A program made the position numbers and the translations under genes. 42,963 nt of DNA. Origin: Ignavibacteriae bacterium HGW-Ignavibacteriae-2 (lineage in GTDB: Bacteria > Bacteroidota > Ignavibacteria > Ignavibacteriales > Melioribacteraceae). Below the pieces are notes generated by a model. It had not been told where the DNA came from, searched no databases, and saw only the letters and a list, made by a program, of their open reading frames with translations. The stretch's first letter is position 1, and the number at the start of each line of letters is the position of its first letter. Location: positions 1,705 through 44,667 of the forward strand of contig PGYT01000020.1 of the NCBI GenBank assembly GCA_002839805.1, in the 5' to 3' direction. Below are positions 1 through 42,963 of this stretch, in pieces.

Positions 1-147
1 AAGATATAATTCCGAAGCATTTATAACGGTGGTAAAACATATGCCGGCAGCCATAGCTTTTTCGAGCATAGATTTTGAATCGCGGGACTGCGTCAAATGA
101 TCGACTAAAATATCAGTATCAATAAGAAAATGTTTCTTATCGGACAT
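1..147 (-). CDS. PIN-domain protein (VapC-like), N-terminal 49 residues, cut by window edge
   Basis: The minus-strand frame opens with ATG at 147 and runs off the left edge with no stop. The peptide begins MSDKKHFLIDTDILVDHL and continues to INASELYL. PIN-domain ribonucleases of the VapC type have an N-terminal hydrophobic strand ending in a catalytic Asp (here D10 in LIDTDIL) and a second acidic residue in a xxSxxEL motif (here E46), so both of the first two active-site acids are visible. The remaining acids would lie outside the window. The start overlaps the end of the preceding 96-residue gene by 11 bases, the usual layout of a toxin behind its antitoxin. The family is well supported. That it acts as a toxin is inference. 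Confidence 0.75.
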   Translation of the reverse strand, partial: MSDKKHFLIDTDILVDHLTQSRDSKSMLEKAMAAGICFTTVINASELYL

Positions 148-427
148 AAGCTTCAATTCGATTAAGAAAATTTGGATCCTTTATGCTTCCTTTTGATTGG
201 TAAAACGCTGATATTATGTCTTCCGGTAAACCTTGTAATTTTTGTATCCGATTAAAATCTTGTATATCAACAGTAAAATTAATATCGCCTTTTAATATTT
301 TTTTCTCTTTATCCGCGGAATCTTCAGATATATCAAATTTAATATTATCGGAAAATAAATTATTTTCGTCAGGTGTTTCCTTGTTTTTTTTTACCGTTAA
401 GCTCTTATGTATTTCTTTATTATTCAT
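137..427 (-). CDS. 96-residue unknown protein, candidate antitoxin upstream of PIN protein
   Basis: I do not recognise this family. It is a small, very polar protein. Residues 1-45 are rich in Lys, Glu, Asp and Asn and probably disordered, while the C-terminal half (about 52-96) is more hydrophobic and could fold or bind a partner. It has no visible helix-turn-helix or ribbon-helix-helix signature. Its ATG at 427 overlaps the deoB stop by 8 bases and its own end overlaps the PIN-protein start by 11 bases, so all three are probably translationally coupled. Position and size fit a VapB-like antitoxin, with a toxin-binding C-terminus rather than a known DNA-binding N-terminus. That role is inferred only from context. 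Confidence 0.6.
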   Translation of the reverse strand: MNNKEIHKSLTVKKNKETPDENNLFSDNIKFDISEDSADKEKKILKGDINFTVDIQDFNRIQKLQGLPEDIISAFYQSKGSIKDPNFLNRIEAYVR

Positions 428-1583
428 TTAAAAAACTTTTCCCTTTAAGAGTATTATTTACTTTAAAATATTGTGCGGCTGTTTGCGCAATATCAGCAAA
501 TGTTTCCCTTATTCCTAAATTTTTTCCTTTACGTCTTTTATTATAATATAATAAAGGTACATATTCCCTGCTGTGGTCGGAACTCGTAGATGTGGGATCA
601 TTGCCATGATCAGCGGTAATAACTAAAACGTCGGTGTCGTCAAGTTTATCAGTAATTTTGGGGAGAGCTTCGTCAAATTCTAATAAAGCCTTGTAAAATC
701 CATCAGGATCGTTTCTGTGACCATAATAAACATCGAAATCAACAAGATTAATAAAAATAAAAGCGCCCTGCTTTTCGGAAAGAGTTTTAATTATAGCGTC
801 AATTCCTTCGGCATTTGATTTCGTTTTTATTTTAGTTGAAATTCCACTGTAATTAAAAAGGTCGTTAATTTTTCCGATAGCAATTGTCTCAATTCCTTCG
901 GTTTGCAAAACATTTAGAATAGTAGGACCTGTAGGATCCAGGGAAAAATCTTTCCTGTTTGTTGTGCGTTTATAGCTGCCGCTTGTTCCTATAAAGGGAC
1001 GGGCAATTACTCGCCCTACAGAATCCTTATCTATTAGAACTTTATCACGCGCAATTTGACAAATTTCGTACAACCTTTCTAAAGGAATAACTTCCTCGTG
1101 TGCAGCAATCTGAAAAACCGAATCGGCGGAAGTGTACACTATCGGGAAACCTGTATCCATGTGCATGTCTCCCAATTCTTCAATTATTACAGTTCCTGAA
1201 GCGGGTTTATTACCAAGCACCCCTTTTTCACCGGTCTCTTCAAGAAATTTTTCGATAAGTTCTTTTGGAAATCCTTGGGGATAATAGGGAAAATCGAAAT
1301 CAACTTTTAATCCGCCGATTTCCCAATGCCCTGTAGTGGAATCTTTTCCCGGTGATATTTCATTCATTTTGCCGTAGGAAGCAATTGGTAAGCTTACTTT
1401 ATCTATTCCGTTAATCTGAACAATATTACCCAAACCAAATTTTTTTAAGTTCGGCAGATCTATGCTGCCTATGTGCCTGGCAATGTTTGAAATTGTATTA
1501 CTGCCCTGATCGCCGTAATTTGCCGCGTCGGGTAATTCGCCGACACCAACTCCATCTAGAATAAGTAAAACAAAATTATTCAA
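420..1583 (-). CDS. deoB: Phosphopentomutase
   Basis: DeoB interconverts ribose 1-phosphate and ribose 5-phosphate (and the deoxy forms), linking nucleoside breakdown to the pentose phosphate pathway. The 387-residue length is normal for the alkaline-phosphatase-superfamily enzyme. Visible active-site parts are D10 in LLILDGVGVG, the phospho-acceptor Thr of GKDSTTGHWE (T84), D284 and H289, D325-H326 in ITADHGND, and H337. These match the two-metal ligands of characterised bacterial DeoB in order and spacing. The start is TTG at 1583, preceded closely by GAGG. It lies 9 bases downstream of the GAF/GGDEF-like gene and overlaps the following small gene by 8 bases, so the set is probably one transcript. 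Confidence 0.95.
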   Translation of the reverse strand: MNNFVLLILDGVGVGELPDAANYGDQGSNTISNIARHIGSIDLPNLKKFGLGNIVQINGIDKVSLPIASYGKMNEISPGKDSTTGHWEIGGLKVDFDFPYYPQGFPKELIEKFLEETGEKGVLGNKPASGTVIIEELGDMHMDTGFPIVYTSADSVFQIAAHEEVIPLERLYEICQIARDKVLIDKDSVGRVIARPFIGTSGSYKRTTNRKDFSLDPTGPTILNVLQTEGIETIAIGKINDLFNYSGISTKIKTKSNAEGIDAIIKTLSEKQGAFIFINLVDFDVYYGHRNDPDGFYKALLEFDEALPKITDKLDDTDVLVITADHGNDPTSTSSDHSREYVPLLYYNKRRKGKNLGIRETFADIAQTAAQYFKVNNTLKGKSFLNE

Positions 1584-1592
1584 TAGACCTCT

Positions 1593-3467
1593 TTAAATAC
1601 TTTTAACTGTATTACCGCCCTTTTCAATAGATTTATTCAAAGCCAGTTCCGCGTCGTACATTACTTCTTCTACATCTGTTTTATTGGTTGTATTGGCAAT
1701 CCCTATTGAAACTGTAAAAGTGGTTTGTTTTGTAGCAACGGCAATCGGTTTACGCGCTATTTTAATACGAAGTTTCTCCGCCCAAAGAAATGTTTCTTTA
1801 ATGGGTGTATTAAAAAAGTAAATTCCGAATAATTTATCTCCCAGCCGGGCTATTATGTTAAATTTATTGGTTTCCTCTCGTATTATTTGCACTATAGATT
1901 TTAATACTTTAGGGAAAGGATCGCCTTCAAATAATGAACCTTCTTCTAAAAATGCGTCAATTTGAATTAATACAAGAGCGCCGGGAATTTCCATAAATGC
2001 GGATTTTTCCAGCTCGGTTTTAAGTGAGGAAATAAATGCATTTTGATTGAGGAATTTTGTCTCCACATCGTTTGTCAGCAAACTGCGCAACAAACTTTGA
2101 GATGAGTAAGAGTAAACAATGTATGCGAATATTTTAGTTGCCTTTTTAAGAAATTCGATATCGCTGTTTGTATAAGAATTTTTCTTTAGACTTTCGAAAC
2201 AAAGGACTCCAAAATTTTGTTCATCGTAAGTTAAAGGAATTGCGAGAAAAGATCCGTCGAATGTTATTCCCTCATTTTTAGTATAACGTGGAACCTCATT
2301 CTCCGCAGTATCGTCCACTTTAACTGGAAGTCCAGTAAGTATGCATTTACCAGTAAGCGTGTCGTTCAGATCAATTTCAGAATACTCGCCAACATATTTT
2401 AACGAAGTATTGTTTGTTACTTTTGAAATCTTAAATTTGTTATCGCCTGCCGAAAAAGTGATAAAAGCAAAAACATCCCACTGAAGCAGAGATTTAATTG
2501 ATGTTTCAACAATGTTGTTAAGTTCTTCTTCCGTCTCAAACTTTTTATTCGCCGATAGAATTCCCAGAAGACTTTTTAACCTTTCCTCGGATTGTGTGTT
2601 AGAGAATTTTTCATCGAACAATGATATTATTGAAGAAATAACGCGAACAAATCGACCGAGAGAATAGATTGTTTCGATGCCGAATGCGTCAATAACTTTG
2701 GAATCGATAGCGAGCACAGCTGATAATTGTTCGTTGTAATAAAGCGGCACTCCGATAAAACTTTTAATTCCCTGCGGTTTACTGTAATAACGTATAACGT
2801 CTTTTTCTGCGTTTTCTGGAATATCCGTTAATAACTCGGGTTCTTCTTTAAGAACAATTTTACTTAATATATCGTCTTCAACGTCAAATTTTTGGAGAAT
2901 TATATCGGTAGAACCCGAAGCGTAACTTTCTAACGCTATTTTATTCTTCCTTTTGTTATACCAGAAAAATAAAGTGGCGTGCGCCATATAAGCTTCTTTA
3001 ATTACAGAAAGAATTTTTTCGAGAATAAAACTAAAATGTTCGTCGTGTCCAATGTTTTCGGGCAGTTTTTCATTAGCTATTCTAACAAAGTTTTCTTTTA
3101 AATCAGGCGGTTTAAAATAATTTTTACCGCCGATGGAACTTCCAGCCCTTATATCACCAGCTTTGGAAACTTCAATCTTTTTATTAGGCGAAATAATTTT
3201 AAATTCTTCGCCGTAATCTGTTTCATAAAGTTTCTCTTCCCCTTCTTCTGCATCTAGTTCACTATCTTCTTCATACTCATCTTTGTAAGGAATATCGCCT
3301 TCCCTAATTGAATCGCGAAGGAAAATTATGAATGCGACATAAACTATAAGAAGTACCGCGGCTATAACATTTAATATAAAATCTTCTGTAAAAAATTGAA
3401 CTGCGGAAAGCAAAGGGATTAAAAGGAATGTTAGAAATCTTTTTCTATTTCTGTTTATAAATGGCAT
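1593..3467 (-). CDS. Membrane GAF-GAF protein with degenerate GGDEF domain
   Basis: This 624-residue protein has two N-terminal membrane helices (about 10-27 and 31-50), an acidic linker (about 60-90), two GAF-like sensory domains (about 140-280 and 300-450), and a C-terminal domain (about 460-624) with the fold pattern of a GGDEF diguanylate cyclase. The signature loop, however, reads RLGDKLF at 541-547 where RxGGDEF is expected. The acidic metal-binding pair is lost, so cyclic-di-GMP synthesis is unlikely. The later TVSIGIA strand and the NKSIEKGGN ending are typical of the fold. A regulatory or ligand-binding role for the pseudo-GGDEF domain is inference. It is the first gene of the deoB group. 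The gap of 198 bases upstream shows no convincing promoter. Confidence 0.8.
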   Translation of the reverse strand: MPFINRNRKRFLTFLLIPLLSAVQFFTEDFILNVIAAVLLIVYVAFIIFLRDSIREGDIPYKDEYEEDSELDAEEGEEKLYETDYGEEFKIISPNKKIEVSKAGDIRAGSSIGGKNYFKPPDLKENFVRIANEKLPENIGHDEHFSFILEKILSVIKEAYMAHATLFFWYNKRKNKIALESYASGSTDIILQKFDVEDDILSKIVLKEEPELLTDIPENAEKDVIRYYSKPQGIKSFIGVPLYYNEQLSAVLAIDSKVIDAFGIETIYSLGRFVRVISSIISLFDEKFSNTQSEERLKSLLGILSANKKFETEEELNNIVETSIKSLLQWDVFAFITFSAGDNKFKISKVTNNTSLKYVGEYSEIDLNDTLTGKCILTGLPVKVDDTAENEVPRYTKNEGITFDGSFLAIPLTYDEQNFGVLCFESLKKNSYTNSDIEFLKKATKIFAYIVYSYSSQSLLRSLLTNDVETKFLNQNAFISSLKTELEKSAFMEIPGALVLIQIDAFLEEGSLFEGDPFPKVLKSIVQIIREETNKFNIIARLGDKLFGIYFFNTPIKETFLWAEKLRIKIARKPIAVATKQTTFTVSIGIANTTNKTDVEEVMYDAELALNKSIEKGGNTVKSI

Positions 3468-3665
3468 CGGCAGTATTAAAAATAATTATAAAAGATTAAG
3501 AGAAATAATAATAAAACTTTATATCAATATCATTATTAAACCCGCCTAAATGAGGCTAATTTACATATTTTGGGTATAATTCATATTATAAACTAAAAAT
3601 ATTTTTAAATGATATAGAATAGGACATCTCTGAATTTAAGCATGGGGCAATCATTACTATAAATT

Positions 3666-4250
3666 CTACATAAATATTTCATTTAATACACTAAGAACTT
3701 CTTTTCTTCCTGTACCTTTAACCGAGGAATAAAGAATTACATCGGTCCCAATTTTAACATTTCCAAACGCATTTTTTATATATCTTTTTGCGTTTACGAT
3801 TTCGGACTGTTTTAATTTGTCAACCTTTGTTAATATATAATTACATGGTATTTCTAGATCTTCAAGAAATGTATGAAGCAGCATATCAAGTTTGGTGGGT
3901 TCGTGCCTGCTGTCTATAAAATGAAAAGCTCTTACTATATTTCCGGATTGCTGCAGGTAATCATTTATTAGCTGCTGCCACTCGTCTCTTTCTTTTTTTG
4001 ATACTTTGGCATAACCGAATCCCGGTAAATCTACAATATAAAATTTATCGTCTACCAGATAATAATTTAGTAATCTTGTTTTACCGGGGGAAGAACTTAT
4101 TTTAGCAATCTCCTTCCTTCTAAAAAAAGAGTTAATAAAAGAAGATTTGCCCACATTGGATCTGCCGCACAGTATAATTTCAGGAAGTTTACGTTCCGGA
4201 AGTCCATTTACAGTGGATGCGGATTTTATAAATTTTATGTCATCGAACAT
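3666..4250 (-). CDS. engB: Ribosome biogenesis GTPase EngB (YihA/YsxC)
   Basis: EngB is an essential circularly ordered GTPase needed for late assembly of the 50S subunit. The 194-residue protein shows all G motifs: G1 GRSNVGKS (29-36), the G2 Thr in SSSPGKTR (T58), G3 DLPG (74-77, followed by FGYAK, a hallmark of this subfamily) and G4 TKVD (141-144). The stop is TAG. The gene stands alone between the terminator of the ribosomal supercluster and the GAF-protein gene, which suits a ribosome-assembly factor. A promoter candidate lies just upstream at 4270-4298. No strong Shine-Dalgarno sequence precedes the ATG. Confidence 0.95.
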   Translation of the reverse strand: MFDDIKFIKSASTVNGLPERKLPEIILCGRSNVGKSSFINSFFRRKEIAKISSSPGKTRLLNYYLVDDKFYIVDLPGFGYAKVSKKERDEWQQLINDYLQQSGNIVRAFHFIDSRHEPTKLDMLLHTFLEDLEIPCNYILTKVDKLKQSEIVNAKRYIKNAFGNVKIGTDVILYSSVKGTGRKEVLSVLNEIFM

Positions 4251-4269
4251 TTATACCAGTATAATTATT

Positions 4270-4298
4270 ATTATAAAATAAACCTAGAAATTTGAAAA
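4270..4298 (-). promoter_or_regulatory. Candidate promoter for engB
   Basis: Reading the minus strand, TTTTCA (4293-4298) and a perfect TATAAT (4270-4275) are separated by 17 bases, about 20 bases ahead of the engB ATG. The -35 matches only four of six positions, and the region is very AT-rich, so a chance match is possible. Confidence 0.4.
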
Positions 4299-4360
4299 AA
4301 TAAGATAATTCAACCAGGAGGATAAATCTGTTCGGTTTAATAAATTTTTAGAATATTTAA

Positions 4361-4395
4361 AATAAAAAAAGAGCAGACCAACAGGAATGCTCTTT
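4361..4395 (-). terminator. Intrinsic terminator after rplQ
   Basis: On the minus strand an 8-bp perfect stem, AAAGAGCA pairing with TGCTCTTT (4388-4395 with 4368-4375), encloses a 12-base loop and runs straight into a T tract. It begins 23 bases past the rplQ stop and is the only clear intrinsic terminator I see between tRNA-Tyr and engB, so it probably ends the whole ribosomal supercluster. Confidence 0.85.
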
Positions 4396-4418
4396 AATAT
4401 TTACAAGAAAAAGTGAAA

Positions 4419-5000
4419 TTATTTTTCTTCGCTTTTTTCTTCAGAACCTTCAGAAGCTTCGTCTTTTACAACTTCTTCAATAACGTTAGCATCTTCTATT
4501 TCTTCCTTTTTAGCCTTCGCTTTAGATCTTGTTTTGGCTTTAGGTTTAGGTTCTTCAACAGCTGCTTCAACTTTTTCTTCAACTTTTTTAGTTTTTACTT
4601 TGGCTTTAGCTTTAGTTTTAGGTTCGCTTTTTACTTCAACGACGTTAAAATCAACAAGTTCAATAAGCGCCATTTCAGCGGCATCGCCTGCTCTATTACC
4701 CAATTTAACTATTCGAGTGTAGCCGCCAGGTCTGTCTCCAATTTTCGGAACTATTTCGGAAAATAATTCTTTTAACACATCTTTATCTTTAATAAATCTG
4801 GCAACAAATCTTCTTCTGGCAACTGAGTCATCTTTAGCTTTAGTGATAAGCGGTTCAACAAATGATCGAGTTTCTTTTGCCTTAGCTAGGGTAGTTTTAA
4901 TTTTTTTGTGTTTAAAAAGAGCTGTAGCCAATGCTTGTAAAGTTGCAGCTCTATGCGATGAAGTTCTTCCTAATTTTCTACCTTTAACTCTATGTCTCAT
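4419..5000 (-). CDS. rplQ: 50S ribosomal protein L17 with long C-terminal extension
   Basis: The conserved L17 fold occupies residues 1 to about 121, starting MRHRVKGRKLGRTSSHR and including the RPGGYTRI segment that contacts 23S rRNA near the tunnel exit. Residues 122-193 are an extra tail of about 72 residues. It is built first from Lys/Ala/Thr/Pro/Glu repeats (for example KTKAKAKVKTKK and KPKAKTRSKAKAKK) and ends in an acidic stretch rich in Glu and Ser. Typical L17 is about 115-130 residues. The tail looks disordered. It is the last gene of the supercluster, 21 bases after rpoA. Confidence 0.95.
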   Translation of the reverse strand: MRHRVKGRKLGRTSSHRAATLQALATALFKHKKIKTTLAKAKETRSFVEPLITKAKDDSVARRRFVARFIKDKDVLKELFSEIVPKIGDRPGGYTRIVKLGNRAGDAAEMALIELVDFNVVEVKSEPKTKAKAKVKTKKVEEKVEAAVEEPKPKAKTRSKAKAKKEEIEDANVIEEVVKDEASEGSEEKSEEK

Positions 5001-5021
5001 TCTTCTACCTTTTTTGCAATA

Positions 5022-6017
5022 TTAGTTATTATCAGTATCGTATTTTATATATCGGTCAACGTCCATACCAAAATCGAGTCCGTAATTTTCTACGATTTCA
5101 ATTAATTCAGCAAGGGACTTTCTACCAAAGTTTCTGAATTTTAACATCTCAGATTCATCTTTACGAACTAAATCGCCAAGAGTTTTGATGTTAGCGGCTT
5201 TAAGACAATTATGCGATCTAACGCTTAACTCTAAATCGTCTACACTAGTTAATAATATTTTTTTGATTCTTTCAGTTTCAGCATCTTTTTCAGTTTCAAC
5301 TTTATGCTCTTCCTGCTCAACATCAAAATTAATAAAAAGATTAATATGATCTTTAAGCACACTGCCAGCGTTAGATAATGCGTCTTCAGGAGTCAAACTG
5401 CCATCTGTAGTAATTTCGAGTGTTAATGCCTCAAAATCGTTACTTTCCCCAATACGTACATTTTTAACATCGTACGTAACTTTGCGGAGTGGCGTATAAA
5501 TAGAATCAATAGGAATAATTCCAATAGTCTGATCAACAATATTCTGCATTGTAGAAGGGACATAACCTTTTCCAAAGCCGAAACGCAATTCCATAGAAAC
5601 TTTCGCGTCACCATTTAAGGTTGCAATTTTATGGTCGGGATTCAATATTTCGATATCGGGACAAGCTTTTTGCAATTCTTCTGCTTTAAAGTCACCAGGA
5701 CCGTTTAAGGATAATTCTAATCGATTCGCTTTTTTGTTCAATATTTTCAATCGAACTTTTTTTAAGTTCAATATAATTTCAGTAAGGTCTTCAACTACTC
5801 CGGGTATATTTGTAAACTCGTGCAGTACACCGTCTACCTTAATTGCATTGATAGCAGCACCGGTTACCGATGATAAAAGCACTCTTCTAAATGCGTTTCC
5901 TAAAGTTACACCAAATCCTCTTTCTAACGGCTGAACGGTGAACTTTCCGTACCGATCAGACGCTGTTGAATCTTCTAATATCACACCTTCCGGCATCTTA
6001 ATGAACGGATAGCTCAT
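5022..6017 (-). CDS. rpoA: RNA polymerase alpha subunit
   Basis: RpoA dimerises to start assembly of RNA polymerase and touches promoter UP elements and activators. At 331 residues it is full length. The N-terminal domain (about 1-235) contains the conserved ERGFGVTLGNAFRRVLLSS segment. A charged linker follows (about 236-256), then the C-terminal domain. The DNA-contacting residues known from E. coli are kept: R267, N270 and C271 in RSHNCLKAANI, and G298, K300 and S301 in FGRKSL. UP-element recognition should therefore be possible. It sits between rpsD (26 bases) and rplQ (21 bases), the classical alpha-operon position. Confidence 0.98.
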   Translation of the reverse strand: MSYPFIKMPEGVILEDSTASDRYGKFTVQPLERGFGVTLGNAFRRVLLSSVTGAAINAIKVDGVLHEFTNIPGVVEDLTEIILNLKKVRLKILNKKANRLELSLNGPGDFKAEELQKACPDIEILNPDHKIATLNGDAKVSMELRFGFGKGYVPSTMQNIVDQTIGIIPIDSIYTPLRKVTYDVKNVRIGESNDFEALTLEITTDGSLTPEDALSNAGSVLKDHINLFINFDVEQEEHKVETEKDAETERIKKILLTSVDDLELSVRSHNCLKAANIKTLGDLVRKDESEMLKFRNFGRKSLAELIEIVENYGLDFGMDVDRYIKYDTDNN

Positions 6018-6043
6018 TTAAAATTCCTCTTTCTAATTATAGA

Positions 6044-6670
6044 TTATTTTGAATACAACTCAACAATCAGTTGCTCATTTGCATTTAACGGTATTTCTTC
6101 TCTTTCAGGAACTTGTAGAAAAGTACCGCTTAATGAAGCTTTTTCAATTTGTAACCAACTGTACAAATTATCCTTGGTTCTTCGTAAAGAATCATGAATA
6201 GAATCCATTTTTTTACTTGCATCTCTAACTGAAACAACATCTCCAGGAGCAACTAAAAATGAAGGAACATTTACAGTTTGTCCGTTAACCAACAAGTGAC
6301 CATGTAAAACTAACTGACGCGCAGCTTTGCGAGAAGGAGAAAATCCTAATCTGAAAACCACATTATCCAATCTTCTTTCTAACATCATAATCAAGTTAGC
6401 GCCAGTAACACCTTTTTGTCGGTTTGCATTCTCAAAATAAGTTCTAAACTGAGTTTCAAGAATTCCATAAATTCTTTTAACTTTTTGTTTTTCTCTTAAC
6501 TGAACTCCGTATTCGGAAAATTTAGCTCTTCTATTTAAACCATGCTGTCCGGGAGGATAATTTTTTTGCTCAAGCGGACATTTTTCGGAATTACATTTAG
6601 AACCTTTAAGAAAAAGCTTCTGTTTTTCCCGTCTGCATAATTTACAACTTGGACCAGTATATCTTGCCAT
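6044..6670 (-). CDS. rpsD: 30S ribosomal protein S4 (zinc-binding type)
   Basis: S4 is a primary 16S rRNA binder that nucleates 30S assembly and, in enterobacteria, represses the alpha operon. The 208-residue protein keeps four N-terminal cysteines (C9, C12, C26, C31), the pattern of the zinc-binding form. The RNA-binding S4 domain lies around residues 98-160 (LERRLDNVVFRLG, then VLHGHLLVNG). A Gly-Gln-His-Gly turn follows the zinc region. It begins with ATG, 15 bases after rpsK. No S4-type pseudoknot operator was identified by eye. Confidence 0.97.
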   Translation of the reverse strand: MARYTGPSCKLCRREKQKLFLKGSKCNSEKCPLEQKNYPPGQHGLNRRAKFSEYGVQLREKQKVKRIYGILETQFRTYFENANRQKGVTGANLIMMLERRLDNVVFRLGFSPSRKAARQLVLHGHLLVNGQTVNVPSFLVAPGDVVSVRDASKKMDSIHDSLRRTKDNLYSWLQIEKASLSGTFLQVPEREEIPLNANEQLIVELYSK

Positions 6671-6685
6671 TAAGTACTCTCCTAA

Positions 6686-7072
6686 TTAAACTCTTCTTCT
6701 TTTGGGTGGTCTGCAACCATTATGTGGGATAGGTGTAATATCTCTAATAGACATTACTTGTATACCAGCAGTAGTTAAAGCACGAATAGCCGCTTCTCTT
6801 CCTGAACCTGGTCCTTTTACAAAAACATCAACACGTCTTAAACCGAGATCGTGAGCTTCTTTTGCAGCCGATTCAGCAGATACCTGAGCAGCAAAAGGTG
6901 TGTTTTTTCTAGATCCCTTAAAACCATTTTTACCAGCAGACGACCACGAAATTGTATTTCCATAAATATCTGTTATGGTAACAATAATATTATTAAACGA
7001 TGCTTTAACGTGAGCAACGCCAACAGCATCCACATGAACTTTCTTTTTTGTCTTTTTAACTGACTTAGCCAA
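6686..7072 (-). CDS. rpsK: 30S ribosomal protein S11
   Basis: S11 forms part of the 30S platform near the mRNA exit and the Shine-Dalgarno helix. The 128-residue length is normal, with a Lys-rich N-terminus, the [13 protein letters not shown] loop and the invariant basic end [13 protein letters not shown]. The start is TTG at 7072, well placed behind AAGGAG, with the usual MAKS beginning. It lies between rpsM (18 bases) and rpsD (15 bases). Confidence 0.97.
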
Positions 7073-7090
7073 ATTTCAACTCCTTTTTAA

Positions 7091-7474
7091 TTATTTCTTG
7101 CCGGCGACTTTCTTTTTGCCTGCAACAGTTCTACGTTTACCTTTACGAGTTCTAGAGTTGGTTTTAGTTCTCTGTCCACGGCAAGGCAAGCCACGTCTGT
7201 GTCGTAACCCTCTGTAGGCACCAATATCCATTAATCTTTTAATATTTTGTTGAACTTCGCTTCTTAGCGCACCCTCAACTTTATATTCGGTGGTCATTAC
7301 AGATCTAATTTCAGCAACTTCCTGCTCAGTTAAATCAGCAATTTTTTTCTCCGGATCCACTTTAGCTTTAGCTAAAATATCACGCGACGATACCTGTCCG
7401 ATACCATAAATATAAGTTAATCCGATGTAAGCTTTTTTTTGTTTTGGTAAGTCAATACCTGCAATACGAGCCAA
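7091..7474 (-). CDS. rpsM: 30S ribosomal protein S13
   Basis: S13 sits in the 30S head, bridges to the 50S subunit and touches P-site tRNA through its basic tail. It starts [14 protein letters not shown], has the helix-hairpin-helix [11 protein letters not shown], the conserved [17 protein letters not shown] segment and a Lys-rich C-terminus. At 127 residues it is complete. The start is TTG, preceded by GGAGG at good spacing. The gene follows rpmJ by 21 bases. Confidence 0.97.
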
Positions 7475-7495
7475 GCTGTATCCTCCTAATAAATT

Positions 7496-7609
7496 CTAAC
7501 CTTGTCTTTGTTTATGTTTTGGAGTTTTGCAAATTACTCTAACAACACCTTTTCTTTTGATGATCTTGCAGTGCTCACATATTTTCTTTACTGATGCACG
7601 AACTTTCAT
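7496..7609 (-). CDS. rpmJ: 50S ribosomal protein L36 (zinc-binding type)
   Basis: This short minus-strand gene runs from ATG at 7609 to TAG at 7496-7498 and encodes 37 residues beginning [14 protein letters not shown] and ending KHKQRQG. Length and sequence are those of L36, the smallest 50S protein. The zinc ligands of the C+ form are all present: C11, C14, C27 and H32. It sits in its usual place between infA (11 bases) and rpsM (21 bases). Confidence 0.96.
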
Positions 7610-7620
7610 CTTCGCTCCGT

Positions 7621-7839
7621 TTATTTATATCTGTAAGTAATTCTACCTTTGTTCAAATCGTAGGGAGATAATTCTATAGAAACTTTATCTCCAACTAATA
7701 TTTTAATAAAATGCATACGCATTTTACCTGAAATATGAGCTAACAATTCGTGTCCATTATCAAGTTTCACCCTAAAATGTGCATTCGGCAACGTTTCAGT
7801 TACCACTCCATCTACTTTAATTGCGCCTTGTTTAGCCAT
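7621..7839 (-). CDS. infA: Translation initiation factor IF-1
   Basis: IF-1 blocks the ribosomal A site during initiation and helps IF-2 and IF-3 select the initiator tRNA. The 72-residue protein is a single OB fold of standard length, with [20 protein letters not shown] and the closing [12 protein letters not shown] typical of the family. Its ATG follows the map stop codon with no spacer, so its translation is probably coupled to map. Confidence 0.97.
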
Positions 7840-8601
7840 TTAACACACTGTTAATATTTCAGGTTTTCCATTTATTATCGCAATGGTATGCTCAAAATGA
7901 GCCGAAGGTTTTCTATCAGATGTTCTGACTGTCCAACCGTCGTTTGCAACATCAACATTAAAACTTCCTAAATTAACCATAGGTTCAATAGCAATGGTTA
8001 ATCCGTTTTTAATTTTTGATCCTGTTCCTTTTCTACCGAAATTAGGTACCTGTGGTTCTTCGTGTAAATGTCTTCCTACACCGTGTCCGCACAATTCCCT
8101 AACAATACTAAATCCATTTCGTTCAACTTCTTCTTGAACGGCGGCAGAAATATCACCGATTCTGTTATCAACAACTGCCTGCTCAATCCCCAAATAAAGG
8201 GATTTTTCCGTTACATCCATTAATTTTTGTTTGTCTTCCGAAACTACACCCACAGCAACACTAATTGCCGCGTCTCCATAATAATTATTTTTCAGAACAC
8301 CAACATCAATAGAAAGTATTTCACCTTCTTTCAGAACACGATTACCAGGAATTCCGTGAACAACTTCGTAATCTACTGATGTACATAAAGAACCTGGAAA
8401 ATCAAATGAACCTGCCTGGGAGTAACCCTTAAATGCAGGAATCGCATCATTACTTCGTATATAATCTTCAGCTATTTTATCTAATTCTAAAGTTGTAATA
8501 CCGGGTTTAACATTTCTTTTTACCAATTGTAATGTTTCTGCAACTATCAAACAACTTTCACGGATTTTATCAATCTCATTTTTAGTCTTAATAAGAATCA
8601 C
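7840..8601 (-). CDS. map: Methionine aminopeptidase, type I
   Basis: Map removes the initiator methionine from nascent proteins. The 253-residue pita-bread protein has all five metal ligands (D99, D110, H173, E206, E237) and the substrate-binding H82 in VHGIP, offset by two or three from the E. coli numbering. There is no N-terminal zinc-finger extension, so it is a type Ia enzyme. The start is GTG at 8601, immediately after the secY stop. In many bacteria adk lies between secY and map. Here it is absent. Confidence 0.96.
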   Translation of the reverse strand: MILIKTKNEIDKIRESCLIVAETLQLVKRNVKPGITTLELDKIAEDYIRSNDAIPAFKGYSQAGSFDFPGSLCTSVDYEVVHGIPGNRVLKEGEILSIDVGVLKNNYYGDAAISVAVGVVSEDKQKLMDVTEKSLYLGIEQAVVDNRIGDISAAVQEEVERNGFSIVRELCGHGVGRHLHEEPQVPNFGRKGTGSKIKNGLTIAIEPMVNLGSFNVDVANDGWTVRTSDRKPSAHFEHTIAIINGKPEILTVC

Positions 8602-9948
8602 TTAAATCCCGCCTCGTCGTCCTTTCATTTTACCCGATTTCATAAATCCATCATAATGTCTCATAAGCAGATGAGATTCAACCTGCTGTAAAGTATCCAA
8701 AGCCACACCTACCATAATCAACAAACTTGTGCCGCCAAAAAATGAGGCGAAACTGCCCGATACACCAAGCCTAGAAATAAAAGCTGGTAATATAGCAATA
8801 ATTGCCAAGAAAATTGAACCAGGTAATGTGATTTTTGTAAGAATATTATCAATAAAATCGGCAGTTTGTTTTCCAGGTCTAATACCCGGAACAAATCCAC
8901 CTTGTTTTTTCATATTTTCAGCTACATCCTGAGGATTAAACGCAATTGCCGTATAAAAATACGTAAAGAACACAATCATAATTGCATAAACTGCAGAATA
9001 TGTAAATGACGTATAATCAAAATGGCTGGCAAAAGATTGCATAAATTCGTTATTCGGGAAGAAAGAAAGCACAGTGCTTGGAATAAACATTATTGCTTGA
9101 GCAAATATAATGGGCATTACCCCGGCTGTATTAACACGTAAAGGAATATACTGTGTTACACCGCCGTAAACCTTTCTGCCAACAACTCTTTTTGCGTATT
9201 GAACTGGAATTCTGCGAGTACCTTGTGTAACAAGAACTATACCCGCGATAATTAAAACCATGAACGCAAGAATAATTATTTCAATTACAATATTTCTAGT
9301 TCCTGCACTTATTAAACGAACCTCGTCCAAAATTGCAAAAGGGAAACGGTTAATAATATTAATAAATATTATAAGTGATATACCGTTGCCTATTCCCTTC
9401 TCAGTTATCTGTTCTCCGAGCCACATCATAAAAACTACGCCGGCTGTCATAAGAATAACTGATTGCAACACAAATCCAAAACCTTGAATATCTGCAGGAA
9501 CAACAGGAACACCATTAACAGACAATGGCAATACAACGCCTGTCACAATTCCAATTCCCTGAAAGGCGGAAATAAGAACTGTTCCATAACGCGTAAGCTG
9601 AGTGATTTTTTTCCTGCCTTCTTCACCTTCGCGCTGCAGTTTTTGGAAATACGGTACAACCGCACCAGCAAGCTGAATTATAATTGATGCGCTTATGTAA
9701 GGCATTATACCTAAGGCAAAAATGGCTACATTACTAAATGCGCCACCCGCGAACAGGTCGTATAGTCCCAATAAATTATCACCGGTTTTATTAGCCATTG
9801 CTTCTGAAAGCAAATACGAATCAACACCGGGAAGTGTAATGTGAGAACCAAGCCTTACGATAAATAGTAATGCTAAGGTATAAAGTATTCTTTGCCTTAG
9901 CTCATGAATCTTAAAGATATTCCGGAATGTGTCTTGTATTTTTCCCAT
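8602..9948 (-). CDS. secY: Protein translocase subunit SecY
   Basis: SecY is the channel of the Sec translocon for protein export and membrane insertion. The 448-residue protein has the ten membrane helices expected. It opens with MGKIQDTFRNIFKIHELRQR and contains the conserved TEKGIGNGISLIIF region and the cytoplasmic loop with RRIPVQYAKR, which contacts the ribosome and SecA. The ATG overlaps the last base of the rplO stop. Placement in the spc operon next to rplO and map is classical. Confidence 0.97.
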   Translation of the reverse strand: MGKIQDTFRNIFKIHELRQRILYTLALLFIVRLGSHITLPGVDSYLLSEAMANKTGDNLLGLYDLFAGGAFSNVAIFALGIMPYISASIIIQLAGAVVPYFQKLQREGEEGRKKITQLTRYGTVLISAFQGIGIVTGVVLPLSVNGVPVVPADIQGFGFVLQSVILMTAGVVFMMWLGEQITEKGIGNGISLIIFINIINRFPFAILDEVRLISAGTRNIVIEIIILAFMVLIIAGIVLVTQGTRRIPVQYAKRVVGRKVYGGVTQYIPLRVNTAGVMPIIFAQAIMFIPSTVLSFFPNNEFMQSFASHFDYTSFTYSAVYAIMIVFFTYFYTAIAFNPQDVAENMKKQGGFVPGIRPGKQTADFIDNILTKITLPGSIFLAIIAILPAFISRLGVSGSFASFFGGTSLLIMVGVALDTLQQVESHLLMRHYDGFMKSGKMKGRRGGI

Positions 9949-10412
9949 TAAGCATTAATCTCTTTAATAGTGCCACCAGCGGATTCAATTTTTTCTTTTG
10001 CAGAAGCGCTGAATTTATTGGCTTCTACCTGCAACTTTGCAGTTAATGCGCCGCTTCCTAAAATTTTATAAGGATGAGCAGCTTTAGAAATAACACCATT
10101 TTTATAAAGAACAACAGCGTCAATTTTTCCGTCTTCAATTTTTTTAGAGTCAACCAATTGTTGCAAAACTTCAAGATTTACTACTTGATATGCCACTTTA
10201 AAAATATTGGTGAATCCTCTTTTAGGTACCCTTCTTTGTAAAGGCATCTGTCCACCTTCAAACCAGGGGCGGTAGTTATAACCGGATCTTGATTTTTGAC
10301 CGTTCATACCTTTTGTAGCTGTACCACCGTGTCCACTACCTTCGCCTCTACCAATACGTTTTCTTTGTTTGGTAGATCCTTTTGCATATTTAAGATTACT
10401 TAAAACGTCCAT
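9948..10412 (-). CDS. rplO: 50S ribosomal protein L15
   Basis: L15 binds 23S rRNA late in 50S assembly. At 154 residues it is slightly longer than in E. coli. The N-terminal half carries the expected Gly/Arg/Lys-rich extended segment (KRIGRGEGSGHGGTATKG) that threads into the rRNA, and the C-terminal half is the compact domain ending AGGTIKEINA. The stop codon shares a base with the secY start, and the ATG is 9 bases after rpmD. Confidence 0.97.
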   Translation of the reverse strand: MDVLSNLKYAKGSTKQRKRIGRGEGSGHGGTATKGMNGQKSRSGYNYRPWFEGGQMPLQRRVPKRGFTNIFKVAYQVVNLEVLQQLVDSKKIEDGKIDAVVLYKNGVISKAAHPYKILGSGALTAKLQVEANKFSASAKEKIESAGGTIKEINA

Positions 10413-10421
10413 TTATGCCTC

Positions 10422-10610
10422 TTAATCTTCAAATTCTTCAATTTTTACTAAATGCGATACTTTATTAGCCATTCCTCGTATCTGAGGTGTATCGTTATGA
10501 ATCTTAAAGTAATTAGGTCTGCCTAAACCTAAAGCTTCAATAGTTCTTTTCTGATCTTTAGGCCTGTCGATTACACTTTTAGTTTGTGTTATTTTTAATT
10601 TTTTAGCCAT
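10422..10610 (-). CDS. rpmD: 50S ribosomal protein L30
   Basis: L30 is a small peripheral 50S protein. I chose the ATG at 10610 (MAKKLKITQTKSVIDRP, 62 residues) rather than a TTG four codons upstream, because GAGG lies seven bases before this ATG and 62 residues is closer to the family length. The GLGRPN turn and PQIRGMANKVSHLV segment are typical. It lies between rpsE (12 bases) and rplO (9 bases). Confidence 0.95.
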   Translation of the reverse strand: MAKKLKITQTKSVIDRPKDQKRTIEALGLGRPNYFKIHNDTPQIRGMANKVSHLVKIEEFED

Positions 10611-10622
10611 TCTAATCCTCAA

Positions 10623-11129
10623 TTACGCATTAAATAATTCAGATAGTTCAATTCCTCTTTTAAATGCCATCTTTCTGGCGTCAATCAAGCTAACTAAACC
10701 GTTTAATGTAGCTTTAACTTGATTGTGAGGATTACTTGAACCCAACGATTTTGTCAGGATATCCTGAATCCCAGCGGATTCTAAGACAGCCCTAACTCCG
10801 CCGCCTGCAATTAATCCGGTACCTGCAGATGCGGGTTTTAATAAAACTTTGCCAGCTCCATATTTACCGATTATTTGGTGAGGAATAGTGCCTTTTACAA
10901 CAGGAACTCTGTACAAATTCTTTTTAGCGTCATCAATTCCTTTTGAAATTGCATCGGTAACTTCATTCGCTTTTCCTAAACCTACTCCAACATGACCATT
11001 TCCATCACCTACAACAACAATAGCGTTGAAGCTAAAACGTCTACCACCTTTAACTACTTTTGCTACACGATTTATGTGCACAACTTTTTCTTTTAATCCT
11101 TCAAGACCAGAGACTTTTTTCGGCTTCAA
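10623..11129 (-). CDS. rpsE: 30S ribosomal protein S5
   Basis: S5 helps maintain decoding accuracy and the helicase activity at the mRNA entrance. The 168-residue protein has the N-terminal double-stranded-RNA-binding-like domain ([24 protein letters not shown], about 31-55) and a C-terminal domain with [16 protein letters not shown]. The start is TTG at 11129, six bases after AAGGAG. Unusually, a tRNA-Gln gene separates it from rplR, its normal direct neighbour. Confidence 0.96.
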
Positions 11130-11166
11130 TTTCTTCTCCTTAATTCAAAATTATCATTTGTTTTTG

Positions 11167-11237
11167 TTGCCCGAGGAGGACTTGAACCCCCACATACGGC
11201 GCCAAAAGCCGGTGTCCTACCATTAGACGATCGGGCA
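11167..11237 (-). tRNA. tRNA-Gln (anticodon UUG)
   Basis: The minus strand folds as a 71-base cloverleaf. Acceptor TGCCCGA pairs fully with TCGGGCA, there is a short D arm, the anticodon loop is TTTTGGC (anticodon TTG at 34-36), the T arm is GGGGG/CCTCC around TTCAAGT, and the discriminator is A. One mismatch lies at the base of the anticodon stem. CCA is not encoded. The gene starts 6 bases after the rplR stop and ends 37 bases before rpsE, so it is embedded in the spc operon and must be cut from a messenger precursor unless it has its own promoter. Confidence 0.93.
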
Positions 11238-11243
11238 ATTAAT

Positions 11244-11609
11244 TTACAACTCTAATCCACCTTCTCTTGCAGCTTCGGCAACAGCTTTAACTCTACCGTG
11301 ATATTGGCTAAGACCTCTATCAAAAACAACACTTTTAATATTCGCTTCAACTGCTTTTTTAGCTATTAAAGTACCAACTAATTTAGATTTCGATACTTTT
11401 CCTTTTGCATTTTTTATATCATCAGCAAGTTCCACAGATTTTGAGGATGCGGCAACAAGTGTTTTGCCGGCAACATCATCTATAATTTGAGCATAAATAT
11501 GATTTAAGCTTCTAAATACAGATAATCTAGGTCTTTCAGGTGTACCAAAAATCTTTTTACGTGCTCTAAAGATTTTTCTTGTTTTTCTTGCTTTGTCTTT
11601 CTTTGTCAT
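11244..11609 (-). CDS. rplR: 50S ribosomal protein L18
   Basis: L18 binds 5S rRNA with L5 and anchors it in the central protuberance. The 121-residue protein has the basic N-terminus ([24 protein letters not shown] region) and the conserved [26 protein letters not shown] ending in shortened form, the usual L18 signature. Its ATG at 11609 lies 23 bases after rplF. The following gene is a tRNA rather than rpsE, a departure from the standard order. Confidence 0.96.
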
Positions 11610-11632
11610 CTTTTAACTACTCCTAGACTATA

Positions 11633-12169
11633 TTATTTACCTGCTGTCTTACCAGCTTTCTTAACAATAACTTCAGTAGAATATTTAATACCTTTTCCTT
11701 TATATGGTTCAGGTTCTCTGAAAGATCTAATTTTTGCAGCAACCAATCCTACCAATTCTTTATCAATCCCAGATATCTTAATCTGTGTCGGAATCGGAAC
11801 TTCAAAGGTAATTCCACTAGGGGGTTGGAAATAAATTGGGTGCGAGTAACCTATAGTTAAAAGAAGACTTGTTCCTTTAAGTTCTGCTTTATAACCAACA
11901 CCAACTATATCCAATTGTTTTGTATATCCTTCCGTAACACCTGTAACCATGTTCTGAATTAATGCTCTCGTTAGACCATGTAATGCTCTGTTTTCTTTCT
12001 GATCATTGGGTCTTGTAACTAAAACTTCAGATCCTTCTACATTCACTGTCATGTTAGGATGAATATTTAACGATAACTCACCTAATTTTCCCGCGACTTT
12101 AAATTCATTGTTCGATCGGGTTATTTTAACATCTTTAATATTTATTGGTTTTTTACCTACTCTAGACAC
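11633..12169 (-). CDS. rplF: 50S ribosomal protein L6
   Basis: L6 lies near the sarcin-ricin loop and factor-binding site. The 178-residue protein has two repeated alpha/beta domains and the C-terminal signature EPYKGKGIKYS. The start is GTG at 12169, seven bases after GAGG. An ATG overlapping that region is out of frame. It lies between rpsH (20 bases) and rplR (23 bases). Confidence 0.97.
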   Translation of the reverse strand: MSRVGKKPINIKDVKITRSNNEFKVAGKLGELSLNIHPNMTVNVEGSEVLVTRPNDQKENRALHGLTRALIQNMVTGVTEGYTKQLDIVGVGYKAELKGTSLLLTIGYSHPIYFQPPSGITFEVPIPTQIKISGIDKELVGLVAAKIRSFREPEPYKGKGIKYSTEVIVKKAGKTAGK

Positions 12170-12189
12170 TTCATTACCTCATTCAATTG

Positions 12190-12585
12190 TTACCAAACGT
12201 GGCAAATTACTTCGCCGCCAATGGATTCTAGTCTTGCTTGTTTGTCTGTTAATAAACCTTTTGAAGTCGATATTATAGCTATTCCTAGGCCGTTTAAAAC
12301 TTTTGGAATATCTTCTTTACCAACATATGTCCTAAGACCTGGTGTGCTGATTTTTTTGAGACCTGTAATACTTGCAGATCCCTCGACATATTTAAGATGG
12401 ACTCTTACAATATTTTGTTTACCATCTTCTATTACATTAAAATCGCGAATAAAATTAGCATCTTTAAGTATTTCGGCCATTTTTACTTTTGTATTAGAGG
12501 CCGGAATATCAACAAATTTCTTTTTAGCTTTTACAGCGTTTCTAACTCTTGTCAAAAAATCTGCTATCGGATCAGTAACTGGCAT
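12190..12585 (-). CDS. rpsH: 30S ribosomal protein S8
   Basis: S8 is an early 16S rRNA binder and, in E. coli, the translational repressor of the spc operon. At 131 residues it is complete, starting [20 protein letters not shown] and ending with the conserved [14 protein letters not shown] and GGEVICHVW. In E. coli the S8 operator lies at the rplX-rplE junction. I could not identify an equivalent structure by eye. Confidence 0.97.
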
Positions 12586-12609
12586 ATAATAATTCTCCTA
12601 TCTAATCAA

Positions 12610-12879
12610 TTACCAACTAGATTTTTTAATTCCTGGAATTTCACCTCTAAGAGCCATTTCTCTAAAGAGGAGTCTTGATATACCGAATTTTCTGTAATAA
12701 CCTCTCGGTCGTCCGGTAATCATACATCTATTTCTCAACCTAACAGGTGAAGCATTTTTAGGAATAGCCTGCAATCCCTCGTAATCACCTTTTTCTTTAA
12801 GTTCTTTTCTTAATTGAGCGTATTTCTCAACCAATTTTTTTCTTTTTGCTTGTCGTGCAATTAAAGATTTTCTAGCCAT
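12610..12879 (-). CDS. rpsN: 30S ribosomal protein S14 (long, zinc-free type)
   Basis: S14 binds the 30S head next to S3 and S10. This is the long 89-residue form without the CxxC pairs of the short zinc-binding form. Only one Cys is present, in [17 protein letters not shown], the family signature. The C-terminus [11 protein letters not shown] is standard. It lies between rplE and rpsH with 24 bases on each side. Confidence 0.97.
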
Positions 12880-12903
12880 TTATAACCTAGCTTTTTAATT
12901 AAA

Positions 12904-13542
12904 TTATTTTTTCCTAAAGGGAACACCAAATGCTAATAAAAGTTCGTATGCTTCTTTATCCGTTTTTGCCGAAGTAACAAATGAAACATCCATTCCCCTA
13001 ACTTTGCTGATTTTGTCAACATTTATTTCAGGAAATATTATCTGTTCTTTTATACCCATGGTATAGTTACCTCTACCATCAAAAGATTTATCTGAAATAC
13101 CCCTAAAGTCTCTTACACGCGGTAATGCTACAGAAATTAATCTCTGTAAAAATTCGTACATAATATCGCCACGTAATGTAACTTTGGTACCAATTTTCAT
13201 TCCTTCGCGCAATTTAAAGTTAGAGATTGATTTTTTAGATGTTATAACCGAAGCTTTTTGACCGGTTATAGTTTCCAACTCAGTAACAGCAACCTCTAAA
13301 GATTTTGAATCCTGAACAGCTTCTCCTACACCCATGTTAACAACAATTTTTTGCAGCTTTGGAACTTCCATAACGCTTTTATATTTAAATTGTTCGAGCA
13401 TTTTTGGGATAATTTCGGTTTTGTATTTTTCTAAATACATACTCGGCACTTTAACTGGTTTTGCCGCTTCCGAAGCCTGTTTCTTCTCAACTTTCTCAAC
13501 TTTTTTAGGTTCTTGCTGTTTGTTTTCTGCTTTCTTTGCCAT
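12904..13542 (-). CDS. rplE: 50S ribosomal protein L5 with N-terminal extension
   Basis: L5 binds 5S rRNA with L18 and contacts P-site tRNA. The conserved protein starts around residue 34 ([16 protein letters not shown]) and continues through [16 protein letters not shown] and the closing [12 protein letters not shown]. Residues 1-33 are an added Lys/Glu/Gln/Ala-rich stretch, absent from typical L5 of about 180 residues. The frame is open from the ATG at 13542 and no internal ATG with a good ribosome site sits at the family's usual start, so the extension is probably real. Confidence 0.95.
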
Positions 13543-13565
13543 TTAAGATCTCGCCTTAAAATTTA

Positions 13566-13889
13566 TTACAACATTTCGCCACTGGATTTGCTAACTCTAA
13601 CGCTTCTTTTTTTACCAGATTTCTCATCAATAATTATTTTTTTACCTATTCTAGTAGGTTCACTCGATTTAGGATCAACAACCATTACGTTAGAGACGTG
13701 AATAGGTGCTTCTTTTTCAATAATTCCGCCTTGTGGATTTGCCTGATTAGGTTTTGTGTGTCTCTTTCGAATATTAACACCTTCAACAATAATTCTTTCC
13801 ACTTTTGGAAATACTTTAAGTACTTTTCCGGTTTTTCCTTTACTGTTACCGGCTACAACAACTACGTTATCATCTTTTTTAATTCTCAT
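13566..13889 (-). CDS. rplX: 50S ribosomal protein L24
   Basis: L24 initiates 50S assembly and lies near the tunnel exit. I place the start at ATG 13889 ([19 protein letters not shown], 107 residues), eight bases after AAGGA. A TTG two codons upstream is too close to that site. The KOW motif ([18 protein letters not shown]) and the [18 protein letters not shown] segment are typical. It lies between rplN (15 bases) and rplE (23 bases). Confidence 0.96.
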
Positions 13890-13904
13890 ATCCAATATCC
13901 TTGA

Positions 13905-14273
13905 TTAAAGAACCTCGGGGGCCAATGAAATTATTTTCATAAATTTTTTATCTCTAAGCTCACGCGCAACAGGTCCAAAAATACGTGTTCCTCTTGGTTC
14001 GTTTTGTGGATTTAATAATACCGCAGCATTTTCATCAAATCTTATATAAGAACCATCTTTTCTTCTAACTTCTTTACTTGTCCTTACAACCACTGCTCTG
14101 GAAACTTCACCTTTTTTAACGCCACCACCAGGAATTGCAGCTTTTACAGAAACAACAATTAAGTCGCCAACAGTAGCATATCTTTTACGGCTACCGCCTA
14201 AAACTTTTATACATCTAACTTTTTTTGCTCCGGAGTTATCTGCAACTACCAGGTTTGTTTCTTGTTGAATCAT
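13905..14273 (-). CDS. rplN: 50S ribosomal protein L14
   Basis: L14 binds 23S rRNA at the subunit interface and forms bridges with 16S rRNA. It is 122 residues, the standard length, starting [19 protein letters not shown]. It contains [12 protein letters not shown] and the closing [19 protein letters not shown] signature. It sits in the usual rpsQ-rplN-rplX order. Confidence 0.98.
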
Positions 14274-14301
14274 CTCTAACTACTCCTTATCCAAACCTTA
14301 T

Positions 14302-14559
14302 TTATTTAGCTTTTTCAACTATTTCAACTACTCGCCAATTTTTATTTTTACTAAGGGGACGAGTTTCCATTATTTTCACAACATCACCAACGCTGCACTC
14401 ATTTTTCTCATCATGAACCATAAGTTTAGTCGTTTTCTTAAAATATTTCTTGTAGATAGGATGAGCTACTTTTCTTACAATAGCAACTGTAATGCTCTTA
14501 TCCATCTTATTCTTAATTACCAAGCCTTGTCGAGTTTTTCTTAATGATCTTGTTTCCAT
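14302..14559 (-). CDS. rpsQ: 30S ribosomal protein S17
   Basis: S17 is an OB-fold protein that binds 16S rRNA early in assembly. The 85-residue protein starts [15 protein letters not shown] and has [10 protein letters not shown] and [19 protein letters not shown], the family signature, followed by [16 protein letters not shown]. It lies 16 bases after rpmC and 28 before rplN. Confidence 0.97.
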
Positions 14560-14575
14560 AAAACTTTAGCAGCTC

Positions 14576-14794
14576 CTAGTTTGTTACTTCTACTTTCTTG
14601 TTGGCTTCTAACTCGCGTTCTTTTAATATAGTTTTCATCATTGCTATATCTTTCTTAACCAGTTTAAGTTTAGCGGTATTGGTCAAGTTTTTGAGTTCAT
14701 GCTGAAATCTTAGATCAAGTAAGTCAGCTTGCTCTTCTTCAATTCTTTTAATTATTTCTTCGTTATTCATTTCCCGAATTTCGTAAATCTTCAT
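14576..14794 (-). CDS. rpmC: 50S ribosomal protein L29
   Basis: L29 is a two-helix protein at the tunnel exit beside L23. The 72-residue sequence has the helical MNNEEIIKRIEEEQADLLDLRF segment in the usual place and the Lys-rich second helix with KKDIAMMKTILKERE. It ends in TAG and lies between rplP (13 bases) and rpsQ (16 bases). Confidence 0.95.
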   Translation of the reverse strand: MKIYEIREMNNEEIIKRIEEEQADLLDLRFQHELKNLTNTAKLKLVKKDIAMMKTILKERELEANKKVEVTN

Positions 14795-14807
14795 TTCTCA
14801 ACCCTTT

Positions 14808-15227
14808 TTATTGTTCTAAGTCAGGTCTGACCGCAACTCTTGTTTTAATAGGTAATTTGTGTCTAGCAAGTTCAAAAGCTTTGAAAGCAATTTCTCTTGA
14901 TACTCCGGATACTTCAAAAAGTATTCTTCCCGGTTTTACAACCGCTACCCAAAATTCCGGGTTACCTTTACCTTTACCCATTCTAGTTTCTAAAGGTTTT
15001 TTGGAAACTGGTTTATCAGGGAAAACTCTAATCCAAACCTTACCATCTCTTTTCATTGTACGTGTAATCGCAACACGACAAGCTTCAATTTGACGGCTTG
15101 TAATCCAAGCCGCATCTAAGGCTTTTAATCCAAAGTCGCCAAAACTTATTGAGCTGCCTCTATAGGCTTTTCCTGCTCTTCTACCTCTATGTGATTTTCT
15201 ATACTTAACTCTTTTAGGCATTAACAT
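14808..15227 (-). CDS. rplP: 50S ribosomal protein L16
   Basis: L16 organises the A-site region and is needed for peptidyl transfer. It is 139 residues, with [17 protein letters not shown] at the start and the [20 protein letters not shown] region that defines the family. The ATG at 15227 is eight bases after AGGAG. The second ATG at 15221 is further than ideal, and MLMPKR is a common L16 start. Confidence 0.97.
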
Positions 15228-15248
15228 GACAAAAACTCCTGGTAATCT

Positions 15249-15890
15249 TTATTCTGATAATCTTTTACCTAATATTTCGCCGCGGCATATCCAAACTTTA
15301 ATGCCTATCGCACCATAAATAGTATGAGATGTAGCTGTTGCATAATCTATATCGGCTCTTATTGTATGCAGCGGAATTCTACCTTCTTTATACTGCTCGG
15401 TTCTTGCCATTTCGGCTCCACCTAATCTTCCGGAACACATAACCCTAATACCTTCGGCTCCCATTCTGCGGGCAGAAGTAATTGCAGATTTCATTGCTCT
15501 TCTAAAAGATATTCTTCCCTGAAGTTGAGATGAAATATTTTCTGCTACCAACTTTGCATCAAGTTCCGGTCTTTTAATTTCGGTGATCTGAACTTTCACT
15601 TCTTTATCGGTAATTTGTTTTAACTCTTGCTCTAATTGAGCAATTTCTTTTCCGCTTTTTCCAATTACTACACCGGGTCTTGATGTATGTATCGTTAAAA
15701 TAATGTTCTTAGAAGTACGGTCGATTATAATTCTGGCAATACCCGCTTTTTTTAATCTGTTTCGTATGTATTTTCTTAGTTTTTCATCTTCAAGTAGTTT
15801 GGCTGCATAACTCTTGCCTTCATACCAGTTAGATTCCCAACCTCGAATAACACCGACCCTAAAACCAATTGGATGTACTTTCTGACCCAA
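15249..15890 (-). CDS. rpsC: 30S ribosomal protein S3
   Basis: S3 lines the mRNA entrance with S4 and S5. The 213-residue protein starts [13 protein letters not shown], has a type II KH domain with the GKSG loop in [13 protein letters not shown] (about 71-83) and the C-terminal signature [21 protein letters not shown]. The start is TTG at 15890, directly after a strong GGAGG. It lies between rplV and rplP, the invariant order. Confidence 0.97.
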
Positions 15891-15904
15891 AAAATCCTCC
15901 GATA

Positions 15905-16249
15905 TTAATCTTTTGTCGCTACTATTATTGTTAAATGATTCGATCTTTTTCGCATTCTATAGGCTCTTCCCATAGGTGCAGGCAACATTCTTTTAACTGT
16001 TGGACCTTGATTTACAAACGCTTCTTTTACATATAAGTCAGCAGGATTATGTTTAGAATCTTCATCCTTGTTGAACAAATTTGCAACAGCTGATCTTAAA
16101 ACTTTTTCGGCAGCTCTTGAAGCATGTTTAGTAGAAAAGTGTAAAGTCTCAATAGCCTTATCTACAGATTCGCCTCTTACCAGGTCAATAACTAATCTCA
16201 TTTTCCTGGGAGATGAGGTTATATACTTATGTGTCGCTTTTGCTTCCAT
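15905..16249 (-). CDS. rplV: 50S ribosomal protein L22
   Basis: L22 sends a beta hairpin into the peptide exit tunnel and is a site of macrolide resistance. The 114-residue protein has [16 protein letters not shown] near the start and the hairpin region [25 protein letters not shown] intact, with no insertion or deletion evident. It lies between rpsS (24 bases) and rpsC (14 bases). Confidence 0.97.
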
Positions 16250-16273
16250 TATTCTAATCCTATATACCTTGAC

Positions 16274-16558
16274 TTATCGTTTTGAAGCTTTTTCAGCTTT
16301 AGTTCCAGGATGCCCTCTAAAAATTCTGGTTGGGGAAAACTCACCGAGTTTGTGACCTACCATATTTTCAGAAATATAGATGGGGATCATCTTGTTTCCA
16401 TTATGTACTGCTATTGTGTGTCCAACAAATTCAGGACTGATAGTGCTGGATCTTGACCAGGTTTTAACTATTTTTTTCTGACGAGTATCATTTAGCTTTC
16501 TGATCTTACCCAACAACTTTACATCAATATGAGGACCTTTCTTTACTGATCTTGGCAT
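16274..16558 (-). CDS. rpsS: 30S ribosomal protein S19
   Basis: S19 forms a complex with S13 in the 30S head near the A site. It is 94 residues, starting [16 protein letters not shown] and containing [15 protein letters not shown] and [13 protein letters not shown], the signature of the family. It follows rplB by 8 bases. Confidence 0.98.
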
Positions 16559-16566
16559 ACTTTACT

Positions 16567-17394
16567 CTAAGCTTTTCTTCGTTTAATAATATATTTATTA
16601 GATTGTTTTTTCTTCGATCTGGTTTTCAAACCTTTTGCTTTCTGACCCCAAGGAGAAACAGGATGACCGCCGCCCGAAGTTTTACCTTCGCCACCACCCA
16701 TCGGATGATCTACAGGGTTTTTAGCAACACCTCTTGATGTAGGTCTTATACCTAACCATCGGCTTCTTCCGGCTTTACCTAAACTGATATTTTCTTTATC
16801 TGAATTTCCAATAGTTCCGTATGTTGCCATACATTCCAAACTTATAACTCGTACTTCGCCTGATGGTAATTTAACTTGCGCAAATTTACCTTCTTTAGCC
16901 ATCAATTGAATTCCTATACCTGCGGATCGGCCTAACTGTCCGCCTTTTCCAGGTTTAAGTTCAACATTATGAATAAAACTGCCTAAAGGTAAATCCTTTA
17001 ATTTCAGGGCGTTTCCTACTTTAATTTCAGCACCTTCACCAGACACTACAGTATGTCCAACTTTTAAGCCTTCGGGAGCAATAATATATCTTTTTTCACC
17101 GTCGGCGTAAACTAATAAAGCAATTCTCGGACCTCTGTTGGGATCATATTCAATAGAAGCAACTTTTCCTGGGATTCCAAATTTATCTCTTTTGAAATCT
17201 ATGACCCTATATTTTCTTTTATGTCCGCCGCCTCTGCCACGACTAGTAATTCTTCCGTGGTTATTTCTTCCACCGCTTTTAGTTAAAGAAACAGTCAAAG
17301 ATTTTTCCGGGGTTGTTTTAGTAATCTCATCGAAACTTGAGATTGACATAAATCGTGTGCCGGGGGTATTTGGTTTTAATTTTCTAATTGCCAT
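16567..17394 (-). CDS. rplB: 50S ribosomal protein L2
   Basis: L2 is one of the most conserved 50S proteins, needed for subunit joining and peptidyl transfer. The 275-residue length is standard. The OB-like and SH3-like domains are present, with the C-terminal [18 protein letters not shown] loop that carries the His linked to peptidyl-transferase activity. It ends in TAG and starts 3 bases after rplW. Confidence 0.98.
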
Positions 17395-17397
17395 TCT

Positions 17398-17691
17398 CTA
17401 AACCTCTCCAAAAAGATCAATCTTTTGACCTTCCTTCAATGTAACAATAGCTTTTTTGAATCTTGGTGTTTTTCCGGAAAATCTACCCTTTTTAGTAAAC
17501 TGAGTTTTTAATTTTCCTTTATACTTAATTGTATTTATAGCTTTAACATTGACTTCAAACTTTTTTTCGATCGCATTAGCTATTTCAATTTTGTTGGCGT
17601 TTACATCAACCACAAACCCGAACTTATTCTCTTTTTCAGTAAGATCTGTCATCTTTTCAGTCAACAAAGGTCTTATTATTATATTATGCAT
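17398..17691 (-). CDS. rplW: 50S ribosomal protein L23
   Basis: L23 lies at the tunnel exit and docks trigger factor and SRP. The 97-residue protein has the N-terminal [12 protein letters not shown], the [18 protein letters not shown] strand-helix and the [19 protein letters not shown] ending. It ends in TAG. The order rplD-rplW-rplB is standard. Confidence 0.97.
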
Positions 17692-17708
17692 CTTATCCTC
17701 GGTAGCGA

Positions 17709-18335
17709 TTAGTTAAAAGTACTTTCTAATTTCTCAACTGCACCTTTTTGAAGAAGCAGAATCTGACTGTTTAATAATTCATAAGCCGAAACTTTATCTG
17801 CTTCGCGAACACTTACTTTTTCAACATTTCTACCGGATTTATAAATATTTTCCTGAGTACCATTTGTCAGTAGTAAAGTTTTTTTACCAGTAAGTTTTAA
17901 TGCATCAAGAATTTTAACAAAATCTTGAGTTTTTGGAGTATCGAAGTTAAAATCTTCAACAACAATAATTTGCTCAGATTTTGCTTTAATAGATAAGGCT
18001 GATTTTCTGGCTAATCGATTTACCTTTTTATTAATCTTTTGTCTGTAATTTCTTGGTTGCGGTCCAAAAATAGTACCACCACCAATCCAAATTGGCGATC
18101 TGCTCGTTCCTGCTCTTGCAGTTCCTCTACCTTTTTGTTTCCAAGGTTTTTTACCGCCGCCACTCACTTCACTTCTACCTTTAGTTTTGTGAGTACCTTG
18201 TCTTTGATTTGCTAAATAAGCTTTAACAGACAAATAGATTACGTGGTCGTTAGGCTCGATGGCAAAAATATCGTTGGTTAACTCAACCGACTCGCCAGTT
18301 TTTGTACCATCTATTTTATAAATATCTACTTTCAT
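17709..18335 (-). CDS. rplD: 50S ribosomal protein L4
   Basis: L4 extends a loop into the exit tunnel and in E. coli represses the S10 operon. The 208-residue protein carries the loop signature [20 protein letters not shown] and [13 protein letters not shown], followed by the alpha/beta domain. No leader resembling the enterobacterial S10 leader is visible, and rpsJ here follows tuf directly. Confidence 0.97.
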
Positions 18336-18346
18336 TATTTAACCAA

Positions 18347-18967
18347 TTACTTTTTAATTTCAACAATACTGTTCACTGATCCGGGTACGGCACCCTTAAC
18401 TAAAATAAGATTCTTTTCAGGTATAATTTTCACAACTTTAGAACCACTCATAGTAGATTTACTATAACCAGTTCTTCCTGCCATTTTAGTACCTTTAAAG
18501 ACTCTTGAAGGATAAGAACTAGACCCAATTGAACCCGGTGCTCTTTCTCTGTCTCCTTGTCCGTGTGTTCTACCGCCAACGCCGCTGAAACCATGTCTTT
18601 TCATAACACCCTGGAAGCCTTTACCTTTGGTTAAGCCAGTAACTTTAATTTTATCACCTTCGGTAAAAATATCGACTGTTATAGAATCGCCAATTTTGTA
18701 TTCAGAAACATCAAAGCTTTTAAATTCTTTTAACACTAAAGCCGGCGTTAAATTATTTTTTGAATAATGACCTAGCTGTGGTTTGCTTACATGCTTTTCT
18801 TTCTTTTCACCGAAACCTATTTGTAAAGCATTATAACCATCTTTCTCTTTGGTTTTAATGTCCACAACACTGCACTTTTCAACGTCAATTACCGTAACCG
18901 GTACAATTGTTCCATCGGCAGTGTAAACACTAGTCATTCCTAATTTTCTTCCTAACAAACCAGGCAT
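18347..18967 (-). CDS. rplC: 50S ribosomal protein L3
   Basis: L3 is an early 23S rRNA binder whose central extension reaches the peptidyl transferase centre. I choose ATG 18967 (MPGLLGRKLGMTSVY, 206 residues). An upstream frame reaching 19000 would overlap rpsJ, and AAGGA precedes 18967 at good spacing. The extension containing VMKRHGFSGVGGRTHGQGD and RAPGSIGSSSYPSRVFKG is typical. The Gln within it is the usual methylation site in proteobacteria. Confidence 0.96.
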   Translation of the reverse strand: MPGLLGRKLGMTSVYTADGTIVPVTVIDVEKCSVVDIKTKEKDGYNALQIGFGEKKEKHVSKPQLGHYSKNNLTPALVLKEFKSFDVSEYKIGDSITVDIFTEGDKIKVTGLTKGKGFQGVMKRHGFSGVGGRTHGQGDRERAPGSIGSSSYPSRVFKGTKMAGRTGYSKSTMSGSKVVKIIPEKNLILVKGAVPGSVNSIVEIKK

Positions 18968-18977
18968 TTTGAAGTCC

Positions 18978-19286
18978 TTATAACTTAATCTCAATATCAA
19001 CTCCCGCCGGAATCTCTAATTTGCTCAAAGAATCGACGGTTTTGTTATTTGTGTTATGAATATCTATAATTCTTTTATGAGCTCTAATTTCGAACTGTTC
19101 TCTAGACTTTTTATCAACGTGAGGAGAGCGCAATACAGTGTAAACTGATCTTTTAGTTGGCAAAGGAATAGGCCCAACAACAACTGCACCAGTAGTTTTC
19201 ACTGTTTTAATAATCTTTTCAGTCGATTTATCAATCAGTATATGATCGTATGATTTTAATTTAATTCTTATCTTTTGACCAGACAA
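18978..19286 (-). CDS. rpsJ: 30S ribosomal protein S10 (NusE)
   Basis: S10 acts in the 30S head and also, as NusE, couples transcription to translation by binding NusG. The 102-residue protein starts [15 protein letters not shown] and has [20 protein letters not shown] and [13 protein letters not shown], all typical. The start is TTG at 19286, seven bases after GGAG. A GC-rich hairpin sits in the 51-base gap between it and tuf. Confidence 0.96.
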
Positions 19287-19307
19287 TTTGTCACTCCTTA
19301 AAAGTAA

Positions 19308-19328
19308 CCCGGCGGTAAAACCACCGGG
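19308..19328 (-). promoter_or_regulatory. GC-rich hairpin between tuf and rpsJ
   Basis: On the minus strand CCCGGTGGT pairs with ACCGCCGGG across a three-base loop, giving nine pairs with one G-U. It is markedly GC-rich for this region. The sequence after it (GTTACTTTTAAGGAG) has only four T residues before the rpsJ ribosome site, so it is a poor intrinsic terminator. A partial attenuator, an RNase processing point or a 3-prime protector of tuf messenger are possible. Confidence 0.7.
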
Positions 19329-19337
19329 ATAAATTTA

Positions 19338-20546
19338 TTATTCGTATATTTTAGTAACTAAGCCAGCACCAACAGTTCTTCCGCCTTCACGGATAGCGAA
19401 ACGTAAACCTTCTTCCATGGCAATTTCGCCAATCAAATCAATTTTCATTTTAACTTTATCACCAGGCATAACCATTTCTGTACCTTCAGGTAAAGTAGCA
19501 ATACCAGTAACGTCAGTTGTTCTGAAATAGAATTGAGGTCTGTATCCGGAGAAGAATGGAGTATGACGTCCGCCTTCTTCTTTTGACAAGATGTAAACTT
19601 CACCGTCAAATACTTTGTGAGGAGTAATTGAACCAGGTTTAGCTAATACCATACCTCTTTCAATTTCTTTTTTATCAATACCTCTCATAAGTACACCAGC
19701 ATTGTCACCAGCCATAGCAGAATCTAATTCCTTACGGAACATTTCAATACCGGTTACAACAGTTTTCTTGTGCATTCCAAGACCAATCAGTTCAATTTCT
19801 TCTTGAATTTTAACTTGACCTCTTTCTACTCTACCGGTTGCAACTGTACCACGACCAGTGATAGAAAAAACGTCTTCAACAGGCATCAAGAAAGGTTTAT
19901 CAACTTCTCTTGCAGGAAGAGGAATATAATCATCCACTGCAGCCATAAGTTCCCAAATGCAATTTAATCTTTCATCATCTGCAGGAACTGAATCATCCGA
20001 AGAGGCTTCCAAAGCATGTAATGCAGAGCCTTTAATTATCGGAATTTCATCGCCTGGGAATTCGTAATCAGTTAATAATTCCCTTAATTCCATTTCAACT
20101 AAATCTAACAATTCTTGGTCGTCAACCATATCAACTTTATTCATGAAAACAACCATTCTAGGCACACCAACCTGGCGGGCTAACAAAATGTGTTCTCTAG
20201 TTTGTGGCATAGGACCGTCAGTTGCAGCAACTACTAAGATAGCACCATCCATCTGAGCAGCACCTGTAATCATATTCTTAACATAGTCAGCGTGACCAGG
20301 ACAGTCAACGTGAGCATAATGTCTATTTGCTGTTGAATATTCAACGTGTGCAGTGGCTATGGTAATACCGCGTTCTCTTTCTTCTGGGGCATTATCAATA
20401 CTATCAAAAGTTCTTTTTGAAGACAAGCCTTTTTTAGCAAGAGCCATAGTGATTGCGGCTGTTAGAGTAGTCTTACCATGATCCACGTGACCAATAGTAC
20501 CTACGTTGACGTGAGGTTTACTACGATCAAATTTTTCTTTTGCCAT
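19338..20546 (-). CDS. tuf: Elongation factor Tu
   Basis: EF-Tu carries aminoacyl-tRNA to the ribosome as a GTP complex. The 402-residue protein has G1 GHVDHGKT (19-26), the switch I RGITI (T61), G3 DCPGH with the catalytic H84, and G4 NKVD (135-138). Domains 2 and 3 follow, including [14 protein letters not shown] short acidic insert ([11 protein letters not shown]) lies around residue 182-192, as in related phyla. It is the only tuf copy in the window. The tRNA cluster that carries a second copy in many bacteria has none here. Confidence 0.98.
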
Positions 20547-20576
20547 CGAGATTACTCCTTTTATTTCTAATGATAA

Positions 20577-22676
20577 TTAAACAGTTTCTTTTTTTCTATT
20601 TGATGTTTTTTCAACAATTTCATCTGTAACTGATTTTGGCGCTTCAGCATAATGTGAGAATTGCATAGAATAAATTGCTCTTCCTTGTGTTGCGCTGCGC
20701 AATGTAGTAGCGTAACCAAACATGGTGGATAAAGGCGCCAGAGCTTTAATAACTTGAGCGTCTTTACGAGCTGTAAATCCTTCTATTTTCCCACGTCGTG
20801 AGTTTAAGTCACCCATTACGTCACCCATATATTCTTCGGGTGTAATAACTTCAATACTCATCATCGGTTCCAAAAGTATTGGTTTTGCTTTTAATGCACC
20901 GGACCTAAAAGCCATGGAACCAGCTACCTTAAACGATATTTCATCAGAGTCCACATCATGGTATGAACCATCGTAAAGCTTAACTTTAACATCCACAACG
21001 GGATATCCTGCAACAACACCGTTGCGTAAAGATTCCTGTATACCATTTGACACAGGAGTAATATATTCTTTTGGAACAACACCGCCTACAATGGCATTTT
21101 CAAATTCGTATCCTTTGCCAGGTTCGTTCGGCGAAATTTCAATCCAAACATGTCCGTATTTACCACGTCCACCGGATTGTTTAACAAACTTACCTTCGGA
21201 CTGAATGGTTTGAGTAATTGTTTCTCTATAAGCAACCTGAGGTTTCCCAACATTTGCTTCAACTTTAAATTCACGTTTCATTCTATCAACTAAAATCTCA
21301 AGGTGAAGTTCACCCATACCGCTGATTAATGTTTGTGAAGTTTCATCATCAACTTTAACTTTGAAAGTAGGATCTTCGTCGGATAATTTAACTAAAGCAT
21401 CGGAAAGTTTATCCTGATCCGCTTTGGTTTTCGGTTCAATTGCAATTTGAATAACCGGTTCCGGGAAAGCCATTTTTTCAAGAACAATGGCATCATCCTG
21501 CGTACATAATGTATCACCGGTTCTTGTATGTTTAAGTCCAACTATTGCAGCTATATCGCCTACTCTAATATCCTCTAAATCTTCGCGTCTGTTAGCATGC
21601 ATTAAAAGAATTCTGCCAACTCTTTCCTTTTTACCCGAAACCGAATTAAAAATATATGATCCGGATTTTAACGATCCTGTATAAACACGCACATAAGTTA
21701 ATTTACCAACAAAAGGATCCGTCATAATTTTAAAAGCTAAAGCTGCAAATTTTTCTTCTGGATCAATTTTAAGAATCACATCATCATTATTATCGACATG
21801 ATGAGCGTGCAAATCTTCAGCGTCCAAAGGAGAAGGCAAAAAGTCAATTACTGTATCTAATAATTTCTGAACACCTTTGTTTTTGAACGAAGAGCCGCAT
21901 AAAACAGGTGTAATTTTTAATTGAATTGTAGCTTCTCTAAGTACACTTTTTACTTCATCTTCAGATATTGATTCACCCTCGAGATATTTCTCCAGGAGAG
22001 AATCGTCGATTTCACTTACCGCTTCGAGCATAATAGTTCTGTATTTATTAGCTAACGGAACTAAATCAGCTGGAATGTCTATATCTTCAAAAGTTGCGCC
22101 TTGAGTATCTTCGTGATACATTCTGGCTTTCATCGACATCAAGTCGATAACACCCTGGAATATATCTCCTTCGCCAATAGGTAAAGAAATTGGAACTGCG
22201 TTTGCGCCAAGTCTTTCTTTCATCATATCAACAGCATGATAAAAATCTGCGCCAACCCTGTCCATTTTATTTACAAATGCAATACGCGGTACTTTATATT
22301 TATCTGCCTGTCGCCAAACTGTTTCAGATTGTGGTTCAACCCCGCCAACGGCACAGAATAAAGCTATTGCTCCATCCAAAACCCTTAGTGATCGTTCAAC
22401 TTCCACAGTAAAATCAACATGGCCGGGAGTATCAATAATATTTATTTGATGATCTTTCCAAAAAGCAGTTGTAGCAGCAGAAGTAATTGTAATACCACGC
22501 TCTTTTTCCTGCTCCATCCAATCCATTGTTGCTGCGCCATCGTGAACTTCGCCCAAACGATGCACCTTACCAGTATAGAATAAAATTCTTTCTGTTGTAG
22601 TGGTTTTACCTGCATCTATGTGCGCCATAATACCAATGTTACGAACCTTGCTTATATCTACTCTTTTACCCGACAT
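20577..22676 (-). CDS. fusA: Elongation factor G
   Basis: EF-G drives translocation and, with RRF, ribosome recycling. I start at ATG 22676 ([15 protein letters not shown], 699 residues), which has AAGG seven bases upstream. The TTG one codon earlier is less likely. G1 AHIDAGKT (18-25), switch [12 protein letters not shown]3 DTPGHVDF and G4 NKMDR are all present, and the five-domain length is normal. It lies between rpsG and tuf in the str operon. Confidence 0.97.
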
Positions 22677-22689
22677 CAACTAACCTTTC

Positions 22690-23157
22690 TTACCATTTAA
22701 AGTGAGCAAACGCTTTGTTTGCCTCAGCCATTCTGTGAGTATCATCTTTTTTCTTAACTGAAGAACCTTCGCCATTAGCGGCAGCTAAAAGTTCGCTTGC
22801 TAATTTTTGAGCCATAGATTTATCTTTTCTATCGCGCGAATAATTACGAATCCACCTTAAAGCAAGCGCAGTTCTTCTTTCATGTCTAACTTCCATGGGC
22901 ACCTGATATGTTGCGCCACCAACTCTTCTGCTTCTAACTTCAACTAAAGGAGAAACATTGCTAACGGCTTTTTTGAAGACATCCAATGCCGGCTTCTTAG
23001 CACGTTTTTCGAGAATATCGAAACAATCGTAAATCATTTGTCTTGAAGTTGACTTTTTACCGTCCCACATCATATAGTTGATAAACTTCGAAACGAGAAT
23101 ATCGTTATACTTTGGATCGGATTTAATATACCTTTTTTCTGCTCTTCTCTTTCTCAT
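22690..23157 (-). CDS. rpsG: 30S ribosomal protein S7
   Basis: S7 nucleates the 30S head and contacts E-site tRNA. In E. coli it also represses the str operon. The 155-residue length is typical. It starts MRKRRAEKRYIKSDPKYND and contains KKPALDVFKKAVSNVSPLVEVRSRRVGG in the standard place, ending HRMAEANKAFAHFKW. It follows rpsL by 8 bases. Confidence 0.97.
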   Translation of the reverse strand: MRKRRAEKRYIKSDPKYNDILVSKFINYMMWDGKKSTSRQMIYDCFDILEKRAKKPALDVFKKAVSNVSPLVEVRSRRVGGATYQVPMEVRHERRTALALRWIRNYSRDRKDKSMAQKLASELLAAANGEGSSVKKKDDTHRMAEANKAFAHFKW

Positions 23158-23165
23158 AATACTCT

Positions 23166-23540
23166 TTACTTTTTAGGTTTTTTTGTACCGTATTTTGAGC
23201 GGCCTTTTTTTCTATCATCAACACCGCTAGTGTCTAACGTACCTCGTATAATGTGGTATCTTACTCCAGGTAAATCTTTAACTCTACCACCTCTTATCAA
23301 AACAATAGAGTGTTCCTGCAGATTATGTCCTTCTCCAGGTATATATGCAGTAACTTCCATTCCATTTGTAAGTCTAACACGTGCAACTTTTCTTAAAGCC
23401 GAATTAGGTTTTTTAGGCGTAGTGGTATAAACTCGAGTACACACGCCTCTTTTCTGAGGACATGCATTCAAAGCCGGGGCTTTGTTCTTCGAAGTTATTA
23501 CCTTCCTACCTTTTCTAACCAACTGGTTTATTGTTGGCAC
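23166..23540 (-). CDS. rpsL: 30S ribosomal protein S12
   Basis: S12 sits at the decoding centre. The 124-residue protein is standard, with [19 protein letters not shown] and [16 protein letters not shown]43 and K88, whose mutation gives streptomycin resistance in other bacteria, are unchanged, so this is a wild-type streptomycin-sensitive allele. The start is GTG at 23540, six bases after a strong GGAGGT. An ATG in that region is out of frame. It is the first gene after a good promoter candidate. Confidence 0.97.
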
Positions 23541-23585
23541 TGAACTACCTCCATTAAAATAAAGTGCTTAAAAATTCAGACGCTC

Positions 23586-23614
23586 AATTTAGGTCTTTTC
23601 TTTAATAAAGTCAA
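23586..23614 (-). promoter_or_regulatory. Candidate promoter for rpsL-rpsG-fusA-tuf
   Basis: In the 101-base gap between rpoC and rpsL the minus strand reads TTGACT (23609-23614), 17 bases, then TAAATT (23586-23591). The -35 matches five of six of the general consensus and the -10 four of six. Transcription would start near 23579, giving an untranslated leader of about 40 bases. I see no terminator after rpoC, so this is likely an internal boost rather than the only source. Confidence 0.55.
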
Positions 23615-23641
23615 GCAACGAAATCTAATTTTATTCGGTTT

Positions 23642-26600
23642 TTATTCCGTTTTCGCCGCTTCTTTTTCTTCAATATTCGATTCTTCAATAACTTCAGCCA
23701 ATTCAGGTACTTCTTCGTTAGCCAAAATTATTTTTTTGTATTTTTTCAGTCCCGTTCCTGCTGGAATAAGGTGACCCATTACAACATTTTCTTTTAATCC
23801 ATTTAACGAGTCAACTTTAGCTTCAATAGCCGCGTTAGTTAATACTTTAGTTGTTTCCTGGAACGAAGCGGCGGATATGAAACTTTCAGTAGAAAGAGCA
23901 GCCTGAGTAATGCCGAGTAAAGTATTATCGAAAGTTGCCGATTCTGCATCGCGAGCAACCATTTCAGATTTACCTTTTCTTACCAAATCTGCATTAACTT
24001 CTCTAAATTTAGCGCGGGTAATTAATTGACCGGCGGTAAATCTTGATGCGCTTGGATCTTCAATATAAACCATTCCTCTGATTTTATCATTTTCATCAAC
24101 AACTCTAACTCTGTCTATATAATCCTCATCAATAAATTTGGTTTCGCCTGCAGAAATAATCCTTAACTTCTGAAGCATTTGTTTAACTATCACTTCAATG
24201 TGTTTATCATTAATTTTAACACCCTGCAATCGATATACTTCCTGAATCTCGTTTACAAGATATTCCTGCACAGCGTTAGTACCTTTAATTTTAAGGATAT
24301 CATGCGGATTAATTGGACCATCAGTAATTTTTTCACCTGCTGGAATTTCGTCGCCTTCCTGAACAAGTATGTGTTTACCATAAGCAACACTGTAAACTTT
24401 CTGATCCATACCATCGAGAGATTCCACAATAATTTCGCGAGAACCTTTTTTACGAACTCCAAACTTAACGATACCTTCAATTTCGGAAACAACCGCTGGG
24501 TCATGAGGACTTCGTGCCTCAAATAATTCAGTTACTCTTGGAAGACCACCAGTGATGTCCCTGCTTTTTGCAGCTGATTTTGAAATTTTAGCTAAAATGG
24601 TTCCTGCTTGTATTGTTTCATTTTCGTCTACCGACAAGTATGCCCGGTTAGGTAAGTTAAATATTTTTTCGTGACCGTTTTCATCAGTAACAACAATACT
24701 TGGAGTTAAATTTTTATCCTTGGATTCAATTATAACTTTTTGAACGTGTCCTGTTTGCTCATCGGCTACCTGCTGGAAAGTAACATTTTCAACTAAATCT
24801 ATAAAACGAACTTTTCCACCTGTATCTGTAAGAATAACCGCGTTATAAGGATCATGATTGTATAATGATTGACCTTTTTTGATACTAGCATTGTCTTCGA
24901 CCATAAGTTCAGAACCATAAGGGATTTCGTATTTCTTTAATTGTCTGTCGTCCTGATCAAAAAGACCTAATGAACCTCTTCGTCCAATAACTACTTTTAC
25001 TTTACCGAAGAAGTCTGTTTTTTCAACAAAATTAATTTTATCATATTTAACAATACCTTCGACACTTGCGTCAACTTGCGATTGAGATGCAATACGTGAT
25101 GAAGTACCGCCAAGATGGAAAGTACGAAGCGTAAGCTGAGTACCAGGTTCACCAATGGATTGAGCAGCAATAATACCTACGGCTTCACCAACTTCAACAA
25201 GATGACCGGTCGTTAAATTACGTCCATAACATTTTGCGCAAACCCCTCTTTTCGATTCACAGGTTAGTACAGTCCTTATATATACAGAATCGATTAAAGA
25301 GTCGTCTATTTGTTCGGCTACTTCTTCACCAATTAATTCACCGGCTTCAATAATAATTTCATCTGTTTTCGGATCATAAATATCTTCCTGCGCAACACGA
25401 CCAGTAATTCGTTCTGCCAACGGCTCTCTTTCCAATTCTACGTCTTTTAATGCCGACATGTAAACGCCTCGGATAGTACCGCAGTCTATTTCAGATATAA
25501 TTACATCCTGAGCAACATCGCATAATCTTCTAGTAAGATAACCGGCGTCAGCTGTTTTAAGAGCTGTATCGGCCAAACCTTTTCTAGCACCGTGAGTAGA
25601 AATAAAATATTCCAAAACGGAGAGGCCTTCTTTAAAGTTAGCCACGATAGGATTCTCAATAATTTCGCCCGATTGACCAGTTAAACTCTTTTGAGGTTTC
25701 ATCATTAAACCTCGCATACCAGCCAACTGACGCACTTGTTCCTGAGAACCTCGCGCACCCGAGTCAACCATCATATGCAAAGAGTTAAACCCACCCTGAT
25801 CAGATTTAATTTTATCCATGAGGGTCTTACTAACATTGTTAGTGGTATGTGTCCAAACGTCAATTATTTTATTATAACGTTCAGCGTCAGTAATCAAACC
25901 CTGTTCGTGTTCGTTTAATATCGCACTAACTTTTTTGTTTGAATCCTCAATTAATTTCACTTTTTCATCGGGAATAAGCATATCGCTAAAACTGATTGAA
26001 ATTCCTGCAGCAGTAGAGTATCTGTAACCCAACGCTTTCAGATTATCCAAAAAGTTTGCAGTAACTTCGTTACCCAATTTTATAAACATTTTATATATAA
26101 AGCCGCTGAATACTTTTTTAACAAGAAGCTCGTTCCAGTATCCCATTTCCGGAGGTACAATCTGGTTGAATATTATTCTGCCGATAGTTGTTTCAATAAG
26201 TTTGCCTTTCATCTTAACTTTAACTCTGGCATGAAGTTCAACTATTTTTGTATCGTAGGCAATAATTGCTTCCTCGGCATCGTTAAAAATCAAACCTTCC
26301 CCGATGGCGCCGCTTTTTACTTTTGTAAGATAATAACAGCCCAAAACTATGTCCTGTGTAGGAACAACAATTGGACTTCCGTTTTGAGGCGACAATATAT
26401 TATGGCTGGAAAGCATTAACAAAGAAGCTTCTAATTGAGCTTCGAAAGATAATGGTACATGCACAGCCATCTGGTCACCATCAAAGTCGGCGTTAAATGC
26501 AGTACAAACCATTGGATGCAATTGAATAGCTTTTCCGTCAATTAATAAAGGCTGAAACGCCTGAATACCTAATCTATGCAGAGTAGGAGCGCGGTTTAAC

Positions 26601-27898
26601 ATAACTGGATGTCCCTGGATCAGCTTTTCAAGAATATCCCATATTGCCGGATCTTTCCTGTCAACAGCTTTCCTGGCACTTTTTACCGTTTTAAAATGTC
26701 CGCGTTCAATAAGTTTTCGGATTATAAAAGGTTTAAAAAGTTCAACTGCCATATCTTTTGGCAAACCGCACTGATGCAGTTTTAATTCCGGACCTACAAC
26801 AATAACAGATCGGCCGGAGTAATCAACTCGTTTACCGAGCAGATTTTGACGGAACCTGCCTTGTTTACCCTTTAACATGTCACTCAGAGATTTAAGAGGT
26901 CTGTTTCCATCGCTTCTTACAGCGCTGGCTCTTCTTGAGTTATCGAACAAAGCGTCAACAGCTTCCTGAAGCATTCTTTTTTCGTTTCTAAGAATTACTT
27001 CCGGCGCTTTAATATCTATTAATCTTTTTAATCTATTGTTTCTAATTATCACTCTTCTGTAAAGATCGTTCAAATCGCTGGTCGCAAAACGTCCGCCTTC
27101 TAGAGGAACCAAAGGTCTAAGTTCCGGTGGAATAACTGGAACAACACTTAGCACCATCCACTCTGGTTTGTTAGGAACTTTTCCTTCGTGCTCGCGGAAA
27201 GCTTCTAAAACTCTTAGTCTTTTAAGAAGATCATTTCTTTTTTGTTGAGAAGTTTCGTTAGCAAGTTGAGCTTTTAGTGTTCTGAATGTCTCTTCAACAT
27301 CAATACTTTTAAGAAGTTCTCTTACTCCTTCACCACCAATTTTTGCAAGAAACTTGTTTGGATCATTATCATCAAGAGAATCGTTATTGTGGGGTAAAGT
27401 GTTAACTATTTCAAAATACTGATCTTCAGAAATAAGATCTTTTTCCTTAAGTCCGGTTGGACCCGGGTTTATAACAACATACGATTCGTAATAAATTATT
27501 TTCTCGAGTTCCTTAGTTGTCATTCCAATAATATTACCAATTTTTGAAGGCAATGCTTTGAAAAACCAAATATGAACAACAGGAACAGCCAAACCCAAGT
27601 GTCCCATTCTTTCTCTTCGGACACTTTTTAAAGTTACTTCCACACCGCATCTATCGCAAACAATCCCTTTATAACGAATACCTTTATATTTACCGCAGGC
27701 GCATTCCCAGTCTTTAACCGGTCCAAAAATCTTTTCACAAAACAAGCCGTCTTTTTCGGGTCTAAAAGATCTATAATTTATAGTTTCTGGTTTTGTTACT
27801 TCACCATGAGATCTGGATAAAATATCATCAGGACTTGCTAAACTAATTGTCAGCTTATCTATCTGTTTTATTTTAGATTCTTGAGTTCTTAACCTCAT
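23642..27898 (-). CDS. rpoC: RNA polymerase beta-prime subunit
   Basis: RpoC holds the catalytic magnesium of RNA polymerase. At 1418 residues it is full length. The N-terminal zinc site is C66, C68, C81, C84. The active site [11 protein letters not shown] is near residue 470. The second zinc cluster is in IDCGTI (about 805) and [11 protein letters not shown] (about 880-890). The trigger-loop region and the conserved [20 protein letters not shown] follow. The C-terminus is acidic. The start is 37 bases after rpoB. Confidence 0.98.
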
Positions 27899-27935
27899 GA
27901 GTCATCTCCTTAATAGAGTTAAAAAATTTGTTTAA

Positions 27936-30900
27936 CTAGTTGATCTTGATATCGAGACCCAAACCTTGGAGCTCTTTGATCAAAACGTTAAACGATTCCG
28001 GTATACCGGGTTTTTGCAAATTTTCACCTTTAACAATCGATTCATATGCCTTAGCTCTACCTGTAACATCATCACTCTTTATGGTTAAGATTTCCTGTAA
28101 TACATGGGCAGCGCCATAACCTTCGAGCGCCCAGACCTCCATTTCACCGAACCTTTGTCCACCGAACTGAGCTTTACCGCCTAAAGGTTGTTGTGTAATT
28201 AAAGAGTATGGTCCAATTGACCGAGCATGAATTTTATCATCAACCATATGTCCAAGTTTAAGCATATAAATATATCCGCAAGTTACCGGCTGATGGAATC
28301 TTTCTCCGGAACGACCGTCTATTAAAGCAGCTTTACTACCAACAGGCAGATTAGCTTTTTCAATCCATGCATCAATATCGGCAATACCAGCGCCATCAAA
28401 AATAGGGGTTTCAAAACGAACGCCTAAATTTTTACCAACCCAACCTAGAGCGGTTTCGTAAAGCTGTCCCAAATTCATTCGGGAAGGCACACCCAACGGA
28501 TTTAATATAATATCCACTGGAGTTCCATCCTCAAGGTATGGCATATCTTCCGCCGGAACAACTTTGGCAACAACACCTTTATTACCATGACGTCCAGCCA
28601 TTTTATCACCAACTGAAAGTTTACGTTTTTTAGCAACATAAACTTTAGCTAATTGAACGATACCTGGAGCCAGTTCGTCGCCGCTTTGAATTTTTAATTT
28701 TTCGCGTTTATATTCCTCTTCAATATCGGCTCTGATCCTAAAATAATTTGAGAACAACAGTTTTACCATGTCGCTCTGTTTTTTAGCAGTGAACCATTCC
28801 TGTGTATAGTCTAACTTAGTAACATCATCGATATCTAAAAATGTGCTGTCTTTAATAACCGTACCATTTCTTAAAACAATGGAACCATCTAAATCACGAA
28901 TTCCTGAAGTAGTATTTCCAGCGCATATTTTAGTAAGTTTCTGTATTAATTTGTTATAATGAGCATTTTTTTGCTTTTCAAATTCATGTTCAAGTTGATC
29001 AAGTTGCTTCTTCTCAAGCTTTTTAGAATCTGCATCTTTTCTTTTTCTACTGAACAAACGTGTTTTAATAATTGTGCCTTTTAATCCAGGAGGCGCTTTG
29101 AGAGAAGCATCTTTAACATCACCAGCTTTATCCCCGAAGATAGCTTTAAGTAATTTTTCTTCTGGAGTTGGGTCTGTTTCACCTTTAGGGGTAATTTTAC
29201 CAATTAGAATATCGCCTTCTTTCACTTCGGCGCCTTCCATAATAATGCCGTTTTCATCGAGATTTTTAGTGGCTTCTTCACTGACGTTTGGTATATCCCG
29301 TGTCAATTCCTCTTCACCACGTTTGGTTTCACGAACCTGAAGCTCAAATTCTTCTATATGAATTGATGTATAAACATCATCGGCTACAAGTCTTTCACTT
29401 ATAACGATAGCGTCCTCAAAGTTATATCCTCGCCAGGGCATAAATGCAACCAACACATTTTTTCCAAGGGCTAATTCGCCATTATCAATTGAAGGACCGT
29501 CGGCTAACACCTGATCTTTTTTGACCTTTTGTCCGGAACGCACAATAACTTTCTGATTAAAACAAGTTTCCTGATTAGTTCCGTTAAATTTATTTAGAGT
29601 GTATTCTACTCTTCTCTCATCATCGAATCCTGTTAATGCTTCAAAACTATCGGCATCAACATCATATTTTACAACTATTTTAATCGCATCCGCATATTCA
29701 ACTATACCATTGCCTTCAGCTACTATCATAGATCTGGAGTCATGGGCAATTTTATATTCCATGCCAGTACCAACAAGCGGGGCTTCGGTAACCATTAAAG
29801 GAACTGCCTGACGTTGCATATTGGAACCCATCAATGCGCGGTTAGCGTCATCATGTTCCAAAAAAGGAATTAATGAAGCTGCTGCGCTAACAATTTGAGA
29901 AGGAGCAACATCCATATATTGTAATTCTTTTGGCAGAACAACAGGAAACTCTCCCTTATGACGGCATTTTACTCGTTCACGTATAAAATTTCCTTGTTCA
30001 TCAATTGGAGCGTTTGCCTGAGCAATTGTATATTCGTCTTCCTGATCTGCGCTTAAATAATCAACAGTTTTAGTGACTCTACCGTCAACTACTTTTCTGT
30101 AAGGAGTTTCTAAAAATCCAAATTCGTTAACTCTTGAATAAATTGTTAATGAAGAAATAAGACCGATATTTGGACCCTCTGGAGTTTCAATTGGACACAA
30201 TCTTCCGTAATGCGAGTGATGCACGTCGCGAACCTCAAAACCAGCTCGTTCCCTTGTTAAACCTCCCGGTCCAAGAGCAGAAATTCTTCTTTTGTGTGTA
30301 AGCTCCGATAATGGGTTAGTTTGATCCATAAACTGAGATAATTGGTTGGTTCCGAAGAATGCGTTTATTACACTGCTTATTGTACGGGCATTAACGAGAT
30401 CCTGAGGCTGCATATTTTCTGTATCACGCATATTCATTCGCTCGCGTATTGTTCTGGCCATTCTGGCCAAACCAACGTTGTACTGCTGCATTAATTGTTC
30501 GCCAACTGTACGAACACGTCTGTTGCCTAAGTGATCTATATCGTCTACGTTAACATTGCCATTCTTCAAAAGAATGATGTTTTTCATAATAGCAACAATA
30601 TCTTCCACAGTAAGAACTTTAATTTCAACAGGAATAGAAAGTCCCAACTTGTCGTTCATTCTAAAACGACCAACTTCGCCTAAATCGTATCTTTTTTCAT
30701 TAAAGAACAATTTATCAATTAAAGATTGTGCTGCATCAACATCCGGAGCCTCACCTGATCTCAATTGTCTGTAAATAGCGAATAAAGATTCTTCTTTAGT
30801 TTTAGAGATATCTTTTCTTAATGTATTTAGAATTAAGTCCTGATCAACTGTTGTTTCAGAACTTATAAGTTTAATTTCATCAATAGATGAAGATTTAATT

Positions 30901-31715
30901 TGATCAATAATTTCTGGAGTTAGTTCGCCATCTTTAGCTACAAAAATTTCACCAGTAGTCATATCGATTAAATCATCGGCAGAAACGCGACCATTGTGCT
31001 CTTCTTCATTAAGTTTCTTAACTTTAACAATTTCAACAAGATTAAACAGATTTAATATATCTTCATCCGATTCATAGCCTAAAGCTCTTAATAGTGTTGT
31101 CGCGGGAAATTTCTTACGGCGATCGATATACACATACATGATATGATTGATATCTGTAGCAAACTCTACCCAGGATCCCCTAAATGGTATAATTCGCGCT
31201 GAATAAATTGGCGTGCCGTTTGGATGCAATGTTTGCGCAAAAGCAACACCGGGAGACCGGTGCAACTGACTAACTATAACTCTTTCGGCGCCATTTATAA
31301 TAAATGTTCCTCTTTCCGTCATAAAAGGAAGATTTCCAAGATATACTTCCTGTTCAACCGAATTTACATACTCTTCGGTTTCATCGTCTTTGGTAGAAAG
31401 ACGTAATTTTGCTTTAAGAGGAGCGTTATAAGTCAAACCTCTTTCTTCACATTCGGGAATAGAAAAACGTGGTTTTTCTATATAATATTCAACGAAATCC
31501 AGTCTGTAAAGCTCTTTGTTATCAAGAATAGGGTAGTTTGCATTAAACACCGATTGTAACCCTACATCTTTTCTTTCCGCAGGTGGAATTTTTAACTGAA
31601 GAAATTCTTCGAATGACTCCAACTGGATATTCAAAAGACTTGGTTGCTCAATACCAGCGGTGATTGATCCAAAAGATATTCTGTTGGTTAGCTTGTTAAT
31701 ATTTTGCTTCTCCAA
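27936..31715 (-). CDS. rpoB: RNA polymerase beta subunit
   Basis: RpoB forms the other half of the active cleft. The 1259-residue protein has an intact rifampicin-binding region (about 455-490) with GTNQLSQFMDQTNPLSE, THKRRISALGPGG and the downstream CPIETPEGPNIGL. The Asp, His and Ser positions mutated in resistant strains of other bacteria keep the sensitive residue. The start is TTG at 31715, about seven bases after GGAGG. An ATG overlapping GGAGG is out of frame. It ends in TAG. Confidence 0.98.
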   Translation of the reverse strand: MEKQNINKLTNRISFGSITAGIEQPSLLNIQLESFEEFLQLKIPPAERKDVGLQSVFNANYPILDNKELYRLDFVEYYIEKPRFSIPECEERGLTYNAPLKAKLRLSTKDDETEEYVNSVEQEVYLGNLPFMTERGTFIINGAERVIVSQLHRSPGVAFAQTLHPNGTPIYSARIIPFRGSWVEFATDINHIMYVYIDRRKKFPATTLLRALGYESDEDILNLFNLVEIVKVKKLNEEEHNGRVSADDLIDMTTGEIFVAKDGELTPEIIDQIKSSSIDEIKLISSETTVDQDLILNTLRKDISKTKEESLFAIYRQLRSGEAPDVDAAQSLIDKLFFNEKRYDLGEVGRFRMNDKLGLSIPVEIKVLTVEDIVAIMKNIILLKNGNVNVDDIDHLGNRRVRTVGEQLMQQYNVGLARMARTIRERMNMRDTENMQPQDLVNARTISSVINAFFGTNQLSQFMDQTNPLSELTHKRRISALGPGGLTRERAGFEVRDVHHSHYGRLCPIETPEGPNIGLISSLTIYSRVNEFGFLETPYRKVVDGRVTKTVDYLSADQEDEYTIAQANAPIDEQGNFIRERVKCRHKGEFPVVLPKELQYMDVAPSQIVSAAASLIPFLEHDDANRALMGSNMQRQAVPLMVTEAPLVGTGMEYKIAHDSRSMIVAEGNGIVEYADAIKIVVKYDVDADSFEALTGFDDERRVEYTLNKFNGTNQETCFNQKVIVRSGQKVKKDQVLADGPSIDNGELALGKNVLVAFMPWRGYNFEDAIVISERLVADDVYTSIHIEEFELQVRETKRGEEELTRDIPNVSEEATKNLDENGIIMEGAEVKEGDILIGKITPKGETDPTPEEKLLKAIFGDKAGDVKDASLKAPPGLKGTIIKTRLFSRKRKDADSKKLEKKQLDQLEHEFEKQKNAHYNKLIQKLTKICAGNTTSGIRDLDGSIVLRNGTVIKDSTFLDIDDVTKLDYTQEWFTAKKQSDMVKLLFSNYFRIRADIEEEYKREKLKIQSGDELAPGIVQLAKVYVAKKRKLSVGDKMAGRHGNKGVVAKVVPAEDMPYLEDGTPVDIILNPLGVPSRMNLGQLYETALGWVGKNLGVRFETPIFDGAGIADIDAWIEKANLPVGSKAALIDGRSGERFHQPVTCGYIYMLKLGHMVDDKIHARSIGPYSLITQQPLGGKAQFGGQRFGEMEVWALEGYGAAHVLQEILTIKSDDVTGRAKAYESIVKGENLQKPGIPESFNVLIKELQGLGLDIKIN

Positions 31716-31775
31716 CCCTAACCTCCATAATTGGTATAAAAATTTGCAGATTTTTTTGTCTGCGTATATACAAAC

Positions 31776-31813
31776 AAAAGTGATAAAGCAAATTTATCTG
31801 CTTTACCACTTTT
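31776..31813 (-). terminator. Hairpin between rplL and rpoB, probable partial terminator
   Basis: The minus strand forms a 15-pair stem (one wobble), AAAAGTGGTAAAGCA with TGCTTTATCACTTTT, around an 8-base loop, starting 28 bases after the rplL stop and ending in a short T run. In E. coli an attenuator in this same gap lets only part of the transcription continue into rpoBC, and position and shape here suggest the same. A second small hairpin (GCAGA/TCTGC, 31746-31763) lies between it and rpoB. Confidence 0.7.
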
Positions 31814-31840
31814 GAAATTTTATAAAAGACTGAAAGTTCG

Positions 31841-32218
31841 TTACTTAACTTCTACTGTTGCACCAGCTTCTTCAAGTTCTTTTTTGATTTTTTCAGCTTC
31901 ATCTTTAGATACAGCTTCTTTAACAGGTTTAGGAGCGCCATCTACTAAATCTTTAGCTTCTTTTAATCCTAAGCCAGTATGAGCTCTAACAACTTTAATT
32001 ACATTAATTTTATTAGCGCCAAAGCTTGCTAAAATTACGTCAAATTCAGTTTTTTCTTCTTCAGCAGCAGCAGCAGGACCTGCGGCTGGACCAGCCATCA
32101 TCATAGGTGCTGCAGCAGTCACACCAAATTCATCTTCTAAAGCAGTTTTTAATTCAGAAGCTTCAACTAATGTTAACGCTTTTATTTTCTCAACTATTTC
32201 AGCTATTTTTTCTGACAT
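31841..32218 (-). CDS. rplL: 50S ribosomal protein L7/L12
   Basis: L7/L12 forms the mobile stalk that recruits translation GTPases. The 125-residue protein has an N-terminal dimerisation helix, an Ala/Gly/Pro-rich hinge (about 36-52) and the C-terminal domain with [20 protein letters not shown], the family signature. It follows rplJ by 41 bases and precedes an attenuator-like hairpin. Confidence 0.97.
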
Positions 32219-32259
32219 TTTTTAATACTCCTTATATCTATTATTTTCTTTTCAAATTT

Positions 32260-32784
32260 TTAAGCGGCTTTTTTCTTGCTGATCTCGTCAACTAAAACAA
32301 CGATATCTCGCATTACTGCGCCAATGGCACCAACAACACCCGAAATTGGGTTGTGGATACTGCCAATGATACTTGCCATAACCTCTTCTTTGCTCGGCAA
32401 TGAAGCAAGTGTTTTTAACTGATCTTTATCATAGAATGAAGATTCTATGTAGCATCCTTTAAATGAAAACTTCTTTTTCTCATCACTGAATTTTTGAATA
32501 ATTTTCGCAGGCGCTGCAAAATTATTTTCACCAGCGAAAATAATGCCGGTCATTCCAACAAGAAGATTACTCAATTCCCCATGAGTACCAGTTTCTTCAA
32601 TCGCTTTAGAAATAAAAGTGTTTTTGTATATTTTATACTTCACACCTTCATTTCGGAACAACTTTCTTAAACCGTTAATTTCTTCAACGGTAATTCCCTG
32701 GTAATCTACAAGGTAAACAGCAGTAGAATTTTCAAAGTTTTCTTTAATTTCCGCGATGACATCAGCTTTTTCTGTTCTGTTCAT
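32260..32784 (-). CDS. rplJ: 50S ribosomal protein L10
   Basis: L10 is the base of the ribosomal stalk, binding 23S rRNA and several L7/L12 dimers through its C-terminal helix. The 174-residue protein starts MNRTEKADVIAEIKENFE and has GLRKLFRNEGVKYKIYKNTF and the C-terminal helix ending DEISKKKAA. The 61-base gap to rplA is shorter than the enterobacterial leader where L10 represses its own translation. I see no such structure. Confidence 0.96.
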   Translation of the reverse strand: MNRTEKADVIAEIKENFENSTAVYLVDYQGITVEEINGLRKLFRNEGVKYKIYKNTFISKAIEETGTHGELSNLLVGMTGIIFAGENNFAAPAKIIQKFSDEKKKFSFKGCYIESSFYDKDQLKTLASLPSKEEVMASIIGSIHNPISGVVGAIGAVMRDIVVLVDEISKKKAA

Positions 32785-32845
32785 CGTTCACCTAATTCAT
32801 TTAACAAAATGACTTACATTTGAAGCTATATATTGAGTGCGTAAT

Positions 32846-33547
32846 TTACTTTACAAGAGCCGAAGCAACTTCTTTAGCAACCTGCAATCCGGGTCCCATT
32901 GTACTGGTTATATAAAAGCTTTTTATATATTGTCCCTTAGCAGCCGAAGGCCTCAGCTTAACAATTGTATTAAGAAATGCCTGAGTATTTTCGATCAACT
33001 GTTTTTCGTCGAAAGACAATTTCCCAACTGAGGCATGCACAATACCTGTTTTATCAACTCGGAATTCAATTTTTCCGGCTTTAACTTCTTTTACGGCTGT
33101 AACAACATCTGTTGTAACAGTACCGCTTTTGGGATTTGGCATTAAACCTTTAGGACCCAAAACTCTTCCCAATTTACCCAATTCAGGCATTGCATCCGGC
33201 GTAGAAATAATAACGTCAATTTCCGCCCAACCATCCTTAATTTTTGCCAAATATTCATCAAATCCAGCATAATCGGCGCCGGCATTCAAGGCTTCTTCCG
33301 CTTTTGGTCCTTTTGTAACAACCAAAACTCTAACCTCTTTTCCAGTTCCGTGCGGCAGACTTACTGTTCCCCTTACCATTTGATCAGCATGGCGTGGATC
33401 AACACCTAAACGAACAGCGCAATCCAGAGATTCAGTAAATTTAACATTTGAACCTGATTTAAGCAGCTTAATAGCCTCTTCAATTGAATATTCTTTTTTG
33501 GTATCAATTTTTTCTTTAATTGCTTTATACCGTTTTGATACTTTCAT
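32846..33547 (-). CDS. rplA: 50S ribosomal protein L1
   Basis: L1 forms the mobile stalk that assists release of deacylated tRNA and represses the L11 operon in other bacteria. It is 233 residues, with the RNA-binding signature GRVLGPKGLMPNPKSGTVT and the closing YITSTMGPGLQVAKEV. It follows rplK by 27 bases. Confidence 0.97.
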   Translation of the reverse strand: MKVSKRYKAIKEKIDTKKEYSIEEAIKLLKSGSNVKFTESLDCAVRLGVDPRHADQMVRGTVSLPHGTGKEVRVLVVTKGPKAEEALNAGADYAGFDEYLAKIKDGWAEIDVIISTPDAMPELGKLGRVLGPKGLMPNPKSGTVTTDVVTAVKEVKAGKIEFRVDKTGIVHASVGKLSFDEKQLIENTQAFLNTIVKLRPSAAKGQYIKSFYITSTMGPGLQVAKEVASALVK

Positions 33548-33574
33548 CTTTTTACCAAACTTTAATGATTAATG

Positions 33575-34000
33575 TTAATCTTCTACTGTAACACCCATAC
33601 TTCTTGCGGTGCCTGCAATCATACTTATCGCACTTTCAAGATCCGCAGCATTTAAATCAGGCATTTTCGTTTCTGCAATCTCTTTCAATTGGGCCTTTGT
33701 AACTTTAGCAACTTTATTCTTGTTAGGTTCAGCTGAACCTTTAGCCAAATTAATAGCTTTTTTCAACAATACAGCTGCAGGTGGAGTTTTTGTAATAAAT
33801 GTAAACGATTTATCGGCGTAAACTGTTATTACTACAGGAATAATTAATCCTGATTTTTCGGCAGTTTTAGCGTTGAACTGCTTGCAAAACTCCATAATAT
33901 TAACGCCTTTTTGACCAAGAGCAGGGCCAACTGGAGGTGATGGATTTGCCTGACCAGCAGGAATTTGAAGTTTTATATACCCAGTAATTTTCTTAGCCAT
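33575..34000 (-). CDS. rplK: 50S ribosomal protein L11
   Basis: L11 with 23S rRNA forms the GTPase-associated centre and is needed for RelA activation. The 141-residue protein has the N-terminal [21 protein letters not shown] proline-rich helix, the thiostrepton-site region, in wild-type form, and the rRNA-binding C-terminal domain ending [15 protein letters not shown]. It lies 16 bases after nusG. Confidence 0.97.
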
Positions 34001-34016
34001 AACTTATCCTATCAAT

Positions 34017-34562
34017 TTATTTTTCTAATTCTGCTTGAACAAAATCTATTTCAACCGGAGTTTTACGTCCAAAAATAGAAACCATAACTTTAATTTTCAT
34101 TTTTTCTTCGTTAACTTCTTCAATTATGCCAGTAAAATTGTTAAATGGACCGTCAATAATTTTAACGAAATCTCCCGTTCTAAAAATCGTTTCGGTTCTT
34201 TCGGTTTCGTCATTTTGAGTAATTCGGCCAACAATTCTTTTTACTTCGTCAGGCATAAGTGGATTTGGAGTGTTTTGAGTACCCAGAAAGCCCATAACAG
34301 AAGGTGTGTTAACGATAAAATCTTTCACCCTGTTATCAAGCTCGGCATTAACAAGAATATAACCAGGAAAGAAATTCTTGGTTTTAGTCTTTTTCTTGCC
34401 GTCTTTAACTTCAAACACTTTTTCCGTCGGCACCAAAATTTCAAGGATTTTAGCTTGAAGCTCATCGCTGTCGCGCATTTCTGTTTCAATTAACGACTTT
34501 ACCTTGTTCTCATGACCCGAGAAAGTCCTAACTACATACCATTTTGTGTTTGGATTTTCCAC
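34017..34562 (-). CDS. nusG: Transcription elongation/termination factor NusG
   Basis: NusG binds RNA polymerase, raises processivity and links it to Rho or to S10. The 181-residue protein has an NGN domain (about 6-110, with KWYVVRTFSGHENKV) and a C-terminal KOW domain (about 130-180, with GDFVKIIDGPFNNFTGIIEE). No extra insertion is present. The start is GTG at 34562, 2 bases after the secE stop, with a weak ribosome site, so translational coupling to secE is likely. Confidence 0.96.
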   Translation of the reverse strand: MENPNTKWYVVRTFSGHENKVKSLIETEMRDSDELQAKILEILVPTEKVFEVKDGKKKTKTKNFFPGYILVNAELDNRVKDFIVNTPSVMGFLGTQNTPNPLMPDEVKRIVGRITQNDETERTETIFRTGDFVKIIDGPFNNFTGIIEEVNEEKMKIKVMVSIFGRKTPVEIDFVQAELEK

Positions 34563-34564
34563 TA

Positions 34565-34747
34565 TTAAAATATACCTGTTAGAAGCTGTGAAATGGACAT
34601 ATCAATCAAATAAGTAAATGCAGAAAGCAATAAACAAACTACAATTACAATAGTTGTTGATTCTTTTAATTCGTCCTGAGTTGGCCAGGTAACTTTTTTC
34701 ATTTCCTTGACCACATCATTAAAAAAATTAATTATTTTCTCTTTCAT
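34565..34747 (-). CDS. secE: Protein translocase subunit SecE
   Basis: SecE clamps SecY in the translocon. This is the short 60-residue form: a cytoplasmic amphipathic helix with EMKKVTWPTQDEL, the family signature, followed by one membrane helix (about 31-53). The order tRNA-Trp, secE, nusG is common in bacteria and supports the call. Confidence 0.96.
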   Translation of the reverse strand: MKEKIINFFNDVVKEMKKVTWPTQDELKESTTIVIVVCLLLSAFTYLIDMSISQLLTGIF

Positions 34748-34771
34748 AAAATCTTCTTTTTACTGTGCAAA

Positions 34772-34847
34772 TGGCACGTCAGGAGGGACTCGAACCCCCA
34801 ACCTGCGGTTTTGGAGACCGCTGCTCTACCAATTGAGCCACTGACGT
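34772..34847 (-). tRNA. tRNA-Trp (anticodon CCA)
   Basis: The minus strand gives a complete cloverleaf: acceptor ACGTCAG with CTGACGT, D arm GCTC/GAGC, anticodon loop CTCCAAA (CCA at 34-36) on a perfect five-pair stem, T arm around TTCGAGT and discriminator G. Unlike the other tRNAs here, the 3-prime CCA is encoded (34772-34774). It begins 2 bases after the rpmG stop and is followed by secE. Confidence 0.97.
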
Positions 34848-34849
34848 GT

Positions 34850-35017
34850 TTATTTAGTTTCTTTAAATAGAACGTGTTTTCTTGCAACAGGATCGTATTT
34901 CTTAAATTCTACTCTACTTGGATGTTCTCTTTTATTTTTTTTAGTCGTATACCTATATCCAGTACCTTCTGTACTTTCAAGTATTATCGTTTGTCTTGCG
35001 TTTTTTGCCTTTGCCAT
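34850..35017 (-). CDS. rpmG: 50S ribosomal protein L33 (zinc-free type)
   Basis: The minus strand from ATG 35017 to TAA 34850 encodes 55 residues beginning [15 protein letters not shown] and including [24 protein letters not shown] in the standard order, which is L33. There are no cysteines, so it is the zinc-independent form. GGAG precedes the ATG at good spacing. It lies between tRNA-Thr and tRNA-Trp, where many bacteria have tufB. Confidence 0.95.
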
Positions 35018-35118
35018 TTTTTCTCCAAATCTCTCAAGATTTAAATTCAGCGATATATTGAATCACAATAAATCTATTTTTATAACCGGTTTTGTCCGGT
35101 CAATAATCTAATTAACTG

Positions 35119-35191
35119 AGCTGACGACCGGGATTGAACCGGTGACCTCATCCTTACCAAGGATGTGCTCTACCAACTGAGCTACGTCAGC
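35119..35191 (-). tRNA. tRNA-Thr (anticodon GGU)
   Basis: Acceptor GCTGACG pairs fully with CGTCAGC, the D arm is GCTC/GAGC, the anticodon stem CATCC/GGATG holds loop TTGGTAA (GGT), the T arm is CCGG/CCGG around TTCAAT, and the discriminator is T. CCA is not encoded. It lies 37 bases from tRNA-Gly. Confidence 0.96.
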
Positions 35192-35228
35192 TTTTCAATC
35201 ATATAATCAATATTTTTAGAACTATTTG

Positions 35229-35302
35229 AGCGGGAGACGGGATTCGAACCCGCGACCAACAGCTTGGAAGGCTGTGACTCTAGCCAACTGAGTTACTCCC
35301 GC
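35229..35302 (-). tRNA. tRNA-Gly (anticodon UCC)
   Basis: Acceptor GCGGGAG pairs with CTCCCGC, the anticodon stem ACAGC/GCTGT holds loop CTTCCAA (TCC), the T arm GCGGG/CCCGT encloses TTCGAAT, and the discriminator is T. All arms are intact and CCA is not encoded. Its 5-prime half is duplicated in the broken copy at 35345-35418. Confidence 0.96.
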
Positions 35303-35308
35303 TTATAA
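35275..35308. repeat. 34-base direct repeat, copy in tRNA-Gly
   Basis: These 34 bases (the first part of tRNA-Gly, to the end of the D arm, plus six bases upstream) recur without mismatch at 35391-35424. The offset between copies is 116 bases. Confidence 0.95.
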
Positions 35309-35344
35309 TTTTTCAATTTTTATCAGAACTTTAAACGAAATTGT

Positions 35345-35418
35345 TTCATTTATCACTTCTTGAACTCGCGACCAATCCCGTTGAACGGGATGACTCTAGC
35401 CAACTGAGTTACTCCCGC
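35345..35418 (-). pseudogene. Truncated tRNA-Gly copy with altered anticodon arm (UCA)
   Basis: Starting at 35418 the minus strand repeats tRNA-Gly exactly through the acceptor 5-prime strand and D arm. It then has a different anticodon arm, ATCCC/GGGAT around GTTCAAC, placing TCA at positions 34-36, followed by the same variable region TGGTC and GCGAGTTC. After that it diverges: the T stem cannot pair (GCGAG with AGTGA) and there is no CTCCCGC acceptor 3-prime strand. The perfect anticodon stem suggests it came from a real tRNA sequence or by recombination between two tRNAs rather than by random decay. As written it cannot form an aminoacyl acceptor, so I call it a pseudogene. Confidence 0.8.
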
Positions 35419-35424
35419 TTATAA
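35391..35424. repeat. 34-base direct repeat, copy in broken tRNA
   Basis: This is the second perfect copy of the repeat at 35275-35308. It covers the intact 5-prime part of the truncated tRNA and six upstream bases, showing that the duplication extended beyond the tRNA itself. Confidence 0.95.
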
Positions 35425-35581
35425 AAACTTCAATACATAAAAAACTATTTTTTTTAATGCTTGAAACAATTTCCGGAAAATTATTTTTCCAGATATATAA
35501 TATTTATTTCTAAGCGTTAAAAAATCAACGAAGTTTGAATAAAAAAGGGTTTATTACTCTTCTTCATCGATTTCAAATTTG

Positions 35582-35664
35582 TGGGCAGGGAGGGAATCGA
35601 ACCCCCTCAGGCTTAGCCAACGGATTTACAGTCCGCCCCAACTCTCCAGCTTTGGCGCCTGCCC
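35582..35664 (-). tRNA. tRNA-Tyr (anticodon GUA)
   Basis: This is an 83-base class II tRNA. Acceptor GGGCAGG pairs with CCTGCCC, anticodon loop CTGTAAA gives GTA, a long variable arm follows, the T arm is GGGGG/CTCCC-like around TTCGATT, and the discriminator is A. CCA is not encoded. It is the first RNA gene after the promoter at 35707-35737. Confidence 0.95.
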
Positions 35665-35706
35665 AGGTTTTGTAACAGTACACAATAAACTAATTTTAAC
35701 GAGCAA

Positions 35707-35737
35707 CAAATATATATGCATTTATTTTTAAATGCAA
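35707..35737 (-). promoter_or_regulatory. Promoter for the tRNA-rpmG-secE-nusG operon, with palindrome in spacer
   Basis: The minus strand reads TTGCAT (35732-35737), 17 bases, then TATATT (35709-35714) as part of TATATTTG, which exactly fits the Bacteroidota -7 element TAnnTTTG. It lies about 43 bases before tRNA-Tyr. The spacer contains a perfect inverted repeat, TGCATTTA with TAAATGCA around four A (35717-35736), which overlaps the -35 side and could bind a regulator. Confidence 0.6.
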
Positions 35738-35838
35738 GAATTGTTTCTCTGTAGTTTTTTAGTAATGTGGAAACCTTAATGAGGTTTTAGCCAAAAAAGT
35801 ACAGAAATTATAAAAATTTAACAAAAGTGGGCCTAAAA

Positions 35839-37377
35839 TTAATGGTTCCACAACTCCCTGTCTAAGCTGCGATATTGAATAGCCTCACTTATAAATTGTG
35901 GTAGTATTTTATCCGATTGTTCCAGATCTGCAATTGTCCGGCTAACTTTAAGTATTCGGTCATAAGCGCGGGCCGAAAGTCCTAGTTTTGTCATAGCCAT
36001 TTTCAATAGTTCCGATCCGGCCGAATCAATTGAACAATATGAACGTACTTCGCGAGTTCCCATATCCGCATTACAATGAATAAATTTTTGATTTTTAAAT
36101 CTCTCCATTTGAATTCCGCGCGCACTAACAACTCTTTCTCTAATTTGTTTAGAGGATTCCCCCATTCTGCTTGATGATAATTCCTGATATTTTACCGCAG
36201 GCACTTCAATATGAATATCAATTCTGTCTAAAAGTGGACCCGATACACGCGACATATATTTCTGAATCAAATTTGGATTGCAGGTACACTCCTTATTAGG
36301 ATCTGTAAAAAATCCACATGGACATGGGTTCATTGCGGCAACCAGCATAAAATTAGCAGGAAAATCCAATGACATTTTACTTCGGCTTATTGTAACCTTA
36401 TAATCCTCCATCGGCTGACGCATTACTTCCAATACGTTTTTGCGAAATTCTGGGAATTCATCCAAAAACAGCACACCATTATGCGCGAATGAAACTTCCC
36501 CTGGACGCGGATAACTTCCGCCGCCAATTAATGCGGCATCAGAAACTGTATGGTGCGGGCTGCGGAATGGACGCTCCGTCAAAAGAGCTTTTTCTGAGTT
36601 TAATATTCCGGCAACACTATGAATCTTTGTAGTTTCAAGTGCTTCTTCAAATGATAGCGGGGGCAGAATTGAAGGGAATCTTTTAGCAAGCATTGTTTTA
36701 CCGGAACCGGGCGGACCGATCATAATAATATTATGTCCCCCTGCTGCGGAAATTTCAAGTGCGCGTTTAACATTTTCTTGTCCCTTCACATCTGAAAAGT
36801 CCAAATGATACTTGTTAACTTCCATTAAAAGTTCTTTAGTGTCGGTTACAACTTTAGGAATTGATTTTTTACCATTTAAAAACTCGATAAGTTCACGTAA
36901 AGAGCTAATTCCATATACTTCCAGGTCATCTACAATTGATGCCTCTTTGGAAGACTCAATTGGCAATACAATTCGTTTTATTCCCCTATACTTTGCTTCA
37001 ACCGCAATTGGTAATGCCCCTTTAATTTTCCTTAGACTCCCGTCCAGTGATAGTTCTCCAAGAATTATTGTATCATCAAGCAATGAAGAATTAACAGTTT
37101 CAACTGCTGCCAATACACCAATAGCTATTGGCAAATCGAAAGAGCTGCCTTCTTTTTTAAGATCAGCCGGTGCCAGATTAACAGTAATTTTTTTAAGTGG
37201 AAAATCGAATCCGCTGTTTTTAATAGCCGCAGTTACTCTTTCGCGCGATTCTTTTACGGCACTGTCCGGTAAACCCACAATTGTAATACCGGGCAATTGT
37301 TTTTCGCAATGAGTTTCAACTTCAACTATTATGGCGTCAATTCCAATAGTGGAACTGGAAAGCACTTTTGAGAACAT
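35839..37377 (-). CDS. comM: ComM/YifB family AAA+ ATPase (Mg-chelatase-like)
   Basis: ComM is a hexameric helicase that aids branch migration when incoming DNA is integrated during natural transformation. The family is also found widely in non-competent bacteria. The 512-residue protein has the N-terminal Lon-protease-like domain (about 1-170, ending of GLPDSAVKESRERV and NLAPADLKKEGSSFDLP), Walker A GPPGSGKT (221-228), Walker B LFLDE (303-307), a four-Cys cluster (C352, C354, C364, C366) and the RVSGPLLDRIDIH finger. It reads into the tRNA region. Only a weak hairpin (35771-35787) with no T run follows it. Confidence 0.9.
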   Translation of the reverse strand: MFSKVLSSSTIGIDAIIVEVETHCEKQLPGITIVGLPDSAVKESRERVTAAIKNSGFDFPLKKITVNLAPADLKKEGSSFDLPIAIGVLAAVETVNSSLLDDTIILGELSLDGSLRKIKGALPIAVEAKYRGIKRIVLPIESSKEASIVDDLEVYGISSLRELIEFLNGKKSIPKVVTDTKELLMEVNKYHLDFSDVKGQENVKRALEISAAGGHNIIMIGPPGSGKTMLAKRFPSILPPLSFEEALETTKIHSVAGILNSEKALLTERPFRSPHHTVSDAALIGGGSYPRPGEVSFAHNGVLFLDEFPEFRKNVLEVMRQPMEDYKVTISRSKMSLDFPANFMLVAAMNPCPCGFFTDPNKECTCNPNLIQKYMSRVSGPLLDRIDIHIEVPAVKYQELSSSRMGESSKQIRERVVSARGIQMERFKNQKFIHCNADMGTREVRSYCSIDSAGSELLKMAMTKLGLSARAYDRILKVSRTIADLEQSDKILPQFISEAIQYRSLDRELWNH

Positions 37378-37409
37378 ACAATTTATTTTGGATGTGAAAA
37401 AATGAGAAC

Positions 37410-39086
37410 TTACTTAGTTAAGATCATTTTTATTGCTTGGGTTGAAGTTTTTGATGAAACTTCGAGGAAATATATACCGGATGGCAGGTTGGATCCGTCA
37501 AAATCAAATTTATGGATGCCTTTTTCTAAAACGCCGTTATAAATATCAGCTATCTTCGTACCAACTAAATCATAAACAACAATATTAAATTCAGAAGTAT
37601 TTAGTATTTCCACTTTTGTGGTAGTAACAGGATTAAACGGATTAGGGTAATTTTGTTCAATAAAAAATGTTTCCCTTTCACCCTGTCCAACTTTTAATAT
37701 GGAAGAATAGGTAGTTGAGTTATCTTTATTTATTTGTTTAATTCTGTAATAAACAATCTCACTATATTTATTTTTCTGATCGATAAGACTATAAAATTTA
37801 TCGCTTTTTCCTTCGGCAGTTTTGCTGGCAACATCTTCGTAAGTTTTACCGTCGGTTGACCTTTCCAGAATATAATAATCTACAAACTGATCGTCAGAAT
37901 TTTTCCATAATATTTCATTAAAGTTATCGTAACTCTGTAATTTTAATTCAGGAATTCGTGAAAAAATTGGGGCAGTAGATTTTATATACTCAAGATTTCT
38001 GCTCTCAGTAAATATTGATGATTCAGAACTTTTTGCGTTATTCCTCATCTTTTCGAATGATTCCAGATAAATTAGTTTTGAACTGTCAGAAGTAGTTTTG
38101 GAATAGTTCATATTGGAGCGGATGAAGTTTAGACCGTTGCCAAAATCGAACAAACAAAGATTATCCACATGCACCTGTTTTGTAGAATTGTTACATAATT
38201 CAAAAACTAGTTTATCTGTTTTTAAAATGTTTGTTCTAACAGAATAAGAGAACTTGCCGTTCAAATAAAAACTTATTTTCGCTTCAGAGTATTCAATTAC
38301 CACTGCATAGTAGTTCCAGCTGTATTCGTCAACAAATACATTTTCCAAATTAATATCTATAATGTCCGCCGCCAAAATATCATATTTAGAACGTTTAAAT
38401 AACAAATTAAATATTGTATCCTGCCCGCTTTCTCTATAAATTTTCAAAAAATTGATATCCGGAGATTTAACCTTAGCCCAGTAACAGAATAAAAGTTTGT
38501 CATTTTCAGGTTGGAAATTCTGTTTTAATTTAATGTACGAGGATTTAGGCAGTTTTAATGAATTGCCCGCAAAGTTTTGGGGTTTGTAAAATTCTATGTT
38601 AACAACAGGTAGCTTTTCTAAATTGTAAGTAGAATTAAATGATGACAGTGATTCTTGGATCTTATTTTTCTTTATGAAATTAAACGCAAAAGCTATCTCT
38701 GTTTTTTTTATTCGGGGTGCTTTAACTTCAATTACAATTTGGGTATTTACACCTGAATTATAAAGTGAATCGGGAATGAATATGCTGGATTTAAAAACTT
38801 TTCCATAAAAGCCGGAAAATTTTGAATTAGTTACAAGTAAATCTTTCAGACCGCTATCTGTTTTTATTCGAACTCTATTTATTTTAATTCCTTCATCCAC
38901 AAGCAAATAAAAATCAGTTTGTGGATATTCGCATATTTTGTGCGAAAGCAGAAGTGAAAATTGATAAACCGAGTCCATTGTAACGTAGCCGGGTTTATCA
39001 ACTTTTAGAACTACCTGTTGCCCTTTACCAAAGCATAAAGTGACAGACAGAAGAAGTATGTATGATATAATTTTTAATATTCGCAT
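37410..39086 (-). CDS. Secreted protein with type IX secretion C-terminal sorting domain
   Basis: I do not recognise the main part. Residues 1-22 form a signal peptide (MRILKIISYILLLSVTLCFG). Residues about 150-320 contain repeated beta strands with FYLNGKFSYS and VDNLCLFDFG, resembling a LamG-like lectin fold. Residues about 390-470 look like a fibronectin type III domain (DYYILERSTDGKTYEDV and YYRIKQINKDN). Residues 479-558 are a T9SS sorting domain: NYPNPFNPVT, then IVVYDLVGTKI, LPSGIYFLEV and the basic end. It is therefore likely exported to the cell surface. It is 32 bases upstream of comM, but no functional link is evident. Confidence 0.85.
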   Translation of the reverse strand: MRILKIISYILLLSVTLCFGKGQQVVLKVDKPGYVTMDSVYQFSLLLSHKICEYPQTDFYLLVDEGIKINRVRIKTDSGLKDLLVTNSKFSGFYGKVFKSSIFIPDSLYNSGVNTQIVIEVKAPRIKKTEIAFAFNFIKKNKIQESLSSFNSTYNLEKLPVVNIEFYKPQNFAGNSLKLPKSSYIKLKQNFQPENDKLLFCYWAKVKSPDINFLKIYRESGQDTIFNLLFKRSKYDILAADIIDINLENVFVDEYSWNYYAVVIEYSEAKISFYLNGKFSYSVRTNILKTDKLVFELCNNSTKQVHVDNLCLFDFGNGLNFIRSNMNYSKTTSDSSKLIYLESFEKMRNNAKSSESSIFTESRNLEYIKSTAPIFSRIPELKLQSYDNFNEILWKNSDDQFVDYYILERSTDGKTYEDVASKTAEGKSDKFYSLIDQKNKYSEIVYYRIKQINKDNSTTYSSILKVGQGERETFFIEQNYPNPFNPVTTTKVEILNTSEFNIVVYDLVGTKIADIYNGVLEKGIHKFDFDGSNLPSGIYFLEVSSKTSTQAIKMILTK

Positions 39087-39193
39087 CAGTCCTTCATAGA
39101 GATCGATTTCAATTTAAGAAATCGGCTTTAAATATGCTATTTAAGCTTCAAAGATGATTTATCCTTAAAAACAAGCTTAGATTAAAACTTATT

Positions 39194-40435
39194 TTAACTT
39201 ATTTGAAATTTCTCCGGTGAGATAGTAGTTTTAATTAGTGTTCCGGGCTCAAACAATTCATGTGTTAATTCAACAAGAAAATTCATATCCAAATTATCGA
39301 TATCCGATATTGTTTCTTCAATAGTTCTTACTTTATTAAAATAAATAAAGGACTGCGCCATACGCATCATTCTGTTTGATGTATTTTCCAGCCCGAGTAA
39401 AATATTTCCTTTTACATAAGCTTTTGCCCGCTGAAGTTCTTTTTTTGTAAATGGTTTATCGTAAAATTTCTGAAGCTCGATGTTTACCAAATTTAGAGCT
39501 TTGTTATAATTTTTAGGATTCGTAGAAAAATATACTCCAAATGTAGATACATCGTAAAATGAGTTTAGAAAAGTATTTATCTGATATGTTATACCGTTCT
39601 TTTCCCTTAACGCCTGAAACAAGCGGGAGCTGCTGCCGTCACCCAGAATATGAGAAAGAATGCTAATTGCCTGCCGCTTTTTGTTTTTATATCCATAAAC
39701 CGATTTACCTATTATCGCGTGAATTTGCTGAACTTCTTTACGAAAGTTTTGATCTTCGGCGGTAGTGGGTTTGAATTTTTTTGTTGTTTGTTTCAATTCA
39801 CTTTTTCTGCTGCCAAAATATTTTTCAGCCATCTTAACAATTTCATCGTGACTAACGCAGCCGGAGGCCACTATGAAAAAATTATTATTTGTGTAAAATT
39901 TATTAAGGTATTCTTCTATCGCTTTTTTATCAAACTCCAAAATATTTTTTTCTGTGCCGATAATTGGATAATGAAGTGAATTGCCCCTATAAATATTACT
40001 CTCAAATTTATCGAATATTAACTCTTCTGGCGAATCTTCAATGTCGTGAAGTTCATCGATTACAACACCTGCTTCGTTTTTAATATCTTTGGATTTAAGC
40101 TGCGAATCCAATATCATGTCGGCAAGCACCTCGAATGTTTTGCCTATATACTGGCTCAACCCTCTGCCATAATAACATGTATGTTCCTTAGATGTAAATG
40201 CGTTAAGGTATCCGCCAAGTGATTCAATTTCGTCGGCTATTCTACGAGCGCTTCTTTTTTTTGTGCCCTTAAATAACATATGCTCAATAAAGTGACTTAT
40301 GCCATTATTTTTTGCTGTTTCGTTTTTTGATCCTGTATTAAACCAGAATCCTAGAGAAAAAGATCTTACGTAAGGAATATTTTCCGTAAGTACATTAATA
40401 CCATTGGTAAGCTTCGTAATATTATACCCGTTCAA
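39194..40435 (-). CDS. M16 family zinc metallopeptidase
   Basis: Pitrilysin/processing-peptidase-like enzymes bind zinc with an inverted HxxEH motif. This 413-residue protein has H48-F-I-E51-H52 (SHFIEHMLFKGT), the third ligand E128 in VVIDELHDIED at the expected distance, and the C-terminal non-catalytic half with GDGSSSRLFQALREKNG. It has no signal peptide, so it is probably cytoplasmic or exported by an unusual route. The length fits single-domain bacterial homologues such as YmxG. The only in-frame start near the promoter is TTG at 40435, with a weak ribosome site. Confidence 0.92.
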   Translation of the reverse strand: MNGYNITKLTNGINVLTENIPYVRSFSLGFWFNTGSKNETAKNNGISHFIEHMLFKGTKKRSARRIADEIESLGGYLNAFTSKEHTCYYGRGLSQYIGKTFEVLADMILDSQLKSKDIKNEAGVVIDELHDIEDSPEELIFDKFESNIYRGNSLHYPIIGTEKNILEFDKKAIEEYLNKFYTNNNFFIVASGCVSHDEIVKMAEKYFGSRKSELKQTTKKFKPTTAEDQNFRKEVQQIHAIIGKSVYGYKNKKRQAISILSHILGDGSSSRLFQALREKNGITYQINTFLNSFYDVSTFGVYFSTNPKNYNKALNLVNIELQKFYDKPFTKKELQRAKAYVKGNILLGLENTSNRMMRMAQSFIYFNKVRTIEETISDIDNLDMNFLVELTHELFEPGTLIKTTISPEKFQIS

Positions 40436-40467
40436 TTGAATATCCCATCGTAATTTTAAAATAGGTG

Positions 40468-40499
40468 CAAATATAGGTAATGGCTAATTACTTACCAAA
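40468..40499 (-). promoter_or_regulatory. Bacteroidota-type promoter for M16 peptidase gene
   Basis: The minus strand has TTTG (40496-40499), a 20-base spacer and TATATTTG (40468-40475), matching both halves of the Bacteroidota consensus TTTG and TAnnTTTG with an accepted spacing. Transcription would begin near 40461, about 26 bases before the TTG start codon at 40435. Confidence 0.65.
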
Positions 40500-40565
40500 C
40501 AGACGGGGTGGTCTCAAGTATGAGCGATTGTGAATTTTATAAACTTTCCTGGAGAGAATAAAGTG

Positions 40566-41513
40566 TTAATTGGTTGTTTTGTAACTGTCGTAAAATTCCT
40601 TTAATGATTTTGCGCTTCTATACAATTCGGCTTTTTCCATTTCAGATAACTCTAGTTTAAGTGTGTCAACAATTCCATTACCCGAAATTATTCTTGGGAG
40701 TGATATTGTAACATTTTCTATTCCTTCAATATTTTTAGTTTTTGAACTAACAGTAAGTATAGCTTTATTATCCCTTGTAATAACTTCAACCAATTTTGAT
40801 ATTGCCGATCCTATTCCGTAATATGTAGCCCCTTTCCCCTCAATAATTTTATAGGCGGCATTCCGGACTTTATCATCAATTGAGCTAATAATAGATTCGT
40901 CCAATAGAATATTTCTCTGTCGCGCAAATTCTTTCAACGGAATACCTCCAATATCAGCAATAGACCAGGTTAAAACTTCACTATCACCATGCTCGCCAAT
41001 AACAAATGCATGAACATGTTGAGAATCAATTTCAAGATGGGTTCCCAGTAAAGATCGGAACCGTGCTGTATCGAGAGTAGTGCCGGAACCTATTACCTTT
41101 GAGTTATGAATACCGTAACTATCTGCAATATCCGCTGTAATTTGTGTTAAAATATCAACGGGATTTGTGGCCATTAATAATATTGACTTGGGGGCGTACT
41201 TGATAATATTAGGCACGATAGATATTAGGATTGCAGCATTTCTTCCAAGCAGGTCTATGCGAGATTCACCCTGTTTTTGATTAACACCCGCTGTTATTAC
41301 TACAACTTTACAGTCGCGCAAATCTTCGTAATCACCTGAAATAACATCTACTGGATTGAGAAATGGCACTGCATGTAATATATCGGCCGCTTCAGCATCA
41401 GCTCTTTTTTTATTCACATCTATCAGCACAACTTCACTGGCCGCTTTTCGCATAACGATTGCATATGCGGCTGTGGCACCCACCAAACCTGCTCCTACTA
41501 TTCCAACTTTCAT
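40566..41513 (-). CDS. ldh: L-lactate dehydrogenase
   Basis: This NAD-dependent enzyme interconverts pyruvate and L-lactate at the end of fermentation. The 315-residue protein has the nucleotide motif GAGLVGA (7-13) with D32 for NAD. The residue that separates lactate from malate dehydrogenases is Gln (Q79 in VNQKQGESR), not Arg, favouring lactate. The catalytic set is R85, D148, R151 and H175 (GEHGDSE). The upstream region has a TAACTTTG -7-like element (41542-41549) and short inverted repeats. The aminotransferase before it ends in its own terminator, so this is a separate unit. Confidence 0.9.
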   Translation of the reverse strand: MKVGIVGAGLVGATAAYAIVMRKAASEVVLIDVNKKRADAEAADILHAVPFLNPVDVISGDYEDLRDCKVVVITAGVNQKQGESRIDLLGRNAAILISIVPNIIKYAPKSILLMATNPVDILTQITADIADSYGIHNSKVIGSGTTLDTARFRSLLGTHLEIDSQHVHAFVIGEHGDSEVLTWSIADIGGIPLKEFARQRNILLDESIISSIDDKVRNAAYKIIEGKGATYYGIGSAISKLVEVITRDNKAILTVSSKTKNIEGIENVTISLPRIISGNGIVDTLKLELSEMEKAELYRSAKSLKEFYDSYKTTN

Positions 41514-41624
41514 TTATCACCTTTATAATTAAAACGACATCCAAAGTTAATAAGATATTTGATCTTTATTAAGATAAAAGGCAAAATTAAGGAAGAATAA
41601 ATTTATGTGCAGTTCAACAAATTG

Positions 41625-41653
41625 AAAACGGCATCAAGAAAAGATGCCGTTTT
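41625..41653 (-). terminator. Intrinsic terminator after aminotransferase gene
   Basis: The minus strand has an 11-pair perfect stem, AAAACGGCATC with GATGCCGTTTT, and a 7-base loop, starting 17 bases past the aminotransferase stop and ending in a T run. The mirrored A tract makes it usable in either direction, but no convergent gene exists. Confidence 0.88.
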
Positions 41654-41670
41654 ATAAAGGAAATAAAAAA

Positions 41671-42882
41671 TTATTTTTCGTAGGTATTTCTATATTTAAC
41701 TATAAAATCCCCAATACTCTTATAAGCTTTTTCCAACTTTTCTTCCTGAGGAAGAAATACAACTCTGAAATGGCGTGTATCCTTTTTTTGTCCGAATCCG
41801 CTTCCGGGAACAACAACAACACCTGTTTCCCTTATAAGTTCTGCAACAAAATGATTATCAGAATTGCTGATTTCAAGTTTTGGAAATGCGTAGAAGGCAC
41901 CCTCAGGTTTAACACAAGATATTCCGGGAATTTCATTTAACATTTCAACAGTTATATCTCTGCGACGATGCAACTTTTCGAGCGCTAATTTTAAATGATC
42001 ATGATGGCCTTCCAATGCGGGCTTTATTCCGTATTGTTCAGGATGATTTGCCGATAGCCGTGCGCGAAGCATCTTGTTTATAGCTTCAATATAATCAACC
42101 AATACAGATTTTTGTCCGCTTACAACCCCCCAGCCAATTCTGAATCCTGGTACCATATAATTTTTTGATAGACCTCCGAATGTTACAACAGGCGCATCGG
42201 GATTTATGGAAGCGAGCGCGATATGTTTAGAGCCGTCGAATAAAAGTTTGTCATAAATTTCATCGGCAAAAATTATAAGATTGTTTTCAACGGCAAGATC
42301 AACTAGTTGTTTTAACGTATTATAATCCGCGTTGGAACCTGTTGGATTATTTGGATTGATGATTATTATACCTTTGGTTTTATCATTAATTTTACTTCTA
42401 ATATCCTCAATATCCGGTTGCCAGCCATTTTCTTCGTTTAAGTAATATGGATTTTCGTATGCACGTAGTTTACTGGCTACCGCAGTATATAATGGATAAC
42501 CGGGTGTAGGGGTTAAAACATTATCACCTTCATTTACCAAAGCTGTTAGAGCAAGTTCTATGGCTTCGCTTGCGCCTGTAGTTACAAAAATATCATTAAT
42601 GTTCGAAATGCCTTTACGTTCTGCTTCTTTCTCAATAGAATCCACCGCTTCTTTGATTCCGGAAGAAGGCGAATAACCGTTTTTATTTTTTAACATTGCC
42701 TGATATGTTGCATCGATAAGGTGGCGTGGCGGTTCAAAATCAAATAAATTAGGGTCTCCAATATTCAAATACAACATTTCTTTACCTGTTTTGGCAACTT
42801 CGTTAGCAAGAACAACAATATCGCGCACGGCATAAGTTATTTTTTCTGTTCTGATGGCTGGTTTAATAACAAAATTGGACAT
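41671..42882 (-). CDS. Class I/II PLP-dependent aminotransferase (alanine/aspartate type)
   Basis: This fold-type I transaminase moves an amino group between an amino acid and a keto acid. I prefer ATG 42882 (MSNFVIKPAIRTEK, 403 residues) because GGAG lies six bases upstream. An ATG one codon earlier and a GTG further back are possible. PLP lysine is K240 in GGLSKNY, and N178-N179 in NPNNPTG, D207 and Y210, R248 and the substrate-carboxylate R373 are all present. The closest match I recall is the AlaA-like alanine transaminases. Substrate remains unproven from sequence alone. Confidence 0.88.
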   Translation of the reverse strand: MSNFVIKPAIRTEKITYAVRDIVVLANEVAKTGKEMLYLNIGDPNLFDFEPPRHLIDATYQAMLKNKNGYSPSSGIKEAVDSIEKEAERKGISNINDIFVTTGASEAIELALTALVNEGDNVLTPTPGYPLYTAVASKLRAYENPYYLNEENGWQPDIEDIRSKINDKTKGIIIINPNNPTGSNADYNTLKQLVDLAVENNLIIFADEIYDKLLFDGSKHIALASINPDAPVVTFGGLSKNYMVPGFRIGWGVVSGQKSVLVDYIEAINKMLRARLSANHPEQYGIKPALEGHHDHLKLALEKLHRRRDITVEMLNEIPGISCVKPEGAFYAFPKLEISNSDNHFVAELIRETGVVVVPGSGFGQKKDTRHFRVVFLPQEEKLEKAYKSIGDFIVKYRNTYEK

Positions 42883-42963
42883 CATATTCTCCACAAATTA
42901 TAAAACTAAATTATCATGCTAAAATTACTTGATTTGTGCGGTATTAGCAAAATAGAAAAGTTA

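Follow-up and report, generated by a model that had tools for sequence, protein, structure and literature searches.

The DNA analysed here, hereafter the window, is a stretch of 42,963 nucleotides from contig PGYT01000020.1 of Ignavibacteriae bacterium HGW-Ignavibacteriae-2. Its minus strand carries a tRNA cluster in the order tRNA-Tyr, a tRNA-Gly fragment, tRNA-Gly(UCC), tRNA-Thr, a 55-aa ORF and tRNA-Trp; the ORF between tRNA-Thr and tRNA-Trp is, judged by eye, presumably rpmG. ARAGORN places the cluster's upstream gene, tRNA-Tyr(GUA), at 35581..35664, the intact tRNA-Gly(UCC) at 35228..35302 and the downstream gene, tRNA-Thr(GGU), at 35118..35191. The fragment (35424-35362, minus strand) is a 5' copy of tRNA-Gly(UCC) including six upstream bases, and the intact gene is its parent. 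It begins with the leader TTATAA (35419..35424), common to fragment and intact gene by sequence comparison, and continues with 28 identical bases comprising the 5' acceptor strand and the D arm up to the anticodon arm (35391..35418). Instead of the anticodon arm it has a palindrome, ATCCCGT-TCA-ACGGGAT (35375..35391), so that the 15 anticodon-arm bases CAGCCTTCCAAGCTG of tRNA-Gly are swapped for TCCCGTTCAACGGGA. The variable region and 5' T-stem (TTGGTCGCGAGTTC, 35362..35375) follow; this 3' flank, TTGGTCGCG.GTTC, is retained with one mismatch as far as C56 of the T-loop (35362), where the copy stops. A spacer and leader (35303..35361) separate the fragment from its parent. The match between the two has an E-value of 3.5e-13 and is therefore not due to chance. 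The earlier note's description of a truncated tRNA-Gly duplicate that exactly repeats six upstream bases (28 plus 6 identical bases) and lacks its 3' third thus stands. The window holds this single 5' fragment upstream of the intact gene, with no downstream tandem units carrying a 3' end, and no GIY-YIG ORF was found in the fragment's unit within the window.

ARAGORN does not call the fragment as a tRNA, and an Rfam search at the gathering threshold does not report it. The earlier note had correctly seen a perfect stem with TCA in place of the anticodon arm and had read it as five pairs around an anticodon; the stem has seven pairs, not five, and TCA is the whole of a 3-base hairpin loop rather than part of a 7-base one. 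It had also recognized that the molecule cannot form an acceptor stem, which agrees with the absent 3' third and with a fold that contains none. The TCA does occupy the anticodon place, from which a tRNA-Gly(UCA)-like molecule reading UGA had been proposed. In fragments of relatives, found without a sequence pattern, the loop reads TAA, ACA, CTTG, CGT or AATTCA. Stop codons were counted in ORFs of at least 120 aa, not all of which need be genes. In the loci fetched from the same genome outside the window (84,025 bases, some overlapping) TGA ends 12 of 52 such ORFs, next to 27 TAA and 13 TAG. Within window positions 420-42894 it ends none of 41 (38 TAA, 3 TAG), which may reflect a bias of this ribosomal-protein region. 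The proposal is unsupported because the loop is variable, an acceptor stem is impossible and TGA serves as a stop, and we leave it next to no probability. The anatomy itself, with neither a complete cloverleaf nor a 7-base anticodon loop, refutes a UGA-reading tRNA-Gly(UCA).

The arm does not come from another intact tRNA, a source of simple recombination suggested earlier: neither it nor any TCCCG-N3-8-CGGGA arm occurs in the 33 tRNA genes of this genome. Nor is the fragment missing from relatives, since the same kind was found in many genera. DNA of the tRNA cluster was matched in all 58 genomes compared (own included), and we inspected it in 49 loci of relatives (L006-L054). At least 14 of the 49 carry, by eye, tRNA-Gly or tRNA-Thr fragments with a palindrome in or near an arm (L006, L017, L026, L029, L035, L040, L041, L042, L044, L045, L047, L048, L051 and L054). 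A GIY-YIG ORF begins directly after tRNA-Gly in six loci (L040, L042, L043, L044, L045 and L054); all six ORFs match a GIY-YIG profile built here from 12 ORFs, and in L043 no fragment was seen beside it. The exact Gly form, AGTCATCCCG-N2-10-CGGGATTGG, was found in 9 of 164 genomes of the order, with none for the reversed control. Removing G125, a chance match in coding DNA (L133, same stretch as L086), leaves 8 of 164. A scan for this form in one genome per species (84,980 species) yielded 23 stretches. Two, L086 and L105, were dropped as chance matches in coding DNA, and the remaining 21 fall in tRNA-Gly fragments (16 inspected, five on contigs identified by their length as already inspected). 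Their record titles name Ignavibacteriales, Ignavibacteria, Melioribacter, Chlorobi(ota), Bacteroidetes, KSB1 and Zixiibacteriota.

Like fragments recur at tRNA genes of many isotypes, both in the order of the organism and in records of other phyla, singly or in tandem and with or without a small GIY-YIG ORF per unit. In L101 five pseudo-tRNA-Gly units with a period of 96 bp, the first lacking its 5' end, stand ahead of the intact gene, and a KSB1 contig (L093) has two such units upstream and three downstream of it. Units of tRNA-Asp plus GIY-YIG repeat with a period of 315 in L108 and units of tRNA-Leu plus GIY-YIG with a period of 450 in L109, while in L110 three units, each a 5' tRNA-Pro fragment, a palindrome and a GIY-YIG ORF, precede the intact tRNA-Pro. 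A tRNA-Ala array of 4 x 109 bp consists of units without an ORF, and further arrays lie at Arg, Thr, Glu, Cys, Met, Val, Pro, Asn and Asp tRNAs. At a tRNA-Met (L157:1-366) each of two upstream ORF-less units contains three different TCCCG...CGGGA palindromes. Downstream tandem units carrying the tRNA 3' end are also present in relatives (e.g. L222, L232, L234). In L222, L232 and L236 every downstream unit repeats, by eye, a hairpin and T run resembling an intrinsic terminator past the tRNA 3' end, so these arrays are arrays of terminator-like sites too.

To obtain an unbiased sample we surveyed all tRNA genes detected in the organism's own genome (G000) and in two single-contig relatives (G048 and G035), using the loci fetched around them together with stretches of the window and L127. 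RF00005 gave 32, 43 and 43 genes, and the ARAGORN sets of 33, 43 and 43 were used. Pieces of the same tRNA were sought within 1,100 bp on each side, on the tRNA strand only, with other tRNAs masked and E up to 0.02. Such pieces adjoin 3 of 33, 14 of 43 and 7 of 43 genes respectively, 24 of 119 in total, a few of them near the threshold (e.g. tRNA-Ser in L240, 12 bases, E 0.013); with the tRNAs reversed, the search found pieces at 0 of 119. The three cases of the own genome are the tRNA-Gly of the window, a tRNA-Asp with the palindrome TCCCGATACATCGGGA in the anticodon arm, and a tRNA-Met 3' piece of 14 bases. The window fragment is linked to the wider system by its architecture, by this tRNA-Asp companion in the same genome and by the relatives. 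A GIY-YIG ORF lies within 700 bp of 0 of 33, 4 of 43 and 4 of 43 surveyed genes, a single ORF accounting for two of the last four. The majority of the 24 cases therefore have none nearby.

In the own genome six of the 33 tRNA genes (Thr, Glu, Met, Ala, Ser and Phe, on contigs C92, C40, C12, C41, C102 and C122 of G000) lie within 300 bp of a contig end, where we estimate about 0.7 to be expected, and tRNA-Cys and tRNA-Ile are absent among the 33. Unresolved repeats beside tRNA genes would produce both the excess and the two missing tRNAs, and the survey count for the own genome may be low.

The break points were mapped on pieces of 70 distinct tRNA genes from all loci and compared with an even spread over 72 positions. 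Of 92 downstream piece starts, 12 lie exactly after C56 (p about 7e-9), and of 53 downstream piece ends, 10 lie exactly at it (p about 3e-9). In the survey alone (23 tRNA genes) downstream pieces start at C56|57 in 7 of 27 cases and end there in 3 of 11. Upstream pieces, the kind found in the window, stop at the anticodon arm's left edge in 18 of 74 cases (p about 2e-12); 7 of 74 end within one base of C56 and 3 of 74 exactly at it (p 0.08), with 0 of 16 within one base in the survey. An impression gained by eye, that upstream fragments universally end at C56, is contradicted by these counts. The breaks are not independent: de-duplication merged tRNA sequences only where they were identical, and some of the matches are between different isotypes. 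At the gap, 89 of 116 chained fragment pairs have a perfect stem of 6 bp or more, a count that includes cross-matches and repeated chains of the same unit.

Inserts in the T-loop were searched for as the tRNA's own six bases up to C56 and its eight bases from position 58, separated by a gap of 8 to 60 bases. Fifteen distinct inserts were found, in eight isotypes plus Trp. A short perfect hairpin starts 14 of the 15, and 11 consist of two successive hairpins, mostly TNCC-xxx-GGNA twice; by eye, a single longer hairpin makes up the Trp insert. Covariation was assessed in the nine inserts of 22 bases (without position 57), leaving out two inserts of 19 bases, one of 37 and three of 45. All 72 of 72 cells pair, 11 with changes on both sides. 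None of 500 shuffles reached the pairing or the covariation score and slid versions scored lower throughout, the number of pairs with both-side changes was reached by 5 of 500, and the number of further pair types is ordinary (111 of 500). As a pattern, the double hairpin was found behind GTTC in 19 of the 395 genomes of the phylum, with none for the reversed pattern and none in the own genome. Of ten double-hairpin loci inspected, eight have, by eye, a tRNA-like 3' end directly after the hairpins, and three match a tRNA from their own locus exactly; L275 and L278 have no tRNA context.

This conserved pairing would be expected if fragments and hairpins were co-transcribed with the tRNA and released by its processing as small RNAs or stabilizing structures. 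GIY-YIG ORFs and fragments on the tRNA strand, the only strand covered by the fragment search, fit such a role, as does the annotation of RttR over E. coli repeats of like T-loop anatomy. We nevertheless regard a functional RNA as unlikely. Presence is patchy, the exact Gly form being confined to those eight genomes of the order, the window fragment folds no better than its shuffles (z -0.65), the further pair types are unremarkable and palindromes with the same stem are found away from tRNAs.

The anticodon-arm palindrome TCCCG-N3-8-CGGGA has 9 sites in the own genome against 1 for its reversed control. It exceeds the control in 57 of 58 genomes, at most by 128 to 0 and in G040 by 14 to 10, the exception being G006 (1 vs 1); therefore it is not confined to tRNA fragments. 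ARAGORN found a tRNA in 5 of 20 palindrome stretches fetched from G055 and G029, which were picked partly for tandem spacing, and same-stem palindromes also lie in other DNA away from tRNAs. REP-like and Rickettsia-type palindromic elements are short, dispersed, GC-rich and present in many copies. The palindromes described here are likewise short, GC-rich and numerous, yet many of them stand in for tRNA arms or lie at a single point in the T-loop. We rejected genome-wide REP elements as the sole explanation, as the palindrome is rare in this genome, commoner in relatives, and its replacement of an arm at the arm's boundaries is left unexplained.

A wider form of this idea needs no nuclease: tRNA genes would be passively duplicated in tandem or by slippage and decay, and REP-like palindromes would be inserted or converted in the neutral DNA. 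The genome-wide excess of the palindrome, the upstream ends that are not sharp at C56 and the lack of a nearby GIY-YIG ORF at most surveyed arrays speak for it. It accounts poorly for replacements that respect arm boundaries, for downstream inserts exactly at C56|57 in many isotypes and for the concentration of GIY-YIG ORFs at tRNA genes described below, and we give it a low probability.

GIY-YIG ORFs were sampled as the best PF01541 hit in each of the 30 genomes with the best E-values among the 58, the own genome not included. A tRNA gene lies within 500 bp in 16 of these 30 loci, where tRNA density leads us to estimate about 1% to be expected. The 16 may be low, as contig ends cut six of the 30 loci to less than 3,000 bases. 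In 14 of the 16 a fragment of the same tRNA lies close to the ORF; L057 has none, and L072 was left out because its match falls within another tRNA gene. All fetched loci together contain 86 distinct GIY-YIG ORFs, a set that includes loci fetched for their tRNAs and copies inside arrays. Of these, 42 lie within 700 bp of a tRNA, every one on the tRNA's strand, 26 after and 16 before it. The tRNA-adjacent ORFs are minimal domains of about 80-100 aa. Three sampled ones match PF01541, one of them also T5orf172, and the nearest solved chain for one tested ORF is the UPF0213 protein 1ywl, a weak match (E 1.7e-4). In L132, L100, L104, L119, L075 and L089 the GIY-YIG ORF has its first Met codon 0-8 bases past the tRNA 3' end, so that tRNA 3' processing would yield a nearly leaderless mRNA. 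Two loci of different genera, L212 and L245, have tRNA-Ser(UGA) with upstream GIY-YIG arrays, which may reflect descent or repeated homing. The own genome has three PF01541 hits, all on contigs without a tRNA match, and the ORF present in relatives' units is absent from that of the window.

A close counterpart in anatomy lies in E. coli K-12, where tyrV is followed by three 178-bp units. At the end of each are the 3'-terminal 19 bases of tRNA-Tyr, and before these stand a T-stem-like AAGGTTCG and an insert bearing hairpins (by eye). A further 19-base piece lies between tyrT and tyrV, and RttR and tpr are annotated at the repeats. These repeats were reportedly described long ago; our literature searches found no paper on them. 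Like them, the downstream arrays of relatives are tRNA copies split in the T-loop by hairpins, and the window fragment shares isotype and strand with the adjacent tRNA and has its break in the T-loop (C56). The E. coli case differs in being one locus, in having no GIY-YIG gene annotated there and in breaking one base later (57|58). Unlike its 3' fragments downstream, the window has a 5' fragment upstream and a palindrome in the anticodon arm.

The available text on the phage T6 GIY-YIG enzyme SegB reports cleavage within tRNA genes, enhanced by the motif RAWTSGAAC (23 of 83 sites), and a tandem amplification of tRNA-Tyr that requires the enzyme's active site, with homologous recombination (PMC13096335). 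We read RAWTSGAAC as the reverse complement of the T-loop GTTCSAWTY. As with this free-standing homing endonuclease of phages T4/T6, the GIY-YIG gene lies among tRNA genes, and tRNA and nuclease are amplified in tandem. SegB differs in being a phage enzyme and in amplifying a full-length tRNA, and that text makes no mention of palindrome-armed fragments (PMC13096335). The accessible part of PMC1564403 contains no mention of tRNA adjacency, and the titles and abstract openings searched, with the subscription literature mostly outside the search, gave no description of GIY-YIG genes with tRNA-fragment arrays in bacterial chromosomes.

Partial copies of tRNA genes also commonly arise by mobile-element integration, according to the available text of PMC9897764, and the fragments share this likeness. 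They depart from those integration fragments in forming tandem units close to the intact gene with arms overwritten by hairpins (PMC9897764). In the arrays inspected the tandem fragments are separated from the intact gene by tens to hundreds of bases, which leaves no room for an integrase gene between them, and replacement of the 3' half would not give 5' fragments upstream. We therefore consider the scar of an attachment site used by an integrase-driven element very improbable. Among the fallbacks of the earlier note were such a scar and debris of recombination between two tRNA genes; together these come close to the reading we prefer.

That reading, in which we have about even confidence, is that the window fragment is a non-functional 5' relic of tRNA-Gly left by a segmental duplication that was seeded by breaks in tRNA genes, with SegB-like GIY-YIG nucleases as the probable cause of the breaks. 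Acting in cis or in trans, such a nuclease would cut tRNA genes, preferentially in the T-loop. Recombinational repair would then duplicate the cut segment, as for SegB and the tRNA-Tyr of phage T6, and selection would keep one intact tRNA. The other copies would be left with broken T-loops and palindromic arms, neither tRNAs nor good targets for cutting, and one ORF-less unit would be all that is left in the window. The weakest parts of this model are the anticodon-arm palindrome, since cutting alone does not explain how a palindrome replaces an arm, and the lack of sharp ends in upstream fragments, to which that of the window belongs. The missing GIY-YIG ORF in the window's own unit, the own genome's PF01541 hits away from tRNA matches, the palindromes found away from tRNAs and the lack of a nearby GIY-YIG ORF at most surveyed arrays also speak against it.

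With slightly less confidence, we propose that these arrays belong to a hitherto undescribed class of satellite elements that parasitize tRNA genes in Ignavibacteria, KSB1, Zixibacteria and related bacteria. The autonomous units would carry a minimal GIY-YIG nuclease, and non-autonomous ones would be bare tRNA fragments. Both would be marked by structure-conserved hairpins, namely the anticodon-arm palindrome and the double mini-hairpin at C56|57, and would spread by T-loop breaks that always leave one intact copy, and the class would have an old, isolated relative in the E. coli tyrT repeats. tRNA genes are mostly regarded as quiet integration sites. Here, in contrast, up to a third of one bacterium's tRNA genes (14 of 43) adjoin their own broken copies, many of them hairpin-marked and partly linked to a family of nucleases that in phages is responsible for cutting and amplifying tRNA genes. 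This could place the E. coli tyrT repeats in a family and offers a testable origin for tRNA fragments, and it suggests a nature for some minimal GIY-YIG genes whose role is unknown, namely that of mobile elements targeting tRNAs.
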